Shown here: positions 1-64,000 of the stretch, piece by piece | How positions within the stretch are numbered: position 1 is the first letter of the stretch | Layout: each line of letters opens with the position of its first letter | Source: Verrucomicrobiia bacterium | GTDB taxonomy: Bacteria > Verrucomicrobiota > Verrucomicrobiia > Verrucomicrobiales > Akkermansiaceae | DNA: 64,000 nt | Direction: 5' to 3' | Assembly (NCBI GenBank): GCA_030432565.1 | Contig: JAUIGV010000003.1 | Coordinates: 186,001 to 250,000 of the forward strand | Translations under genes and position numbers: made by a program | Notes under the pieces: model-generated | Seen by the model: only the letters and a program-made list of their open reading frames with translations | Databases searched by the model: none | What the model was told of the DNA's origin: nothing

Positions 1-852
1 AGAGGTCAGTTGCAAGCACTCTATGATCGCCTTTGGGGAAGTGGTTTTCTTCCTGCGAAGCACCAGGGGGTGAAACTTCGCAGTGCCGGTGAGCCGGTCT
101 TGTATCTCAAGAATCCCAAGGGTTTTGATCGTGAGGCCCGGCGCGGCCAGCTCGATAGCCTCAAGGAGCTCAATGAGTTGAATTACGACAAGTTTGCCGA
201 CCCTGAAATCCAAGCGCGGATTTCGCAATATGAATTGGCCTTCCGCATGCAGTCCGAAGTGCCGGGGCTCATGGATATCGAAGGGGAGCCGGACCACGTG
301 AAGGAGCTTTATGGTCCTCAGATTGACAAGCCGGGCAGCTTTGCAAGGAACTGTCTGCTGGCACGTCGCATGGCGGAGAAAGGAGTGCGCTACATTCAGC
401 TGTTCCACCGCGGTTGGGATCAGCACGGCTCCCTGCCATCAAAGATCCGCCAGCAGTGCGAGGACATCGATCAACCGGCTGCCGCTCTGATTAACGATCT
501 CGATCAGCGGGGGATGCTCGAAGACACCCTGGTTGTTTGGGGCGGAGAATTCGGTCGCACGATCTACTCCCAAGGCAAGCTGACCAAAGACAACCACGGT
601 CGCGATCACCACGGACGATGCTTCTCAATGTGGATGGCTGGTGCCGGCGTGAAGCGGGGGTTCGAATACGGAAAGACCGATGATCATAGTTACAACATCA
701 TCGAGAACCCGGTTCATATTCGCGATATGAACGCCACCATCCTCCACCAGCTCGGGATCGATCACAACAAGCTCACTTTCAAATACCAGGGCCTCGACCA
801 ACGCCTCACCGGCGTGGAAGAAGCGCACGTGGTGAAGGATATCCTGTCGTAG
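1..852 (+). CDS. DUF1501 domain protein, C-terminal part
   Basis: The reading frame is open from the first base, so the N-terminus, including the Tat signal expected for this family, lies outside the window. The visible 283 residues carry the typical DUF1501 C-terminal pattern: a GGEFGRT motif, then [20 protein letters not shown], a YGKTDD motif and a closing segment on the cognate domain partner ([10 protein letters not shown]). DUF1501 proteins are exported alkaline-phosphatase-fold/sulfatase-like proteins of planctomycetes and verrucomicrobia, usually encoded beside DUF1553 cytochrome-type proteins; their reaction is unknown. The end faces the oppositely transcribed DUF1552 gene 38 bases away. 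The family assignment is firm and the function is open. Confidence 0.9.
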
Positions 853-889
853 TTCGCGGACGAAGTGGCCATCTGGCGGGCAGGTTTTT

Positions 890-2260
890 TTAAGACAGGA
901 ACTGCTTAATCGGACCTTCCTGATCGACCTTTAGAGACACGTCGAAGTCGCCGTAGTGTTTGATGGGATTGCCGTAGGCATTGAGGATGGTGGTGTACCA
1001 ATTTCCGAGAGTCTTGTGGCCTTCCTCATTGTAATTTGGAAGACGGATGTAGCGGCGGCGGGCCATGTTGAGCTTCACTTTGTCGCCTGCCAAAATGATG
1101 AAAGGGACTTCGGTTCCGTGGCTGTGGTGGGCCTCACCATTTTCGGGGAGGTAGAAGATGACGGTGTTATCGAACATGCTGCCATTTCCTTCCGGGCTCG
1201 CTTTGAGATCCTCAACCAGCTTGTTGACGACCTTCATGTGGTGTGTTCGGAGATGACTGCGAACCTCCAGAGCAGGCATTCCTTTCAGCGCTTTGTTGTG
1301 GCCGATTTCGTGAAGCTCGATGGTATCTTGCAGCACGCCATCGTAGCGGGTGCCGAGGTCATCGAGAGTGAAAGTGGCGACATTGGAGAGCCCGGCACGG
1401 AGTGAGGAGACGAGGATGTCGGCAAAGGCAAATTGTTGTTCAACGACGGTGTATTGGTCGTCGAGAACGGACTTTGAGAGCTTGGGAAGATTGGCGGCAA
1501 TTTGTGGAGCCATGCTTTTGAGTTGGGCATTGCGCTCAATCAAGGCGTCAGCCGAATTGACGTAGTTGCCGATCTTCTGCGACTCGATCCAATCGAGTGT
1601 CTTGCTGTCATGTCTGGCGATATTTTCGTTTAGAAATTCGTAGAGGCTGTCGGCAGCTTTCTGGCTGTTATCCTTTTCGACACCTTCCGCGAAGAGGTTG
1701 CGGTAAGCGGCGCTTGGCGAGGCGAAGGCGTAGTTGGGTTGCTTGGGACCGATCGATGACATGCCGCGGACCACTCCTTTTTCGTTCTTGGCGCAGGTCA
1801 ATTCGATATGCTCAAACGGCGAGCTGAACATGCGGCCCAGTTCCACATCAACCGAGGCCCGGGTGATCGTGGCGACCCGTTCCGCCGAACGAGAAACAGC
1901 AAGAGGGGATTGATAGGTCGAGTGTCCCATGGTGCACATTTTGGCCGAGAGGCCCTGCAGGATGGTCAGATCGTTTTTGTGCGCGCCGAGAGGCTTCATC
2001 CACTCCGGCAGGTCATGACGGTCGAGGTCGATGTCCAAAGCTTCCTTGTTCTCTTCCCTCTTCTTGTCGGCTTCACTCAGGGTGGGTGGGACAAACTCGG
2101 ATGGAAAGAGGCCGTTGCTCTTACGAAGAAAAATGAATCGGGGAGTGCCCGGTCCGCTCTTGGGCAATTCGGCTCCGAAGGTGGGAAGGCCAGATAGTCC
2201 TGCGATGCCGGCGAGGCCAGCTGTGGAGGTCTTTAAGAAATTTCGTCTGCTCTGTGTCAT
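890..2260 (-). CDS. DUF1552 domain protein, Tat-exported
   Basis: This 456-residue protein begins with a twin-arginine signal (SRRNFLKTS near residues 4-12, then an Ala/Gly-rich hydrophobic stretch), so it is probably exported folded. The body matches DUF1552: the FIFLRKSNGLFP start, the MGHSTYQSPL region and a C-terminal HSHGTEVPFIILAG segment. DUF1552 proteins are related to DUF1501 in fold and have no proven reaction. The start codon overlaps the stop of the upstream DUF1592-type gene by four bases (ATGA), so the two are translationally coupled. That pairing is the usual one in planctomycetes and verrucomicrobia and suggests one periplasmic system with a c-type cytochrome subunit. Confidence 0.9.
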   Translation of the reverse strand: MTQSRRNFLKTSTAGLAGIAGLSGLPTFGAELPKSGPGTPRFIFLRKSNGLFPSEFVPPTLSEADKKREENKEALDIDLDRHDLPEWMKPLGAHKNDLTILQGLSAKMCTMGHSTYQSPLAVSRSAERVATITRASVDVELGRMFSSPFEHIELTCAKNEKGVVRGMSSIGPKQPNYAFASPSAAYRNLFAEGVEKDNSQKAADSLYEFLNENIARHDSKTLDWIESQKIGNYVNSADALIERNAQLKSMAPQIAANLPKLSKSVLDDQYTVVEQQFAFADILVSSLRAGLSNVATFTLDDLGTRYDGVLQDTIELHEIGHNKALKGMPALEVRSHLRTHHMKVVNKLVEDLKASPEGNGSMFDNTVIFYLPENGEAHHSHGTEVPFIILAGDKVKLNMARRRYIRLPNYNEEGHKTLGNWYTTILNAYGNPIKHYGDFDVSLKVDQEGPIKQFLS

Positions 2261-4728
2261 GATGCTTTACGGTAAATGAATGAATCGGAGGTGAGGATGG
2301 AAACCATCAGTTCGGTGAAGCTGCCACCGCTGTTGAGGTAGGCTTTCTCGGCCTTGAGAAGGGTTTGTGAATCGGCGAGGGTTTCGTTTCGGCCCATGAA
2401 GTAACGGAAGACGTTCCGAATAAAGACCTGGCGAACGCGGTCCGATTTACCCAAGCGGGTCATGAGATCACGAACGTCCTTGACCGGGCCATCGAGCGAC
2501 ATGTCGCCGGTGCCGCGAAGAAATCCGGTCGAGTCCACCGGCTTGGTTTTATAAATGTCCACCTTGTAGTTTTTGAAAACACCATGCTCTCCTTTCGATC
2601 GGACTGTCTCGGTCTTGATGATGTTTTCGGGATACTCGATCGCTTCTTCACGACGGAAGCGGCCGAAGTCATCGAACTCTTCGAAGACGTAGCCCAGCGG
2701 GTTCATCTTCTCGTGACACTGCCAGCATTTTTTGTCTTCAGAAACAACAAACCTTTCGCGCAGGGTGCGGTGAGGGTCTTCCGGTACCTTGGCGTCGACC
2801 GTGATGGGAACATCGCGAATGAAGCCGCCGAGGAGTTGTTCGCGGATCCACTTGCCGCGGTGAATGGGATCGGTGGCGGCATTCTGCGAGTTTGCGATGA
2901 GCCAGGCGGGATGGGTCAGAAGCCCGGTGCGATTTTCGATCTTCATGGGTTGCTCGGCCTGGTAGGACCAGGTGAGGTGATCGAGATTCCAAACCTTCAC
3001 CGAGTGAAGAACACCTTCGCTGTCGGGTGGCATGGAGGTCCGGTTTTGTTTCTCGCCCTTTGTGCCGTCCGGGCCGAAGCGCATCTTCCAGTCATCACTC
3101 TCGATGTAAAAGCGGCGGGCAATCTTGCCTTCTTTGCTGACCCATCTGTCGACCTTCTGAAGGTATTTGACGATTTCGTCTTTCTTCTTCCCCTGGGTGT
3201 TTTTGTAGATGTCGCGGAATTCGGCGGCCTCTTTTGTGGCCTTTTCGGCGGCTGCTTTCATGGCGGCGTTGTCGCCATTGTGGTGAACGAAAAAGCGGTC
3301 GGTGGTGAGAAGGGTTTCGAGAACGTTTTGGTCTTTTTCGAGAACGAAGTTGACCAAGGTGTCCGCTTCCTTGCGAAGTTTTCCGGGGACGCGGTAGACA
3401 TACTTTGTCGAGACAACGCGGTGAGGGTTGTAGGCTCCAACGAAACGTTCCTCGTCTTTGAAGACGTTGTAAACATTCATGTAGCCGAAGTAGTCCTGAA
3501 AGAATCTCAAGATGCGGGGCTTCTCGATTGAATCGTCGTTGAGGAGCCTTCGTACTTCGCGTTCGTAGTCCTCCGGAGTGGTGAGCTTTCCAGCTTCCGC
3601 GGAAGACACGAGAGCGGGATCCGGGATGCGATCGGTGAGGGCGTAAGCGATGGCGTAGCTGGCTTCGCGCGGGGTGAGCTTGACGCGACCTTCCTTGTCA
3701 GGCTGGCCGCCGCCGAATTCACTGCGGTAGAGAAATTCGGGCTCCATCAAGACGGAGGTCATGACGTTTTTGAGAGCCCCCGTTTTGTTGCTCGTTTTGA
3801 GGGTCTTCTCGACAAGGGAAAGGTAGCGGGTGAGTTCATCCGCCGTGGCGCTGCGTTGCAGGGCGACTTTGAACTGATGATTGATGGCGGTTTGCCACAT
3901 CTCATCCGTGGGCTGGTCGTTCTGAATGATCTTCTCGAATGGCCCGGCGGTTTTACGGGGATTCCAGACTTCATCGGGGAATCGGGCCCTGAAGCGACGC
4001 CCGTTTGCTTTGGCCTCATGATATTCCTCGGAAAAGACGTGTTCCCCACTGGCGACAAGGGCGGGCCGCAATTGTTTGTCGACGATCCACTTGGCGTTCG
4101 ACAGGAGAGTGAGGAATTGTCCGCCCTCAACAGTTTCGGTGTCGTAGTAAGTGACGCCGGGATTGGTCGGGAGATTGAAGGGTTTGACTACGCCGAAGAA
4201 GGAGTCTCGACGCTCCCTGCCTTGGAGTTCAAAGACGTCGTTAATCTTTTCGTGGTAAATGAGTTCGTTGATCAACCAACGTCGTGGCTTCGAGTATGGC
4301 TTGGTGGTGATTTCGCTGTTGAAGAGTTTGCCGTGGTTGAGGTAGTTGGCGTATTTGTAATAGCGCAGTTTGTCTTCCAGCTTTGAGGCGTTGAAGATCT
4401 TGAGCTCGCTCCAAATCCAGGCGGCCAGCTCATCGCGTTCCTTTTCGGTCGGTTGGTCCGCCTTTCGGGGAGGCATTTCTCCACTGTAAACATGCTCAAG
4501 GGCCACGTTTAGAAGATCAAGTCGCTCACCTTGATTCATGGCGGCCAGGTCATCGAGCCGGACGTCGCCTTTTTGTGAACCCGAATCGTGACAGTCGTAG
4601 CAATACAATGCCAAAAGATCGTCTACTTTCCCGGGTACGACGAGTTTGTAGTCGGGCTCGGCCGCCTTGACGACTGAGCACCAGAGTGCTGCGAACAGAA
4701 GGGAGCAGGATAGGATACGGGATCTCAT
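2257..4728 (-). CDS. DUF1592/DUF1588/DUF1585 planctomycete-type cytochrome protein
   Basis: The 823-residue protein has a Sec signal peptide (MRSRILSCSLLFAALW, cut after VKAA). Near residue 41 a CYDCH heme-c motif lies in the PSD1-like N-terminal module, and near residue 640 there is CWQCH followed by EKMNPLGYVFEEFDDFGRFR, characteristic of DUF1588. The central DUF1592 part (PEFLYRSEFG, YAIAYALTDR) and the C-terminal DUF1585 part (RVRQVFIRNVFRYFMGRN) follow in the normal order. The protein is probably periplasmic and binds heme covalently; the substrate is unknown. It is the first gene of a two-gene operon with the DUF1552 gene. The length is normal for the family. Confidence 0.9.
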   Translation of the reverse strand: MRSRILSCSLLFAALWCSVVKAAEPDYKLVVPGKVDDLLALYCYDCHDSGSQKGDVRLDDLAAMNQGERLDLLNVALEHVYSGEMPPRKADQPTEKERDELAAWIWSELKIFNASKLEDKLRYYKYANYLNHGKLFNSEITTKPYSKPRRWLINELIYHEKINDVFELQGRERRDSFFGVVKPFNLPTNPGVTYYDTETVEGGQFLTLLSNAKWIVDKQLRPALVASGEHVFSEEYHEAKANGRRFRARFPDEVWNPRKTAGPFEKIIQNDQPTDEMWQTAINHQFKVALQRSATADELTRYLSLVEKTLKTSNKTGALKNVMTSVLMEPEFLYRSEFGGGQPDKEGRVKLTPREASYAIAYALTDRIPDPALVSSAEAGKLTTPEDYEREVRRLLNDDSIEKPRILRFFQDYFGYMNVYNVFKDEERFVGAYNPHRVVSTKYVYRVPGKLRKEADTLVNFVLEKDQNVLETLLTTDRFFVHHNGDNAAMKAAAEKATKEAAEFRDIYKNTQGKKKDEIVKYLQKVDRWVSKEGKIARRFYIESDDWKMRFGPDGTKGEKQNRTSMPPDSEGVLHSVKVWNLDHLTWSYQAEQPMKIENRTGLLTHPAWLIANSQNAATDPIHRGKWIREQLLGGFIRDVPITVDAKVPEDPHRTLRERFVVSEDKKCWQCHEKMNPLGYVFEEFDDFGRFRREEAIEYPENIIKTETVRSKGEHGVFKNYKVDIYKTKPVDSTGFLRGTGDMSLDGPVKDVRDLMTRLGKSDRVRQVFIRNVFRYFMGRNETLADSQTLLKAEKAYLNSGGSFTELMVSILTSDSFIYRKAS

Positions 4729-4883
4729 GAATTGATCGATTTGCCCGAGTGGCGGCTGGGGCAGGTTACGCTAATAACTGTTGCATTCAAACAGTGTGTT
4801 TCGGTGTTCGCTTGCCCCTAATTGGTCAGCTTGAGGGGGCTTTGAATTTGCTCCTCAGACTCCGGGAGGTTATTCTCCTGATT

Positions 4884-6719
4884 GTGAAATTTTGGGTCCA
4901 GTTCTTCTCGGTTTTCTCGGTGGGTATGCTTTGGCTTGAAGGAACTTCAGCCGGGCTTGCCTCGGATCATTGCCCGATTTGTAAAAAGAAATCGTATTTT
5001 GTGGAGCTTCATAGTTTTTCGATGTTCGGGGAGCCGTCGCGGGATTTTTTGGACTCGCCGATTTTTCATTTTGGAGGACCGAGGATTTGTCCGTGGGATC
5101 TATTTGCGTCTCAGTCCAACGATTGGGAAGTTGAAGATCAGGCCGAGTTTGTCCGATTACGCACGAGGCTTGAGACGAAAGAGCCTGTGATTTTGCTGAC
5201 TGCGGACGAGGGAAAACTCCTTGATAAGATTCGCAAGGGTGAGGAAAGCGATTCCTTTCTGGAGCTTCGAGAGCTTTGGTGGATGCGAACTCTGCGAAGT
5301 CCGGCGGGGGTCGAAGACGAAATCATGATGACGATGAAGTTGTTTGCTTCTTGTTATGGAGATTCGTCTCCCATGCCGGAGCTTCGGGAAAGCTATCGTC
5401 GCAAGTTGCTTGAATTGTTTGAGACGGCGGTGGCCGATCAAAATCTCAAAGAGGAGCCGCGCTTCCGGTATCAGTATTTGCACGCTGAATTTGTGCGCAA
5501 AGGCGGGGCGCTTGAGGAGGCTGTGAGAGAGTTCTCGGAGTTCGACAAGCTGCTGGGTGACATTCCCGAGAAGAAAAGAATGGAATACGAACCCCTGGTC
5601 ACCTGGACCAAGGAGCAGATCCTGGGATTGCAGTTGAAGACGGCGGGGTTGGATTCTCTCGTAAAGGGCCTCATTGTTCCGCTACCCAATCCTTTTCGAG
5701 ATAACGAGTCGGAGGAGGGCGATACCTGGCTGCGGCATCGTTGGGCGCTCAAGGAATTGGTGCAACGTTGCCTTGATGGTGATCAGGCGGCCTTGGATCG
5801 ACTCTGGGAACTTCTTGGGCGGGATGCCGGCAAGTTGCTGGCGGCGGCGGAAACGGTTCGCTTTCCATCGCTTGATCGCTTTGCCAAGTCGGGTCCCCGT
5901 TGGGGGAAATGGCGACTTGAAATGGTGGAGCAACTCGGTGAAGGAAAAATCCCCAAGGAGGCTGAAGCCAAAATTAATCAGGAGCGCAACGTGAATATTC
6001 TCTCGAGAATCGTGCTTGGTGATAAGTTCGATCCTTTACCCCCTCTTCCTGCGGCTCTGCCTCAAGAAGCCGATACGCCGGAAAAGCGCTTGCGAGCGGC
6101 TCTCGCGACGATTGAGGAAGGCACGAACGAAGAGGCGACGAAGTCCGTGGTGAAAGCGCTCGATGAATTGCGTGCTCTTGATTGGCAGCTGGCCAAGGAG
6201 GAGACGATGTATGATTATCCACTTCAATATTTCTCGAGAGCGTTTGCACTTTCGGGGGATCGCTTTCAGACAGAACTTGAGGCAAGTCTGACCAAAACCT
6301 GGAAAGATCCTTTTTTCAGAGAGATGGCGCGTCTGTGGCTTGGGAAGCCGGATGCCCTCGCAAAGTTGGAGGGAACCGAAGCCCTCACGACCAAGCCGAA
6401 GTATCCCGGATATGGTCCGGTGCAAATGGTCTATTTCTTTCTCGAGGCTCGCAAGAATCCTGCCTGGAAGGCGCGTTGCATTCGTGATTTGAAGGATCTG
6501 AACATGCTGAATGACCGGGTGTATTCTTATGCCGAAGAAATCATGACTCCTGAGTTGGAGAAGATCCTGTTGGAGCGCCACACCAGGATTATGAACTTCA
6601 TGAAGCAGGAGACTTTCAAAAGAGATGACTGGGATTGGAGGCCGGGAGAGGCCGCGGACATTGAGAGTTTTTGGCGCAATACTCAGCTTGCGAAAATTCC
6701 GCTCAAGGTGTCGGAGTGA
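4884..6719 (+). CDS. Secreted protein of unknown function, cysteine-motif N-terminus
   Basis: I do not recognise a family. I choose the GTG at 4884 because it gives a convincing Sec signal peptide (MKFWVQFFSVFSVGMLWLEG, cut near TSAGLA) with a GGGAGG run about 15 bases upstream; an ATG at 4926 is the alternative and would remove the signal. The mature N-terminus has CPICKKKSYF and, some 40 residues on, CPWDLF, which could bind a metal. The remaining 550 residues are charged and mostly helical by composition, with no membrane segment. The protein is 611 residues long. It is transcribed divergently from the DUF1592-type operon and converges on a small membrane-protein gene seven bases after its stop. 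Confidence 0.7.
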   Translation: MKFWVQFFSVFSVGMLWLEGTSAGLASDHCPICKKKSYFVELHSFSMFGEPSRDFLDSPIFHFGGPRICPWDLFASQSNDWEVEDQAEFVRLRTRLETKEPVILLTADEGKLLDKIRKGEESDSFLELRELWWMRTLRSPAGVEDEIMMTMKLFASCYGDSSPMPELRESYRRKLLELFETAVADQNLKEEPRFRYQYLHAEFVRKGGALEEAVREFSEFDKLLGDIPEKKRMEYEPLVTWTKEQILGLQLKTAGLDSLVKGLIVPLPNPFRDNESEEGDTWLRHRWALKELVQRCLDGDQAALDRLWELLGRDAGKLLAAAETVRFPSLDRFAKSGPRWGKWRLEMVEQLGEGKIPKEAEAKINQERNVNILSRIVLGDKFDPLPPLPAALPQEADTPEKRLRAALATIEEGTNEEATKSVVKALDELRALDWQLAKEETMYDYPLQYFSRAFALSGDRFQTELEASLTKTWKDPFFREMARLWLGKPDALAKLEGTEALTTKPKYPGYGPVQMVYFFLEARKNPAWKARCIRDLKDLNMLNDRVYSYAEEIMTPELEKILLERHTRIMNFMKQETFKRDDWDWRPGEAADIESFWRNTQLAKIPLKVSE

Positions 6720-6725
6720 AGATTC

Positions 6726-7076
6726 TTAGGTCCTCATTGGTCCGATTTTAGGATAATGTTTTCCGTAGTTTATCGATAAGGAGAGTAGGAAAAACATGAG
6801 GAAGGCGATCGTCAGGCCGAGGAGAATTGTGTGGCGCCGCGTCCAGCGATTTGATGGGGCCAGTTCTTTTTTGATCGAGAATACGGCCCAGAAAATTGGA
6901 AAAGTGAGGGTGAGGGCCCCGAGGTTCCGGACAACAGGGACCCAAGTGTTATTGGGGTCTGTGATCGCTCCCGTGAACATTGCGGTGGTGCCCGATGCAA
7001 TCCAATGGAGGACACCGAATAGAATCATGATCGTTCCCCCAATGGTCTGAAGGCGAAACTCGCTGAACTGATACAT
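6726..7076 (-). CDS. Small four-helix membrane protein of unknown function
   Basis: The 116-residue protein starts at an ATG (7076); a TTG nine bases earlier is possible. It has about four hydrophobic segments: GGTIMILFGVLHWIASG, the NLGALTLTFPIFWAVF stretch, and ILLGLTIAFLMFFLLSLS, with a weaker one between the first two. There is no catalytic motif. Proteins like this, with an early GVLHW motif, occur as unannotated inner-membrane proteins in several bacteria, but I cannot name a family with confidence. The gene converges tail to tail with the secreted protein to its left. Confidence 0.6.
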   Translation of the reverse strand: MYQFSEFRLQTIGGTIMILFGVLHWIASGTTAMFTGAITDPNNTWVPVVRNLGALTLTFPIFWAVFSIKKELAPSNRWTRRHTILLGLTIAFLMFFLLSLSINYGKHYPKIGPMRT

Positions 7077-7152
7077 TAGATTCAAGTTAGAATGGTAGGC
7101 GGGCTTTGTCAGTTGAATAAGTGATTTGATCAGTCAATTTGAGCGGAGCCTT

Positions 7153-8346
7153 ATGAAGTTCGTTTTAATGATAATCCTTTTGAGCGGGTCAACCTTTGCC
7201 AATGATCTTGGGAAACTGCACCCGCTGTTCGAGGCTTCGTTGGATTTTTATGATGATCTCCAGCGGACACCGACGGGGATGTATCGGGATTCTTATTTGG
7301 TGGGTAGAGGAGCGGATCAAGGACAGCGGTGTTCGACGGCGGCGGTTGGAGTGGGTTTGATGGCGCTTTGCATGGAGCATGAATTGGACCGCGATCCGGA
7401 GGCGGCCCGGAAGGCGTTGTTGACCTTGCGGACTCTAAATGGGAAGACCAAAGGCTTCACTCCGGACCGGGAGAAGGCGGGTTATTTTCGACATTTCTTT
7501 TCCAGTGAGACCGGGGCGGGAAGGTCCGAGTATTCCACGATTGATACCGCGATCATGGTGGTGGGGGCGCTCTTTTGTCGGAACACTTTTAAGGATGCAG
7601 AGATCAAAAAGGAAGCGGATCTGCTTTGGAATTCGATCAATTGGGAGTTGGCGTTGGCACGGCCGGACGGGAGTCGGCTGCACATGGTGATGGAAAACGG
7701 TAGGCCAAAGGAGCGGACGGTGACGCAGATGTTCAATGAGTATTTTGTGTTGGGTTGGTTGGTTGGAGAGTTCCAACTTCAAGAGCGGGGCAAGAGCGAT
7801 GTTTTGGAGATTGCGGATTTGCCAAGTTGGAATCACGAGGGTTTACGATTGTTGGGGGAGCCACGGAGCACGCCCCAGCCGTCGTTCATTGTGCAGTTCC
7901 CTTTTTACATGTGTCATCCGTGCACAGTGGATGCGGAGTTTGCAAAATTCGTGAAGGCGCAGGGGCTGGCGGACCGCGGGGTGGGGCGGGGGCATTTTTG
8001 GGGAGCGGGTGCGGGGGTGACCCCGAAGAACGGGTATGTCGCGGCGAGCTTTGCGCGCAATCCGGGGACGGTCGTTTCGCCACGAATTATCGCAGGATTC
8101 ATGCCGGTGATGCCTCAGGCGCGGGCGGATCTCCAGAAGCTTTATGAGGATCCGGCGAGGAGATTGAAGACGCCGGCGGGTGAACTGGTGCCAAGGTTTA
8201 GCTTGGAGGATACGGAATGGCAGCCGGAGAGGATTGAGTCGATTGATTTCGCTTCCATGGTTTTTGGGCTGGCTGGAATTCATCCGGATCTGGGGATGAA
8301 ATTTTTCCATGAGAAATCGAGGTTCACTTTTGAGGCAGGGAATTAG
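7153..8346 (+). CDS. Glycoamylase-like (alpha/alpha)-barrel secreted protein
   Basis: The ATG at 7153 follows a GAGCGGAG site and gives a Sec signal (MKFVLMIILLSGSTFA, cut before NDLG); a TTG at 7126 lacks this. The pattern GYFRHFF...SEYSTIDTAIMVVGALF resembles the core of the bacterial glycoamylase-like family (Pfam Glycoamylase, COG5368), where a GF.YHF..dmetG segment precedes .vSTIDTALLLAGAL. The later FNEYFVLGWLVG and AGAGVTPKNGYVA segments also fit this fold. Members are thought to act on glucans or complex polysaccharides; the substrate here is unknown. The protein is 397 residues. The sulfatase starts 44 bases downstream on the same strand, so the two probably form a polysaccharide-processing pair. 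Confidence 0.6.
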   Translation: MKFVLMIILLSGSTFANDLGKLHPLFEASLDFYDDLQRTPTGMYRDSYLVGRGADQGQRCSTAAVGVGLMALCMEHELDRDPEAARKALLTLRTLNGKTKGFTPDREKAGYFRHFFSSETGAGRSEYSTIDTAIMVVGALFCRNTFKDAEIKKEADLLWNSINWELALARPDGSRLHMVMENGRPKERTVTQMFNEYFVLGWLVGEFQLQERGKSDVLEIADLPSWNHEGLRLLGEPRSTPQPSFIVQFPFYMCHPCTVDAEFAKFVKAQGLADRGVGRGHFWGAGAGVTPKNGYVAASFARNPGTVVSPRIIAGFMPVMPQARADLQKLYEDPARRLKTPAGELVPRFSLEDTEWQPERIESIDFASMVFGLAGIHPDLGMKFFHEKSRFTFEAGN

Positions 8347-8390
8347 TCCTTGTGTATTGACCGCAGGTTCGAAGGTGGCGAGTCTCGCCC

Positions 8391-9869
8391 ATGCGCATAT
8401 TTGTATTTCTGATTCTTCTTTTGCCGGTTTTTGGAGCCGAGCGTCCGAACGTGATCTTGTTTGTGACCGACGACCAGTCGCCGGTAGCGGGGTGCTATGG
8501 CAATTCCGTGATCAAGACGCCAAACCTCGATGCCTTGGCGAAGGAGGGCACGATGTTTACGCAGGCTTTTGCAACGACGGCTTCATGCTCGGCCTCGCGT
8601 TCGGTCATTCTCTCCGGCTTGCACAATCATTTCAACGGGCAATACGGGCACACCCACCACTTTCACAAGTTCGAGTCCTTTGCCTCGATGCGGGCCTTCG
8701 CCCTTCCCCAGCTGATGGCGCAGTCGGGTTATCGCACGGTTCAGATTGGCAAACTCCACGTTGCGCCGGAGTCGGTGTTTCACTTTGATGAGTATTTAAA
8801 GGCGAATTCGCGGAATGCAGTGCTAATGGCGGAGGTGTGCAAGCCGGTGTTTGAAGACAAAAGCGAGAAGCCATTCTTCCTGTACTTCGCGACTTCCGAC
8901 CCGCATCGTGGAGGGGGATTCGACCAGACCTTTGCGGGAGAGCACAAGCCGGATCGTTTCGGGAATCTTCCTGACAAGAAAGCCTACCCGGGAGTGGAAG
9001 AAGTTTTTTATGATCCGGCTAAGGTTATCGTGCCGGGGTTTTTGCCGGACACTCCTGAGTCGCGGGCCGAAATCGCCAATTATTACCAATCGTGTTCAAG
9101 AATCGATCAGGGGCTGGGGCGTCTGGTGGAGCTGCTCAAGAAGAATGGCAAGTGGGATAACACCGTGATCATTTACACGGCGGATCATGGCATGGCATTC
9201 CCCGGAGCGAAGACCACTGTTTATGAAGCAGGCTTGCGGGTTCCTTTCGTGGTGCGTCATCCGGGAGCGGAGAAGAAGGGGGTGACGAGTGAGGCGATGC
9301 TTTCGCACACCGATATCACCCCGGCGATTCTGGATCTGGCGGGGGCTCTGAATGAGAAAAAGACGGCGCCGGCGAAGCCGCTTCCGTTTGAAAAAGGAGG
9401 AGTTGGTGAAAACACGGGTAAGGCGCCCAAGAAGTATCACGGACGTTCGTGGTTGCCGATTTTAACAGAAGTGAAGCCGGAGGGTTGGGATGAGATCTCG
9501 GCTTCGCACACTTTCCATGAAATCCAGATGTATTACCCGATGCGCGTCATTCGTGATCGCAAATACAAGTTAATTTGGAACATCGCCCATCGTCAGCCTT
9601 ATCCCTTCGCGTCGGACCTGTGGGTGGCCGCAACCTGGCAGGCCCAGTGGTCGAAGGGCAAGGATGCCGACTACGGTGGTCGCACGGTTGACTCTTATAT
9701 CAATCGGCCCGAGTTTGAATTTTTTGACATCGCGTCGGATCCGAACGAGAGCCGCAACCTCGCCGGTGATCCGGCTCATGCGGTTGCCTTGGCCAGATAT
9801 AAGGACCGCCTCAAGGCCGAGCAGCAACGGACCGGTGATCCTTGGATCATGAAGTGGGAATATGAGTAA
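8391..9869 (+). CDS. Sulfatase (heparan N-sulfatase-like), exported
   Basis: The 492-residue protein has a short Sec signal (MRIFVFLILLLPVFG) followed at once by the sulfatase opening RPNVILFVTDDQSP, whose Asp pair binds calcium. The formylglycine signature is CSASRSVILSG at about residue 65, with Ala in place of the usual Pro in CxPSR, which is tolerated in the C/S-x-P/A-x-R consensus. Downstream are TVIIYTADHGMAFPGAKTTV, giving the second metal-ligand pair, and the C-terminal FDIASDPNESRNLAGDP. The organisation resembles the SGSH-like group of type I sulfatases. Activity would need a formylglycine-generating enzyme, not seen here. It probably desulfates algal or host glycans together with the preceding glycoamylase-like protein. 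Confidence 0.9.
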   Translation: MRIFVFLILLLPVFGAERPNVILFVTDDQSPVAGCYGNSVIKTPNLDALAKEGTMFTQAFATTASCSASRSVILSGLHNHFNGQYGHTHHFHKFESFASMRAFALPQLMAQSGYRTVQIGKLHVAPESVFHFDEYLKANSRNAVLMAEVCKPVFEDKSEKPFFLYFATSDPHRGGGFDQTFAGEHKPDRFGNLPDKKAYPGVEEVFYDPAKVIVPGFLPDTPESRAEIANYYQSCSRIDQGLGRLVELLKKNGKWDNTVIIYTADHGMAFPGAKTTVYEAGLRVPFVVRHPGAEKKGVTSEAMLSHTDITPAILDLAGALNEKKTAPAKPLPFEKGGVGENTGKAPKKYHGRSWLPILTEVKPEGWDEISASHTFHEIQMYYPMRVIRDRKYKLIWNIAHRQPYPFASDLWVAATWQAQWSKGKDADYGGRTVDSYINRPEFEFFDIASDPNESRNLAGDPAHAVALARYKDRLKAEQQRTGDPWIMKWEYE

Positions 9870-10374
9870 AGGCCTCCAATCGCATCGTTCATGGGGCACG
9901 TTGTGATTGAGTGCCAAAATTGAAGATGCGGATTTTGCTTTCGGGAGCTGATTCGGTCATCTCCCGGGTGAGAAATGAGCTCCAGATTTTTCGCAAGGTG
10001 TAAACAGTTGGATAAGTTTTGGAAAAAATTTGGGGCGAAACAGGGCTGATCTCCTTTAATTATCAGGATCCTCCCTTAATTTTTTGGGAATTTTAAGCAA
10101 AATGAATAAAAAGTGACGATTTTATTGGACAGACTCGTTGAAATTTCCCTAGACTTTAATTCACAGAGCTGAAGATGGTTGAACGATCAGTAAGATTCTT
10201 CGAAACAAGCCTTCAAGACCACTTAAGATTATACCGAAAGGTGATTAAAGGTGGTCTCATGGATTTGTTAGAGCTTGGCAGGAGTTGGCACAAAAAACGC
10301 TGACCTCCTGCAAAGCCCGAAGCATCGGTCGTTCAATCCTGTCCGAAGGCTTTTAAACCAAAAAAGTGAAACTA
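9870..10374. other. 505-base intergenic region, AT-rich leader of the porin gene
   Basis: No coding sequence is visible. The left part (to about 9,960) is GC-balanced; from about 10,000 it becomes AT-rich, as expected for a promoter region of a strongly expressed gene. A weak sigma-70-like pair can be read as TTGGAC at 10,125 and TAGACT at 10,150, but the 19-base spacer is too long for a firm call. A hairpin is listed separately at 10,217-10,256. No obvious terminator follows the sulfatase gene. Confidence 0.5.
10217..10256 (+). promoter_or_regulatory. Hairpin in the leader of the porin gene
   Basis: GACCAC at 10,217-10,222 is complementary to GTGGTC at 10,251-10,256, and TTAA next to each arm extends the pairing around a loop of some 20 bases. 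It lies 118 bases before the ATG of the barrel-protein gene and probably within its leader RNA. It lacks a U-run, so it is not a simple terminator; it may stabilise the message or be an operator. It matches no riboswitch I know. Confidence 0.3.
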
Positions 10375-11187
10375 ATGAAAAAACATACTCATGCAACCTT
10401 TGGAATCCTCGGTCTGGCTCTCTTTGCTGGAGCCTCTCAAGCATCAGCCGATGTCGAGTCCCTGATCGGGGACTGTGGTGTTTCCGGAGAGATTTCCGCC
10501 GGCTGGGACAGCCGCTACTTCTACCGAGGCCTCTGGTTCGGTGATGAGACAACCTGGACTAACGTCGAGTTCTCCAAGGAGATTGCTTCCAACCTTACCG
10601 GTAGCGTGAACCTTTTCTACACCGATGTCATGGACGATGCTCTCTCGTATTCCGAGGGTAACATTGGCGCTGCTCTCTCTTATGACGCTGGCTTCGGTAC
10701 CTTCGATCTTGGATTCGTTCACTTCCGTTTCTATGATGGATTCGCTGGAACTCCTCGCGGAGGTGCTCGTGGAACCGGAATCGCTGGAAACGACGAAGCC
10801 AATGAAATCAACCTGACTTACTCGCAGGATCTCCTCTGGGGCTTCTCCGGTCACATCACGGTTGCCCGCGACCTTACCATCGACGGCACCTACGGTGAGT
10901 TCGGTATCAGCAAGAGCTTCGAGCTTAGCGATTCCGTTGGATTGGATTTCTCTGCAACGGCAGGTTACAGCTTCGACAGCTACTACACCTTTGCTGGAGA
11001 CGAGTCCGAGGACTGGACCCACACCCTTGTCAGCCTTGCACTTCCGATTGCTTTGACTGATTCCGCAACTCTGACTCCTTACGTTTCAGCTAACATCTCC
11101 CACGATGCCCGTGACACCACCAACAGTGGTGCTGATCGTGGAGACACTGAAGTCTTCTACGGAGCTTCCATTTCCGTCAGCTTCTAA
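10375..11187 (+). CDS. Outer-membrane beta-barrel protein (TorF-like putative porin)
   Basis: The ATG at 10,375 is preferred over an in-frame GTG nine bases upstream. It gives a clear Sec signal (MKKHTHATFGILGLALFAG, cut after ASQASA) and a mature protein of about 245 residues. The mature N-terminus (VSGEISAGWDSRYFYRGLWF) resembles the TorF-type putative porins, with alternating beta strands throughout and a C-terminal Phe (SISVSF) as needed for outer-membrane insertion. Codon choice is much more biased (ctc, acc, gga, ttc) than in neighbouring genes, and the gene has its own strong terminator, both pointing to abundant expression. The transported substrate is unknown. Confidence 0.75.
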   Translation: MKKHTHATFGILGLALFAGASQASADVESLIGDCGVSGEISAGWDSRYFYRGLWFGDETTWTNVEFSKEIASNLTGSVNLFYTDVMDDALSYSEGNIGAALSYDAGFGTFDLGFVHFRFYDGFAGTPRGGARGTGIAGNDEANEINLTYSQDLLWGFSGHITVARDLTIDGTYGEFGISKSFELSDSVGLDFSATAGYSFDSYYTFAGDESEDWTHTLVSLALPIALTDSATLTPYVSANISHDARDTTNSGADRGDTEVFYGASISVSF

Positions 11188-11232
11188 GCTCGGAAATCGC
11201 TTTGGGATTTCGATCCTGAGTTAACAACCTTT

Positions 11233-11269
11233 GCCGCATCCTGCTTCCGGGCAGGATGCGGCTTTTTTT
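11233..11269 (+). terminator. Intrinsic terminator of the porin gene
   Basis: A perfect 12-base-pair stem, GCCGCATCCTGC (11,233-11,244) with GCAGGATGCGGC (11,251-11,262), surrounds a six-base loop and runs straight into seven T residues. It lies 46 bases after the porin stop codon and ends that transcript. Confidence 0.95.
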
Positions 11270-11519
11270 GTGCGGTGCGGACCGCCTTGATGCCCTGGAT
11301 TTCCGGGCGGCCTCTGAGAGAGCGATTCGGTCGGGAGGTTGGATCCCGGTCGAAACCCTTTGGGGAGCTTGTCGGGTGTTTCGCCGCGCCAAATGCGGGA
11401 GATTTTCACTACATTGGGGGGCTGTCCAAGGTGTCGGGAACTGAGCCATGATTTCGAAGCGATTTTCCTCAAAAGAAAAGCACATTGCGGGTCGGCATGG
11501 TTTCGTTAGGATTCGCTGG
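11270..11519. other. Spacer between terminator and next gene
   Basis: Apart from the terminator to its left, this 250-base stretch shows no convincing gene. An in-frame upstream ATG at 11,448 could extend the following gene by 24 residues, but the extension is basic and would bury the signal peptide. No repeat or regulatory element stands out. Confidence 0.4.
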
Positions 11520-12314
11520 ATGAGAAGAATCGTTGTGATATTTGGGCTGGCGGCCGGGATGGCGTTGGGCGACGTAAAAGTGGAAGTAGCCGGGCTGCAG
11601 GTGACGGCCAAAGGCTACGTGCCGGAGGGGGAAAAAGACTTTAGCGCTCTGAGAGCTTTCAGTTGGCAGGCCGGAACGAGAGTCGGGCTACTGGTGACCA
11701 GTAGTGACAAGACGATCGTGGGATTGGATGAGGAGAAGTCAAAAGTGACTGGTTTTACCGATGACCAGGAGACCGATTTCACCAAGGCCAAAGGTCGATT
11801 CGGAAAAAACGGCGCGGAGTTTGGGATGATGTCGGAGAGTGAGGATGGCAGGGCGGTCGTGACCCATGTCGAGTCTCCGGGGCTGCCCGGAAAAGGGGCG
11901 AAGACCCTGACTCTGAAGGGAGAGCTCGTGGTATCCCTGGCTTCGAAGTCCAAGGAGGTGAAATCCGAGGTGGCGGTTTTGGAAAAGGGTAAAAAGCTGG
12001 TCGTGGGGGGAAATTCTTTCGAAATCGACAGTGTGGGCAAACCCGACTGGGGTGATGACCCCCTCCAGATTCGGCTGAAGAGTTCGGTGAACCACAAGGA
12101 CTTCAAAGGCTTCCATTTTTATGACGCGGAGGGGAACAAGATCGAATCAAAGCGTTCAAGCAGTGGTTCAATGGGGATGTTCGGAAAGCGGACCTATACC
12201 GTGAGTTTCAGCCTCAAAAAGAAGGTTGATAAAATCGTCCTTGCTGTTGATGCGTGGAGCGATTTGGAGGTTGTCAAAGTCCCCTTTGATTTCAAGATCG
12301 GAGCCGGACTCTGA
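11520..12314 (+). CDS. Secreted protein of unknown function
   Basis: The ATG at 11,520 gives a Sec signal (MRRIVVIFGLAAGMALG, cut before DVKVEV) and a 264-residue protein. The mature part is rich in beta-forming and Lys/Glu residues (TRVGLLVTSSDKTIVGLDEE, later SFSLKKKVDKIVLAVDAW) and has no cysteine pairs or catalytic motif that I recognise; it could be one or two Ig-like beta sandwiches. It lies 53 bases upstream of the SHD1-domain gene on the same strand and may be co-transcribed with it. I cannot suggest a function. Confidence 0.65.
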   Translation: MRRIVVIFGLAAGMALGDVKVEVAGLQVTAKGYVPEGEKDFSALRAFSWQAGTRVGLLVTSSDKTIVGLDEEKSKVTGFTDDQETDFTKAKGRFGKNGAEFGMMSESEDGRAVVTHVESPGLPGKGAKTLTLKGELVVSLASKSKEVKSEVAVLEKGKKLVVGGNSFEIDSVGKPDWGDDPLQIRLKSSVNHKDFKGFHFYDAEGNKIESKRSSSGSMGMFGKRTYTVSFSLKKKVDKIVLAVDAWSDLEVVKVPFDFKIGAGL

Positions 12315-12367
12315 TCTGGCGGGATTGCGGGATTGAAATACAATCGGATCAACTTGAGAATGGAAGT

Positions 12368-13678
12368 ATGAGAAACGTCCTCCTATCAGGATTCGTGGGT
12401 GTGGCACTTTTGGCCTCAGCCGGTGCGCGAACGTGGACAGATAAGAAGGGCCGCAAGATTGAGGCCGAATATCTTTCACAGACCAAGGATGCGGTTCTTC
12501 TGAAGTTAAAGAACGGCAAGGAGGTCAGCGTTCCGTTTTCGAATCTGAGTGGTGCGGATTTAAAATTTTTGATTGATGCGGAAATTGCGGCGGCGGAAAA
12601 GGAGAAGAAGCCTGGGGATGAGGGAATGGAGAAGAAGGAAGATGAGGCGGGTGGTGGAGAGGGCATCGTGGTCGAGGTCGCGGATCCGGCATGGAATCGC
12701 CCTGTTCCCAAAGAGGTCGTTCTAAAGGCTCCGCTCGAAGTTCAAGAGGAAAAGAATGGTGATTTGATTCACTATTCGTCGGCAAATTTTCGGTTGGTCG
12801 CTGATAGCCGGGTCAGTTCGAAAACAGTTGAGGCCATGTTGGAAGCCGCCGAGCTGACTCTTCTCTATTGTTCGGAGTTACCATTCGGTTTGAAGCATGG
12901 TTTCCCACGGGTGAATGGAAAGTACGAGATCGAAACGATCGCGGAAACGGATGATTGGGTGAAGGCCGGTCACCCTCGAGATAGCTGGGCAGCAATGAAT
13001 ATGACCAAGGGCAATCCAATTTTCTGCTTCGAGATTAATGGCATACGAACCTCCGGGCGCGCCAGTGAAGCGAAGCTCAAACAGGTGACCGAATATGTCA
13101 TTTATTACGTGTGTCGCGCCATGATCCCGGAGTCGTACCGGAATGAGCTGGGAGATTGGTTTTACACGGGGCTTCCCCGGCTTTTACAGATGTCGCAGAT
13201 CAGTGAAGGCAAGATGGACCTTGGTCAAATGGTCGTTGATATTCGTGACCGCATGGTGGGTCGAAAACCCGGTCGTGAGCTGATTTTTGATAAAACCGTG
13301 GAACTCCCCCCCCTGCCAAAGTTGCTTGAAATGCAGGAAGGCGGAGTGCCGGATGCGGCAGCTCGTCGTAAGCTGACTGCCCAATTCCTGGTAATGGTCG
13401 GTTACTTGATGTTTCTTGAAGATGGAGGCAAAGCGACTGGATTGAGGGAAGGCCTCCGATACATCCACGATTTCGAAAAGAACATGCCAAAGCGAATCAC
13501 CTATCGCACTGAAGAAGAATTAGAGAAAAAGAGGGCCGAGCTTCTGAAGCTCAGGAATGCTATTGGTGAGACCGCCACCGCGTTGATTTTCAGAAAGAGA
13601 CCTTGGGATGAAGTACAGGAGGACCTCATTAAACTATGGGCTGAGAACAAACTTCCCGTGGTGTTTGAGAAGAATTAA
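12368..13678 (+). CDS. Secreted SHD1-domain protein
   Basis: After a Sec signal (MRNVLLSGFVGVALLASAGA) residues 20-65 read as an SLA1 homology domain 1 (SHD1): RTWTDKKGRKIEAEYLSQ, then VLLKLKNGKEVSVPFSNLSG and an LKFL end. This short SH3-like module is common in exported planctomycete and verrucomicrobial proteins and probably binds peptides or ligands. A charged Glu/Lys-rich linker follows (about residues 75-100). The remaining 330 residues (YSSANFRLVADSRVS onward) form a domain I do not recognise. The protein is 436 residues. It ends 237 bases before the convergent Lon-like gene, with a shared terminator between. Confidence 0.65.
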   Translation: MRNVLLSGFVGVALLASAGARTWTDKKGRKIEAEYLSQTKDAVLLKLKNGKEVSVPFSNLSGADLKFLIDAEIAAAEKEKKPGDEGMEKKEDEAGGGEGIVVEVADPAWNRPVPKEVVLKAPLEVQEEKNGDLIHYSSANFRLVADSRVSSKTVEAMLEAAELTLLYCSELPFGLKHGFPRVNGKYEIETIAETDDWVKAGHPRDSWAAMNMTKGNPIFCFEINGIRTSGRASEAKLKQVTEYVIYYVCRAMIPESYRNELGDWFYTGLPRLLQMSQISEGKMDLGQMVVDIRDRMVGRKPGRELIFDKTVELPPLPKLLEMQEGGVPDAAARRKLTAQFLVMVGYLMFLEDGGKATGLREGLRYIHDFEKNMPKRITYRTEEELEKKRAELLKLRNAIGETATALIFRKRPWDEVQEDLIKLWAENKLPVVFEKN

Positions 13679-13856
13679 TTTCACTCCCCATTTCAAAAGA
13701 GACGAATGGATGATTTTAGATTTTGAGGGAGACGTGCGTCTCGGCGGAAGGGTGAACCGGGTGCATTCTCACCACCGTGGTGTTATCGACTCTTTCGAAA
13801 CTCTCCTATGTCCAGGGAAAAAGGTCCCGTGAGGATTTTCTTGGACACAGGGGGAT

Positions 13857-13893
13857 AAAAAAAGGCCCGACTCTTCGAGAGCCGGGCTTTTTA
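13857..13893 (-). terminator. Bidirectional terminator between convergent genes
   Basis: GCCCGACTCT (13,865-13,874) pairs with AGAGCCGGGC (13,878-13,887) with a single A-C mismatch around a TCG loop. An A-run flanks the left arm and a T-run the right arm, so U-tracts follow the hairpin on both strands. It is 22 bases from the Lon-like stop on the minus strand, which it mainly serves, and can also stop the SHD1 transcript. Confidence 0.85.
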
Positions 13894-13914
13894 AGATTGA
13901 TCCGGAAACGGATC

Positions 13915-15630
13915 CTAGCCGTAAAGCTCTTCCATGATCTCGGGATCACCCATGAGCTTTGAGCGTTCGCCGTTGGCGGTCTCCCACTCCTTTTTAATCC
14001 GCTCGATGAATTCTTCATCCTTTTCATCGTCCTCACGGCCCTCCGAGAAGGACTTGAGCACTTTGAGCATTGAATCACTGAAACCCTTGAGGCGTGAATC
14101 AAGCTTGTCGGAAACTCCCTCGAGCTCGTTGAGCGCATCTTTGGCGGCATTACGGTCGGCGGAGTTCAGGTCCGCTTCGTCGCTCCAGACCATCATCTGG
14201 ATCTTGCGAGCGACTCCGGAGATGTTGGTGTTGATCTGGTGGAAGGAACCTCCGAGGGAGAGGATCTTTTTCTCCTCGCCTTTGGCAACACTGAGGAGGA
14301 TCTTGGCGGACTCGTGATTCGGCATTTTTTTGACCACGTCCTCGAGGAGTTCGATGACCTTGGCATTCTTCAGAGACTCTTCGCCCTGGGCCTCGATGAG
14401 CTCGGCAACTTTGTTGAAGTCATCGATGGTGGATTGCACATCTTCCGGCTTGTCTTTGGAGGCCACCATGAGGGCTTCCTCGAGGGTCTTGAAGCTGAAG
14501 ACCTGAATCGCCATGAGCTTCTTGATTCCGTCGAGCACGAGGATGTCGGAAACTCCCTTGATGTTTTCGTGAGGCACTCCCACGAGGTTGCAGCCTTTGT
14601 TGGTGGCACCGCGGATTTTACCGGCAACGCCGCCGATGCGGGTAACCTTGCCGTCAGCAGTGATTGCTCCGGTGCAGGCGAATTTGTCATCAAGCTCACG
14701 GCCGGTGAAGAGGGAATCGAGGATGATGGACATTGCGGTTCCGGCTGAAGGGCCGTCGAGCAGGGTGTCTTTATCTTCGAAGGTGATGGTAACGCGGTAT
14801 CCGGAAGGGATCCGTCCGTCATCTTCGTGGCGGACACGCATGAGTTTCATGATCTCTTCAAGGGAGTTTCCGGTCATGTTGCCGACCTTCTGGTCGATAT
14901 GGAATTCGACTCCATCGATGTCCTTCTCGCGGAGAGCGGTGGCACTGAGTGAGGCGGCGGCTCCGGCGTGGCGGCCGTTTGAGAGGGTGCGGACGGAGAG
15001 TCCATAGACGGTGCGTTGGGTGGCGGCGAACTTTTCGGCCTCTCCACCGGGGATGGTTTCACGCCGCTCCTTGAACTCGTTATCGTCCTGACGATCCCAG
15101 GGGTTGTTGAACACGGGAGCTTTCAGCATGTCCTTCCAGTCGGCTTTCCCGGTCTTCTTCTGGTACTTCTCGAGCGTGTCCTGATATTTGCCTTCGGGCT
15201 CAAAGCGGAGTGCGATGTCGATGCAGTAGGCGGCACACTTGAGGTTATCCTTGTTCTCGTCCTTTCGCATCAGGGTGCGAACGCCTCGATAGATTTTGCT
15301 GTAGATGTCAGACTTGGCGGCATCCTGTTTCACGGTACGGCTGCGCTGCTTCAGGTCGTCGAGGACGTCTTTGAAATTTTCCGACTTCGGCTCGAGGCGT
15401 CCGGCAATGGCGAGTGAATTGGACCGAAGTTCGAAGTTCACTTCATCTTCCTTTTCGTCGAAATCACGGGCGACCGAGAGGAGGCCGGCGAAAAGAGCGG
15501 TTTTCGTGATGTCGTTGATGGCCAGCTTTTTAGTGCTGAAGAGTTCCTTCTCCATATTCGGAGGTCGGTAGTTATCAGCTAGGATCACTCCGGTGAGGAG
15601 GAAGAAGACGGAGAGGAGGCGGATTTTCAT
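13915..15630 (-). CDS. Secreted Lon-type (S16) serine protease without ATPase
   Basis: The ATG at 15,630 gives a Sec signal (MKIRLLSVFFLLTGVILA, cut before DNYR). Residues of roughly 235-395 form a Lon proteolytic domain: VTITFEDKDTLLDGPSAGTA holds the nucleophile Ser in DGPSAG, and GKVTRIGGVAGKIRGATNKG supplies the general-base Lys. The AAA+ module of classical Lon is missing; instead there is a 230-residue helical N-terminal region and a coiled-coil-like C-terminal tail of about 170 residues. Such stand-alone S16 proteases are rare as exported proteins. The gene lies 66 bases downstream of the next gene on the same strand and probably shares an operon with it. Periplasmic proteolysis is inferred. 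Confidence 0.8.
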   Translation of the reverse strand: MKIRLLSVFFLLTGVILADNYRPPNMEKELFSTKKLAINDITKTALFAGLLSVARDFDEKEDEVNFELRSNSLAIAGRLEPKSENFKDVLDDLKQRSRTVKQDAAKSDIYSKIYRGVRTLMRKDENKDNLKCAAYCIDIALRFEPEGKYQDTLEKYQKKTGKADWKDMLKAPVFNNPWDRQDDNEFKERRETIPGGEAEKFAATQRTVYGLSVRTLSNGRHAGAAASLSATALREKDIDGVEFHIDQKVGNMTGNSLEEIMKLMRVRHEDDGRIPSGYRVTITFEDKDTLLDGPSAGTAMSIILDSLFTGRELDDKFACTGAITADGKVTRIGGVAGKIRGATNKGCNLVGVPHENIKGVSDILVLDGIKKLMAIQVFSFKTLEEALMVASKDKPEDVQSTIDDFNKVAELIEAQGEESLKNAKVIELLEDVVKKMPNHESAKILLSVAKGEEKKILSLGGSFHQINTNISGVARKIQMMVWSDEADLNSADRNAAKDALNELEGVSDKLDSRLKGFSDSMLKVLKSFSEGREDDEKDEEFIERIKKEWETANGERSKLMGDPEIMEELYG

Positions 15631-15696
15631 AAGAGGGCGTGATGGTAGAATAAGGGGAAACTTTTTCAATGCTCAAAGCGGAGGAAGAGAAGGGTA

Positions 15697-17460
15697 TTAT
15701 TCATCTTTCTTGGCGGCGGGCTGATAAATCTCCATAAGCTTGGCGCGAAAGTCCCCTAACTTTTTCTGGAATTTGACCATGTCGCGCTCTCTGACCTCTT
15801 CCTCATTGTCCAAAATGGCGGAGGCTCCCCGTCCCACGGAATTGAGATCTTTGATGAGATTGAGGGCGTCATCCAGAACATCAATTTCCTTGCGCTCGAG
15901 CCGCCTCTCGAGCGGGGTGAGCCGGTCGCGGGTGTCTTTGTAAGCGTCCCTGATGGCGCGCTCCGGGGTTTTGTCAATTTGGTATTCGAATTGGGCGAGT
16001 GGTTCGAGGCGTCGGTTTAGCTCCTGGGCAAACATGAAGCGGGTGAAGTAGGCAGGGCGCCGGATTGATTGTTTGGCCAACATCATGGCCGAAAGGTGTT
16101 TGGGGGAAAGTTGGCTTGCCTTGGTGAGTCGTTGCTCGACCGAAGAAAGACTGAGAAAAGTCCCCAAATTATTGGCTTGGACGGCCTTGTCGCGGACCTC
16201 GATGTATCCATCGCTCGCGGCCTGCAGGTCGTCCGGCATTTTGCCGTCGTCATAAAACAGGTTGCGGGCTTCCTCGAAGGTCGGGGCTTCAAGAACCTCG
16301 AATTTGGTAAAAAATGAGGCGTTTTCGATCACAAGCATTGCGGTCATTTCCTCAATCATGCCTTTGCCGACAATGAGCCGGGTTCCGGTTGGGAGGCTAA
16401 GTTCATTGAGCCGATAAAGGAGTTCCCAGGCGTGAAGCGGCCTTTCAAGGTCTCCGCTGGCCCGGAGACGGGCAAAGAGGATGGTGTTGCGGCGCAGCGG
16501 GCGTCCGGAAACGGCAGCGTCCAGCATCATGGCAATATTGGCGGCGATGTTCTCCCTGTTTTTGACGAGATACTGGCGTTTGTTGGTATTGATGTTGAGG
16601 TTGTAGCCGTCCGGAAGGGATTTGGCGTTCGTCCGGAAAAAACCCAACAAGGACGAGTGAAGCGCTTTGACCTCGAAATCGGTCGCCGGTTGGAATTTCA
16701 GGCTGCCTCGTCGATCTCCCGGCCCGGGTGCGTCTTCGTCGTCAGGATCCGGAGCGGGAGCTTCGGTTATGACCAGGCTGGTCGTGATCAATCCGGGAGT
16801 TTCAGGCGAGCCATCCTCGATTCCTTTGGAAAACATGGGGGTTTCCGTTAAAATTGCCCTCACCTTGTAACCCAAACCCGAATCATTTGGACCCGGTGTG
16901 ATTTCGGGGTCGTGACTGGCAACCTCTTGCTCCTGAAGATCGAATTTTGAGACCTTGGCAATGACGCCGCTCCAGCGTTTTGACGCATTCGGGGTGTCGT
17001 GGTTTGCCAGGGCGGGATGCCCGGTGGCGACGGGTGCCAGGATGTCGAGGAGGAGCTGGCCGAGGAGATGGCCTCCGGAATCTTCCGGTAGTTGGCTGAG
17101 CCAATCCGCAGTGTCGATGACGGCCTTGCGGGCGGACTGGACAAGTGAATTTTCCGGGCGGGGACGCTCGTTTCCACTGAGATACGCCGCCTCGATGGAC
17201 CTTGCTCGATTCTGCCCGGGGAGAAGTCGTTGGCTTAAGGTGAGGATCTGGGCGCGATGGCGGAGCTTGCCCGGTGACTTTGGTATGGGTCCGTCTGCCA
17301 GAATCGCCAGGTGATCGGCGAGTTCGCGAATCGCGTCAATATCCATCGGGATGAGGTCGCGACGAAGGAGTGGGACGGAATCGTTCGCCGGGAGATACCT
17401 GACACCCGCGTTGGCAAGCGAAGTCAGGATGAAGAAAGCGGCAAAGAAAACGAGTCGCAT
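15697..17460 (-). CDS. Secreted helical protein upstream of the Lon-like protease
   Basis: The 587-residue protein has a Sec signal (MRLVFFAAFFILTSLANA); the ATG at 17,460 is taken rather than the GTG three bases earlier. I do not recognise a family. It looks alpha-helical, with several Arg/Leu/Glu-rich stretches and a Pro/Asp/Gly-rich loop near residues 240-255 (APDPDDEDAPGPGDRRG). The C-terminal 130 residues are strongly charged (LTPLERRLERKEIDVLDDAL) and may form a coiled coil like the tail of its neighbour. Being first in a probable operon with the secreted S16 protease, it may be a partner or substrate of that enzyme; this rests on context only. Confidence 0.6.
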   Translation of the reverse strand: MRLVFFAAFFILTSLANAGVRYLPANDSVPLLRRDLIPMDIDAIRELADHLAILADGPIPKSPGKLRHRAQILTLSQRLLPGQNRARSIEAAYLSGNERPRPENSLVQSARKAVIDTADWLSQLPEDSGGHLLGQLLLDILAPVATGHPALANHDTPNASKRWSGVIAKVSKFDLQEQEVASHDPEITPGPNDSGLGYKVRAILTETPMFSKGIEDGSPETPGLITTSLVITEAPAPDPDDEDAPGPGDRRGSLKFQPATDFEVKALHSSLLGFFRTNAKSLPDGYNLNINTNKRQYLVKNRENIAANIAMMLDAAVSGRPLRRNTILFARLRASGDLERPLHAWELLYRLNELSLPTGTRLIVGKGMIEEMTAMLVIENASFFTKFEVLEAPTFEEARNLFYDDGKMPDDLQAASDGYIEVRDKAVQANNLGTFLSLSSVEQRLTKASQLSPKHLSAMMLAKQSIRRPAYFTRFMFAQELNRRLEPLAQFEYQIDKTPERAIRDAYKDTRDRLTPLERRLERKEIDVLDDALNLIKDLNSVGRGASAILDNEEEVRERDMVKFQKKLGDFRAKLMEIYQPAAKKDE

Positions 17461-17501
17461 CACGAAGCCACCTTACCTTGACGCCGTTTTGTTGCAAAGC
17501 C

Positions 17502-18509
17502 CTATGGTTGCAGGGACACGACTTGGCGGACGAAGCCCCGTGATCCGGGTTCCAGGGGAATGGTGATTTGGTTCACGGTATCGGAAATGGGGATGATTTC
17601 CGGCGATTCCGAGATGAAATCAGTGAAGTTCTCAAGTCCGCCGCTTTGGAGTCGGTGGGTGATCCCGATCCGGTCGGTGGCCAGCTGATAGCGAAAAGCA
17701 GTCATTCCATTGGAGCGAATCAGTTCGCCGGGAGAGCGCGAATTCGAATCAAGCGGATCGGTCCCGGCAGCGAACTCGAGAAGGTTCCCGATGCCATCGC
17801 CATCCGGGTCGTCATTGGGTCCGTTGAGCCCGTTGGGAAAGGTGAATCCAGCCTGCCAGGTCGCAAAATCCAATTCGGCCGGAACCGCTTCAACACTGTT
17901 GATGGCGTTCGTAAGGGCTGTGACGTCGTTGGTGCTGAGGCTGTCCCGCTCCGGGATTTCATTGTAAAGGATTTCAGGAGCGGCAGGGTTGGTGTTGTCG
18001 ATAATGACGACCCGGCGTCGCTGGGAAAATGGGAAAGTGAAGGGGCTCCCAGATGAGTTCACTCCTCTGAAATACGAAAATCCCGCTCTTATGTCTGAGC
18101 TTCGATTGTTGGTGGCATCGATAAAGGTGAACTCAAAGTGGTTGTTGTTCGAGATGTTGTTGATGCTGTTGTCCCAGTTTGAGGTGACCTCGATCGAGAC
18201 TGCGCAGAAGTCGACTTCGACTCCGTTGACGTTGGTTCCGCCATTTGTGGCGCTGTTGAATTCGTTGATGATTTTGTCTCCAAACTGAAGAGCAAGAGTT
18301 CCTCAACCACTTCACCAAGGCGTGAGATAAACGAGGACCTGGACGTTTGCCGGCTGCTCCGAGAGTTGTCTGTCCGTCAGGTTTTGGAATTCTCCTCCGG
18401 AGAAATTTGTCGCTTCTGCGAAGGCAACGTCCTCGGAGATTGTTCCGACGGTTGGGGGCATTGCGGCAACCGGAGCCAACAAAGCGATTGATAGGAGCGC
18501 GGTTTTCAT
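17502..18509 (-). pseudogene. Frame-disrupted secreted protein, two in-frame TGA codons
   Basis: Two open stretches, 18,315-18,509 and 17,502-18,302, lie in the same frame, separated by TGA at 18,312-18,314 and TGA at 18,303-18,305. The first part has a signal peptide (MKTALLSIALLAPVAA) and ends VQVLVYLTPW; the second continues GTLALQFGDKIINEF and ends with a DDPDGDGIGNLLEFAAGTDP calcium-binding-type tail typical of verrucomicrobial exported proteins. Skipping one T after LTP gives GEVVEEL in another frame, and stepping back restores LALQFGDK, so a compensating insertion and deletion within about 30 bases explains both stops. The intact protein would be about 335 residues. Either the gene is recently broken or the assembly has a paired error. 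The family is unknown. Confidence 0.7.
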
Positions 18510-18521
18510 GGTTTTTTAAGC

Positions 18522-19685
18522 TTAAAAAGTTTTCGAGATGGCGAGGCGACCGAGTATGAAGTCGCGGTCTTTATAGAGGTTTGCGAAAAAGCGGTTGTCT
18601 TCGTCCGCCTCAGCGTAGTCGGTCTCGTAAAGTCCCACACCCAGACGGATTGTGGTTGATTCCCCGGCCCATGCGATGGAGGCACTGAGTTCAGAGGAGT
18701 TGAGCTCGGGAGCAGCCGTGTTAAATCCGGCCGAGACAATTTCCCCGGTATCCCGATAGAGACGCCCGGTCAGAGAGGCGCTCCATTGGGGAGAAAAATC
18801 GTAATTGAGAGCAAGACCACCAAAGAGGGCTTCGAAGTCATTTCCTTCCTTGGCGCCCCCGATATGGGCCCGAAGCGTCAAATCACTGGAGATGGCCCAG
18901 GCCCACTGGTTGTTGAGTTGCCCGCGTGGATCGCGTGCCGTGATATCGGTGTAGCGAAACGTTACGCGGGTTTTTAGAGTGGGGTTTATCGCTTTTTCCC
19001 AACTCAAGACTCCGGAATAGGTTGTGAGAGAGTCGGTCGTGGGCTCGGCGATGAGCATGGGATTCGAGCCGCCGGACAGGGCGGGGCTCCATGCCGGGAC
19101 AATCTCGTCCTCTGAAACCCCGAACGTGGCTGAAAATCGGCCCAAGCGATAGGAATCGTCCCAAACGAGGCCAGTTTGAAACCCAAGTCCCCGCGGCGAG
19201 GCTTCCTCGTAAGAATCAGCGAACGGAATTCCTATAAATTGGTCGTAATACTCTGAGATCCAGACCGATTGGTAGTCTGCAAACCCTTCGTAAAAGGTGA
19301 ATCCGATTGTCGTTGTAAGCTTCTCCGAGGCATCGATGCCCAGGGTAAGTCCACCGCTCAAGCTCTCCTCGTCTCTTTCGGTTGCTTGCGTTAAACCAAC
19401 GGCGTCCGTGTAGTCGATTGAGATGTCAGTGTAGCCGAGGGTTGCCTCGAGGCTCCAATTCTCCCTTCCCTGACGGTAGGTGAAGTTGCTGCGATTGACT
19501 GTGATATCGTCGTGATAAAGGAGTTCGTGATTAAAATCCAGCCGCTGTTCGCCGGAGAAAATTGAGCTTAGGAAATTACCCGATGAAAGCGATTCCCCGG
19601 GGTCTTCCAGATGATCGGTATCAATGGAAGAGGATCCAGCAAAGAGATTGGTGGAACCAAGGGCGATCAGAAGGGGTGTTTTCAA
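18522..19685 (-). CDS. Outer-membrane beta-barrel protein next to a DUF4266-like lipoprotein
   Basis: I take the TTG at 19,685 because it yields a compact Sec signal (MKTPLLIALGSTNLFAG) 22 bases after the upstream stop; an ATG at 19,739 is the alternative and overlaps that gene. The mature protein of about 365 residues is a series of amphipathic strands with Tyr/Trp/Arg girdles (NFTYRQGRENWSLEATLGYT and later LALNYDFSPQWSASLTGRLY) and ends in Phe (RLAISKTF), as outer-membrane barrels do. The position behind a DUF4266-like gene suggests the DUF3570 group, but the sequence match is not clear enough to assert. The gene is probably co-transcribed with its neighbours on both sides. Confidence 0.65.
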   Translation of the reverse strand: MKTPLLIALGSTNLFAGSSSIDTDHLEDPGESLSSGNFLSSIFSGEQRLDFNHELLYHDDITVNRSNFTYRQGRENWSLEATLGYTDISIDYTDAVGLTQATERDEESLSGGLTLGIDASEKLTTTIGFTFYEGFADYQSVWISEYYDQFIGIPFADSYEEASPRGLGFQTGLVWDDSYRLGRFSATFGVSEDEIVPAWSPALSGGSNPMLIAEPTTDSLTTYSGVLSWEKAINPTLKTRVTFRYTDITARDPRGQLNNQWAWAISSDLTLRAHIGGAKEGNDFEALFGGLALNYDFSPQWSASLTGRLYRDTGEIVSAGFNTAAPELNSSELSASIAWAGESTTIRLGVGLYETDYAEADEDNRFFANLYKDRDFILGRLAISKTF

Positions 19686-19707
19686 CTTCTCGGAAGATTG
19701 GAATTTG

Positions 19708-19926
19708 TTAATGGCAGGCTGCGCAGGCCCCTCCCGCATTTTGGCTGTTGGTGGCCCTTCCTCTTTCCAGAAGGGTGACCAGACTGCATTCCGCTGAATC
19801 GGCCCCCCGTTGATCGAAGCTCATTGCCGGTTTCCCCAGTTGGGCTTCATCGACAATTGAAACGGACTGGCAGGCCGGGAGCGCGGCCATCATGGCAATG
19901 GCGAGAAGGGCGGGAATTCGGAACAT
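19708..19926 (-). CDS. DUF4266-like small lipoprotein ending in CAACH
   Basis: The 72-residue protein has a lipoprotein signal (MFRIPALLAIAMMAALPAC), with the lipidated Cys at about residue 19. The short mature part, GKPAMSFDQRG and a glycine run before cysteines at the end, follows the DUF4266 pattern, whose members precede outer-membrane DUF3570 proteins. DUF4266 normally ends with a GGGCGC-type motif; here the final five residues are CAACH, which is also the consensus for covalent heme c attachment. It is the first gene of a minus-strand operon with the barrel gene. Confidence 0.65.
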   Translation of the reverse strand: MFRIPALLAIAMMAALPACQSVSIVDEAQLGKPAMSFDQRGADSAECSLVTLLERGRATNSQNAGGACAACH

Positions 19927-20005
19927 CGTTCATTGAGAGTGAGGCTCTCTGCGATTTATTCCGGGAAAATGAGCAAAAACGAGAAAAAGGAGGGTGGAAA
20001 AGAGA

Positions 20006-20503
20006 ATGCCCGGAGTTGACCCCGCGCAACTCCGACCTAACATCCAGCCCATGGCAGACGCGATTGATGATGCGAAGGAAGCTCTGACGAGCATGCTTGG
20101 AAAGCTTGGCTTCGAGTTCGAAGTGGAGGTGTCCGGCGACCCCGGAAACGAAATCCTTAACATTGTGTCGGAGAATTCCGCACTTTTGATTGGCAAGAAT
20201 GGAGACCGCCTGGATGACATCCAGTATCTCGTGAACCGGATCACCCGGAACGCCCATCCGGATGCTCCGCGCTTCCGGATCGATTGCGACGGCTATCGCG
20301 CCCAGCAAGAGCAGCGGGTCGCCGATAAAGCGCTCCGGCTTGCCGACAAAGTTCGTGAATCCGGCCGGGAACTCTGGATGAACCCCATGAATTCCTACCA
20401 TCGCCGCCTCGTGCACAATGCTCTCGTCGATGATCCCGAAATCGAGACTGTCTCCGAGGACACCAGTTCACGGAATAAGAAAATTCTCATTCGCTTGAAG
20501 TAA
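20006..20503 (+). CDS. khpB: Jag/KhpB-like KH-R3H RNA-binding protein
   Basis: The 165-residue protein holds a KH domain (residues about 45-100) with the LLIGKNGDRLDDIQYLVNRI loop that grips single-stranded RNA, followed by an R3H-type segment (ELWMNPMNSYHRRLVHNAL, then EIETVSEDTSSRNKKILIRL). This is the arrangement of Jag/KhpB, which works with KhpA in post-transcriptional control of cell-envelope growth. I chose the ATG at 20,006, which lies 12 bases after an AGGAGGG site; an ATG at 20,051 would still leave the KH domain whole. The N-terminal Jag domain of longer homologues is absent. The protein is cytoplasmic. The thioesterase gene follows ten bases downstream. Confidence 0.8.
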   Translation: MPGVDPAQLRPNIQPMADAIDDAKEALTSMLGKLGFEFEVEVSGDPGNEILNIVSENSALLIGKNGDRLDDIQYLVNRITRNAHPDAPRFRIDCDGYRAQQEQRVADKALRLADKVRESGRELWMNPMNSYHRRLVHNALVDDPEIETVSEDTSSRNKKILIRLK

Positions 20504-20513
20504 GCAACGCTTG

Positions 20514-20864
20514 ATGGAGACCCACCGCCTTGTCCTCCCGGAAGACCTGAATCAATACGGACATCTCTTCGGAGGCAGGCTCCTCGGCTGGGTCGATGAA
20601 GCCTCGTGGATCGCGGCGAGTCTGGAGTTTCCCGGGAGTCGCTTCGTGACCATGGCAATGGATGAAGTCATCTTTCGCCACAGCGTCAAGGAGGGGACAA
20701 TTTTGACAATTCGATCGGAATCGGTGAAACTCGGCAGAACGTCTGCGACCTATGAAGTCAGCGTGATGGACGAGCGGGCAGAAAATGAAAACCCGATCTT
20801 CACGACTCGTGTCACCTTTGTTAATGTTGACGACTCGGGCCAAAAAATTCCCCTCCAAAAATGA
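20514..20864 (+). CDS. Acyl-CoA thioesterase, hotdog fold (YciA-like)
   Basis: The 116-residue protein is a single hotdog domain. The pattern METHRLVLPEDLNQYGHLFG, then GGRLLGWVDEASWIAA and VTMAMDEVIFRHSVKEG, matches the YciA/ACOT group, with the Asn, His and Asp of the active site (LNQYGHLFGG and VDEA) in place. It should hydrolyse acyl-CoA esters in the cytoplasm; chain-length preference cannot be read. It lies ten bases after the khpB-like gene and overlaps the next small reading frame by four bases. Confidence 0.85.
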   Translation: METHRLVLPEDLNQYGHLFGGRLLGWVDEASWIAASLEFPGSRFVTMAMDEVIFRHSVKEGTILTIRSESVKLGRTSATYEVSVMDERAENENPIFTTRVTFVNVDDSGQKIPLQK

Positions 20865-20998
20865 ACATGATCGGTATTCAAGAATTACTCCTCCTTCAGG
20901 CAATGCTCCTCGCGAACATCCCCGACTTCCTCACCGGAAACCTCCTCGGTCCACTCGGCAAAAGCCTCTGGATCTTCTTGCTCGGCTGGAGCTTATAG
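20861..20998 (+). CDS. Possible 45-residue hydrophobic microprotein
   Basis: An ATG overlaps the thioesterase stop as ATGA, which usually marks translational coupling, and opens a 45-codon frame ending TAG. The product begins MNMIGIQELLLLQAM and ends GPLGKSLWIFLLGWSL. It is Leu-rich and amphipathic or membrane-seeking, with few charges. I know no family. The coupling favours a real gene, but the frame is short enough to be chance. Confidence 0.35.
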   Translation: MNMIGIQELLLLQAMLLANIPDFLTGNLLGPLGKSLWIFLLGWSL

Positions 20999-21127
20999 TG
21001 TTTCGCGGAATGAACTCTCAATCCAATGGCTGAAATCCTGACTTTTTTTGAACCATCGACCCTCGATCTCCTGTTCTTTGCATTGGATTTTCCGAGGTCC
21101 CTGGTGTGTTTCTTTTTTCTCTAACTC

Positions 21128-22426
21128 ATGTTTGAAGTACGAGAAAAACCAGAGATGGTCGAGAAGGCCATGCTCATTGGCTTTTGTTTTGATAAATCGG
21201 AAGAGGCGGAAACGCAATTGCTCCTGACCGAGTTGGAGGAGCTAGTCGATACCCTCGGTATTGCGGTGGTGGGGATTGAGCTGGTTCGGGTTCGCGATAC
21301 CAACAAGCGCTTTATCTGTGGAACGGGCAAGGCTGATGAGCTCGTTGAATTGGCCCGTGCCCGCGGTTGCGACTGCATGGTTTTTGACAATGAGATTTCA
21401 CCGATGCAGCAACGCAACTGGGAGGAACTCGCTGACATGACGGTGATCGACCGTGAGGAAGTCATTCTTGATATTTTTGCCAAGCGGGCCCGCACCCGGG
21501 AGGCGCGGCTTCAGGTGGACCTGGCCAGAATGCAATATGCTCTCCCGCGCATGGCCCGTATGTGGGGGCACCTTGACCGCGAAGGTGGCGGCGGCGGGAC
21601 CGGTGGTGGCGGGGCTTCCCGGGGAATGGGTGAACAGCAAATTGAGATCGACCGACGCCTGGCGCGCAAACGGATTTCAAAACTCAAGTCCGAACTCGAG
21701 GATGTGCGAAAACAACGGGCCACCCAGCGCAAGGAGCGACAGACCAACAACGTGGCCACTGCAGCCATTGTCGGTTACACCAACGCCGGTAAATCGACTC
21801 TTCTCAACAAGCTCTCCGGTGCCGAGGTCATGGAAGCGGATATGCTCTTTGCCACGCTGGATCCGACCACCCGGCGAATCGAATTGGAGAACGGACAGGA
21901 TCTTCTTTTAAGTGACACCGTGGGCTTTGTTCGAAATCTTCCCCACCGCTTGGTCGAGTCGTTCAAAGCCACTCTCGAAGAGGCAATTCTCGCTGATTTC
22001 CTTATCCATGTTCTCGACGCCTCGTCTGATGAAATCGTGGATCATTACCACACCACCCGCAAAGTCCTCGGTGAATTGGGTGCTGATGAAAAGCGGGTGA
22101 TTATTGTGCTGAACAAGGTGGACCGTGTTGAAGACCCGGCGATTCTCACCGGGCTCCGCGCGGATTTTCCCGGGGCTTTTGAAACCTCGGCGGTCACCGG
22201 TCAGGGCCTGGAGGATCTCACCGCCCGGTTCACGGCACTCTTGGCGGACCGGGTGAAAAAACTGATCTACCGTGTCCCGCAGTCCCGCGGGGATATTTCC
22301 GGTCTCATCCATCGGGAAGGGAAGGTCCTCGCAACCGACTACGAGGGAAATGACATCATCCTGACCGCTATCGTCCCCAATAGTTTGGAGGGGCAGCTCG
22401 CCGAATTTCTCGAGGATGAGAGTTAG
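21128..22426 (+). CDS. hflX: GTPase HflX
   Basis: The 432-residue protein has the HflX N-terminal domain (IELVRVRDTNKRFICGTGKA and a DNEISPMQQRNWE stretch), a glycine-rich linker near residue 160 (GGGGGTGGGGASRGMGEQQ) and a Ras-like GTPase domain: G1 GYTNAGKSTLLNKL at about 218, G2/G3 ATLDPTTRR and DTVGFVRNLP, and G4 NKVDRV. HflX binds the large ribosomal subunit and splits or rescues stalled ribosomes under stress. Length and order are normal. The stop overlaps the stop of the convergent rlpA gene by four bases. Confidence 0.95.
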   Translation: MFEVREKPEMVEKAMLIGFCFDKSEEAETQLLLTELEELVDTLGIAVVGIELVRVRDTNKRFICGTGKADELVELARARGCDCMVFDNEISPMQQRNWEELADMTVIDREEVILDIFAKRARTREARLQVDLARMQYALPRMARMWGHLDREGGGGGTGGGGASRGMGEQQIEIDRRLARKRISKLKSELEDVRKQRATQRKERQTNNVATAAIVGYTNAGKSTLLNKLSGAEVMEADMLFATLDPTTRRIELENGQDLLLSDTVGFVRNLPHRLVESFKATLEEAILADFLIHVLDASSDEIVDHYHTTRKVLGELGADEKRVIIVLNKVDRVEDPAILTGLRADFPGAFETSAVTGQGLEDLTARFTALLADRVKKLIYRVPQSRGDISGLIHREGKVLATDYEGNDIILTAIVPNSLEGQLAEFLEDES

Positions 22427-22902
22427 GACTGCCGGTATTTCCAGTTGCCCCACTCAAGGACCTCGACTTTAACCTTGGTGATGCCGCGCGAGTGAAAGCC
22501 GAGGCGCTGGGCGCTCCCAATGGTGACGTCGATGATGCGGCCTTTGACGTAGGGTCCCCGGTCGGTGATGCGGAGGACTTCGGATTTTCCGGTGGCGAGG
22601 GATGTGACCCTGACCTTGGTGCCAAAGGGAAGGGATTTATGTGCTGCGGTGTAAGCTCCGTTCGAAAGTCGTCGTCCACTGGCGGTCTTGCGACCAAAGT
22701 TGGTCTTGATGCTGTACCAGGAGGCAATGCCGTGAAAGGTTTTCAAAACCGACTGGTTCTTTTCAGCGACTTTGACCTCTTTTTTCAGCGCGGGCGCGGG
22801 CGTTTTTGCGGCCTGCTTTTTTGAAGGGAGGAAAGAGCTGCACGAAGTCAGCGAGACCAGAATAGCGCCGGTCAAGAGGAGTAACATGGATTTTTTGTTC
22901 AT
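22423..22902 (-). CDS. rlpA: RlpA-family septal/peptidoglycan lipoprotein
   Basis: The 159-residue protein has a lipoprotein signal (MNKKSMLLLLTGAILVSLTSC), so it is anchored in a membrane, and a double-psi beta-barrel domain from about residue 57: GIASWYSIKTNFGRKTASG, then YTAAHKSLPFGTKVRVT and VLRITDRGPYVKGRIIDVT. This is the RlpA fold; the catalytic Glu/Asp positions (ITDRGPY) are kept. RlpA binds glycan strands lacking stem peptides and in some bacteria cleaves them during cell separation. No SPOR domain follows. The gene is monocistronic and convergent with hflX. Confidence 0.9.
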   Translation of the reverse strand: MNKKSMLLLLTGAILVSLTSCSSFLPSKKQAAKTPAPALKKEVKVAEKNQSVLKTFHGIASWYSIKTNFGRKTASGRRLSNGAYTAAHKSLPFGTKVRVTSLATGKSEVLRITDRGPYVKGRIIDVTIGSAQRLGFHSRGITKVKVEVLEWGNWKYRQS

Positions 22903-22997
22903 GTGTGGGCGGAATTTAGCATCCCGATGTTGTCGATTGAAGGGGGATTTTTCGTAAATTCGACAAAGTTCTCCTGTTTCGATAGGATCGGCTACGG

Positions 22998-23912
22998 ATG
23001 AAGAAGTTGCTCACCCTTTTCCTCACACTTTTGACTGCGGTTTTGGCTTGGGCGTTCACCGTGCCCACAGAGGAGGATCGCGCGAAGGCGGTGGGGAGTC
23101 TGTTGCATCTCACGCCTGATTTGAAAGCGGCCTTCGACCCCGGGGATGACTTTAGGGCAATTCCAGAACCGGGTGGATTTGATTGGCTCGCCACTCATGG
23201 GGAGGAGGGGCAAACCTATCAGGAATTTTTGAGATCAAATCCGAACCGGCCGGGTGCCCGGGGGAGGAAATTCATCTACCTCCAACCGGTTGGAGAGTTT
23301 CCAGAGAATGCGCCGCGGCTTGAGACTTTGAAGAGCTATCTGGAAGCCTACTTTCATCCCATGCCGGTGAAGCTTTCGAAACCGCTGATACTCAAACCGA
23401 CGTCGAAAATCCAAACCCGTGGAGAGCAGGTGAATAGCACCGATCTTTTGAATGCTCTGCAGATGAGGGTGCCAGCGGATGCGCACGTCATGATGGCAGT
23501 GACGATGAAAGATCTTTATCCGGGTCCGGGATGGAATTTTGTTTTTGGAGTGGCCCGTCTCAAACGCCGTTGCGGGGTTTTTAGCTTTGCCCGATATGGT
23601 ATCGAGGAAGATCCGAAACTGGCTTTGCTTAGGGCCATGAAAGTGATTTCACACGAAACCGGGCACGCGTTTGGAATCAAGCATTGCATTCACTTTCACT
23701 GCCTCATGAACGGTTCGAACAGCCTTGGAGAAACGGATCGGGCCCCTCTGCATTTTTGCCCGGTCTGCCTTCGAAAGATCCACTGGGGATTGAAGTTCCA
23801 GCCGTCCGGGCGATATCAGAAATTGGTCGATTTCCTGAAGAAGAATGGCTTCGAGGAAGAGAGCAAGTGGTTCGCCATGCGGGCCGGAAAGACGAAAGTG
23901 ACGATCGAGTGA
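22998..23912 (+). CDS. Secreted archaemetzincin-like metalloprotease (M54)
   Basis: The 304-residue protein starts with a Sec signal (MKKLLTLFLTLLTAVLAWAF). Near residue 219 it has the complete archaemetzincin signature: HETGHAFGIKH (zinc-binding HExxHxxGxxH), then C, an HCLMNGSN segment with the Met-turn, and FCPVCLRKI with a CxxC, giving the structural second zinc site. The upstream FGVARLKRRCGVFSFARYG is also typical of the M54 family. It should be an exported zinc aminopeptidase or protease; substrates of this family are not known. The start ATG at 22,998 is divergent from rlpA. Archaemetzincins are usually cytoplasmic, so the signal peptide is notable. Confidence 0.85.
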   Translation: MKKLLTLFLTLLTAVLAWAFTVPTEEDRAKAVGSLLHLTPDLKAAFDPGDDFRAIPEPGGFDWLATHGEEGQTYQEFLRSNPNRPGARGRKFIYLQPVGEFPENAPRLETLKSYLEAYFHPMPVKLSKPLILKPTSKIQTRGEQVNSTDLLNALQMRVPADAHVMMAVTMKDLYPGPGWNFVFGVARLKRRCGVFSFARYGIEEDPKLALLRAMKVISHETGHAFGIKHCIHFHCLMNGSNSLGETDRAPLHFCPVCLRKIHWGLKFQPSGRYQKLVDFLKKNGFEEESKWFAMRAGKTKVTIE

Positions 23913-23932
23913 TTGTCGACTGCCGACCGGGG

Positions 23933-24466
23933 CTACCTGTGGAAAGTCACGGACTGTTTTCCCTGAAATTTGGGTTCAGGTGATTCGGTTTTCAGATTCC
24001 CAACCGGGACTCCCAAGAAATGCCGCCCACCGGAGGGATGAATTAACACCGCAAAGTTTTTGTCATGGGTCAGGTGTCGGGAAATTCCCTCCACTCCCAT
24101 CGTGCCGACGATGTTTTCGTCAAAGCTGATCAGGACACCAATCTCCGGAATCAGGAACAGTCTTGGATCTTCCCGGCTGACGTAGACCCGGTGGCCGGAT
24201 GGCTTGCCGTCGGCAGAAAGGATGAGATCGGTGATGAGAAAGTCCCGGGAGCTGATCTTAGATTCCGAGTAACCCAGGTTTTTGAGGAGTGATTTTTTCC
24301 AGTTCGCGTAGGGCTTGGAAAAGGGTTCGCTTTCAAAATTCTTTGAGACCGAAAGTTGATATTGAGTGAGCTTCGGAGTCCCGGGTTCCTTGCTTGGCTT
24401 CGGTGGTTCTTTGCATCCGGAGAGACACCCAACCAGGCAGGCGACGAATATGAGTCGGGGGATCAT
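23933..24466 (-). CDS. Lipoprotein of unknown function
   Basis: The ATG at 24,466 gives a lipoprotein signal (MIPRLIFVACLVGCLSGC) with the lipobox LSGC, then a Lys/Pro-rich spacer (KEPPKPSKEPGTPK). Two earlier ATGs would add up to 12 residues. The 178-residue product contains a beta-rich domain (DFLITDLILSADGKPSGHRV and LFLIPEIGVLISFDENIVGT) without motifs that I recognise. It faces the metalloprotease gene tail to tail across 20 bases and starts 93 bases from a divergent membrane-protein gene. Confidence 0.6.
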   Translation of the reverse strand: MIPRLIFVACLVGCLSGCKEPPKPSKEPGTPKLTQYQLSVSKNFESEPFSKPYANWKKSLLKNLGYSESKISSRDFLITDLILSADGKPSGHRVYVSREDPRLFLIPEIGVLISFDENIVGTMGVEGISRHLTHDKNFAVLIHPSGGRHFLGVPVGNLKTESPEPKFQGKQSVTFHR

Positions 24467-24559
24467 GGCCCCAAGGCTAGCAATCAGAATCGCTTTCATC
24501 AATGGAACGTCATCGAGATTCGATGATTTAAATCGGCGCGGCTGTGCTTACTCTTTTTC

Positions 24560-25279
24560 ATGATGAATTTGTTGATGGAGCGTCCCTTCCAGGCGTTTGC
24601 CGCTCCGCATAATCTCGCGATGCTGGTGACTTTGATGATCGCGGTGGTGCTGACCGCGTATGCCCGAAGTGGCCCCGGCGAAGGAAAGCTCAAGGTCATC
24701 CGTTTCGTGATGGGCTCACTGCTGCTCATTGCAGTCGCACTCGATCCCATCCTCACTTTTGTTCGATACGGGGTGGGGGAGCACGGCCGTGAAATGGTCA
24801 TGGATAACTCACTCCCCTTTTATCTTTGTGATGTTGTTTCTGTTTTTCTGGCAATCGCACTTTTCACCAGGAACCAGAGGCTTGCCGAAATTGGTTACTT
24901 GTGGGGCCTCGCTGGAACGCTGCAGGGACTCATTATGCCCACGCTGTGGTTCGATCACGGCGAGTTGGAATTCTACATCTTTTTCCTTCAACACGGGGGA
25001 GCTCCGGTCGCGGCTGTTTTCCTGGTCTGGGGGCTGGGGATTGTTCCTCAAAAAGGAGCGATGATGCGCGCCGTTTTTTGGAGTCTCGGTTACATTGGGG
25101 TGGTGATGACCATTAATCTGATCATTGGGGAGAACTATGGTTTCCTGAATGAGAAGCCCGCAGTGGGAACCTTCTTCGATTATATGGGGCCGTGGCCCCA
25201 ATACCTGATCACCCTCCAGTTGATTGCCTACACGCTCTATTTCCTTCTGTTGAAGATCGCGCCAAAAAACAGGGAATAG
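24560..25279 (+). CDS. TIGR02206/YwaF-family integral membrane protein
   Basis: The 239-residue protein has six to seven hydrophobic segments, and residues about 82-95 contain NSLPFYLCDVVSVFLAIALF, the family pattern LP.hLCd in the YwaF/TIGR02206 group. GNLG-like loops, the EFYIFFLQHGGAPVAAVFL helix and the WPQYLITLQLIAYTLYFLLL C-terminal helix also fit. These are inner-membrane proteins of unknown role. The gene is divergent from the lipoprotein gene to the left. Confidence 0.7.
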   Translation: MMNLLMERPFQAFAAPHNLAMLVTLMIAVVLTAYARSGPGEGKLKVIRFVMGSLLLIAVALDPILTFVRYGVGEHGREMVMDNSLPFYLCDVVSVFLAIALFTRNQRLAEIGYLWGLAGTLQGLIMPTLWFDHGELEFYIFFLQHGGAPVAAVFLVWGLGIVPQKGAMMRAVFWSLGYIGVVMTINLIIGENYGFLNEKPAVGTFFDYMGPWPQYLITLQLIAYTLYFLLLKIAPKNRE

Positions 25280-25319
25280 AGTTCACCTCCCGTTCATCTT
25301 TGTTTTGCAACCCTGCGGA

Positions 25320-26681
25320 ATGAAAGCGATCATTTTACTTGTGTTGGTTGCGTTGGGTTCTCTCTTCGCACAAGAGGCGGTATTGGATTTAACGAAGCTT
25401 CATTCGTATGCGGATCAAGAAGTTCCCGCCTACATCAATCGGGACAATACTCCTGACAATAATCCCATTACCAACATCGGAGCCACCCTTGGGCGGGTCC
25501 TTTTTTACGACAAGCGCCTCTCAAAGAATTCGACGGTTTCCTGTGCTTCCTGTCATCAACAAGAGGCAGCCTTTGGAGATCCCGCGGTGGCGAGCGTCGG
25601 AGTGGCCGGGACGACCGGGCGGCATTCCATGCGACTCGTCAATGCACGCTTCGCCAATGAGCGGCGCTTCTTTTGGGACGAGCGGGCACCGACTCTTGAG
25701 GCGCAGACCACCCGGCCAATTCAGGATCATATTGAGATGGGATTCAGTGGAGCCGATGGCGATCCCGATCTATCGGCTCTGGTGGAGAGGGTGTCCGGGA
25801 TTGAACTTTATCAGGTTCTTTTCACGGCGGTTTATGGGACCTCCGGGGTCACCGAAGACCGGATGCAGCGGGCCCTGGCTCAGTTCGTCCGTAGTATCCA
25901 GTCCTTCGACAGCAAGTATGACCGGGGCCTTGCCTCTGCCACAAACCTCAATGCGGATTTTACGAATTTCACAGCCAGTGAGAATCTGGGAAAAAGAATT
26001 TTCACCCGGCCGCCCGGGCCCGGAGGTGGAGCGGGATGTGCCGCGTGCCACCAACCTCCGACCTTTGATATCGATCCCAATTCGGGCCACAACGGAGTGA
26101 TCACTTCGCTCGGAGGTGGCCAGGATCTGACGAATCGCCGCTCGCCGAGTTTGCGCGACCTGGTCAATGCCAATGGCGGTCTCAACGGGCCATTCATGCA
26201 TGACGGCTCCAAGGCCACTCTTTTGGATGTCGTGAACCACTACAACGCGATTCCTGCGCTGACCCAAGGGCTGGATCCAAGATTGGCGGGACCTCCCCCG
26301 CGTCCCGGTGGCCCGCCGCCCCAGCCGCAACGACTGAATCTTTCCGAGAACGAAAAAGGAGCGTTGATTGATTTCCTGGGCACACTGACGGGATCAAATA
26401 TTTATCGTGACGAGAAATGGTCTTCACCTTTCGACGACGACAATGAGCTATCCTTTGTCGTACTGCCTGCCGAAGCCCGATTCTCCTCGGAGAACGAGGT
26501 CATGACGGTCGAGGCCACAGGTGTGCCCCGTGTGACCTATTTTTTAAAGTCATCGTCTGATCTCGAGACCTGGAATGACGGGGTCGCAATAACAGCGGAT
26601 GAGAATGGGTTGCTCTCACACGAGATTCAGGACATGCCGAAGGCAAAATTCTTTTGTTTCGTCTACAGGTCCTCCGAGTGA
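25320..26681 (+). CDS. Di-heme cytochrome c peroxidase (MauG/CcpA family)
   Basis: The ATG at 25,320 gives a Sec signal (MKAIILLVLVALGSLFAQ). The 453-residue protein has two heme-c motifs: CASCH near residue 75, after LGRVLFYDKRLSKNSTVSC, and CAACH near residue 240. RRFFWDERAPTLEAQ and HDGSKATLLDVVNHYN, family landmarks around the catalytic and electron-transfer hemes, are present. It should reduce hydrogen peroxide, or catalyse a MauG-like oxidation, in the periplasm. The last 80 residues (ATGVPRVTYFLKSSSDLETW) are an extra beta domain found on verrucomicrobial exported proteins. A Pro-rich loop (GPPPRPGGPPPQPQ) precedes it. Confidence 0.88.
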   Translation: MKAIILLVLVALGSLFAQEAVLDLTKLHSYADQEVPAYINRDNTPDNNPITNIGATLGRVLFYDKRLSKNSTVSCASCHQQEAAFGDPAVASVGVAGTTGRHSMRLVNARFANERRFFWDERAPTLEAQTTRPIQDHIEMGFSGADGDPDLSALVERVSGIELYQVLFTAVYGTSGVTEDRMQRALAQFVRSIQSFDSKYDRGLASATNLNADFTNFTASENLGKRIFTRPPGPGGGAGCAACHQPPTFDIDPNSGHNGVITSLGGGQDLTNRRSPSLRDLVNANGGLNGPFMHDGSKATLLDVVNHYNAIPALTQGLDPRLAGPPPRPGGPPPQPQRLNLSENEKGALIDFLGTLTGSNIYRDEKWSSPFDDDNELSFVVLPAEARFSSENEVMTVEATGVPRVTYFLKSSSDLETWNDGVAITADENGLLSHEIQDMPKAKFFCFVYRSSE

Positions 26682-26684
26682 AAG

Positions 26685-26722
26685 GCAAAAAGAAGCGCGT
26701 GAGGCACTCGGCCGCACGCGCT
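26685..26722 (-). terminator. Terminator of the thioredoxin gene
   Basis: AGCGCGTG (26,694-26,701) and CACGCGCT (26,715-26,722) form a perfect eight-base-pair stem. Read on the minus strand it is followed by TTCTTTTTG, so it terminates transcription of the thioredoxin-like gene ending at 26,742. It lies 13 bases beyond the stop of the convergent peroxidase gene. Confidence 0.75.
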
Positions 26723-26741
26723 CTTGAGATGGAAATGAGTC

Positions 26742-27674
26742 TTACTCCTTGTTTGCTTCGGCCTGGGCTTTCATTTGCTTCAGCCTGGTGTTTTTGAAGC
26801 TGGTCATTTGCTTGCCGGTTCTCGAATCCGGGTCAACGGCGATGACTTCATCGACAGCCTTTTCGAGTGCATCAAAATCCTTGTCGCCGAAGAGGATATT
26901 CAGCTTGTACATCATGGCCTCTTGTTTAGCCGCACCTTCGAGCTTTTGCTCCTTAATGTAGGTGTCGATCAGGGCGAGGGCTTCGGAGCTTTTACCGCCC
27001 TGCATTGCAGCCTGAAGTTTCTTCTCGAGCTCGATTTTGGCGTCACGGGCGACCTGGGCGGCTTTGAGGCCAGTCTTGTCCTCGGGATCATTGGCGATGA
27101 TGTCCTCGACGACGCCCGGGTAAAGCCGGCGATAGTCCTCGGGCACTTCCTGGAGTCCGGCGTTCAAGGCCATCGCCTTTTCGAGACCTTTGGCGGAGGA
27201 GGCTTTTTTGAAGGCCTCGTCACGGGCTTTCTTGTTTTCAGTCAGCTCCTCAAGGTGCTTCACATAGGATTCGGGGCCACCTTTTTGGTAGCCGGTTTTC
27301 GCGTAGGGGCGGCCCTCGGCGTCGGTCAGGAGGATGGTCGGGTAGCCCTGGATTTGATACTCCTCACGAAGCTTTTCGTTCTGTGCAATCGTTTCCTTGG
27401 AAAGCTTTGACTTGTCCCGGGGGTAATCCAGTTCGACCAGAATGAAGCTGTCGGCGACGCCTTTCTTAAAAGGCTCATGCTGGAAAACCTCCTCATTCAG
27501 CTTGATGCACCAACCGCACCAGTCCGAGCCGGTGAAGTCGATGAAGAGGTCTTTGTTCTCAGCGGCGGCTTTCTTCTTGGCAGCTTCGAAATCGTGCATC
27601 CAGCCTTCACCTCCCGCGAAGGTGAACGAGCTGCAAGCAAAGAGGGTGGACGCAATAATGGGTGCTATTTTCAT
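26742..27674 (-). CDS. Secreted thioredoxin-fold protein
   Basis: The 310-residue protein has a Sec signal (MKIAPIIASTLFACSSFTFA) and then a thioredoxin-7/DsbD-gamma-like domain: KDLFIDFTGSDWCGWCIKLN holds the CGWC redox motif near residue 52, and YQIQGYPTILLTDAEGRPYA the cis-Pro loop. The C-terminal 150 residues are a helical, TPR-like repeat region rich in Lys and Ala. Proteins of this build act in periplasmic thiol-disulfide exchange, often for cytochrome or cofactor maturation; the partner here is not evident. The gene is monocistronic and divergent from recQ. Confidence 0.85.
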   Translation of the reverse strand: MKIAPIIASTLFACSSFTFAGGEGWMHDFEAAKKKAAAENKDLFIDFTGSDWCGWCIKLNEEVFQHEPFKKGVADSFILVELDYPRDKSKLSKETIAQNEKLREEYQIQGYPTILLTDAEGRPYAKTGYQKGGPESYVKHLEELTENKKARDEAFKKASSAKGLEKAMALNAGLQEVPEDYRRLYPGVVEDIIANDPEDKTGLKAAQVARDAKIELEKKLQAAMQGGKSSEALALIDTYIKEQKLEGAAKQEAMMYKLNILFGDKDFDALEKAVDEVIAVDPDSRTGKQMTSFKNTRLKQMKAQAEANKE

Positions 27675-27769
27675 AATTCAGTCTTTTGATCAACGTAGCC
27701 GGAACTCTATTCTGTGCAACCCACTTGATTTTCTTGCACTTTATGATGCTGTTCATTTGACTCATCCCA

Positions 27770-29881
27770 ATGTCTCCTATCGACCATGCCCGCAAGAAGC
27801 TTCAGGAAGTTTTCGGATTTGAAGACTTTCTGGACGGCCAGGAGGGTGTGATTGGCGAGATTCTCTCGGGGCGCGACGGCTCGGTGGTGATGCCTACCGG
27901 CGGGGGAAAGTCTCTCTGCTATCAACTTCCCGCGCTCTGTCGGGAAGGGGTCACCTTGGTGGTAAGTCCGCTCATTGCCCTGATGAAAGATCAGGTCGAT
28001 GCTCTCGAGGAGCGCGGGGTTGCGGTCACCCTGATCAACTCCACCCTGACCTGGAATGAGCAAAAGGAGCGGCTCGATGGGATGAAAAATGGCGCCTATC
28101 AGCTCGTTTACATCGCGCCGGAACGGTTTCGAGCAGGCTCATTCATGAATGCGCTGCGCGATGTGAAAATCGAGATGGTGGCGATTGATGAAGCGCACTG
28201 CCTGAGCCAATGGGGCCACGATTTCCGGCCCGATTACATGAGATTGGGCAAGGCGCTTGAAGACCTGGGCCGTCCGCAATGTGTCGCTCTCACTGCGACC
28301 GCCACTCCCATTGTCCGGGATGATATTCGAGGCGTCCTCAAGCTCCGCGAACCCTTCGAAAGCATCAGTGGTTTTGAACGCCCCAATTTGAGTTTCACCA
28401 TTACGCCGGTCGAGAAGGTCGCCCAGAAGTATGGTCGCTTGAAAAAGGTGCTCGCGGAAAACAAGACCGGCATCGTCTACTGCGCCACCCGCAAGAAGGT
28501 CGAGGAGGTGGCGGAGACCATTCATTCCTGGGGTTTAAGTTGCATCGCCTATCACGGGGGCATGAGCGACAAGGAGCGCGAGGAGACCCAGAATGCCTTT
28601 ATCTCGCGCAAGGCCGATATTGCAGTGGCGACCAATGCCTTTGGGATGGGGATTGATCGCTCCGACGTCCGCTTCGTGGTCCATTTTGAAATTCCCGGTA
28701 GTGTCGAGGCCTACTATCAGGAAGCCGGTCGTGCCGGCCGGGATGGTGAAGCCTCGGTTTGTGAGTTGCTCTTTAATTACGCCGATACGCGAACCCAGGA
28801 GTTTTTTATCGACGGGGTGAATCCCGGGGCGGGAATGATCCGGGATGTTTACCAGTTTTTTCTCAACGATGCCGATGAGAATTACGAGAGTCATCGTACT
28901 TTGGATGAAGTTAAGGACGCCATCGGGGCCAAGAACGGCATGGCGGTGGGAGCGGCGCTCGGTGCCTTGATGCGTGGCCGCTGGTTGGAGCGATTCGATG
29001 TTCCCGGGATGAGAGCCAAAGGGACGCGTCTTCTTCGGCCGGACGTGTTGACGCGGGATCTCACTCTGGACGAAGCGGCACTTGAAGAGAAGGAGCGTCG
29101 GGATCGTGAAAAACTCGAGAAAATGGTGCAGCTTTGCTACGCCAACACCTGTCGCCAGCAGTGGGTGCTGGAATACTTCGGCGAAGTCGATGCTCCGGTA
29201 TGCGGAAGCTGCGATGTTTGTCGTGGAGAGGAGAACAGCGAACGTCGTGCGCCGACCGATGAGGAGGACCTGATCGTTCGTAAATTTCTCAGCGGGGTCG
29301 CGCGGATGTCGCGCCGCACCGCGACCGGGTGGGAGGGCATCTTTGGCCGTGGCCGGATTGTCCAAATGCTCGTGGGGAGCAAGTCCCAGGAGGTCCTGCG
29401 GGTTCGTTTGCACGAATTGAAGACCTATGGACTTCTGAAGAAAGAAGGCACCGCCTACCTCAATGCGCTGGCCCGAAGCCTCAATAACGGCGGTTTGATC
29501 GTGACCCAAATGGGTGAGTATCCGCTGGTTACCCTGACTCCCCGTGGCGAGCAAGTGATGATGGGTAAGACGAGCTATTCCCTCGAGTGGCCGTCCGGTG
29601 ACGGGAATTCAAAAACTCCGGCCAATGGGGTGGAACTCAAGGATCTCGGATTCGACGGACGACTTTATGATCGTCTCAAGGACGTGCGGACGCGTCTGGC
29701 CAAGGCAGCGCAGGTTCCCGCCTACGTGATTTTTTCAAACGATACCCTGGAGCACCTCGCCAGACTTCGCCCGAAAACGATGGACGCCGGGCTCCTTGTG
29801 AAAGGAGTCGGCGAGGCCAAGGCGGAGAAGTATCTGGAGCCCTTCCTAAAGGTCATCCGCCAGGTCGATCAGGGAGAGTAG
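27770..29881 (+). CDS. recQ: ATP-dependent DNA helicase RecQ
   Basis: The 703-residue protein has the full RecQ layout: Walker A MPTGGGKSLCYQLP at about 40, the DEAH box in AIDEAHCLSQWGHDFRPDY with the RecQ-specific aromatic loop, motif VI YYQEAGRAGRDGE, a zinc-binding RQC part (CYANTCRQQWVLEYF, CGSCDVC) and a C-terminal HRDC domain (VIFSNDTLEHLARLRP). It unwinds DNA 3' to 5' in recombination and fork repair. The last 36 bases overlap, tail to tail, the end of the MBL hydrolase gene. Confidence 0.95.
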   Translation: MSPIDHARKKLQEVFGFEDFLDGQEGVIGEILSGRDGSVVMPTGGGKSLCYQLPALCREGVTLVVSPLIALMKDQVDALEERGVAVTLINSTLTWNEQKERLDGMKNGAYQLVYIAPERFRAGSFMNALRDVKIEMVAIDEAHCLSQWGHDFRPDYMRLGKALEDLGRPQCVALTATATPIVRDDIRGVLKLREPFESISGFERPNLSFTITPVEKVAQKYGRLKKVLAENKTGIVYCATRKKVEEVAETIHSWGLSCIAYHGGMSDKEREETQNAFISRKADIAVATNAFGMGIDRSDVRFVVHFEIPGSVEAYYQEAGRAGRDGEASVCELLFNYADTRTQEFFIDGVNPGAGMIRDVYQFFLNDADENYESHRTLDEVKDAIGAKNGMAVGAALGALMRGRWLERFDVPGMRAKGTRLLRPDVLTRDLTLDEAALEEKERRDREKLEKMVQLCYANTCRQQWVLEYFGEVDAPVCGSCDVCRGEENSERRAPTDEEDLIVRKFLSGVARMSRRTATGWEGIFGRGRIVQMLVGSKSQEVLRVRLHELKTYGLLKKEGTAYLNALARSLNNGGLIVTQMGEYPLVTLTPRGEQVMMGKTSYSLEWPSGDGNSKTPANGVELKDLGFDGRLYDRLKDVRTRLAKAAQVPAYVIFSNDTLEHLARLRPKTMDAGLLVKGVGEAKAEKYLEPFLKVIRQVDQGE

Positions 29882-30511
29882 CGTTTGAGACGGTTCCGAT
29901 TTTCGAGCGTGGTTGAGCATCACTCCTTCGAGGTCCAGCCCGGCCGCTGTCCTGATGCTCGCGCGGGCCATCGCGCTGTCATCGTTGAGGATGGCCGGAG
30001 GCGGTGATGGTTTTCCGAAGTGATCGGTGAAAAGATCTCCGGCGAAGAGGAGACCGGTTTCGGATTGCAGAAAACCGCAGTGGCCCGCGGTGTGGCCGGG
30101 GAGGGCGATCACTTCGAGTCCGTGAATTCTTTCCCCTGGCTCGAACCAATGATCGATTTCAGGTGTTTCGAAGCGGAGAAGGAATCGCCCCATCTTCTCA
30201 AGCCAGCCGGCAACCTTGGCCCAGCCACAATATTGGTGGCGGCCCATCACGTGGTCGCGATCGGCCCGTGGGGCGTAAACCCGGCACTTGGTGAGTTTTT
30301 TAAGTTTGGCGACGTTGAGAGTGTGGTCGAGATGTCCGTGGGTCAGGAGAATACTCCGAACATCCGACAGGGTTTTGCCATGCTTGCGAAGTACCTTTTG
30401 GATCCGATCGATCCCGCCCATAAATCCGCCGTCAATCAGATCAACCCCGTCGTCACAAATGATGAGGTGGTGTTGCACGATGAGTCCGCGCAGTGGAACG
30501 ATTTGAGGCAC
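29846..30511 (-). CDS. MBL-fold metallo-hydrolase
   Basis: The 221-residue protein is a metallo-beta-lactamase fold enzyme: SILLTHGHLDHTLNVAKL carries the HxHxDH metal ligands near residue 55, VIALPGHTAGHCGFL the third-site His, and LFAGDLFTDH the bridging Asp. The GTG at 30,511 is the best start. The family covers glyoxalase II-like hydrolases and others, and nothing here fixes the substrate. The protein is cytoplasmic, with no signal. Its 3' end overlaps recQ by 36 bases on the opposite strand. Confidence 0.85.
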   Translation of the reverse strand: MPQIVPLRGLIVQHHLIICDDGVDLIDGGFMGGIDRIQKVLRKHGKTLSDVRSILLTHGHLDHTLNVAKLKKLTKCRVYAPRADRDHVMGRHQYCGWAKVAGWLEKMGRFLLRFETPEIDHWFEPGERIHGLEVIALPGHTAGHCGFLQSETGLLFAGDLFTDHFGKPSPPPAILNDDSAMARASIRTAAGLDLEGVMLNHARKSEPSQTLLSLIDLADDL

Positions 30512-30598
30512 AAGGCGAGGATCTCAGATTTTATGAAAAAACCAACGATGGATGCTTTCTAACCCGCAGCGTGTGTGCTTCTATTTCCCCCTGCACCT

Positions 30599-32383
30599 AT
30601 GAGTGAAGAAACTCCACAACCTCCTGAAAACGACGGAGCTCTTGATTTGTCCGGTTTGAATTTCGGCCCTGCCTGGGCCCGGGATCCATCGGAGTCCAAA
30701 AGCCTCAAGAAATTTAAAGATCGCGGTGACCGTGATGACAGGCGTGGCGGCGGAGGCCGGCGTGATGATCGTCGTGGCGGTGGTGGTCCCCGCCGGGACA
30801 ACCGTGGCGGTGGAGGCGGAGGGGGGCGCGGCCAGAGAGGTGGAGGTCGCGGACGTCGCGATGATGATCGCCGCCCGCAACGTCAGGAAGTGGAGCCACC
30901 CGAGGGTTTCGAGCTGCGGTTGATGCCTGCGGAGGAGAGTCTTGATTTGCTCGCGAAGCGCGTGATCGACTCCGGTCAGACTTTTTCGGTTTTTGATTTG
31001 GCGAAGGTTCTTCTGCAAAGCCGTGATCGATTCCGCGTAACCTTTGAATCGACCGGGAAGAAGTTTTTCCGTTGCCGGGAAGATCAATCGATTTGGCTGA
31101 CCAAGGACGAGGCCCTGCGCCATCTTTGGCGCAGCGATTGGTTGAAGAAGTTTTACGACGAAGTGCAAGTGGAAGGCGAAGCCCCCAAGGGAAGTTTCTC
31201 GGCCATTGCCCGCTGCGGAATCAGCAACGAACTTTTGGGGCCGCCCAACTACCACGAATATCAGGAGAAACTGGCGGCGCTTCATCGCGAGCGCTTCTCC
31301 AACATGTCACTTGATGCCTATAAGGCCAAGGTGCGCACCGAGCATGGTGAGGAAGCGGTCGAGGCCTGGCTTGAGAGCATGAAGACGGTGACCAAGTGGA
31401 AGGTCGCCGAGCCCAAGGAAGAAGAGCCCGAAGTCGAAGAAGCGGAAGCAAAGGAAGCGACTGAAGAGGCAACCGGCGCTACTCCGGAAGCTGAAGCCGA
31501 AGTTGTCGCAGAGGCTCCCGGGCAAACCGACGAGACCCCTGCGGCGGAAGAACCGGCGGCGGAAGCCGAGGCACCAGCCGCAGAGGAGCCGGCTGCCGAA
31601 GAATCCGAGTCGATTGCCGAACAAGCACCAGCCGAAGAGGAGGAAGCGCCTGAGGAAGAAAAGCCGGTGGCATTGTTTGACGATGCCCGGTCTGTGGAGC
31701 GCCACTTTGCCGAGAATCATTTTGCCGAGGTTTTTGAGGAAACCGATCGCGCGTGGGTCATCGGCGACATTCGTGGCAACCTTCTTTCGCCGGGGCTTCT
31801 CACTTTGCTCAAGCGCAGCGTTGCCGAAGAAAAACGCTACCCCGCCAAGTTGATGCCGGTCGTTTGCCGCCAGCTCTCCGGTCGTCACGTTGCGGTCTTC
31901 AAGTGGAAGAAGAAGCTCAAGGTGGGTCCTTCACGCCCGCATGCCGTTCCGACCGACACCCCGCTTGCCGAGCGTCCACGGGCGATCATCGATCATCTTC
32001 TGCAAAACTCAGGCGTGGCTCTCAAGGAATTTTGGGAAGCTGTCATGCCTGCCGGGGTCACCGCCGAGCAGAAACACGATTGGTTTCAGGACTTCCAGTG
32101 GCTCCTGAGCCAGGGACACATTATTCTCCTCTCGGACACCACGGTGCACATCGCCAAACGGGGCGAAGGTGATGCTCCACCAGCCCGGAAGGCCGCCGCT
32201 CAAAAAGAGGCCAGGCCAGAGCCGGAAGAGGCCAGGGCCGCTGAAAGCACTCCGGAAATTTCCGAACCTGCGGCTGAAGCAGTGACCGAAGCCGCCGCTG
32301 AACCTCCAGCTGAAAAAGGAACAGAACCTCCGAAAGAGGTCGAAGAGACCCCCAATCCGGAAACTGCCTCCGAAGAGGAGTAG
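30599..32383 (+). CDS. RGG-rich, low-complexity protein, possible RNA binder
   Basis: The 594-residue protein starts at the ATG at 30,599 (the frame extends eight codons further upstream). Residues about 40-90 are an Arg/Gly/Asp-rich tract with many RGG and RRDD repeats, the kind of tail that binds RNA nonspecifically. A conserved-looking domain follows (FSVFDLAKVLLQSRDRFRV, later FFRCREDQSIWLTKDEALRH). Residues about 265-365 are a nearly pure Glu/Ala/Pro linker, then a second ordered part (DDARSVERHFAENHFAEVFE; AVMPAGVTAEQKHDWFQDF), and the C-terminus is again Glu/Ala-rich. I do not know a named family. Confidence 0.7.
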   Translation: MSEETPQPPENDGALDLSGLNFGPAWARDPSESKSLKKFKDRGDRDDRRGGGGRRDDRRGGGGPRRDNRGGGGGGGRGQRGGGRGRRDDDRRPQRQEVEPPEGFELRLMPAEESLDLLAKRVIDSGQTFSVFDLAKVLLQSRDRFRVTFESTGKKFFRCREDQSIWLTKDEALRHLWRSDWLKKFYDEVQVEGEAPKGSFSAIARCGISNELLGPPNYHEYQEKLAALHRERFSNMSLDAYKAKVRTEHGEEAVEAWLESMKTVTKWKVAEPKEEEPEVEEAEAKEATEEATGATPEAEAEVVAEAPGQTDETPAAEEPAAEAEAPAAEEPAAEESESIAEQAPAEEEEAPEEEKPVALFDDARSVERHFAENHFAEVFEETDRAWVIGDIRGNLLSPGLLTLLKRSVAEEKRYPAKLMPVVCRQLSGRHVAVFKWKKKLKVGPSRPHAVPTDTPLAERPRAIIDHLLQNSGVALKEFWEAVMPAGVTAEQKHDWFQDFQWLLSQGHIILLSDTTVHIAKRGEGDAPPARKAAAQKEARPEPEEARAAESTPEISEPAAEAVTEAAAEPPAEKGTEPPKEVEETPNPETASEEE

Positions 32384-32398
32384 AATCTCGCGTTCCGG

Positions 32399-33088
32399 CT
32401 ACATCGCCTGGTCGGCGCTACGCATCAAAATATCATTGATTTCCACGCCAGGAGGCGAGGTCAGGATGTGCACTGCGGCCTCGGCGATGGCCTCGGGCGT
32501 GAGCATGTCGATATTGGCCCGGGTTTCGGCGAGTTGATCTTCGCGTCCTGCGAAATATTTCTCGAGAAGGGGAGTGTCGACGAAGCCGGGGGAGAGGCAG
32601 GAGATTCGGGTTTTATTTCCCAAACTCTTCAGCTCGGCACGCAGGGCTTCCGAAACGGCCCGGACGGCGAATTTCGTGCTCGCGTAAAAACCACCGGTCG
32701 GAGGAACGCGATGGCCGGACATTGAGGAGAGATTGAGAATGTGGCCACCGCTTTCCGGGAAAAGGGGCAAAGCCAGCTGGCTGCACAGTCCGAGCGCGTG
32801 CACGTTGACGCGCCACATTTCTTCCCAGTCGGATGGATCTCCGTCGCAGATACGCGCGAGGTAGGCCAATCCGGCTGAGTTCACGAGGATATCGAGAGCT
32901 TCGAGCTCCTCGAAGGCGGACCTGATCGCGCTTTCCTCCCGCAGGTCGCAGGAGAGCGGCGTGACCCCGTCCGGAAGTTGAGCGACCGAGCGGCAGAGAC
33001 CGATGACAGTCATACCCTGGTCAATCAGGGCGCTGGCGATGGCTTTGCCGATCCCCGAGGAGGCTCCGGTGACAAGTGCGGTTTTCAT
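32399..33088 (-). CDS. Short-chain dehydrogenase/reductase
   Basis: The 229-residue protein is a classical SDR: TGASSGIGKAIA at residues 7-18 binds NAD(P), VNSAG near 68 is the central motif, and the catalytic Ser and YASTK (near 145) are in place, with LSPGFVDTPL after them. An Arg or Lys pattern to fix cofactor preference is not decisive. The substrate is unknown. It overlaps by four bases the stop of the upstream coiled-coil membrane protein, so the two form an operon. Confidence 0.9.
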   Translation of the reverse strand: MKTALVTGASSGIGKAIASALIDQGMTVIGLCRSVAQLPDGVTPLSCDLREESAIRSAFEELEALDILVNSAGLAYLARICDGDPSDWEEMWRVNVHALGLCSQLALPLFPESGGHILNLSSMSGHRVPPTGGFYASTKFAVRAVSEALRAELKSLGNKTRISCLSPGFVDTPLLEKYFAGREDQLAETRANIDMLTPEAIAEAAVHILTSPPGVEINDILMRSADQAM

Positions 33089-33705
33089 GGATTGCCTTCT
33101 TCAAGAGCCGCGCGAAGGGCGTTGGCGGCCGATTCCGCTTTGGCAATATTTGGATCCGGGGCGAAGCCTTCGAATTTGGCCTCGGCAGGTGCTTCGGGCA
33201 CCGGATTTTGAAGGGGGACGAAATCCCGGTCGTCATGAACCGATGATTGGGGCCTCGCTGGCTGAGGGGTCGGCTTCGGGGCGGCGGTGGCTGGTTGGGC
33301 TGCCGGTGTAACCTGGGTGATGTGGACGGGTTGGATTTCCTTGATCGCCTCTTTCAGCGTTGTTTCCTGCTTTTTCAGCTCGTCCTGCAGGGTGGTCTGG
33401 GTCGCTTCGAGAAATTTCAGCATCTCCTCGCGGCGTTCGCTGTCAGCCTTGGCGAGGGCTTCGAGTTCGCCCTGGTGCTTGAGAAACCGGCTCTCGGAGG
33501 AACGGAGGGCGGAAATTTCGGTCTCGAGAGCGGAGATCTTGCTCTGGAAGGCATTTAATTTTTCCTCGGCCACCTTTTCTTTGGCAAGAGCCACCGATCG
33601 GGTGATTTTCCCCTTCGTGGCGGCAAAAATCCAGGTGAAGAACACACCGGCCAGAAAACCGGCGAGTGAGGGGATGAGGGCGGGGTGGTTGAGTAATTCG
33701 GTCAT
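33085..33705 (-). CDS. Membrane-anchored coiled-coil protein
   Basis: The ATG at 33,705 gives a 206-residue protein. It has one N-terminal membrane helix (LIPSLAGFLAGVFFTWIFAA), then about 90 residues of heptad-like coiled coil (VAEEKLNAFQSKISALETEI and LEATQTTLQDELKKQETTLK) and a Pro/Ala-rich disordered tail. The arrangement resembles RmuC-like N-termini, but no nuclease domain follows. It is the first gene of an operon with the SDR. A structural or scaffolding role is likely, but unproven. Confidence 0.65.
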   Translation of the reverse strand: MTELLNHPALIPSLAGFLAGVFFTWIFAATKGKITRSVALAKEKVAEEKLNAFQSKISALETEISALRSSESRFLKHQGELEALAKADSERREEMLKFLEATQTTLQDELKKQETTLKEAIKEIQPVHITQVTPAAQPATAAPKPTPQPARPQSSVHDDRDFVPLQNPVPEAPAEAKFEGFAPDPNIAKAESAANALRAALEEGNP

Positions 33706-33815
33706 GGGATCTGGGTTTGTCTCTTGCGGTTGGGGGATAAGATGCAATTCTAACACCACGTGAGCGCACCCCGACTTTGGAAGCGCAATCGTTCAAAATC
33801 AAACTCTATTAGAAA

Positions 33816-34430
33816 ATGGCCCACACTCTTCCTGAACTCGGTTATCCGCACGACGCTCTTGAGCCCTATATCGACAAGGCAACCATGGAAATTCACCATG
33901 GCAAGCACCACAACGCCTATGTCACCAATTTAAATGCAGCCCTCGAAGGGCATCCCGATCTCGCCGGACTTTCCCTCGAGGAACTCCAGGGGAAAATCGC
34001 AGACATTGCTCCTCTTCGCAACAATGGCGGCGGTCACTTCAACCACAGCCTTTTCTGGAAGGTCATCGCTCCCGGCGGCGCCAGCACACCATCCGGAGAT
34101 CTCGCGGCTGCCATCGATGCCGCTTTCGGATCCTTCGACGCCTTCAAAGAGGAATTCGCCAAAGCCGGTGCCACCCGCTTCGGATCCGGTTGGGCCTGGC
34201 TCGGCGTGAAGGCCGACGGAACCCTTGGCGTTTGCTCGACTCCCAACCAGGATAACCCGCTGATGGGCGAGGCCGCCGGAGTCTGCGGCTGCACCCCCAT
34301 CCTGGGACTCGACGTCTGGGAGCACGCTTACTACCTCAACTACCAAAACCGCCGTCCTGACTACATCGCCGCTTTCTGGAACGTCGTCAATTGGGACGTG
34401 GTTGCCGCCAACTTCGCTGCCGCCAAGTAA
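33816..34430 (+). CDS. sodA: Superoxide dismutase, Mn-type
   Basis: The 204-residue protein carries all metal ligands of Fe/Mn superoxide dismutases: the His in [15 protein letters not shown], His in NHSLFW, and Asp and His in [20 protein letters not shown]. The [11 protein letters not shown] context, with Gly and not the Ala-Gln pair of Fe enzymes, together with GSGWAWL and NQDNPL, marks it as Mn-type or cambialistic. There is no signal peptide, so it is cytoplasmic. A strong terminator follows the stop. Confidence 0.93.
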
Positions 34431-34440
34431 GTTTGTTGCC

Positions 34441-34920
34441 CTACTTTTTACCCAAAGCGCGAAGTTCCTCCGGGACTTCGCGCTTTTTCTTTTCGAGCGC
34501 CTCGATCATGCGGGCAGCGACGGCCGGGACGGTATTGATTTTATCCCGGCGGGGAATGATATCTTCCTTCTCGTGGGTGATGAAGCGGATGACCTGGTAG
34601 TTCCAGGCGGGTTCCTTGAATTCCTTGAGGATTTTGGCGTCCTTCCCTTTTGCGTTGTTATAAATCGCGACCGGCTCGAAGTGAGCTTCGATCAGTTTGA
34701 CGAGGGCGGGGTGGGAGAGGACTTTGGACCCAAAGACCTTGCAGCCACCTCACCCGGGAACTTCTTGAAAAAGAAGCAGGATCGGTTTTCCGGACTTTTT
34801 TGAAGCCTTCAGGGATGCGTCGAGGTCTCGCGACCACTTCACGGTTCCGAGTTCGACCGGTTGTGATGGCTCTGCCTGACAACCGGTTGTGAACAAAAGG
34901 AACAGGAGAATGAATTTCAT
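34441..34920 (-). CDS. Thioredoxin-like selenolipoprotein (VPGUxxC motif, Sec at TGA)
   Basis: The conventional frame from the ATG at 34,920 stops at TGA 34,750-34,752, leaving a 56-residue stub ending ILLLFQEVPG. Reading through that TGA as selenocysteine gives a 159-residue protein to TAG at 34,441. The stub has a lipoprotein signal (MKFILLFLLFTTGC, lipidated Cys14) and a thioredoxin-like start, and the part after the TGA continues the fold (GGCKVFGSKVLSHPALVKLI, then INTVPAVAARMIEALE). The redox motif is therefore VPG-Sec-Gly-Gly-Cys. VPGUxxT/C thioredoxin-like selenoproteins are known, and a SECIS hairpin follows (listed separately). It is probably a membrane-anchored thiol or peroxide redox enzyme. 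It converges with sodA. Confidence 0.85.
34454..34493 (+). terminator. sodA terminator embedded in the neighbouring gene
   Basis: A perfect 12-base-pair stem (34,454-34,465 with 34,475-34,486), a nine-base loop and a T-rich tail form a classic terminator 23 bases after the sodA stop. The same bases encode the last codons of the minus-strand selenoprotein gene (VPEELRALGK region). Confidence 0.9.
34718..34739 (-). promoter_or_regulatory. Bacterial SECIS element after the TGA codon
   Basis: Ten bases after the TGA the message can fold AGGUCUUUG (34,739-34,731) against CAAAGUCCU (34,726-34,718), with a single U-U mismatch and the four-base loop GGUC at 20-23 bases past the TGA. Bacterial SECIS elements place a short stem-loop with a G in the first loop positions 16-37 bases from the UGA, and the E. 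coli fdhF element also presents GGUC in its loop with an unpaired U in the stem. This should recruit SelB. Confidence 0.8.
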
Positions 34921-35000
34921 ATCGATGCGAGTCTGCAGGATGGCGGCTATTCCCTGCAAGTGATCTTTACGAACCGTCCGGCCGGTGTTTAATTGAACCC

Positions 35001-35810
35001 ATGAAACGACTTTTCCTCGCTTTCGCCGCCTCATTGGCTCCGTGTTTCGCAGATCTTCCGCAAATGTCTGACAAGACGGAATGGCTCGGATATTTCGTGG
35101 GTTGGGAAACCCGCTCGTCGGACTTCGGAATTGGTGCAGACGGCGAGTCCTTGCTCCACCCCAAAAAGAGCGGGAAGCGTGCCGGGCACAAGGAGATTAA
35201 GGTTCACTATATCATCGAAGAGGAGATGAATGGAAAGTGGGTTCGCCGACAGTTCTTAAAAGAGGGCGGACTTACCAGCGAGGCTGAAAAGGGACTCGAT
35301 CCTGAAAAGCCGGTTGTTCTTGTGACGACCGTGACCGGAGAGACCAAGGTCGAGTGGACCCACATTGTCTCTCGCGGGAAAATTAACGTGATGCCCAAGC
35401 TTCTTGAGAAAAAAACGGAGAACAAGATCCGTGTCGGGATGGAGTTTGTCCTTCCCCGCCTTTATCGTTTCAACGAAGAGCCCACCGATCGTGAACTCAA
35501 GAAAAAGGTAGGCGGCGACCACATCAAGGGAGTCCGCTTAAAAGATGGCAAAAAGGTCCGGGTGAAGTTTGACGATGTCGAAGACGATATCACCGCCGGG
35601 GAATTTTTGCAGGATGGGGCCAGCGCAATCGAGGTCAAGTCCGCCGGCATGATGGGCGTCTCCTTCGTGATTGAGAACGGCAGGGACAAGGCCGGCCGCA
35701 TCGATGTGAAGACAAAAGGCCCGCTTTATAATTCCTTCCGTATGACCTGGATGGCCAACGAGGAAAAGTTGGGCACCAAGGATTGCTTCGTCACCTTCGA
35801 GGTGGAGTAA
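35001..35810 (+). CDS. Secreted protein of unknown function
   Basis: The 269-residue protein has a Sec signal (MKRLFLAFAASLAPCFA, cut before DLPQ). The mature part is beta-rich and strongly charged, with repeated Lys/Glu strands (KEIKVHYIIEEEMNGKWVRR; IKGVRLKDGKKVRVKFDDVE) and no cysteine or catalytic motif that I recognise. It is divergent from the selenoprotein gene (81 bases between starts), which could share regulation, and its 3' end overlaps the next minus-strand gene by 20 bases. Confidence 0.65.
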   Translation: MKRLFLAFAASLAPCFADLPQMSDKTEWLGYFVGWETRSSDFGIGADGESLLHPKKSGKRAGHKEIKVHYIIEEEMNGKWVRRQFLKEGGLTSEAEKGLDPEKPVVLVTTVTGETKVEWTHIVSRGKINVMPKLLEKKTENKIRVGMEFVLPRLYRFNEEPTDRELKKKVGGDHIKGVRLKDGKKVRVKFDDVEDDITAGEFLQDGASAIEVKSAGMMGVSFVIENGRDKAGRIDVKTKGPLYNSFRMTWMANEEKLGTKDCFVTFEVE

Positions 35811-36822
35811 GGTTGAGAACCTTTTGCAGGTGGATCGCGGTCAGTGCGCCCATCGTTTCGCAGGCTTCGAAGGTGTGCGAACCATATCGCTCCACCAACG
35901 ATTCGCGCAAAGCGACCACGTGCTCGTAGGGCGAGATTTCGGTCCGGTTCATTACCGTTAGCACCGCCTTGAGCCGGTTGCGTTCCACCTTGGCGCGGCG
36001 TGACATTTGCAAGTGCTCCTCGGCACGATACTGCATGATCGTTTGGTTGTTGAGGTGCGCGCGGACAAGATCCTCAACCGGTTTGTTGTCGGGAAACATG
36101 TGGGCCCGGTAAACCGAAAGCCGCCCCTCGTAGGATTGCTGGTCAAAGTCGATCGGGCGGACGCGGTATTGCACCTCCTCGAAGTCCGGCGTGATGTCGA
36201 CCACGTAGTTCACCGTGCGCATGTCTCCGAGGAGCTTCACAAAGCAGCGCTCGCCAAACTTTACGAATTCCTTGGCCACCCGGACGTGGTTGAGATTGGG
36301 GTCATCGAGGTGGTCTCGAATGAAGACGTCGCCCGGCAGTCCCGCAATGTGTTCCTCGATGAGCGTGTTCCCATTGACGAGGTAGTTGATGCGGTTGGGT
36401 GAAAGAATGTGCTCCAGTTCCAGGCCAAACAAGCGTGAGGCGTCGGCATTCTTCACGTAGTAGTAATCCGAGTTTCCGTTGAAAAGGTTGGTGATGCGGA
36501 TTCGGAAGGGCCGCGAATTCCCGAACTCCCCGAAGTCGATCCGGTCGACGGTCAGGTGTTCCGCAAGGCTCAGATCGCCTCCGATTTTCAGCATCGCGTA
36601 GATCCGGGTGAGCTTCGGCCGCAGCTCCGCCATCACCTCGGGCGGATACATCACTTCCAGCCAGAGCGTTTCCTCACCGGCCGGGTTTTCATAGGGAATC
36701 GATCCGGAGAAGCGCAAAAGCTCGTCGTAAACCAGCGGGACCTCCGAGAGCCGACCGTAGTGCGCGAGGTAGTTTCGCAGCGAGTCCGAGATGGGGTAGA
36801 AGATCTTACGCCGCGAAATCAT
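35791..36822 (-). CDS. Conserved-looking cytoplasmic protein of unknown function
   Basis: The 343-residue protein has no signal peptide or membrane segment. It begins RRKIFYPISDSLRNYLAHYG, continues with HLTVDRIDFGEFGNSRPFRI and a hydrophilic central region (NLNHVRVAKEFVKFGERCFV; VQYRVRPIDFDQQSYEGRLS), and ends in helices. The mix of Asp, Glu, Arg and His in the centre (LLGDMRTVNYVVDI, RPIDFDQ) recalls the catalytic-loop and DFG region of kinase-like folds, but this is only a resemblance. It lies 12 bases from the next gene upstream on the same strand, so they are likely co-transcribed. Confidence 0.6.
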   Translation of the reverse strand: MISRRKIFYPISDSLRNYLAHYGRLSEVPLVYDELLRFSGSIPYENPAGEETLWLEVMYPPEVMAELRPKLTRIYAMLKIGGDLSLAEHLTVDRIDFGEFGNSRPFRIRITNLFNGNSDYYYVKNADASRLFGLELEHILSPNRINYLVNGNTLIEEHIAGLPGDVFIRDHLDDPNLNHVRVAKEFVKFGERCFVKLLGDMRTVNYVVDITPDFEEVQYRVRPIDFDQQSYEGRLSVYRAHMFPDNKPVEDLVRAHLNNQTIMQYRAEEHLQMSRRAKVERNRLKAVLTVMNRTEISPYEHVVALRESLVERYGSHTFEACETMGALTAIHLQKVLNLTPPRR

Positions 36823-36834
36823 GCCCGCAGCCTC

Positions 36835-37299
36835 CTAGGCATCCTCGTTGTGATCAATCCAGAAAAGCGGATCGGTCCCGTCCTTTTGAAATTTCGCCCA
36901 ATACCGCTTCTCAAAAGGAGCTGCTTTTTCGCGCTGCTCTTCCTCGCTGAGGGCGCCGTGCGCCGCGGGCCCGATCTCCCGGATGAGATCGCGCTCGGCG
37001 AGCCGGATCATCAATTCCTCCCAGAAAACCGCGTTGCGGACCTCATTGAAGCACTTTTGGAAGTAGGCCTTGTCCTGAAATTCCTCGGTCACGCGATTTT
37101 TCCCGCGTTCCATGTCATATTCCACAATCCCCGCCAGTCCGGTGCTTTTGGCCGCTTCCAGGACCTTGTTTTCGATGCTTTCGAAACGCTGATACCCGGC
37201 CTGCCCCTCGTCGTTGGGGTTCAAGTTGGCCATCTCGGTGGCCAGACTGACCATTTCCACCAGGGTCGCCAGTTCTTCGTCGCTAAAGCGCAGATGCAT
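36835..37299 (-). CDS. Small cytoplasmic protein of unknown function
   Basis: The ATG at 37,299 is preferred over a TTG five codons upstream, giving 154 residues. The sequence is helical and acidic (MHLRFSDEELATLVEMVSLA; FQDKAYFQKCFNEVRNAVFW) with no motif that I recognise. It sits 12 bases upstream of the 343-residue gene, and its start faces the tRNA-Val gene, so it marks the last backbone gene before the integrated element. Confidence 0.6.
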   Translation of the reverse strand: MHLRFSDEELATLVEMVSLATEMANLNPNDEGQAGYQRFESIENKVLEAAKSTGLAGIVEYDMERGKNRVTEEFQDKAYFQKCFNEVRNAVFWEELMIRLAERDLIREIGPAAHGALSEEEQREKAAPFEKRYWAKFQKDGTDPLFWIDHNEDA

Positions 37300-37403
37300 C
37301 GTCTGCGCAACCAATCACCGAAGCAGATCTGACACAAGCTCGCAAATCGCTTGCCCTCCCGCTCATTTTCCGCATACCTTCCTCCCGCACGCAAGTGGTC
37401 GAC

Positions 37404-37479
37404 GCGGGATTAGCTCAGTTGGTAGAGCGACTCGTTTACACCGAGTGGGTCGGCGGTTCGAGTCCGTCATCCCGCACCA
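37404..37479 (+). tRNA. tRNA-Val (anticodon UAC)
   Basis: The 76 bases fold as a complete cloverleaf: acceptor stem GCGGGAT pairs with ATCCCGC, a D-arm TAGCTCAGTTGGTAGAGC, an anticodon arm ACTCG-TTTACAC-CGAGT with anticodon TAC at its centre, and a T-arm around GGTTCGAGTCC. The CCA end is encoded. The integrase begins 118 bases downstream in the same direction, so the 3' half of this tRNA is the likely attachment core (attL) of the element. Confidence 0.95.
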
Positions 37480-37526
37480 TATAAATCAAGGGTTTTAGGG
37501 CTAGGGGCAGATCCTTGACGGGCCGA

Positions 37527-37580
37527 TTGCCACTAAAATCGCCATAAATTGACAGTATTTTCTTGGAATTATTGCCAGTA
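37527..37580 (+). repeat. Three phased TTGNCANTA repeats before the integrase
   Basis: TTGCCACTA at 37,527, TTGACAGTA at 37,549 and TTGCCAGTA at 37,572 are spaced 22 and 23 bases apart, about two helical turns each. They lie between the tRNA and the integrase start and could be arm-type binding sites for the integrase or an operator of its promoter. Confidence 0.5.
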
Positions 37581-37597
37581 TTCGGCACTTTTTCCCC

Positions 37598-38782
37598 ATG
37601 GGAAGGTTCGCTGACTTCTTGCCAAGGAAGGACAACACAACCGGGCGGTGGTGTATTTCCGTCCCTGGTCGCCTTTCTCCCACCGGAAAGCGGAAGCGGA
37701 AATACTTCAAAACGAAGGGCGAGGCCGAGTCTTATGGAGCGGATCTGATCAAGTTGGAGAAGGAAAATGCCCAGCTGATCAAGAAGCTGGACGTCAAGCT
37801 GATCGAGAGTGCGGTCCACTTCAACGAGGTTTTTCAGCTCTATGGCTTCAAGGGCTTTCCGGAAGCATGTGAAGCCTTCTTGAAGCGACTGGAAAAGGAG
37901 TCGAAATCCGTGAGTTTTGGGGAGTTGCTGGAGGCCTTCGAAAAGGAGAACCAGGCCAACTGGGGAGATCGGCACCTTCAGGTTTGGAAGACGGTCAAAT
38001 CGCTGGTTGAAAACCATCTTGAATCACCCCTGTCTCTTTTGGACAAGACCTTCTGGAGCAAATGGATGGAGGAACACCGGGTCTCCCGGGAGTGGTCTGA
38101 TCGAAGCTATAACGATTTCTTGAGCAGGTTTTCGACGATCTGGAAATTCGCGTTGGACAATGAGCTGGTCCAGAAGAACCCCATCGAGACCATTCCCAGG
38201 AGACGCTTAAAAACAAAACCGGTTGCGATCCTTTCGACTTCCCAGGTCGAGCAAATCCTCTTGACCGCCTGGAACCATGATCGCGAGATGACCCCCTATT
38301 TTACCATTGGTATCTTTGCGGGCCTTCGTCCGAATTCGGAACTTGAGAGTCTCGATTGGAGCGATGTGAATTTCGAGGAATCCTGGATCCGGGTTGATTT
38401 TGGCAACAAGACGGACACGAAGAGATTTGTTCCGATGGAAGCAAATCTGAAACGCTGGCTTGAACCTTGGTCGGAAGCGGAAGGCTTGGTCACCCCTTCG
38501 AATTACGTGAAAAGGCGGCGTTACATCGTCCGGGGGAAATACCAATCGCCACCCGGATCTTCTGAGGCAAAATGGTCCGAGATTGCCTCCTGGTCTCAGC
38601 GCGATGTCATGCGCCATTCCTATGGCAGCTACTTGGACGGTCTGTATCGAGATCGAAATCTCGTGAAGGAAGCCATGGGCCACACCAATTTCAGAACCTA
38701 CGATCAGCACTATCGGCGCGCGGTTTCTCCGGAGGAAGCGGCGGCTTTTTGGGGAATTGTGCCGCCCGGAGATGAGGGCTGA
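37598..38782 (+). CDS. int: Tyrosine recombinase integrase
   Basis: The 394-residue protein has an N-terminal arm-binding region, a SAM-like core-binding domain (about residues 105-200) and a catalytic domain. The conserved Arg is R244 in AGLRPNSELESLDW; box II is DVMRHSYGSYL (R339, H340), with Asp in place of the usual first His, as in several integrase groups; GH at 361-362 precedes the nucleophile Y372 in DQHYRR. It would integrate and excise the element at the adjacent tRNA-Val. The distance and orientation relative to the tRNA are typical of genomic-island integrases. Confidence 0.9.
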   Translation: MGRFADFLPRKDNTTGRWCISVPGRLSPTGKRKRKYFKTKGEAESYGADLIKLEKENAQLIKKLDVKLIESAVHFNEVFQLYGFKGFPEACEAFLKRLEKESKSVSFGELLEAFEKENQANWGDRHLQVWKTVKSLVENHLESPLSLLDKTFWSKWMEEHRVSREWSDRSYNDFLSRFSTIWKFALDNELVQKNPIETIPRRRLKTKPVAILSTSQVEQILLTAWNHDREMTPYFTIGIFAGLRPNSELESLDWSDVNFEESWIRVDFGNKTDTKRFVPMEANLKRWLEPWSEAEGLVTPSNYVKRRRYIVRGKYQSPPGSSEAKWSEIASWSQRDVMRHSYGSYLDGLYRDRNLVKEAMGHTNFRTYDQHYRRAVSPEEAAAFWGIVPPGDEG

Positions 38783-38859
38783 AGCAGCCCTTGACCTCAG
38801 TAGGACCTTCACCCAACAAGGAATGGACCCTCGGGGGATTCCCCGAATCGACTGCAGCT

Positions 38860-39153
38860 TTACCCTTCAAGCCGTTGGAGGACTTCAAGGAGGATGACTT
38901 TGCGGATGACGTATTTTTTCCCGAGTTTGAAGACCTTGCCGCCAGCCGCAGTGAGCTTTCGGCGCATCACGTTCACGCTTGTGCTGAACCGTTCGGCCAG
39001 ATCGCTGACCTCAACCACTTCCAGGCGGGAGTCAATCGACTGGTCCGTGGTGATGTTCTCGATTTGCCGCCTCAATGAATCGACGTCGGTGGCCAGCACC
39101 GAGATTTTTTCCATCGGCGATGCCTTTTCAATACGCTCTGTGGTTGATCTCAT
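38860..39153 (-). CDS. Small helix-turn-helix protein, excisionase-like
   Basis: The ATG at 39,153 gives 97 residues; one at 39,114 gives 84. The C-terminal 50 residues (LEVVEVSDLAERFSTSVNVM, then RRKLTAAGGKVFKLGKKYVI) have the form of a small winged-helix/MerR-like domain as in excisionases, preceded by a short coiled coil (VDSLRRQIENI). Position beside the integrase, in opposite orientation, supports a recombination directionality or regulatory role. I cannot rule out a plain transcription factor. Confidence 0.5.
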   Translation of the reverse strand: MRSTTERIEKASPMEKISVLATDVDSLRRQIENITTDQSIDSRLEVVEVSDLAERFSTSVNVMRRKLTAAGGKVFKLGKKYVIRKVILLEVLQRLEG

Positions 39154-39371
39154 TGCAATGGGTTCCCAGCGATGGAAGCGGAGAATCGGGCTCGATGGAG
39201 CCAACTTTTCGTGAAGTTGGATTCAAATGCCTCCCGATGCAGTCGGCTTGGCCTACTTTGACGCCAGGGTTCGAGGACTCGGCATAGGCTCGCGAGAGGC
39301 GTCCTGACTCAATATTGCAAGCAGGGCATTTGAGCTTTCGTTCAACTGACCGCCGGATTATCTTCCTCCCG

Positions 39372-42302
39372 ATGAGCGTGAATCCGGTCGTCGAATTGAT
39401 TGCGCGACTCACCGAAGAAAAGAAGGGCAACCTGGGGGAGGCTGTTGAGCAAGAACTGAAGAGGCTGATCGAGTGGGAAAAGGAATCAGGGACCGGTCTC
39501 GATTTGATCCAGTCAGCTGGAGCAATCGAGGGGAGAGAGCGCGCAAGTCAAAAAGCATTTCTCCTCAATTTCAGGGGAAACGCCCGTTTTGCCCGATACG
39601 ATATCGATGGAAGCCATACAACCTTGGTATCTGCCCTGGACGATCATCGGAAGGCTGTCGCTTTGGCCAAGGAATTCGGCTTGGGTTTCGAACTGGAAGA
39701 CTTCCAGCGGAGCTTGGCCAAGACATTGGTCCGGGCTGAGGAGCAATGCGGAGATGTTGATCTGCTTCGAGAAGCTCTGGCCCTTCTTGAAGCGGCCTTA
39801 AGAACAGACGATCCAGAGCGGTGGCTCACCTCGGACTATGACCTTGTCAACGCGCTGTGTGTGGCCAATTTGCGTCTCGGTTGTGCAACGGGAGATCGCT
39901 CTCTTATCGAAAAAGCACTCAGTAACCTGCAAGCCTATTTGAAAAACGACGGCTTGAGTAAGGAGGGGAAACTGCAAACATTCTCCAATACCATTGCGGC
40001 GCTCGCAGAGCGTGCTCAGAAGTATCGCGATATCAGACTCTATCAGCAGACCATTGAGGTCTTGGCAAGGATGGTCGAAGCCACCGATCAAAACCGATCG
40101 TTCTTTCTCCAATATCTGGCGTCGCTCAAGACCGAATTAAGCTATCTGAATGGAGATCTCGGTCTTGTGCATCAGGCCATTTCGGACTTTGAGAAATCCT
40201 TGGGACACTTGGGTTCGAGATCCGGGTTACGGGTGACCGTGCTCCACCAATTGGCCCACGCTCACTTCCTCTTGGGAAAGTGCACTGCTTCCATCGAGCA
40301 GCTTCAGAAGGCGATCAACCGCAATGAAGAGGCGGAACAATTGATTGCCGCCGCCAGTAGCAAGCAAGATCGCCGAATGGCCCAATTGATTGGGGACCGG
40401 GCATCCTACTATGATGCCATTGGCTTGCTCGCTTCCCGGGAAGATTATCTCGAGGCTGGAAAGGAATTTCACAAGAGAGCCCTCGTCCTGGTGGATGCAA
40501 AGGCCTCACCATGGCTTCGCAGTAAGCTTGCCTCCGGCTACTTCTACCACTGCTATGTCCGGGGCCACTGGGAAGAGGCCATCGGTGCCTTCGCCGAGGT
40601 CGAAGAGGCCTGGGGGCTCGTCACCATCGACACAACGCTTTCCTCAGAGATTCATGACCAGCGAGCCGTCGAACTTGCGCCTCACTATGCTCGGGCCGCT
40701 CTTTGTCGTCTTGCGACAGGGGCAGTCTCATTGGCTTCGAGCGTGATTGACCGGGGAAGAGCTCAGCAATTGACGGCGGCCAGCCGAGTGAACCCGGCAA
40801 GCCTGGGAACCCAGGGCACCGAACCGGATCCGGGGATTTCTCAGGCCGTGGCTGAGTTGACCTTGGCCCAGAATAAGGGCGATGACGACGCTTGCCGCCA
40901 GGCTTGGAGACGGTATCGAAATACGCTCCACCAGTTGGGTGGTCATCTGAATGTGTTGACCAGGTCTCCGGAAGAGTTGCTGGAGGCCGCCCCGCTGGAT
41001 GGCGTTTTTATTCAGATTTTTGGTGCCGATGGTTGGCTCAAAGCGATTGTGGTGGATCGTTCCAAGCCGTCCTTTTCTGAGATGAGCTTCCCCAATTCCG
41101 CTGCGGCAACAATCTCGAAGGTTCTTCGAGGTGACCCTGACGGAGATCGGCTTGCATGGCGGGATGCCTATCATCAGTTCAGAAGTGGCTCTGAAATCGA
41201 CGATGCTGCGGTGGAAGAGGATCTCTTTGAGAGTTGGGATGAAACGATCACTCACTGTCTCGAATTGATCGGATCTGTGCTCATGGAGCCCATTCACCGA
41301 TTCCTGCGGGAGAAAGGCTACCTTTCCAGGACCGCGGTCATTCTATCACCACCAGGCGAATTGACCAGCCTGCCTCTCAATTCAATGGTTCTTGAAGACG
41401 GAACCCTGTTTTCCAGTCACTGGAATCTGAGTGTTGTTCCAAATTCAGCCATGTTGGGTCCCACCGGTCACCCTGACGCCATAAGCTCACCCTACCAAAT
41501 ACTCATCGTCTCCGAGCCTTTCAGTGAGGTCTCTGAAGGTCAGGAGCAGGGTTTCCTTGGTTTCGCTGCAGCCGAGATTGACCGCGTTGCTTCCCATGTA
41601 GACACCGGTCTCCGGCGCACCATTGATGAGAAGTCATTGAATCTCGCCGGAGTGCTGGAGGCTCTGGAGGATTGCTCGATTGTTCATTTCGCCTGCCATG
41701 GAGCGCAGAACCTGGATAAACCTGATCTCTCCGGACTCTTGCTCCCTGGTGATGACCTTCTCACCCTGGCCCGGTTGCGGGCCACGCCCCAACATGGAGT
41801 CACAAAGAGGCTTGCCGTCCTCTCATGCTGTGAAACCGGCATCGCGGGACAAACGGTTCCGGCTGATGAGTTTGTCGGGCTTCTTCCGACGCTCCTCCAG
41901 GCAGGTTTCCAGGGGGCGATTGGCACCATTTGGCCTGTCTACGATGATGCCGCGATGTGTTTGATGGATTGTTTCTACCGCCTTTTCCTTGGGAATGATG
42001 GCACCGAAAAATGTTCCCCTGCCGAGGCCCTCGCGAGGGCCCAACAGTGGCTGAGAAACGTTTCGCTTGGTGAGTTGGTAGACGATGGCCTTTTCACCCG
42101 CAAACAAGCCTTGAATCTGGCAGACTCACGGTTTGCCGGGGTGAGACTCCGCATTCAACCCGCTGGAGGAGTTTTAACAGAACCTCAGAACCTTCGGGAC
42201 GCCGGCGAGGAGCATGGTGCGACCCTCACTTCCGAGCAGTTGAAGCTCCGGCCTTTCTCCTCTCCGGTAGATTGGGCAGCTTTCATCCTCGTCGGGACGT
42301 GA
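39372..42302 (+). CDS. TPR-CHAT caspase-family protease
   Basis: The 976-residue protein starts at the ATG at 39,372. Residues about 1-560 are tandem helical repeats of TPR type, usually a sensor or partner-binding surface. The C-terminal 280 residues are a CHAT domain: the catalytic His776 lies in SIVHFACHGAQNLDKPDLSG, the catalytic Cys820 in AVLSCCETGIAGQ, and the closing GFQGAIGTIWPVYDDAA fits too. CHAT proteases are cysteine peptidases activated by bound partners in conflict and cell-death systems, for example the TPR-CHAT of type III-E CRISPR. No CRISPR gene is near, so the trigger is unknown. A piece of a second copy lies at 45,417. Confidence 0.85.
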   Translation: MSVNPVVELIARLTEEKKGNLGEAVEQELKRLIEWEKESGTGLDLIQSAGAIEGRERASQKAFLLNFRGNARFARYDIDGSHTTLVSALDDHRKAVALAKEFGLGFELEDFQRSLAKTLVRAEEQCGDVDLLREALALLEAALRTDDPERWLTSDYDLVNALCVANLRLGCATGDRSLIEKALSNLQAYLKNDGLSKEGKLQTFSNTIAALAERAQKYRDIRLYQQTIEVLARMVEATDQNRSFFLQYLASLKTELSYLNGDLGLVHQAISDFEKSLGHLGSRSGLRVTVLHQLAHAHFLLGKCTASIEQLQKAINRNEEAEQLIAAASSKQDRRMAQLIGDRASYYDAIGLLASREDYLEAGKEFHKRALVLVDAKASPWLRSKLASGYFYHCYVRGHWEEAIGAFAEVEEAWGLVTIDTTLSSEIHDQRAVELAPHYARAALCRLATGAVSLASSVIDRGRAQQLTAASRVNPASLGTQGTEPDPGISQAVAELTLAQNKGDDDACRQAWRRYRNTLHQLGGHLNVLTRSPEELLEAAPLDGVFIQIFGADGWLKAIVVDRSKPSFSEMSFPNSAAATISKVLRGDPDGDRLAWRDAYHQFRSGSEIDDAAVEEDLFESWDETITHCLELIGSVLMEPIHRFLREKGYLSRTAVILSPPGELTSLPLNSMVLEDGTLFSSHWNLSVVPNSAMLGPTGHPDAISSPYQILIVSEPFSEVSEGQEQGFLGFAAAEIDRVASHVDTGLRRTIDEKSLNLAGVLEALEDCSIVHFACHGAQNLDKPDLSGLLLPGDDLLTLARLRATPQHGVTKRLAVLSCCETGIAGQTVPADEFVGLLPTLLQAGFQGAIGTIWPVYDDAAMCLMDCFYRLFLGNDGTEKCSPAEALARAQQWLRNVSLGELVDDGLFTRKQALNLADSRFAGVRLRIQPAGGVLTEPQNLRDAGEEHGATLTSEQLKLRPFSSPVDWAAFILVGT

Positions 42303-42340
42303 CAGAGGGCGGCTGGAAGAGGTCCGCTGCAGGGTCATGA
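42227..42340 (+). repeat. Direct repeat, copy 1 (3' end of the CHAT gene)
   Basis: The last 76 bases of the CHAT gene plus 38 beyond match 45,417-45,531 closely (long identical runs such as GAGCAGTTGAAGCTCCGGCC). The two copies flank the nuclease gene. The second copy still encodes the CHAT end in frame. Confidence 0.9.
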
Positions 42341-42552
42341 AAAATAGGCAAGCCACATCACCACCTGAAAAATCCCGATCCCCCAAAAATTGATGAAGAT
42401 TTTCTTGGCCTCGTGCCTCAACTCCGGAAGCCTGTTGACATTGAATCTGGAAAGACTATCGAAGGGAACCGATACTCTCGCTCTTAGTTGACCATAAACT
42501 GGAAAAGTGGCAAGCCCCTTCTCGAATCAGCTGGAGCTCGGTTGAAAATCGG

Positions 42553-42566
42553 ATAGTATCTACTAT
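42553..42566 (+). promoter_or_regulatory. Palindrome before the SEC-C nuclease gene
   Basis: ATAGTA-TC-TACTAT is a perfect inverted repeat, ending 13 bases before the GTG start of the nuclease gene, in an AT-rich stretch. Its position suits a repressor site that would block translation or transcription. The other 260 bases between the CHAT stop and this gene show nothing but the end of the direct repeat. Confidence 0.35.
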
Positions 42567-42579
42567 ATTTTTCAGGGTA

Positions 42580-45027
42580 GTGAAAAAGAAAAAAATTAAA
42601 GCGGACGATCAGTTTGTTGCAGGTAATGTTCAGTTTGCACGCTTTGGCAGATTCGTTCGAATGAAAAATGTTGGTGATCAGGCAAGCAACGAGAAATGGA
42701 AAAGAGATCTTGTGCGGAGGCTCCCTAGAATTGAACAAAAAGTTACTGGCCATTTTTCGAAAGCAATCAAAATAATCGAAGGTCATTCCCCCTTAGCGCT
42801 TCTACATAGAGCATACTGGGAAATGGTCGGGCAAAATACAGTTGAGCCCGATAAATCTTCGGACGAAGAAGCTTCCATTCTGTCAATTCAACTCCTTGAG
42901 TTTATCCAGAATGTGGTTGCTGCATCCAAAGAGATCGCTCCCGAGCCTCCAGAATTAGATGATGAATCTTGGAGGGAGCTGACAGAGAATTTTGAGTCTG
43001 GATTAAACGCTCTTATCCGGGAATTTCAGTTAGCAGATTTAATAAGTAGGACCGATTCTCTAAATGAAGGCGAAGCCGGGAGAGAGCATTTTCGATCTCA
43101 GGCCATGGTGCATTGGACAATGGTTAAGGGAGAGAGATATAGCTACCATGAGAAGCAGAATCTTGAAGACCTCCTATTAGGCCAAGATGACGTGCTCAAT
43201 GATGCGCTTGGTGTTACCTCTCGGACACTTGTTGATGGTGTTTGGAGCATTCACCAGGCGTTAACAGAAGGAGTGTTTCAAGCGTGTCAGGAGCTTAAGG
43301 ACATTGAAGAAATGTGTGCTCCACTTCTTCAAGAGAAAATCGAGCAGTTAAATGAGGAGATCTCCACGGAAGATTGTATGCAAAACATGTTTCTGGAAGT
43401 GGTCGAAGAGCAAGGTCTTACAAAGAGGCATGAGAAAGCGGTTTCTGAATTTATCGGAGTAGGCCTCTTCGACGTTCAGCAGATTTCAGAGATTCCGAAA
43501 TCTGTTCTTTTCAAGATGTCGTGGGAACTAGGTGAAGAGGTTCATTTTCTAGCTCAGGGGAAGAAGCGGGGGTGGCCATCCAAGACTACTCCTATTTCAA
43601 TTCGACCTTTCCTTAAGATTGAGGATCGGGTCTACTGTTTCAGTGTTCATGGTCTCTTTGATCATGTTTATCGCGCCATCCAGCGATTAGTTTCTGGAGC
43701 GGGTTCTGAGTTTGGAGAGAGGTGGCGAGTCAATCAGGAACAGATCACTGAGGGTTTGCCCGTAAAGTATTTTGAGAAACTTTTGCCGGGTTGCACTGTT
43801 CATACAAATGTTTACTACCGTTGGTATCCCAAGGTCGGGCACGAAAAGAGAGAGTGGTGTGAGTTGGATTCCATCGTCGCTTTCGGCGATCACCTTTTCC
43901 TCGTAGAAGTGAAGGCGAGGGCTTTTAGCCCCCGATCTCCAGATGATGATTTTGGGTCATATCTCAACTCTATCGAGCGCCTAGCTCTAGAACCAGCTCG
44001 GCAGGGGAACCGTTTCTACGATTATCTGAAGAGTTCTGAAAGTGTGGAGCTTTATGACAAAGCTCAAAAAGGAATTGGGAGGATCAAGAGCGGAGACTAT
44101 CGTCATGTCACGGTTTGCGCAGTTTCCATTGATCCATTTACCGAAATCACGGCGAGTCTCAGGAAGCTTTCGAAGTTTGGCCTCGGTGATGGCAGTAGTT
44201 TGCCGGTTTGGGCCATTTCGTTAGATGATCTGCGGGTCTGCTCTGATGTCTTTCAAAATCCTTTAGTATTCTTGCATTTCATTGAGAAACGGATGGCCGC
44301 CGCTCGTAGCGAGCACATGGAGCTGGATGATGAGCTGGATCACGTGGGACTCTACTTCAAGGTGAATGACTATGCACTTCATCATGAAGAGTTGAGAGAA
44401 AGCCTCGATTCTGAGGTGCAATTTACAGGGTATCGGAAAGATATCGACGAATATTTTAATGCGCTGCATCTGGGCGAGGCACAGCCATCTCCATTCGAGC
44501 AGAAGCTCCCTCTGATTCTTCGGCAGGTCCTCGATTTCTGCCTTGAGAAGGCAAATGAAAAGTATGTTAGCCTGACGAGCTTTCTTCTTGATGGGGCTGA
44601 AGAGTTTCGGGTTCAGATTTCTGATGGTGTAGAAGTCGCCCTGACACGTCAGGAGCAACGTCGGAAGATTCAATTATTGGCAACCACTGGTAGCGTTAGG
44701 CTTTCAATTGCCTGCTGGCAGCCGTGGCTCTTTCCTCCAGATCCTGATTTTCTGGCGGACCATGCCAAGGCTGAGATGATTTTGCATAAGGAGAAGGACC
44801 GGCATATTTTGGGAATCCACTTCGACCAAGATCGGCGAATTGTTGATTTGGATTGGAGCAGTGTGTTCTCTGATGAGATCGGGCAAGAGTCTTTGCCGAA
44901 ATATCAGAGCTTGGCAGCGGCGATGCGAAGCAGGCGATTATTGGCTACGCAAGGTTCTCAGCAAGTTGGGAGAAACTCACCATGTCCATGCGGTAGTGGA
45001 ATGAAATTCAAAAAATGCTGCCTCTAG
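42580..45027 (+). CDS. PD-(D/E)xK nuclease-like protein with SEC-C motif
   Basis: The 815-residue protein begins at a GTG. Residues about 420-460 contain WCELDSIVAFGDHLFLVEVK, matching the D...ExK core of the PD-(D/E)xK nuclease superfamily (Mrr/NERD-like). The C-terminus, GRNSPCPCGSGMKFKKCCL, is a complete zinc-binding SEC-C motif as in SecA and many toxin- or defence-linked proteins. The N-terminal 400 residues are helical and unrecognised. The codon usage looks more AT-leaning than the neighbouring genes. It lies between two copies of the CHAT 3' end. Likely an antiphage or anti-plasmid nuclease, by motif and context only. Confidence 0.7.
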   Translation: MKKKKIKADDQFVAGNVQFARFGRFVRMKNVGDQASNEKWKRDLVRRLPRIEQKVTGHFSKAIKIIEGHSPLALLHRAYWEMVGQNTVEPDKSSDEEASILSIQLLEFIQNVVAASKEIAPEPPELDDESWRELTENFESGLNALIREFQLADLISRTDSLNEGEAGREHFRSQAMVHWTMVKGERYSYHEKQNLEDLLLGQDDVLNDALGVTSRTLVDGVWSIHQALTEGVFQACQELKDIEEMCAPLLQEKIEQLNEEISTEDCMQNMFLEVVEEQGLTKRHEKAVSEFIGVGLFDVQQISEIPKSVLFKMSWELGEEVHFLAQGKKRGWPSKTTPISIRPFLKIEDRVYCFSVHGLFDHVYRAIQRLVSGAGSEFGERWRVNQEQITEGLPVKYFEKLLPGCTVHTNVYYRWYPKVGHEKREWCELDSIVAFGDHLFLVEVKARAFSPRSPDDDFGSYLNSIERLALEPARQGNRFYDYLKSSESVELYDKAQKGIGRIKSGDYRHVTVCAVSIDPFTEITASLRKLSKFGLGDGSSLPVWAISLDDLRVCSDVFQNPLVFLHFIEKRMAAARSEHMELDDELDHVGLYFKVNDYALHHEELRESLDSEVQFTGYRKDIDEYFNALHLGEAQPSPFEQKLPLILRQVLDFCLEKANEKYVSLTSFLLDGAEEFRVQISDGVEVALTRQEQRRKIQLLATTGSVRLSIACWQPWLFPPDPDFLADHAKAEMILHKEKDRHILGIHFDQDRRIVDLDWSSVFSDEIGQESLPKYQSLAAAMRSRRLLATQGSQQVGRNSPCPCGSGMKFKKCCL

Positions 45028-45129
45028 CAGCCTGTTGATAAACCTGCGTGAATTGTGCTCTTCTCAACCTCGTCATGTTTGAGTATCGAAGTCGTTCTGA
45101 GCAATATCAACAGGAATTCTGGGTCCGAG

Positions 45130-45345
45130 ACTCGGCGCCTTCCGCAAGCCACTGCCAGCACATTATACCGGAAACTGGATGACACCCTCAAAGAGATCGG
45201 GTTCACTGAAGGAATCCGGGACATCTTCCGACCTGCTTACACAGATGCCGAAGGGGGAGGACGTCCCGGTATCGATCCGGCGGCCTACTTCAAGATGCTC
45301 CTGATTGGCGTCTTCGAAACCCTCCCCAGCGTTCCAGCTTCCAAG
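45130..45345 (+). pseudogene. Transposase N-terminal remnant (IS5/IS1182-like)
   Basis: The segment encodes LYRKLDDTLKEIGFTEGIRD, then FRPAYTDAEGGGRPGIDPAA and YFKMLLIGVFE, the N-terminal pattern of IS5/IS1182-type transposases (..LL.GYFE). The frame loses similarity and stops near 45,360, and no DDE core or inverted repeats are present. It marks a past insertion between the nuclease gene and the CHAT remnant. Confidence 0.7.
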
Positions 45346-45416
45346 GGATCATTGTTTTGACCTTCCCGGCGAACACTTCTTTCTTGAGAGCATCGTGGAA
45401 GCCCGCGAAGAGCAAT

Positions 45417-45531
45417 CACTCCCGAGCAGTTGAAGCTCCGGCCTTTCTCCTCGACGGTAGATTGGGCAGCCTCCTTCCTCGTTGGGACATTAACAATGGG
45501 CGGCTGGAAGAGGTCCGTTGCAGAGCCATGA
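45417..45531 (+). repeat. Direct repeat, copy 2 (3' remnant of a second CHAT gene)
   Basis: This copy encodes TPEQLKLRPFSSTVDWAASF and then LVGT, aligned with the real CHAT end (SEQLKLRPFSSPVDWAAFIL), but without the rest of the gene and without the stop at the same place. It is the 3' trace of a CHAT paralogue or of a duplication. The surrounding 45,361-45,416 and 45,532-45,712 hold no other recognisable gene. Confidence 0.85.
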
Positions 45532-45712
45532 TTGGGAGTGGTCCATTGATTTGGGCTGTGAGTAAGTCAAGAATGCCAAAATTCCTGCTTCATGCCTGAC
45601 CGCCACAGAGCTATTCTCGTTCAGAGGCGGACGGAATCGGCAACCAGGTGGCTCAAAAGCTCTCTTCCGGTCGCCGATGGCCGTCAGCCAGGAACACCGA
45701 TAAGGAAGATGC

Positions 45713-48484
45713 ATGAACGCCGTTGAAATCGAAGAAGCTGTCTCAGCTCTCGCCGAGAAGCCTTTCCAGGCGGAAAGCTTTCCCTTCGATTTTTTGGAGG
45801 CTTTTGGCAACAAGGCCACCACGATCAAGCGGCTGAAGGCCGAGGGGAAGAGCAGCACCAACCAATCAGACCTCGCCGGTGGGGTCTTGCAGCGGAACAA
45901 CATCCACCTTGCGACATGTGAGGCCGGAGCGGTCGCTGACACCCTGACCGCTCTCCTGGACAGTGCCGCCACCACCAAGCACAAGGCCAAGTTCATCCTT
46001 GCAACCGATGGCCAGGAGTTCCAGGCCGAGAATCTCGTCAATGGCGAGACCGTCGCTTGCGACTACGCGCATTTTTCCGATCATTTTGGTTTCTTCCTAC
46101 CGCTTGCCGGGATCACCACCGTCAAAGAAATCCGAGAGAATGCCTTCGATATCAAGGCCACCAGTCGCCTGAATAAGCTTTATGTCGAGCTACTGAAGGA
46201 CAACCCCGATTGGGGAGGCGAGGAGCGCCGCCATGAAATGAACCACTTCATGGCCCGGCTGATCTTTTGTTTCTTTGCCGAGGATACCGATATATTCCAC
46301 CGCAAGGATTTGTTCACCGCCACGGTCGAGCAAATGAGCGCCCGGGATTCTTCCAACACCGACGAGGTGATCGAGGAGATTTTCCGCGCCATGAATACCC
46401 AGCTCGATGAGCGCAAGGAGGCCGGAATCAAGAAATGGGCGGACGGTTTCCCTTACGTGAATGGCGGTCTCTTCTCAGGGAGCACCGAGGTTCCGCGTTT
46501 CAGCAAGATTGCCCGTTCTTACCTCCTCCATGTCGGCAACCTCGATTGGACCCAGATCAACCCCGATATTTTCGGCTCCATGATCCAAGCCGTGGCGGAC
46601 GATGAGGAACGCGGAGCCCTTGGGATGCACTACACCAGTGTTCCCAATATCCTCAAAGTTCTCAACCCCCTCTTTCTCGATGATTTGCGCGCCAAGCTTG
46701 AAGAGGCCGGGGACAATGCCCGCAAGCTCCTCAACCTGCGTAATCGCATTGCGCGAATCCGGGTGTTCGATCCCGCTTGCGGGTCCGGGAATTTCCTCGT
46801 CATCGCCTACAAAGAAATGCGGGCGATTGAGGCCGAGATCAACCGACGCCGGAAGGAATCGGATCATCGCAGCGTGATCCCGCTGACAAACTTCCGGGGG
46901 ATTGAGCTGCGAGACTTTTCCGCCGAGATTGCCCGGCTGGCCCTCATCATTGCGGAATATCAGTGTGATGTTCGGTATTTGGGACAGAAAGAAGCCCTGG
47001 CGGAATTTCTGCCGCTCGATGCCAAGAACTGGATTGTCTGTGGAAATGCCCTCCGGATTGACTGGCTCAGCGTCTGTGACCCGACGGGAAAGGCGGTGAA
47101 ATTAAGAGGGGACGACTTGTTCAGTACGCCAATGGATCAGTCCGAAATCGACTTTGAGCATGAGGCAGGAGAGACCTATATTTGCGGGAATCCTCCTTAC
47201 AAAGGGCGGAACAAAAAACAAGCAGAGGAGAAAAGTGATACTGAGCATGTGTTTTCCTCTTATTCTGGATCGTTCGCTTCTCTCGACTATGTCGCAAACT
47301 GGTTTGTGAAGGCTTGCCAATTCTGTAATTACACAGATGCGTCAGCCGCGTTTGTGGCTACTAACTCAATATGTCAAGGAGAACAAGTAGCCCTCTTGTG
47401 GCCTGTGATATTTAGTGAAGGTCTGCGAATATCTTTTGCGCATACGTCTTTTAAATGGTCAAACTTAGCCAGCGATAAAGCTGGAGTTACTGTTGTGATC
47501 GTTGGAATTTCGAAGACTCCTGGTGATGCTCTTCTTTTTTCTGAAACTGAGAATTGGAGGGTGAGAAAGATAGGTCCTTATCTGGTCCCCAATTCCACCG
47601 TTTTTGTGGAGAAAAGAAATAAGCCATTATCTGATTTGAGTGAAATGTATCTCGGAAACATGGCTAAGGATGGCGGTAATCTTATTATGACCTTTGGTGA
47701 AGGGCAGGATCTTATCGATAAGGATGGAGTTGACCCTCAGTTTGTTAGGAAGTTCTTTGGGTCAGAAGAGCTAATTCATTCTAAACCAAGAGCGTGTCTA
47801 TGGATTGAAGAAGAAAAGAAAGATAAGGCCCTAAATAATCGGGAAATTGCTATTCGTGTTCAAAGAGTGCGCGAATTCCGATCTGCAAGCAAAGCAGCTT
47901 CCACCCGCGCTCATTCCAAAAACCCTTATCGATTTGTTCAAATGTCGGCAAAAAACGGCAATAGAGCAATTATTGTGCCAAGGGTATCGTCTGAGAATCG
48001 ACCTTACCTACCGGTGGACTATTTTCAATCGGGACCAATAATCGGTGACAAGTGCTACGCAATTTATGATGGCGATCTCTGGAATATCGCTTTGATTGCC
48101 TCGAAGATGCACATCATTTGGATTGGAACGGTATGTTCGCGTCTAAGAACAGATTTCTCCTACGGAAATAAACTTGGCTGGAACACTTTTCCGGTCCCAC
48201 CCCTGACCGAGAACAACAAAGCAGATCTCACAAAATGTGCAGAGGACATCCTCCTCGCCCGAGAAGCGCATTTCCCGGCCACCATTGCGGATCTTTACGA
48301 TCCGGAAACAATGCCTGACGATCTTCGCGCCGCGCACGAGCACAACGACGAAACCCTGGAGCGGATCTACATTGGGCGCCGCTTCAAGAACGACACCGAG
48401 CGGCTGGAGAAGCTTTTCCAGCTCTACACCCAAATGACCGAAGATAGGCCCGTTAAATCAATTTCCAAAGGAGTAGGAGAATGA
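45713..48484 (+). CDS. MmeI-like N6-adenine DNA methyltransferase
   Basis: The 923-residue protein has a helical N-terminal half (HFMARLIFCFFAEDTDIF near residue 180), the SAM-binding motif I VFDPACGSGNFLVIAYKEM at about 352 and the catalytic NPPY at 493-496, in the layout of the MmeI/type IIG group. I do not see a clear PD-ExK nuclease motif at the N-terminus, so cleavage probably relies on partner genes. A target-recognition part spans about residues 460-820, and its DNA is lower in GC than both flanks. The stop overlaps the next gene by four bases; the cassette continues with an Abi-like protein, helicase and GIY-YIG nuclease. Confidence 0.85.
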   Translation: MNAVEIEEAVSALAEKPFQAESFPFDFLEAFGNKATTIKRLKAEGKSSTNQSDLAGGVLQRNNIHLATCEAGAVADTLTALLDSAATTKHKAKFILATDGQEFQAENLVNGETVACDYAHFSDHFGFFLPLAGITTVKEIRENAFDIKATSRLNKLYVELLKDNPDWGGEERRHEMNHFMARLIFCFFAEDTDIFHRKDLFTATVEQMSARDSSNTDEVIEEIFRAMNTQLDERKEAGIKKWADGFPYVNGGLFSGSTEVPRFSKIARSYLLHVGNLDWTQINPDIFGSMIQAVADDEERGALGMHYTSVPNILKVLNPLFLDDLRAKLEEAGDNARKLLNLRNRIARIRVFDPACGSGNFLVIAYKEMRAIEAEINRRRKESDHRSVIPLTNFRGIELRDFSAEIARLALIIAEYQCDVRYLGQKEALAEFLPLDAKNWIVCGNALRIDWLSVCDPTGKAVKLRGDDLFSTPMDQSEIDFEHEAGETYICGNPPYKGRNKKQAEEKSDTEHVFSSYSGSFASLDYVANWFVKACQFCNYTDASAAFVATNSICQGEQVALLWPVIFSEGLRISFAHTSFKWSNLASDKAGVTVVIVGISKTPGDALLFSETENWRVRKIGPYLVPNSTVFVEKRNKPLSDLSEMYLGNMAKDGGNLIMTFGEGQDLIDKDGVDPQFVRKFFGSEELIHSKPRACLWIEEEKKDKALNNREIAIRVQRVREFRSASKAASTRAHSKNPYRFVQMSAKNGNRAIIVPRVSSENRPYLPVDYFQSGPIIGDKCYAIYDGDLWNIALIASKMHIIWIGTVCSRLRTDFSYGNKLGWNTFPVPPLTENNKADLTKCAEDILLAREAHFPATIADLYDPETMPDDLRAAHEHNDETLERIYIGRRFKNDTERLEKLFQLYTQMTEDRPVKSISKGVGE

Positions 48485-49320
48485 ATGAATTCAATTCAAT
48501 GACTATCGTCGCGGCTACAGAGGTTCTCGCTAATTTCAATTCTCATAGCGACATGGAGGTCCTGAGTGTACAATGGGGTTTGGCGGGTAGATGTAGCACC
48601 ACAAGCAAGTCTGCTCGCATTGCCGATTTATCCAAAATAGCGATTTCAGAGAACCCCGAGGTGTATACTGAATCCGGCCAAGTTTTCTTAGCTAGGGCTC
48701 TCGTCGAGGAAGCAATCAAAATTCCGAAAGAGCGACAAGGACCGCAACGCAAAAAACTAATTGCTGGGCTTCGATTTGACGGATTCGAGATTATCGAAAA
48801 AAATGTGGAATCAGCTGGATTTGGTTCACCCAAAATAGAAGTTGAACTGATCAGAATGTTGCCAGAAGACGTTCCAGGTCTGGATTTTCGTGAGGCCGAG
48901 AGTGAGGTTTCCGCCCTCTTAACTGAATTGGGTTTCTCCGTTGCCAAGGGGCATCTGGACCGAGCGATAGCCGCATTCCAGAGAGGGGAATGGTCTTCAG
49001 CCAATGGCGAGCTGCGTAATTTCTATGAGGGCTATTTGAATGAGATGGCTATCGATTTGGGTTGTCCCAAGAGCGGTGATGGCAAAAGAAAGCGTGATTT
49101 CTTGGGTGAGCTACAGCCACCGCTCCTTCTTTCTGATTACAACGAATGGAATTCAAACAGTCAGAAGCCCCAGTTTGTCCAAGGCTTGATGAGTAGGATG
49201 CACCCTCATGGAGGACATCCAGGTCTCTCGGAGGAGGAAGATTCTACCTTTAGACTTCAAGTTCAGTTAGTGACCGCCCGTTTATTCCTTCGTCGATTCA
49301 ACCAGAGAAAGCAAACCTAA
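48481..49320 (+). CDS. Abortive-infection-like protein within the R-M cassette
   Basis: The 279-residue protein starts inside the ATGA overlap with the methyltransferase, and its stop shares one base with the helicase start. The N-terminal part (ARALVEEAIKIPKERQGPQR, LIAGLRFDGFEIIE) and C-terminal part (RAIAAFQRGEWSSANGELRN; HPHGGHPGLSEEED) resemble the AbiJ-type N-terminal and Abi-C domains of abortive infection proteins; this is a weak reading by eye. Codon usage is more AT-rich than in the helicase gene that follows. It may be a regulator or effector tied to the cassette. Confidence 0.55.
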   Translation: MNEFNSMTIVAATEVLANFNSHSDMEVLSVQWGLAGRCSTTSKSARIADLSKIAISENPEVYTESGQVFLARALVEEAIKIPKERQGPQRKKLIAGLRFDGFEIIEKNVESAGFGSPKIEVELIRMLPEDVPGLDFREAESEVSALLTELGFSVAKGHLDRAIAAFQRGEWSSANGELRNFYEGYLNEMAIDLGCPKSGDGKRKRDFLGELQPPLLLSDYNEWNSNSQKPQFVQGLMSRMHPHGGHPGLSEEEDSTFRLQVQLVTARLFLRRFNQRKQT

Positions 49321-51377
49321 TGCCCGACTCCGTCCCATCTATTTCCGTCAACTACGCGAACAAAGGTTCCGCCGTTAAATCCAATGAGCTGGGAATGCGG
49401 CCCATGCAGGAGCGGGCTTACTTGCGACGCGGGGAGCAATATCTCCTCATTAAGTCGCCTCCGGCTTCTGGGAAGAGCCGGGCCTTGATGTTTATTGCCC
49501 TGGACAAACTCCGCAATCAGGGGATCAAGCAGGTGATTATCTGCGTTCCGGAAAAGAGCATCGGTTCCAGCTTCCACGATGAACTCCTCTCCGAGCACGG
49601 TTTTTGGGAGGATTGGAAGGTGAATCCGCAGTGGAATCTCTGCAACGCACCGGGAACCGACAGCGGCAAGGTGGACTCGATTGGGAATTTTCTGGAGAGC
49701 GAGGATGAGGTTCTGGTTTGCACCCATGCCAGCTTTCGTTTTGCGGTGGATCGCTTCGGCGTCGCGGCCTTCGATGGCCGGATGATTGCCATCGATGAAT
49801 TTCACCATGTCTCCGCCAATCCGGACAACAAGCTCGGAGCGCACCTGGCCGAGTTCATCACTCGGGACAAATGCCACATCGTAGCCATGACCGGCTCTTA
49901 TTTCCGGGGCGATGCGGAGGCCGTGCTTCATCCCGAGGATGAGGCTCGATTCCAGACCGTCACCTACACCTACTACGAGCAACTCAGCGGGTATGAACAC
50001 CTGAAGCAGCTTGATCTGGGGTATTTCTTCTACACCGGGAGCTATACTGACAAGGTGATGAAGGTGCTCGACCCCAACGAGAAGACGATCATTCACATCC
50101 CCAACGTCAATTCCCGCGAGAGCACCAAGGACAAAATCCGGGAGGTCGAACATATCATCGATGAATTGGGACGGTGGGAAGCCACCGACGACCAAACCGG
50201 ATTCTACCTGGTCACCACTCAGGAGGGGAAAACTCTTCGCGTGGCCGACTTGGTCGATGATGACCCAAGCAAACGGGAGAAGGTCGCCGCCGCCCTGAAA
50301 GATGCTTCCCAGAAGTTCAACCGCGACCATGTCGATATCATCATTGCCCTTGGCATGGCCAAGGAAGGTTTCGATTGGATTTGGTGCGAACACGCTCTCA
50401 CGATTGGCTATCGCTCCAGCCTGACTGAAATCGTGCAGATCATTGGTCGCGCCACGAGAGACGCGCCTGGGAAGACCAAAACCCGCTTCACCAACCTCAT
50501 TGCCGAACCCGACGCGAGCGAAGATCAGGTCACGCACGCGGTCAATGATACCCTCAAGGCCATCGCGGCCAGTCTACTTATGGAGCAGGTGCTTGCGCCC
50601 CGCTTTGATTTCCGTCCCAAAAGCCCCGGCGGGCTGGAGGGTCATGTCATGGAGGATTTCGACTACGGGGTGAATGGTTACGACCCGGACAAGTGCAATG
50701 TGGGGGTGAACCATGAGACCGGGACCATTCAGATGGAAATCAAAGGTCTTGTCATGCCTAAGAGCGCCGCCGCCAAGCAGATTTGCAAAGAGGACCTCAA
50801 CGAGCTGATCACCTCCTTTGTCCAGGACCGGCAAACCTTGGAGCGAGGGCTCTTTGATGAGGAAACTGTCCCGGAAGAGCTAACCCAGGTCAAAATGGGG
50901 AAAATTGTTCAGGAGCGTTTCCCGGATCTCGATGAGGAAGACCAGGAAGCCGTGCGACAACACGCCATTGCGGCCTTGAACTTCATTCAGCAAGCTAAGA
51001 AGGCGGTCAATGACGATACCGGTTCTGATGATGAGCCGCTCAATCTCTCACTGATCGAAGGGGTGCGGAGATTTGCGATGGATGTCAAAGACATGGACAT
51101 TGACCTCATCGACCGGATCAACCCCTTTGAGGAGGCTTACTCGATCCTCTCCAAAACCATGAGCGAGGAACGTCTCAAACAGGTGGCGGAGGTGATCGCG
51201 GGTCGCAAAATCAGCCTGTCCGCTGAGGAAGCCCGCGAACTCGTGAAGCGGGCCCTGAAATTCAAGGCCGAGAAGAACAGGCTGCCTTCCCTGACCGCCG
51301 CCGATCCCTGGGAGAAGCGAATGGCCGAAGGCGTAGCCTACCTGCAGCGCAAAGTGAAGGAGGAACAAAATGCCTAA
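49320..51377 (+). CDS. Superfamily 2 helicase of the R-M cassette
   Basis: The 685-residue protein has Walker A LIKSPPASGKSRALMF at about 45, a DEFH-type Walker B in MIAIDEFHHVSANPDNKL, motif III AMTGSYFRG, and motif VI QIIGRATRDAPGK near 380, the set of DEAD/DEAH-like translocases of restriction systems. The C-terminal 250 residues are helical and unrecognised. It would move on DNA and feed the nuclease encoded next; its end overlaps that gene by eight bases. No nuclease motif is visible in this protein itself. Confidence 0.85.
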   Translation: MPDSVPSISVNYANKGSAVKSNELGMRPMQERAYLRRGEQYLLIKSPPASGKSRALMFIALDKLRNQGIKQVIICVPEKSIGSSFHDELLSEHGFWEDWKVNPQWNLCNAPGTDSGKVDSIGNFLESEDEVLVCTHASFRFAVDRFGVAAFDGRMIAIDEFHHVSANPDNKLGAHLAEFITRDKCHIVAMTGSYFRGDAEAVLHPEDEARFQTVTYTYYEQLSGYEHLKQLDLGYFFYTGSYTDKVMKVLDPNEKTIIHIPNVNSRESTKDKIREVEHIIDELGRWEATDDQTGFYLVTTQEGKTLRVADLVDDDPSKREKVAAALKDASQKFNRDHVDIIIALGMAKEGFDWIWCEHALTIGYRSSLTEIVQIIGRATRDAPGKTKTRFTNLIAEPDASEDQVTHAVNDTLKAIAASLLMEQVLAPRFDFRPKSPGGLEGHVMEDFDYGVNGYDPDKCNVGVNHETGTIQMEIKGLVMPKSAAAKQICKEDLNELITSFVQDRQTLERGLFDEETVPEELTQVKMGKIVQERFPDLDEEDQEAVRQHAIAALNFIQQAKKAVNDDTGSDDEPLNLSLIEGVRRFAMDVKDMDIDLIDRINPFEEAYSILSKTMSEERLKQVAEVIAGRKISLSAEEARELVKRALKFKAEKNRLPSLTAADPWEKRMAEGVAYLQRKVKEEQNA

Positions 51378-52578
51378 AGGCCAGACCGACGCCGAGATGC
51401 TGGCGGCCCTCGGAGTGGATACCACTCCGACCAAGAAGGCCAAGCGCACCCCGAAAGAGGAGCGCATTATCGCCGGGTTTGAGGATATTGTGCGGTTTAC
51501 CAAAGAGCATGGAGCCCCGCCGCAGCACGGAGAAGACCGCGATATTTTCGAGCGTCTTTATGCGGTCCGCCTGGACCGGATCCGGCAGTCCAAGGAATGC
51601 CGCAAGGTTCTCGAAGGCATGGACGAGGAAGGTTTGTTGGGAGAAAAGCCTTTAGAAGAGCCACTCGACATTGAGGGAGACGATGAAGCCCTTCTTGCCG
51701 CTCTCGGGGCCGATGAGGATAGCTCATCCGACATCACGAAGCTGGAACACGTCAAATCCAGAGCCGAGATCAAAGCAGCCGAGGAGGTGGCCAAGCGGGA
51801 GACCTGCCGGAATTTTGCCGTGTTTCGCCCCTTGTTCGAAAGCGTGCAGCAGGAAATTGAATCCGGTGACCGCAAGATCCTCAAATTCAAGGACAACGCC
51901 GAGGTGAAAAAGGGCGACCTTTTTATCCTCGATGGCCAGAAGCTCTTTGTGGCCGAAGAAGGCGAGCTGTTCATCAACGACTACGATCGCCAGGACCGAC
52001 GCTTGCGTGTGATCTACGACAACGGCACCGAAAGCGACATCCTCATGCGCTCCTTGCAAAGAGCCCTTAACAAGGACAAGGCCAGCCGCCGCATCACTGA
52101 CCCCACAGTCGGCCCGCTCTTTTCAGGCGAAGAAGAAGAGGGAGATTTGGCGACCGGCTACATTTACATCCTCCGGAGCCTATCCGAGGAGCCCTTTATC
52201 GCAGAGAACCGGGAAGTCATCCACAAGATCGGGGTGACTAGTGGAGACGTGAAAAAGCGCGTGGCCAACGCCAAAAAGGACCCAACCTACCTCTTGGCAG
52301 ACGTTGAGATCGTGCAGACTTTCAAACTGGCCAACATTAACCGGAAAGGAGTGGAGAGCCTGCTTCACCGCTTCTTCGCAGACGTTCGTCTCGATGTGAC
52401 CCTCAAAGACCGCTTCGACCAGCCGGTCGAGCCCAAAGAGTGGTTCCTCGTGCCCCTCCCGGTCATCGAGGAAGCGATTTCCCTCCTGGTGGCCGGGACG
52501 CTAGCGGATTTCAGCTACGATCCAGAGAAGGGAAAGCTTGTGGAGAGAATCGCCCCCGATAAGAAACTAGAGATCTAA
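51370..52578 (+). CDS. GIY-YIG (T5orf172-type) nuclease of the R-M cassette
   Basis: The 402-residue protein has a charged N-terminal region, a middle Glu-rich part and a C-terminal GIY-YIG-like domain: GYIYILRSLSEEPFIAENRE, then VIHKIGVTSGDVKKRVANAK, with the conserved GYIYILRS and KIGVT...R pattern of the T5orf172/MUG113 family. FSGEEEEG precedes the domain and WFLVPLPVIEEAISLL follows it. It is the probable DNA-cleaving subunit, paired with the overlapping helicase and the methyltransferase. It is the last gene of the cassette. Confidence 0.8.
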   Translation: MPKGQTDAEMLAALGVDTTPTKKAKRTPKEERIIAGFEDIVRFTKEHGAPPQHGEDRDIFERLYAVRLDRIRQSKECRKVLEGMDEEGLLGEKPLEEPLDIEGDDEALLAALGADEDSSSDITKLEHVKSRAEIKAAEEVAKRETCRNFAVFRPLFESVQQEIESGDRKILKFKDNAEVKKGDLFILDGQKLFVAEEGELFINDYDRQDRRLRVIYDNGTESDILMRSLQRALNKDKASRRITDPTVGPLFSGEEEEGDLATGYIYILRSLSEEPFIAENREVIHKIGVTSGDVKKRVANAKKDPTYLLADVEIVQTFKLANINRKGVESLLHRFFADVRLDVTLKDRFDQPVEPKEWFLVPLPVIEEAISLLVAGTLADFSYDPEKGKLVERIAPDKKLEI

Positions 52579-52616
52579 GTATAAGATTTTTTTGTCTCAC
52601 TTTTAAAACTCTTACA

Positions 52617-52946
52617 ATGAACAAAGAAGAAGCTCTATCGATCGTAAATCAAATTATTGGTAGCCGACGTTTCGTGCTTCATGATCCTCAAGTCGAAATA
52701 TTTTATGAAGAAAGATGTGCATTTGGAATCCGGATAAAGATGTGTGAAATTGTTGCAGAATTCAGGAATAAGGCGGGCGGTGACTTTGATGTTTTCTCAA
52801 AATATTTGACGAATTCCGGGATTGTAAAGGGTATGGAATTTTCAATTGTTGATCCCTCAATGGATGAAAATGATGAACCTGCATCGATTCCTGAAGATAA
52901 ATTTGCGGACAAGGTAAGTCAATTTTTCTATGACTATGGGCAATAG
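52617..52946 (+). CDS. Small acidic protein of unknown function
   Basis: The 109-residue protein starts at the ATG at 52,617, in AT-rich DNA unlike the preceding cassette. It looks folded and acidic (LSIVNQIIGSRRFVLHDPQV; EFSIVDPSMDENDEPASIPE, ending SQFFYDYGQ). I know no family. A companion small protein or immunity factor would fit the position, but no evidence supports it. Confidence 0.5.
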   Translation: MNKEEALSIVNQIIGSRRFVLHDPQVEIFYEERCAFGIRIKMCEIVAEFRNKAGGDFDVFSKYLTNSGIVKGMEFSIVDPSMDENDEPASIPEDKFADKVSQFFYDYGQ

Positions 52947-53293
52947 CAATTGGGTCCGAGGTCTCATTCCAATTCAATCCGTGCGCCCCCTGTTTTGAAA
53001 ATTAGGATGCGGTGCGATCTCAATGTGGTGCCTCCAAGGGGTTGTTCGAAATCAAGATTCCAAACCTAGGATTTCGCAACCTCCTAGCTACCAAGCTCCT
53101 CCGCGACAACTAGAATTTACACTGACGACAATTACAGATAAGATTGATCCACGCGAGATTCCGGAGCGAGGTTTTGCTTGCGAACACAGCCGTTGGGGGT
53201 CTTCCTGCGGTTGTGTTGGGGAGTAGTGAGAGCCAACAGAATTGTTTCATGAATTGTCGTTAAAGAGATTTCCCTATTTGTGTTCTATAACCT
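52947..53293. other. 347-base gap, no gene seen
   Basis: Between the small acidic protein and the convergent membrane protein I see no convincing gene. A short frame at 53,023-53,226 has no family resemblance and low plausibility. Composition is mixed, with AT-rich ends. Confidence 0.4.
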
Positions 53294-54649
53294 TCATTCT
53301 TCGGGGGTCTTGGGGAATGATTGATGCTGGCCCTTTATTCTAGCGTAGGCTGTCTTAAAACGTTCTAGATCGCGTTCGGCCTCAAGAAGGTAGCTACGAG
53401 ATAGAATACTTTTTCGATGATTTTCGATGATTGAGGTGTTGAGAGGGGAGTGGAGCCAAAACACATCGTGGAGCCTAGAAGCAAAAGATTGAAATTCTCT
53501 GTCCAATCGTTCACCTTCTTTGGGCGGGTGATTGAAGTTCGAAATCTTGGAATAGACAGAATCGATTGTCTCCCACTGGCTCGAAAGAATTTTACTCGCA
53601 CCCTCAGCTAAATCGACTTCGTTGCTTTCGGTTCCAATGGCTATTCTTGCTACGTCTGCCAGACGCAGAAGTATCTGGTAGCAAGGGAAGATGAGATCAA
53701 AATACTCCTCTAGCGTTTCACAGCGCAATTCTTCGGTAAAGAGTTCTCTTTCTGGCCAAACAAAGTCACGAGATTCCCAGTTGCTCGGATCTGAAAGGGA
53801 ATCCTGGAGTTTTGAGAACAAGTCGTCAATTTGTTCGTGATCCGAGGCATGGGCGGGCTTTGAACTCAACAACCTGCCCATTCTCCTGATGCGCCGAACC
53901 CGAAGGCCACCGACCGACACAAGCTTAAAAACGGTGTAGAAACGAAGATCTATAGACTGGTGGCTTTTCAGGTTTAGTCTAGTGAGCAGCCATTGATAGG
54001 TCGCGTATACCGAGAAAATGTAGCCAAAGGGGATTACCCATAACATCATCAAGAAGGGAAGTGCCAACGATCTTAAACTCCCCAAATTAAACAAAATATT
54101 ATGGTTTAGAACAACGTGGGACGTTACCCAAGAAATGACCGCTAGGCCGATTAAGCTCAGGAGGCATCCGTAAAACTTTTCTGTTGTCCGATGTTTTTCC
54201 TTTGATTGCGCGACAATCTGCAAAAGTCCCGTGAGTATGATGATCAATTGGAGGGGAATCTCCACGAGAAGTGGAAAGCTCTCCAGGTTAATGTAAAACG
54301 ACACCAGAATTGCCAAAGTGAATTGCCTGCGAATTGTTCTTTGATATAGCCGCGCAGGATCATCTTCGTTGATGCCTTGAAACGGTACTAGTAAACCCGA
54401 GAAAGTTGCCCAGAGAATTGTTTCCTTGATCATCCCAAAGTTCCAAAAACCAATTTTGAAGAGAATTAGGACCCCGGTTCCGATCCATACCCAAGTGAGG
54501 GAGGCCGTGATCAAAATGATACGGGAGAGAATGCTTTTCAACAAATTGCCAAGGGTAGCCCTCACCGCCTGATTGGTCAGGAACCACAAAGAAAGAGCCG
54601 TAAAAATCAAAAGGCTTGCAGTTTCCCTATTGGTCAAAGTGGACGTCAT
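53294..54649 (-). CDS. Multi-pass membrane protein with cytoplasmic helical domain
   Basis: The ATG at 54,649 is preferred over a TTG four codons upstream. The first 230 residues hold five to six hydrophobic segments (ILSRIILITASLTWVWIGTG; LALPFLMMLWVIPFGYIFSV). The last 200 are soluble, acidic and helical (DDLFSKLQDSLSDPSNWESR; DREFQSFASRLHDVFW). No family is recognised. The lower GC content compared with the conjugation genes, and the place between a defence cassette and the transfer operon, suggest a cargo gene, possibly a membrane effector. Confidence 0.6.
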   Translation of the reverse strand: MTSTLTNRETASLLIFTALSLWFLTNQAVRATLGNLLKSILSRIILITASLTWVWIGTGVLILFKIGFWNFGMIKETILWATFSGLLVPFQGINEDDPARLYQRTIRRQFTLAILVSFYINLESFPLLVEIPLQLIIILTGLLQIVAQSKEKHRTTEKFYGCLLSLIGLAVISWVTSHVVLNHNILFNLGSLRSLALPFLMMLWVIPFGYIFSVYATYQWLLTRLNLKSHQSIDLRFYTVFKLVSVGGLRVRRIRRMGRLLSSKPAHASDHEQIDDLFSKLQDSLSDPSNWESRDFVWPERELFTEELRCETLEEYFDLIFPCYQILLRLADVARIAIGTESNEVDLAEGASKILSSQWETIDSVYSKISNFNHPPKEGERLDREFQSFASRLHDVFWLHSPLNTSIIENHRKSILSRSYLLEAERDLERFKTAYARIKGQHQSFPKTPEE

Positions 54650-54789
54650 TACTGGATTCAAGTAATATCTGATTTGGAAGCCAAAGCCAGTCGTTGGAAT
54701 TTGGTCTAGCTAACGGTTACTTGCCTGTTCTTTCTTCAGATGTTGATCTTTCGGGAAAAAGTTCCATGGTATCAGTGGAGTTGAGGAAC

Positions 54790-55866
54790 TTAAATATAAG
54801 GAACCTCAAGCAGGTAGCCCTTTTCTGCGAGTGCGCTTAGGGCCGATGAAATCTCCCGATGCCATTCAGCAGGTTTGGAGACGGGCTTGATTCGTCGGCT
54901 GCTGAAGCGCCGTTTCGGGATGGTGAGTGGAGTGAATCGGGGTCGATTGTTTTTGAGCTTTTTCGGAATCGAGAAGGATACGCTCTGGAGGTTCTCTTGG
55001 ATTCTTGTCAGCTCCGGTTTCGTGAACCCGGATTTTTTCTCCAGGACAAGGCAGGTTTCGACTCCTTGACTGGAATCGATTTCAAGGAGTTGTTCAGCGG
55101 TAATTTCAACACGACGTCTGCGAGTGTAGTCGGAGCGTTTGTGTTCGGTCTCGTCATAAATCAGGTCCCATTTTGAGAAGGGATAAAGGGCTTCAACCCC
55201 GCTGTGACCGCCCATCCAGATGACACAAAAGGAGTTTCGGGCATCGCCTTCGACAATGATGGAGAAGCGGCTGGAGCGGTTGATCTCCCCAAGACATTCC
55301 GATGAGTGGATTGACGGTTGGCCATCGATCGACAGCTTAACCGTGACGGCTGAGTCTTTCGGGGGATCGACCAGGTCGGCGCAAATCTTGACGAGATCGG
55401 TTTCGCTCATTCCGGTGCGAGGGCTGTCCTTCTGATCGACGACGACCTCGACGGAAACATGTTTGCCAATGTGGACGCGGGGTCGCCCGTTGACTTTTTT
55501 CGCCACGAGGTAGGTGTGATGACCGCCATCCGCTTTCGACGGGCCAAAGGGTTGGCAACTGAAGATGCGCTCCTGCCAGGACGAGGGAGATTTTCGATTG
55601 CCACTGTAAAGGACCTGGAGGGCCGGGGCGAATCGAGCAGGGATGGAGTCGGGTTGGTTCGGGTCTGATTCTTCGAGGCGACTCAGGTAGGTGAGAAGAA
55701 CCAAGAGACAGAGTGCCTCAACTCCCGGGCGGGATTGTCCCAGGATGCCCTCATCATCCAGCCATAGGGCGTCATTGGCATCTGACTTGATGGACTGTAT
55801 TTTCCACTCTTCCTCTTCGCGATTCCAACTGATCGTGAGGGTCAGGGAGGGACTATCCAGGCTCAT
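54790..55866 (-). CDS. Unknown protein divergent from the sigma-like gene
   Basis: The 358-residue protein has no signal or membrane helix. Its middle part (RFSIIVEGDARNSFCVIWMG, then GHSGVEALYPF) loosely recalls DUF4384-type modules, which read a partner's output in caspase-like and sigma-linked systems; this is weak. The first part is rich in charged residues (SWNREEEEWKIQSIKSDAND) and the end is basic (TIPKRRFSSRRIKPVSKPAE). It starts 111 bases from the divergent sigma-like gene, so the two probably share a control region and may form a regulator pair for the transfer genes. Confidence 0.55.
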   Translation of the reverse strand: MSLDSPSLTLTISWNREEEEWKIQSIKSDANDALWLDDEGILGQSRPGVEALCLLVLLTYLSRLEESDPNQPDSIPARFAPALQVLYSGNRKSPSSWQERIFSCQPFGPSKADGGHHTYLVAKKVNGRPRVHIGKHVSVEVVVDQKDSPRTGMSETDLVKICADLVDPPKDSAVTVKLSIDGQPSIHSSECLGEINRSSRFSIIVEGDARNSFCVIWMGGHSGVEALYPFSKWDLIYDETEHKRSDYTRRRRVEITAEQLLEIDSSQGVETCLVLEKKSGFTKPELTRIQENLQSVSFSIPKKLKNNRPRFTPLTIPKRRFSSRRIKPVSKPAEWHREISSALSALAEKGYLLEVPYI

Positions 55867-55977
55867 GTTTCGTCGGGGACGATCCTACGAGTTGCGCCAG
55901 GGTTGCGCAACCTTTGCGCAAGTCGTTGGGCCATCGTTGGAAATTCAGGAAGGGTTTGTGAAAGGCTTGGTGCCGCG

Positions 55978-56622
55978 ATGAACAGAAGTAACCCACCGAC
56001 CCCCACGCCCCACGAAACCCTCCTTTGGCTTGAATCCGAAAGGCCTTTTGCCTTGGCGTTTCTCGTCCGTTACTACTCTCAAATCAGCCGGGAGGATGCC
56101 GAGGACATTTTCAGCGAATTTTGCCAAGAGCAATGGGAGTTGGGAGATGATGGTATTAAGGCGCTGACACGCGGAGTGTTGGTCCAGCGCCTCCGCTGGC
56201 GAGCCCGAGACTTCATTGAACATCGGCAGGCCGCCCGTCAAGGAGGCGGCGCAAAGCACGAAGAAATCTCAAAGCTTCAGGACCGGATTTTGGATGAAGA
56301 TCAGAATCCCCTGGCATCAGTGTGCGAGGCTGGCGAGTGGCAACTTCTCCAGATGCTTCTCTCACAGGTCACTGATCGTTGTAACTTTCGTCAGTCGATT
56401 TTTGCCGAGGTAGTGTTGGAAGTCCTGAAGGCCGGTAGGGCCATTTCCCACTGGTCGGAAGCCTTTTCGCCCGAGCAGCGGGCAGCCTTCATGCAGAGTT
56501 CACGTGTTGGGATTGACGATGAGCGACTGGCGTTTCGGCGTGAGGTGAACCGGACCTGTCGGCAGGTCACCGCCAAGCTGCAGGTTCTTTTCCGAACAAA
56601 TCATGTTCGCTGGCCCAATTAA
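55978..56622 (+). CDS. ECF sigma-factor-like regulator
   Basis: The ATG at 55,978 gives 214 residues. Residues about 15-60 (LWLESERPFALAFLVRYYSQ; ISREDAEDIFSEFCQEQWE) resemble sigma-70 region 2 of ECF factors. The C-terminal helices (FSPEQRAAFMQSSRVGIDDE onward) could hold a region 4-like HTH, but the pattern is weak. The gene lies 68 bases upstream of the conjugation operon and could activate it; the divergent 358-residue protein may be its partner. Another HTH regulator type is possible. Confidence 0.45.
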   Translation: MNRSNPPTPTPHETLLWLESERPFALAFLVRYYSQISREDAEDIFSEFCQEQWELGDDGIKALTRGVLVQRLRWRARDFIEHRQAARQGGGAKHEEISKLQDRILDEDQNPLASVCEAGEWQLLQMLLSQVTDRCNFRQSIFAEVVLEVLKAGRAISHWSEAFSPEQRAAFMQSSRVGIDDERLAFRREVNRTCRQVTAKLQVLFRTNHVRWPN

Positions 56623-56690
56623 TCTCGCTCTCGGTAGAGAGCGGTTGGTCGAACCATTCGGTCGCTGCCATTAACCAAACCAACAACACC

Positions 56691-56969
56691 ATGCCTGAAC
56701 TCCTGATATCCCTGCTGAACTCGTCTTTCGATTCTGCCATCCTGGCGCAAGCCACTGACCTCGGTGGCCAAATCAAGGACATCATCAAGCTCCTGCGAAT
56801 GATCGCCTTCATTCTCTCGATCGCTTCCCTGATTGTTGCCGCCATTATGTTTGGCACGGGCCGTGTCGAGGCGGCTATTTACGGGGTCGCTGCGGCCGGC
56901 ATTCTGGCCCTGTCGGCCTCAATCGTGAAGTTCGCTTTTGAAGCAACCGGCGACGACTTCGACCTCTGA
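56691..56969 (+). CDS. TrbC/VirB2-like pilin subunit
   Basis: The 92-residue protein has two hydrophobic helices (MIAFILSIASLIVAAIMFG; AAIYGVAAAGILALSASIV) separated by a short polar loop with GRVEA, the size and pattern of TrbC/VirB2 conjugative pilins. It is the first gene of the transfer operon and is followed 11 bases later by the ATPase gene. Confidence 0.75.
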   Translation: MPELLISLLNSSFDSAILAQATDLGGQIKDIIKLLRMIAFILSIASLIVAAIMFGTGRVEAAIYGVAAAGILALSASIVKFAFEATGDDFDL

Positions 56970-56980
56970 TTTCGCAAGCC

Positions 56981-59900
56981 ATGAGTGATTCACAACACAC
57001 CCGTTGGCACCGCGCCAATGCCGGCGGTGACCGGGGGCCGATGATTGGGAAATTCACCGGCCTGCAGGTCATCGTTCTCGGGATGTCCCTCGGAGCGGGC
57101 TTTCTGCTCTTTGTCCTCCTTTCGGGAAGCCAAGTTGGTTTCGTGATCAGCCTGACGGTGGCATCGGCCATTCCCATTCTGACCACGATGACTCTTCTCA
57201 CCCTGGTGCGAGGCAAGCCAAAGGGCTACTTCGCCCAGTGGCTGGAGTGGTGGCGGCTCAAAAAGCAAGGGCTGGCCCTCATTGAGCGGGAGCCTTCCCG
57301 GAGCAAGATTGCTATCGTCAAGGATGGCTTCATTTCGCACGGGCTTCTGGTCCTCGAGGGAAAGGGAGGTAAAGGAACGGCATCCTGTCTTCTCGAGATT
57401 TGTTGTCCCGCGATGGAATCGTCGTCGGTTGATGGGCTCAATCAAATGGAAGACCGGTTACGTGGTCTCATTCGTCAAATGCCTAGGAACTGGACTGTTC
57501 AGTTTTCCTGGAGGAAAGGAGGAGGCCACAGCGAGCACTTGCGGCGATTCCATGCTGAAACCGAGGAGAAGGCCAAGAGTGCCTGGAGTCGGCGACAACG
57601 AAACGAAAGGGTGGTTCGCTCAATGCGGGAAGACGAGGAAGGTCTCATCACCAGTGCCTTCGTTCGTCTGTGCCTCAAGGCCCCGATCAACCTCCAGCAA
57701 CTGGCTCGGGGCCCCAAGTCAGGTTATGAAAAAGCGCTTCAGGGCATTTCCCGGAATTTTGAAGCGTCCGTCGCGGAAGTCGAGCGGGTGATGACCCAGC
57801 TCGGTGGTCGAGCCAGACTTTTGAGTGAAGATGAGATCTTTGAGGAGGTTTCGCATTATCTGCAGCCCGGCGGGAGTGAGGTGCCTTCATGGAACCGTAA
57901 GCAGTCCCTTTTCGATAACATCCTGTCCAGTGAAATGGTCCCGATTGACGAGCAGCAGGTGGGGTTCCACCTGGGAGGGCGATACCACACCTCCCTCGCG
58001 CTCACCCAGCTTCCCGAGTCCACCGCGTCCGGCATCATCACCCACCTCACGACCCTGCCCGAACGGGGATTTCAACTGACTACCCAGCTGGAAACACTCG
58101 ATCCGCTGATTGAGATCGAAAGGGCGGAGACGATGAAAGCCAAGCTGGAGAGAGCCCGGCAAAGCAGTCGACACAGCCGACTCGATTACGACATCCGAAT
58201 CCTTGAGGACCGGATTCAGCGGCTCACCTCAGGATCGGTGTCACCAGTGCGTGTTCAGTTGCTGGCTCATGTTTCTGGCGATACCCAGGATGAGTTGAAA
58301 AGCCGGGTCAAGGCTCTGGTCGGGGCCGTCTCAGGGATGAAATCGGCCAAGTTCTACGAAGTCGCCTTGCCGACAACTTCCCGTAATCTTTTTCTGGCTG
58401 GCCTTCCCGGCTCCCCTTACCGGGAACCCGCCTTTTGGCATTTGGTGGACGACCCCACCGCTGTGAATCTGATCCCGGTCAGTGGTGATTCCAATGCCTC
58501 ATTGAAAGAAGCGGAAGCTCTCTACCGGAGTCGTCAGGGAAACCTCATCGGCGTCAGCGGTTTTCATCGGGCGGGGGATCGTAAGAGTCCCTCGCATGCC
58601 TTTATCACCGGCAGAACAGGAAGTGGGAAGTCGGTTCACGGAATCGATCTGGTCACACAGCTTGACCCTTTTTCAGATTGGCTTGTTACCATCGACAACG
58701 GTCGTTCTTTTGAAACCTGCATGCAGGTACTCTCAGGGGGGAAATGCCGAACCTTCGCCCCCGACGTCAATGGTGTCGATACGCTGAACTATCTGGATAC
58801 TCTCGGTCTCCCCCTGACCAGCCTGCAGGTGAGCCGGATTGTGGCCATTGTGCACCTCATGGTGGGCCACCGGAGCGATGAAGATCTCGATTCCTACCGG
58901 AAGGCGATCATCAATCGCTGCATTCAGCAGTTCTACCGCGACTGGACGGAACAATGGCTGGAGCAAAACCCGGAACAAGAGGAAGCCGTCTTTGAGCATC
59001 TGACGCGGCTCCGCTTGTTTAGGAGCGATCTTGGCGGGGTGGGTGATCTCGCCGAACTTTTGAGTGCCTATCGCGCTCAAGGACCAGTCGAAGGGGGCCA
59101 GGCCAAGGCCTTGGATGATGACCAGTTTGCCCGGGAACACGACCATACCCGCAGGGATGGAAGGTCCCCCGAATTCATGGCTCTGGCGGTGGCTCATTTG
59201 GACCGAGCAAGCTCGCCCACCCATCGGGACCTGCACGAGTGGATGCTGGCTCAGGCCACTCAATCCGATCGCGACCAGGATGAAATCGCGATGCTGGCCA
59301 CTCTTCTTGAACCCTGGCGAGCCGACTCCGGGATGATGGGGTGCCTCTTTGATGGCGCGAACACCATCGATCTCAGCGCCGACTACGTGCATATCGAGCT
59401 GGGCTTGATTGAGAATGCCGATGCCACGGTGAAGAGCCTCGTGTCTCACATCATTACCAGCCAGATCCTGGGGGAAACCATCCGGCGGCCAACCTCCCAA
59501 CGAAAGCATGTCCTGATCGAAGAACTCGGAGCCTTCATCAATATTCAGGGTGGGAAGAAAATCATCCAAGACCTCTACGAGCGGGCTCGCAAATACAACT
59601 GCCTGGTCATTACGGTCATTCAGCAGATCTCGCGTCTTCCGGAAGATCTGGCGCGGACGGTGGTCGGAAATTCCGGCCAGGCGTTTTTCTTCATGCAGCG
59701 GGAGCCGGGAGATGTCGCGCTGCTGCAGAAGCTCTTTGAACTCCCGGATTCCATCGTGGCTCTGTTGCGTGACTTCAAAAGGCCCGATGCTGACCACGGG
59801 GCCTCTTTCATTTGTTGGGAGCTTCTCGAGAATGGCGTCCAGATCACGCCAGCGGTGAATATGGCTAGCCCGGAAATGCTCTACGTCGCTGATAGCCACG

Positions 59901-60043
59901 GAAGCTTTGCCGAAGCCCGAAAGAAGGCTCTCGCCAAGTATCCTGATCCAATGAGCGGAGTCCTCGCCGAAGTATCAAAGATGATCAAGGCCAAGGCCCG
60001 ACAAGAAGAGGAAGAGCCCACATCCTCCGAGATTCCCCAATAA
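56981..60043 (+). CDS. virB4: VirB3-VirB4/TrbDE-like conjugation ATPase fusion
   Basis: The 1,020-residue protein starts with two membrane helices (MIGKFTGLQVIVLGMSLGAG; VGFVISLTVASAIPILTTMT), like VirB3/TrbD, followed by the cytoplasmic VirB4 ATPase. Walker A FITGRTGSGKSVHGIDLV lies at about 539-556, and the later VLIEELGAFINIQGGKKIIQ and NCLVITVIQQISRLPEDLA are Walker B and RecA-fold landmarks. VirB4 powers pilus assembly and substrate transfer at the inner membrane. The VirB3-VirB4 fusion is seen in several type IV systems. Confidence 0.9.
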   Translation: MSDSQHTRWHRANAGGDRGPMIGKFTGLQVIVLGMSLGAGFLLFVLLSGSQVGFVISLTVASAIPILTTMTLLTLVRGKPKGYFAQWLEWWRLKKQGLALIEREPSRSKIAIVKDGFISHGLLVLEGKGGKGTASCLLEICCPAMESSSVDGLNQMEDRLRGLIRQMPRNWTVQFSWRKGGGHSEHLRRFHAETEEKAKSAWSRRQRNERVVRSMREDEEGLITSAFVRLCLKAPINLQQLARGPKSGYEKALQGISRNFEASVAEVERVMTQLGGRARLLSEDEIFEEVSHYLQPGGSEVPSWNRKQSLFDNILSSEMVPIDEQQVGFHLGGRYHTSLALTQLPESTASGIITHLTTLPERGFQLTTQLETLDPLIEIERAETMKAKLERARQSSRHSRLDYDIRILEDRIQRLTSGSVSPVRVQLLAHVSGDTQDELKSRVKALVGAVSGMKSAKFYEVALPTTSRNLFLAGLPGSPYREPAFWHLVDDPTAVNLIPVSGDSNASLKEAEALYRSRQGNLIGVSGFHRAGDRKSPSHAFITGRTGSGKSVHGIDLVTQLDPFSDWLVTIDNGRSFETCMQVLSGGKCRTFAPDVNGVDTLNYLDTLGLPLTSLQVSRIVAIVHLMVGHRSDEDLDSYRKAIINRCIQQFYRDWTEQWLEQNPEQEEAVFEHLTRLRLFRSDLGGVGDLAELLSAYRAQGPVEGGQAKALDDDQFAREHDHTRRDGRSPEFMALAVAHLDRASSPTHRDLHEWMLAQATQSDRDQDEIAMLATLLEPWRADSGMMGCLFDGANTIDLSADYVHIELGLIENADATVKSLVSHIITSQILGETIRRPTSQRKHVLIEELGAFINIQGGKKIIQDLYERARKYNCLVITVIQQISRLPEDLARTVVGNSGQAFFFMQREPGDVALLQKLFELPDSIVALLRDFKRPDADHGASFICWELLENGVQITPAVNMASPEMLYVADSHGSFAEARKKALAKYPDPMSGVLAEVSKMIKAKARQEEEEPTSSEIPQ

Positions 60044-60079
60044 TCCTGCTTCACTGCTCTCGATTTCCCGCTCTCTGTG

Positions 60080-60400
60080 ATGATGAATCTCTCTCGTTGT
60101 TTCTCAAAATGGGGCAGGTCGGTCGGCCTGTCGGCTCTCAGTGGGTTGCTGGTTAGTTGTGGATACGATGCTCGTGCGGCACAGAAAGCTTTGCGGGAGG
60201 CTCAGGCAAGAGCTCACGCCGTCCGCACCGCTTTCCACCGTGATCAGCAAAGGTGGGGCTACGACTCCCAAGGAATTCCCCAAGCCGAGAAAGTTCTCGA
60301 CGAATCGCGCTACTACCGGGTCCCGGTGGAGGAGCATGTCAACGAGGACGGTCTCATTATCGATGCCCACCATACCACCCTCAAAATCATCCAACCATGA
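60080..60400 (+). CDS. Small transfer-operon lipoprotein
   Basis: The start is ATG at 60,080 (or 60,083). The 106-residue product has a lipoprotein signal ending LSGLLVSC and then a polar helix (ALREAQARAHAVRTAFHRDQ) and a beta-like end. Position between the ATPase and TrbJ-like genes matches the small lipoproteins of Trb systems (TrbK-like entry exclusion or VirB7-like core). Its stop overlaps the next start (ATGA). Confidence 0.6.
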   Translation: MMNLSRCFSKWGRSVGLSALSGLLVSCGYDARAAQKALREAQARAHAVRTAFHRDQQRWGYDSQGIPQAEKVLDESRYYRVPVEEHVNEDGLIIDAHHTTLKIIQP

Positions 60401-61200
60401 CCTCTCGTCTCAAACTTCTCGCATGCAGTCTTTTCCTCGCGGCCAGTCTACCATCCACGGCTGTCGTCCCTGTTCAGGATGTCAGTCTGATCAAGACCCA
60501 TCTGTGGACCGCCAGACAAGACCTCACCGAACAGATCCTTCATGGCAAGCGCCAGCTGGAGCAACTCCAGGGACTCTATCGCCAGGTCAAGCAAGCGGAG
60601 ACCCATCTCAAGCGTCTTGGTGACCCTCGCAAGGTGACTTTGGAAACCTTGCGAGATGCTCTGAGATTTCTGCAGCGGGTTAATCTCAACCGAACCTTTG
60701 AAGATCTGGTCGCGGGTCTTCGCGGCGAGGAACTTTTCACCCGAAGAGCTGATCCAGTGTCGCTCCCGGTGGAGCGGACGATCAAGATTGACGGCAAAAC
60801 CATCGCCGAGACGAACAGCGAAGTCCTGTTGCCCGAAGCGGCTTTCCATCGGGCCAGCGAAAACTACCGGGAAGTGCGTGATGCGGCTCTGGCAGAAAGG
60901 CTCCGGATCAAGGCTGAGATGAATCGCACGCTTCAGCAGCTTCAGGCCGCTTCCACGACGAGTGAGATTCAGAAGCTCAATATCGTAATGCGATCCCTCG
61001 AATCGCAACTGGCGGCCAATGATCGGGAGATCGGTTTTGCGAGTTCCGGGGTCCTGGCCACGCATCTGCGCAACGAGAATGAGCGAGCCATTCAGGACAA
61101 GCTTGGCATTCAACGTCAACGGGCGGCCCTCCGCTACAGTACCGAGAAGGATCTGTCTCTCTACCGGATCGATACCCAACCCATTCCCTTCAAACGCTAA
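60397..61200 (+). CDS. VirB5/TrbJ-like periplasmic transfer protein
   Basis: The ATG at 60,397 gives a 267-residue protein with a Sec signal (LKLLACSLFLAASLPSTA). The mature part is almost all helical, with LTEQILHGKRQLEQLQGLYR and TTSEIQKLNIVMRSLESQLA as coiled-coil-like stretches, as in VirB5/TrbJ pilus-tip proteins. It overlaps the lipoprotein stop by four bases and lies 12 bases before the TrbL-like gene, which supports this assignment. Confidence 0.7.
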   Translation: MTSRLKLLACSLFLAASLPSTAVVPVQDVSLIKTHLWTARQDLTEQILHGKRQLEQLQGLYRQVKQAETHLKRLGDPRKVTLETLRDALRFLQRVNLNRTFEDLVAGLRGEELFTRRADPVSLPVERTIKIDGKTIAETNSEVLLPEAAFHRASENYREVRDAALAERLRIKAEMNRTLQQLQAASTTSEIQKLNIVMRSLESQLAANDREIGFASSGVLATHLRNENERAIQDKLGIQRQRAALRYSTEKDLSLYRIDTQPIPFKR

Positions 61201-61212
61201 CCATTCTCTCTC

Positions 61213-62262
61213 GTGGAGCAGTTTTACGACGATATGCAGTCCCACGCCTCGGGACTTTACCAGTCCATGACCATGATCGCGGTCCTCCTTGTCATGGCCG
61301 GCGTCATGACCCGGATCGCTCTGGGAAGCACTGATCCCGGTCGACTGATCTGGACGGTTTTCTCGGTCTCTTTTGTCGCCCTTGCCATCGCTTCCTTTCC
61401 GGACTGGGTCAATACCGCTCAGGAGATGACTCACGCCATTGTTCAGGATCTCGATGCCGATCCCTCGCAAGCCCACAAAAGGTTTGGGGAGATCGTCATG
61501 GGCCCATCCGAAGATGGTTCGGACAAGACCAGTCTGTGGGATGTCCTTTGGTCGAAGAATGGCGGAATCGGTCACGCTGTCCTCTACGCCGCAATTTTTC
61601 TCATGGGGAAGCTGGCTCTGGTCATCATGTTCCTCTTCTCCATCGTGCAGAAGCTCCTGGTTCTTTTTCAAATTGGGCTGGCTCCGGTTTTCCTCGCGAT
61701 GTTCTTGATTGGGCCGTTGAAGGGGATTGCGGGTCAGTTCATCATGAAACTGCTCGCGATTCAGCTCTGGCCTCTCGGTTGGGCCGTTGCCCACACCCTG
61801 ACCAATGCCTTGATGGAGCTGGCCGCCCGGAACCAGGTCTACGAGGTGTCTGACGGTATTTCCGTGGGTGGGCCACAAACCGGCTTCTTCATTCTCTTGA
61901 TCTCGGCCTGGGTCTTTTTGAGCACCATCGCCGCCCCTCTCATCATTTCCAAACTGCTCACGACAGGAGCCAATGCCGGGGCCGCGCTCCTTGCTGCGGT
62001 CGGTGCTGGTCTCGTTCAGGCCGGGCTTTATGGCGTTTCCGGCGGTGCTGCCTCTTCCATGGCCGGGGGATCAACCGCAATGGCCACAGCCACCGGCATC
62101 GGATCCGGTCTTGGAGGTGCCGCCAGCGGAGCCCTCGGAAAATCGGGTGGAGCCATCCCCTCTGCCATCGGCATCGGGGCGGCCCTCGCCATGATGAAAC
62201 CCACCGGAGGAGCCGGAGAAGACTACAACCAACAAGCTGCGAAAGTCACCCAATCCAATTGA
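61213..62262 (+). CDS. VirB6/TrbL-like inner-membrane channel protein
   Basis: The 349-residue protein begins at a GTG and has about six membrane helices (TMIAVLLVMAGVMTRIALG; VLYAAIFLMGKLALVIMFLF; FFILLISAWVFLSTIAAPLI), then a Gly/Ala-rich tail. The spacing and tail are typical of VirB6/TrbL. Position after the TrbJ-like gene is as expected. It forms part of the inner-membrane complex. Confidence 0.8.
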   Translation: MEQFYDDMQSHASGLYQSMTMIAVLLVMAGVMTRIALGSTDPGRLIWTVFSVSFVALAIASFPDWVNTAQEMTHAIVQDLDADPSQAHKRFGEIVMGPSEDGSDKTSLWDVLWSKNGGIGHAVLYAAIFLMGKLALVIMFLFSIVQKLLVLFQIGLAPVFLAMFLIGPLKGIAGQFIMKLLAIQLWPLGWAVAHTLTNALMELAARNQVYEVSDGISVGGPQTGFFILLISAWVFLSTIAAPLIISKLLTTGANAGAALLAAVGAGLVQAGLYGVSGGAASSMAGGSTAMATATGIGSGLGGAASGALGKSGGAIPSAIGIGAALAMMKPTGGAGEDYNQQAAKVTQSN

Positions 62263-62264
62263 TT

Positions 62265-62873
62265 ATGAAGAACCCTTCCATCGAAACCTATCTCAAACGA
62301 CGCCAGTCCGGACGACCCTATTTTGTCCTATTCTTGCTCACTCTGGTGACCTTTGCCGCGATCATTTTTCGAGTCCTGGCTTCCTCGGAAGCCCGCCTCC
62401 GCTTTTTGGTCATTAACGAAGGCACGGTTCTTTTGGCACAGGAAACTCCCTTCCGTGAGGCCGGTGAATTTCATGTGGGGCAGGCCGAGCGGGCCACCCT
62501 CGCGATGCTCAACCGAGGGCCTCGGGGTGCCACCCAGGAGAGGGAGCTGAACCGCCTTTTTGACGGTCCCTCCCTGCGTCAGATCAAGGCCCGCCACGAG
62601 GAGGAGACACCCGAATTCCTTGCCAAAGAAATGAGACAGGTTGTCGAGATCTTTGAAACCAAGATCCAGAAAGCGAGCGGGCGCATGGTGGAGGCCCTCG
62701 TGACCGGACAATTGATCCGCTACGGAAATTTTGAAGGACGCGTGACCGCCGAAACCCATACCGTGGAGGTCTGGATGCGCCTTGTCCACAACCCGTCGCT
62801 GGTGGAGGGAGGGCGTTATCCTCTCATCGTGGGCGACTTCGAAATCACCACCCAACTTGTCCCGGCTCGATGA
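62265..62873 (+). CDS. VirB8/TrbF-like assembly protein
   Basis: The ATG at 62,265 gives 202 residues: a short cytoplasmic start, one membrane helix (YFVLFLLTLVTFAAIIFRVL) and a periplasmic domain with helix-strand alternation, the VirB8/TrbF build. Position after TrbL fits. Its end overlaps the next start as ATGA. Confidence 0.65.
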   Translation: MKNPSIETYLKRRQSGRPYFVLFLLTLVTFAAIIFRVLASSEARLRFLVINEGTVLLAQETPFREAGEFHVGQAERATLAMLNRGPRGATQERELNRLFDGPSLRQIKARHEEETPEFLAKEMRQVVEIFETKIQKASGRMVEALVTGQLIRYGNFEGRVTAETHTVEVWMRLVHNPSLVEGGRYPLIVGDFEITTQLVPAR

Positions 62874-63742
62874 AAACAACTCCTTACCTCATTCTCATCT
62901 CGCTCTTGGGAGGGCTCTTCCCAAAACTTTGGGCGGTGGAGCCCCAGCCTCCCCTTGATCTCATCTTGGATCCCGATGTGATCCAGTCGATCAGGCTTCA
63001 TCCTGATGTTGATGTGCTTCTCCTCTTCCCGGCTGAGGTGACCCTGATCACCGGCCAAGGTCTCACCACAGGAGAAACACCCGGACAAGTCCAGTTCCAA
63101 CAGGGGGAAGGCAATCCGAGAATTATTTCTCTCCGAATGCTCAAGGCTGAGGCAGCTCCAATCATGCATGTGGCTTTGGCCGAGCAGGTCTTTGTTTTTC
63201 GGCTCACCGCGAGCGACCATCCTGCGACCCTGGTTCGCTTTCAACTTGATCCCAAGAAAAGTCACTTGGTCCCGCAGGCCATTGAGATCGGCCCTGACGA
63301 AGCGAAAAAGTCCCAACTGCCAACCTCCTTTGGCCGATTGAAGCAGATGGCTGATCTCGTTCGCCAGGAATCTTCCCTCCGTGGACGACTCCCCGAGGCC
63401 TATCCGAGTTACCAGTCCTATGAACCAAATCTCACCCTGCCGCAGGTCGCTGGATTGTCCTTGCAGATTCATCGGATCGCACGCTTTGCCGCTGAGGACA
63501 CTCTCGTGTTTTTCGGCACCCTGCAGAACAATCGCAAGACCACCTACCGACACAGCTCAAACCTTGTTTCCCTCAAGGTCGGGGATCAACAGGCTTTCCC
63601 GGGTGCCAGGAATCTTCAAGCGAGACCCAGCACGCCCGCCGGAGAATCGACCCATGTCTGGGTGCTACTGGCTGGCGACGGCCAGGGCAACCCCCTTCAT
63701 CTAAGCCTCAAAAATCAGTTTACTCTTCAGCTTAACCCCTAA
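62870..63742 (+). CDS. VirB9/TrbG-like outer-membrane core component
   Basis: The 290-residue protein has a Sec signal (MKTTPYLILISLLGGLFPKL) and a beta-rich mature part; the N-terminal VDVLLLFPAEVTLITGQG and C-terminal FGTLQNNRKTTYRHSSNLVS patterns resemble VirB9/TrbG/TraK. Overlap with the VirB8-like gene and position before the TrbI-like gene support this. Sequence-level identity to a named family is not clear by eye. Confidence 0.65.
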   Translation: MKTTPYLILISLLGGLFPKLWAVEPQPPLDLILDPDVIQSIRLHPDVDVLLLFPAEVTLITGQGLTTGETPGQVQFQQGEGNPRIISLRMLKAEAAPIMHVALAEQVFVFRLTASDHPATLVRFQLDPKKSHLVPQAIEIGPDEAKKSQLPTSFGRLKQMADLVRQESSLRGRLPEAYPSYQSYEPNLTLPQVAGLSLQIHRIARFAAEDTLVFFGTLQNNRKTTYRHSSNLVSLKVGDQQAFPGARNLQARPSTPAGESTHVWVLLAGDGQGNPLHLSLKNQFTLQLNP

Positions 63743-63746
63743 AATC

Positions 63747-64000
63747 ATGCTCTGGTATCGCATCACCGATTTTCTCAAGACCCGCACCGGTCATCTGTTT
63801 CTCTTCGGCCTCGCGGTCGTGGCGCTCTTCCTGATGGCGACGAAATTCTTCAAGAAGAAGGAGAAAAGCCAAGAATTGGTGGCCAGTCAATTTCCCTACC
63901 TCTCTGAAGACGGGGAATGGGTTGCCGGGAAGGATTCCGCAGCAAGCCATTCTTCTTCAGCCGATCAATACCAACACGCCATCCTCAACGATGACTACAC
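63747..64000 (+). CDS. VirB10/TrbI-like protein, N-terminal part
   Basis: The frame starts at ATG 63,747 and remains open to the window edge (84 codons). The visible part has a cytoplasmic start (MLWYRITDFLKTRTG), a membrane helix (HLFLFGLAVVALFLMATKFF) and a polar linker, as in VirB10/TrbI. Gene order is the main support. Confidence 0.55.
   Translation, partial: MLWYRITDFLKTRTGHLFLFGLAVVALFLMATKFFKKKEKSQELVASQFPYLSEDGEWVAGKDSAASHSSSADQYQHAILNDDY

Follow-up and report, generated by a model that had tools for sequence, protein, structure and literature searches.

The window (the whole stretch of 64,000 nucleotides analysed here) carries on its minus strand a frame that begins at an ATG (34920–34918), runs for 56 residues to a TGA (34752–34750), continues for 102 further residues and ends at a TAG (34443–34441). 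Translation of 34920–34441 gives MKFILLFLLFTTGCQAEP...LLLFQEVPG-U-GGCKVFGSKVLSHP...ELRALGKK, a putative selenoprotein coding sequence of 159 residues (34441–34920, minus strand) in which the TGA (34750–34752) would specify selenocysteine (Sec) at residue 57, within the motif VPG-U-GGC, and in which Cys60 (codon 34741–34743, minus strand) is the presumed resolving residue of a UxxC motif. The initial annotation had described 56 residues, a TGA within VPG-x-GGC, 102 residues and a TAG, and translation confirms all of these; it gave the interval without a strand, which translation shows to be minus. A plus-strand reading of 34441–34920 was rejected, as it gives no such protein. The open reading frame listed at the locus under translation table 11 is a 94-residue piece that ends at VPG.

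The gene lies between two plus-strand genes. A Fe/Mn superoxide dismutase gene (33816–34430, identified by Pfam) is convergent with it and is kept beside it in relatives, and the divergent neighbour (35001–35810) encodes a 269-residue protein that has no match in a Pfam search and is present in 21 of 27 genomes of the genus. A terminator-like hairpin behind the dismutase gene (34454–34486, plus strand) sits inside the selenoprotein gene, at its 3′ end; a pattern scan found this one hairpin, compared to 1.5 expected in shuffled sequences. Elsewhere in the window, 37404–38782 contains a tRNA-Val and, after it, a gene for a phage-type integrase, possibly an integrated element.

Decoding of the in-frame TGA

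The openness of the frame behind the TGA is weak evidence alone, since 131 of the 2503 TGA triplets in the window have 102 or more open codons behind them. It is conservation that goes beyond chance. A search of 58 genomes (own genome counted) found the domain with a single internal TGA in 15, and a sixteenth TGA form (L059, in genome G289) came from a search with the family model NF041383 of 387 genomes of the phylum, a sample drawn from a larger set, in which the matches listed are those from genomes other than the 96 with no match and are stronger than the weakest found. The alignment comprises 24 relatives, the 16 TGA forms (window copy included) and 8 others. Where the initial annotation had raised the possibility of homologues in which the TGA region does not align with Sec or Cys, the TGA column is a Sec codon in 16 of these relatives and Cys in all eight of the sense forms. 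K45-P46, F51-QEVPG, C60 and W106-N107 are invariant in the 24, as is the motif VPG[U/C]. Left out of these counts were L009–L011, whose contigs equal those of L014, L015 and L018 in length and were taken as second copies of them, L012 and L038, which make up a partial copy from G003 that starts past the Sec codon, and L062, a 50-residue match with VPGC; the alignments also exclude two decayed copies (L028, L029) and a set of weak hits (L030–L037, L039–L042). Across the 13 single-domain copies, dN/dS has a median of 0.110 ahead of the TGA (finite dS in 48 of 78 pairs) and 0.136 behind it (61 of 78 pairs); purifying selection acts on both sides of the codon. A chance open frame was rejected on the conservation of the TGA and the low dN/dS behind it.

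The initial annotation's reading called for selA, selB, selC and selD, and the organism's own genome has all four over their cut-offs, on four contigs (selA 489 bits, selB 315.6, selD 386.7 and tRNA-Sec, or selC, 54.4 bits). ARAGORN calls this tRNA SeC with anticodon tca, and selD itself has one in-frame TGA, in CGG-U-ASK. All four genes are over cut-off in 8 of the 15 TGA-form genomes and at least two in every one, many of the assemblies being incomplete; of the 8 Cys-form genomes, G115 has selA and the other 7 lack it. In the Sec-form genome G289, selA (L059:83–1399) lies 29 bp ahead of the gene for a two-domain VPGU selenoprotein (1429 onwards) on the same strand.

A bSECIS-like hairpin (34718–34739, minus strand) with a GGUC loop is predicted 19 nt past the UGA, and its core stem pairs 34735–34731 with 34726–34722. 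The limits given for bSECIS elements in PMC13188914 are a loop of 3–9 nt with G in the first two places, a stem of 4–16 bp, a distance of 16–37 nt from the UGA and an energy of −7.5 or lower; the window hairpin, with its GGUC loop, 5-bp core, 19-nt spacing and −16.4 kcal/mol, lies inside them all. An Rfam search at the locus gave nothing above the gathering score, and against shuffled sequences the hairpin region does not stand out in folding energy (z of −0.98 for the window's own copy). Because folding energy was thus uninformative on this SECIS, the case for it was built on synonymous conservation and on compensatory changes. Codon identity, counted over codons whose amino acid is kept, is highest (0.77, compared to 0.51 overall) in eight-codon windows that start 1–3 codons past the TGA, and the conservation of the seven hairpin codons was equalled or beaten by 224 of 20,000 random codon sets. 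A second rise, to 0.72, at the 3′ end of the gene coincides with the terminator-like hairpin of the dismutase gene (above).

The hairpin alignment includes 15 of the 16 Sec forms (L027 was left out since a different hairpin folded there). The five core pairs are present in 14, 14, 14, 13 and 14 of these 15 genes (69 of 75 cells) and in 2, 2, 6, 7 and 3 of the 8 Cys genes (20 of 40 cells), so that two of the five are also present in most of the Cys genes. Compensatory changes among the 15 Sec genes include U-A to C-G in four, and G-C to A-U in the outer stem in three. None of 500 shuffles reached the observed number of paired cells, the number of cells with both sides changed or the covariation score, and two other measures of covariation are unexceptional (changed-pair count 364 of 500, pair-type count 498 of 500); these counts are not probabilities, the sequences being related. 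When 48 nt are folded, the GGUC loop is unclosed in 4 of the 16 Sec copies (L016, L018, L019 and L027); in L025 the loop is shifted one base out of register, and the L020 hairpin, at −6.6, is weaker than the published limit of −7.5.

Taken with the conserved codon column, these features suggest that the apparently broken gene is most likely read through, its stop codon standing for selenocysteine, and comparison of the sequences makes Sec at residue 57 the nearly certain reading of this UGA. That the TGA is instead read as some other amino acid, through a changed code or leaky readthrough and without selenium, is very improbable; it would account for the open frame behind the TGA, but TGA is an ordinary stop here (it ends 13 of 44 long open reading frames picked by script in the window), the sense forms have Cys in 8 of 8 cases, and the Sec machinery and hairpin are present, and we reject it. 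Least probable of all is a decaying pseudogene whose TGA is plain nonsense and whose product is a 56- (or 94-) residue piece, which the decayed copies in 4 of 27 genus genomes might favour but which is rejected because 16 copies have the TGA at this very codon, with low dN/dS past it.

Family membership, predicted fold and probable export

The continuation behind the TGA had been called thioredoxin-like from the letters alone, and this is borne out by a Thioredoxin_7 match of 34.7 bits (cut-off 27) and by the predicted fold. The protein matches the NCBI family NF041383 (VPGUxxT type 2) with an E value of 6.1e-61 over positions 1–135 of 287; its 206.6 bits are below the cut-off of 275 because only the first of the two family domains is present. 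NF041382 (VPGUxxT type 1) matches more weakly (E 7.4e-41, positions 21–163 of 349, 140.6 bits, cut-off 350). The link to the VPGUxxT proteins made in the initial annotation thus stands at the level of the family, but the motif is UxxC, not UxxT, and this single-domain form scores under the family cut-off. The window protein and NF041383 have in common the N-terminal domain and the VPGU motif, and both are predicted selenoproteins; the window protein lacks the second, MsrA-like domain (family positions 136–287) and ends at the TAG at 34443–34441, and 13 of 13 copies in the genus stop at the same end or within a few residues of it. Cys, not Thr, stands three residues past U in 24 of 24 relatives, including nine members over the cut-off, so the “xxT” of the family name misfits those nine as well.

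NF041383 corresponds to OS_HP5, a predicted selenoprotein family in the review PMC13188914, and GOS_C, described in PMC2398784, is another thioredoxin-fold UxxC selenoprotein with a different model. The family is already known as a predicted selenoprotein; the present analysis adds its single-domain form and the interpretation of the second half as MsrA (below), either of which may be already in print. The expectation that automatic annotation would give a truncated hypothetical protein needs narrowing in the same way: an NCBI selenoprotein model exists for the family, so it is the short form that would be missed, to judge from the cut-off.

The predicted structure of the single-domain protein has a pLDDT of 90.1 and a pTM of 0.83, and its best Foldseek match is chlamydial DsbH (2ju5, E 2.5e-5). 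Among solved structures the nearest in fold are 3f9u (Z 14.0), DsbH (Z 13.4) and the DsbD C-terminal domain (Z 12.3), and the alignment profile finds the same structures by sequence, the best being 3f9u at E 3.5e-4. DsbH and the DsbD C-terminal domain have a like fold at about 20% identity, with Cys where Sec stands here; the NCBIfam DsbH model matches at E 0.011 only. DsbH has been suggested to hold the periplasm reducing (PMC5193440). In the predicted structure Gln109 (window about 34596–34594) lies just ahead of the strand at 110–114; 23 of the 24 relatives have Gln there and L059 has Pro. Thioredoxins usually keep a cis-Pro just ahead of the strand that faces the active site, which may be the equivalent position.

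A signal sequence (34879–34920, minus strand) appears to end at Cys14, a possible lipidation site. The lipobox is FTTGC, and the lipobox position that has Thr here is usually Leu, Val or Ile. Cys is kept at this column in 12 of the 13 single-domain copies (it is lost in L018). The lipoprotein signal of the initial annotation is plausible with an imperfect lipobox, and the signal sequence together with the Cys14 column suggests an exported, often lipid-anchored protein. It is quite probable that this protein is an exported thiol or selenol reductase.

Possible redox partners and loss within the genus

Eleven longer, two-domain relatives (8 with Cys and 3 with Sec) allow the second domain to be compared. 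A Cys-Phe-Trp followed by a Glu-Val is invariant in all eleven; in three relatives tested, Pfam PMSR matches the second domain with values from 6e-5 to 0.022, one of them over the cut-off, and the exported seleno-MsrA of the own genome (below) matches NF041383 positions 111–237 at 1.7e-13. The two-domain structure model has a pLDDT of 86.5 and a pTM of 0.56, and the structures that Foldseek lists for it include MsrA structures, among them the MsrA domain of PilB (E 2.5e-3), beside DsbD-type folds. From the profile matches, the conserved residues and the predicted fold, the second domain looks MsrA-like, and the longer members seem to resemble PilB in coupling a reductase to a methionine sulfoxide reductase. 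Neisseria PilB (Trx-MsrA-MsrB) and the longer relatives both join a thioredoxin fold to an MsrA or MsrA-like domain, but the longer relatives have no MsrB and their MsrA-like domain is shortened, and in the own genome the reductase half stands alone. PilB is described as recycled by DsbD (PMC6210582).

The own genome has candidates for both sides of such an arrangement. Its DsbD (L097:382–2694, contig C41) has a TGA in ADW-U-ATC with the C-terminal thioredoxin domain read on behind it, and DsbD was matched in 24 of 27 genus genomes with one TGA each. Its exported MsrA (L083:2180–2953, contig C34) has 258 residues and an active-site TGA (G-U-FWG) and is over the TIGR00401 cut-off; similar MsrA genes with one internal TGA are present in 21 of the 27 genus genomes, with partial copies in two. 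A full seleno-MsrA is present in 8 of 13 VPGU-gene carriers (partial in 2, none in 3) and in 13 of 14 non-carriers, and a co-occurrence test over the 27 genus genomes gave no support for a pairing. Derivation of the VPGU protein and seleno-MsrA by splitting of a two-domain gene is not favoured; G289 and G053 have the two-domain form and a separate MsrA match, each of these matches having an in-frame TGA (that of G053 has two TGA codons and a TAA).

The pneumococcal lipoproteins Etrx1 and Etrx2, which serve the exported SpMsrAB2, offer a precedent for separate thioredoxin-fold surface lipoproteins that supply an exported Msr (PMC3914529). By our proposal the VPGU protein would likewise be a separate, exported and probably lipid-anchored reductase of the thioredoxin fold; the abstract of PMC3914529 does not mention selenium. 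From the DsbD–PilB and Etrx–Msr precedents we propose a path that leads from DsbD through the VPGU protein and ends at an exported client, for which MsrA is the first candidate. UGA would be decoded as Sec by SelB, tRNA-Sec and the hairpin directly past the codon; U57 would attack the oxidised substrate and C60 resolve the product, as the UxxC motif implies; the membrane hub DsbD, which has a Sec codon here, would re-reduce the VPGU protein; and the client would be some exported protein in its oxidised form, possibly the seleno-MsrA, a candidate because the longer relatives fuse the same domain to an MsrA-like domain. Sec insertion and an exported redox role are together quite probable whatever the client, and the short VPGU protein may help to repair oxidised envelope proteins.

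The strongest competing explanation concerns the client only. The same Sec protein might reduce envelope targets in general, as DsbH or the DsbD C-terminal domain would, whether these are disulfides, sulfenic acids or peroxide, and have no particular tie to MsrA; we give this an even chance. The closest solved folds (above) include DsbH and the DsbD C-terminal domain, the gene shows no association with seleno-MsrA (G013, 96% complete, has the VPGU gene and no seleno-MsrA), and a superoxide dismutase gene adjoins it, which is not an operon partner, however, because it is convergent; against a general role, in the closest longer relatives a single chain carries both this domain and the MsrA-like one, whose Cys-Phe-Trp and Glu-Val are kept in 11 of 11. 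MsrA as the main client is a tentative and rather unlikely assignment.

The intact TGA gene is present in 13 of the 27 genus genomes. Between the same two neighbours, decayed pieces lie in four (G002, G005, G009 and G018), of which the copies L028 (G009) and L029 (G005) both lack roughly residues 60–124 and have extra stops, and no recognisable gene was found in four others (G006, G007, G011 and G015), a 23-residue match in G006 (E 0.009) aside; the remaining six are placed in none of these classes. No Cys form was found among the 27. Slightly less likely again than MsrA as main client is the widest form of the proposal, in which the genus would run an all-selenium envelope relay for oxidised methionine, from DsbD (Sec) through the VPGU lipoprotein (Sec) to exported MsrA (Sec), two links of which are drawn from genome content alone; the single-domain form would be the reductase half of a PilB-like fusion, freed by loss of the MsrA domain and repeatedly lost in the genus, where no change to Cys has been observed.

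This selenoprotein family has been little studied, and the gene described here adds to it a short form that the NCBI cut-off now in use would be expected to overlook. Because the longer members of the VPGUxxT type 2 family have a second half resembling MsrA, the family also gains a function that can be tested. If the relay is true, its three successive Sec steps along a single exported route would reveal what advantage selenium brings to the envelope, and why relatives drop the gene instead of swapping Sec for Cys.
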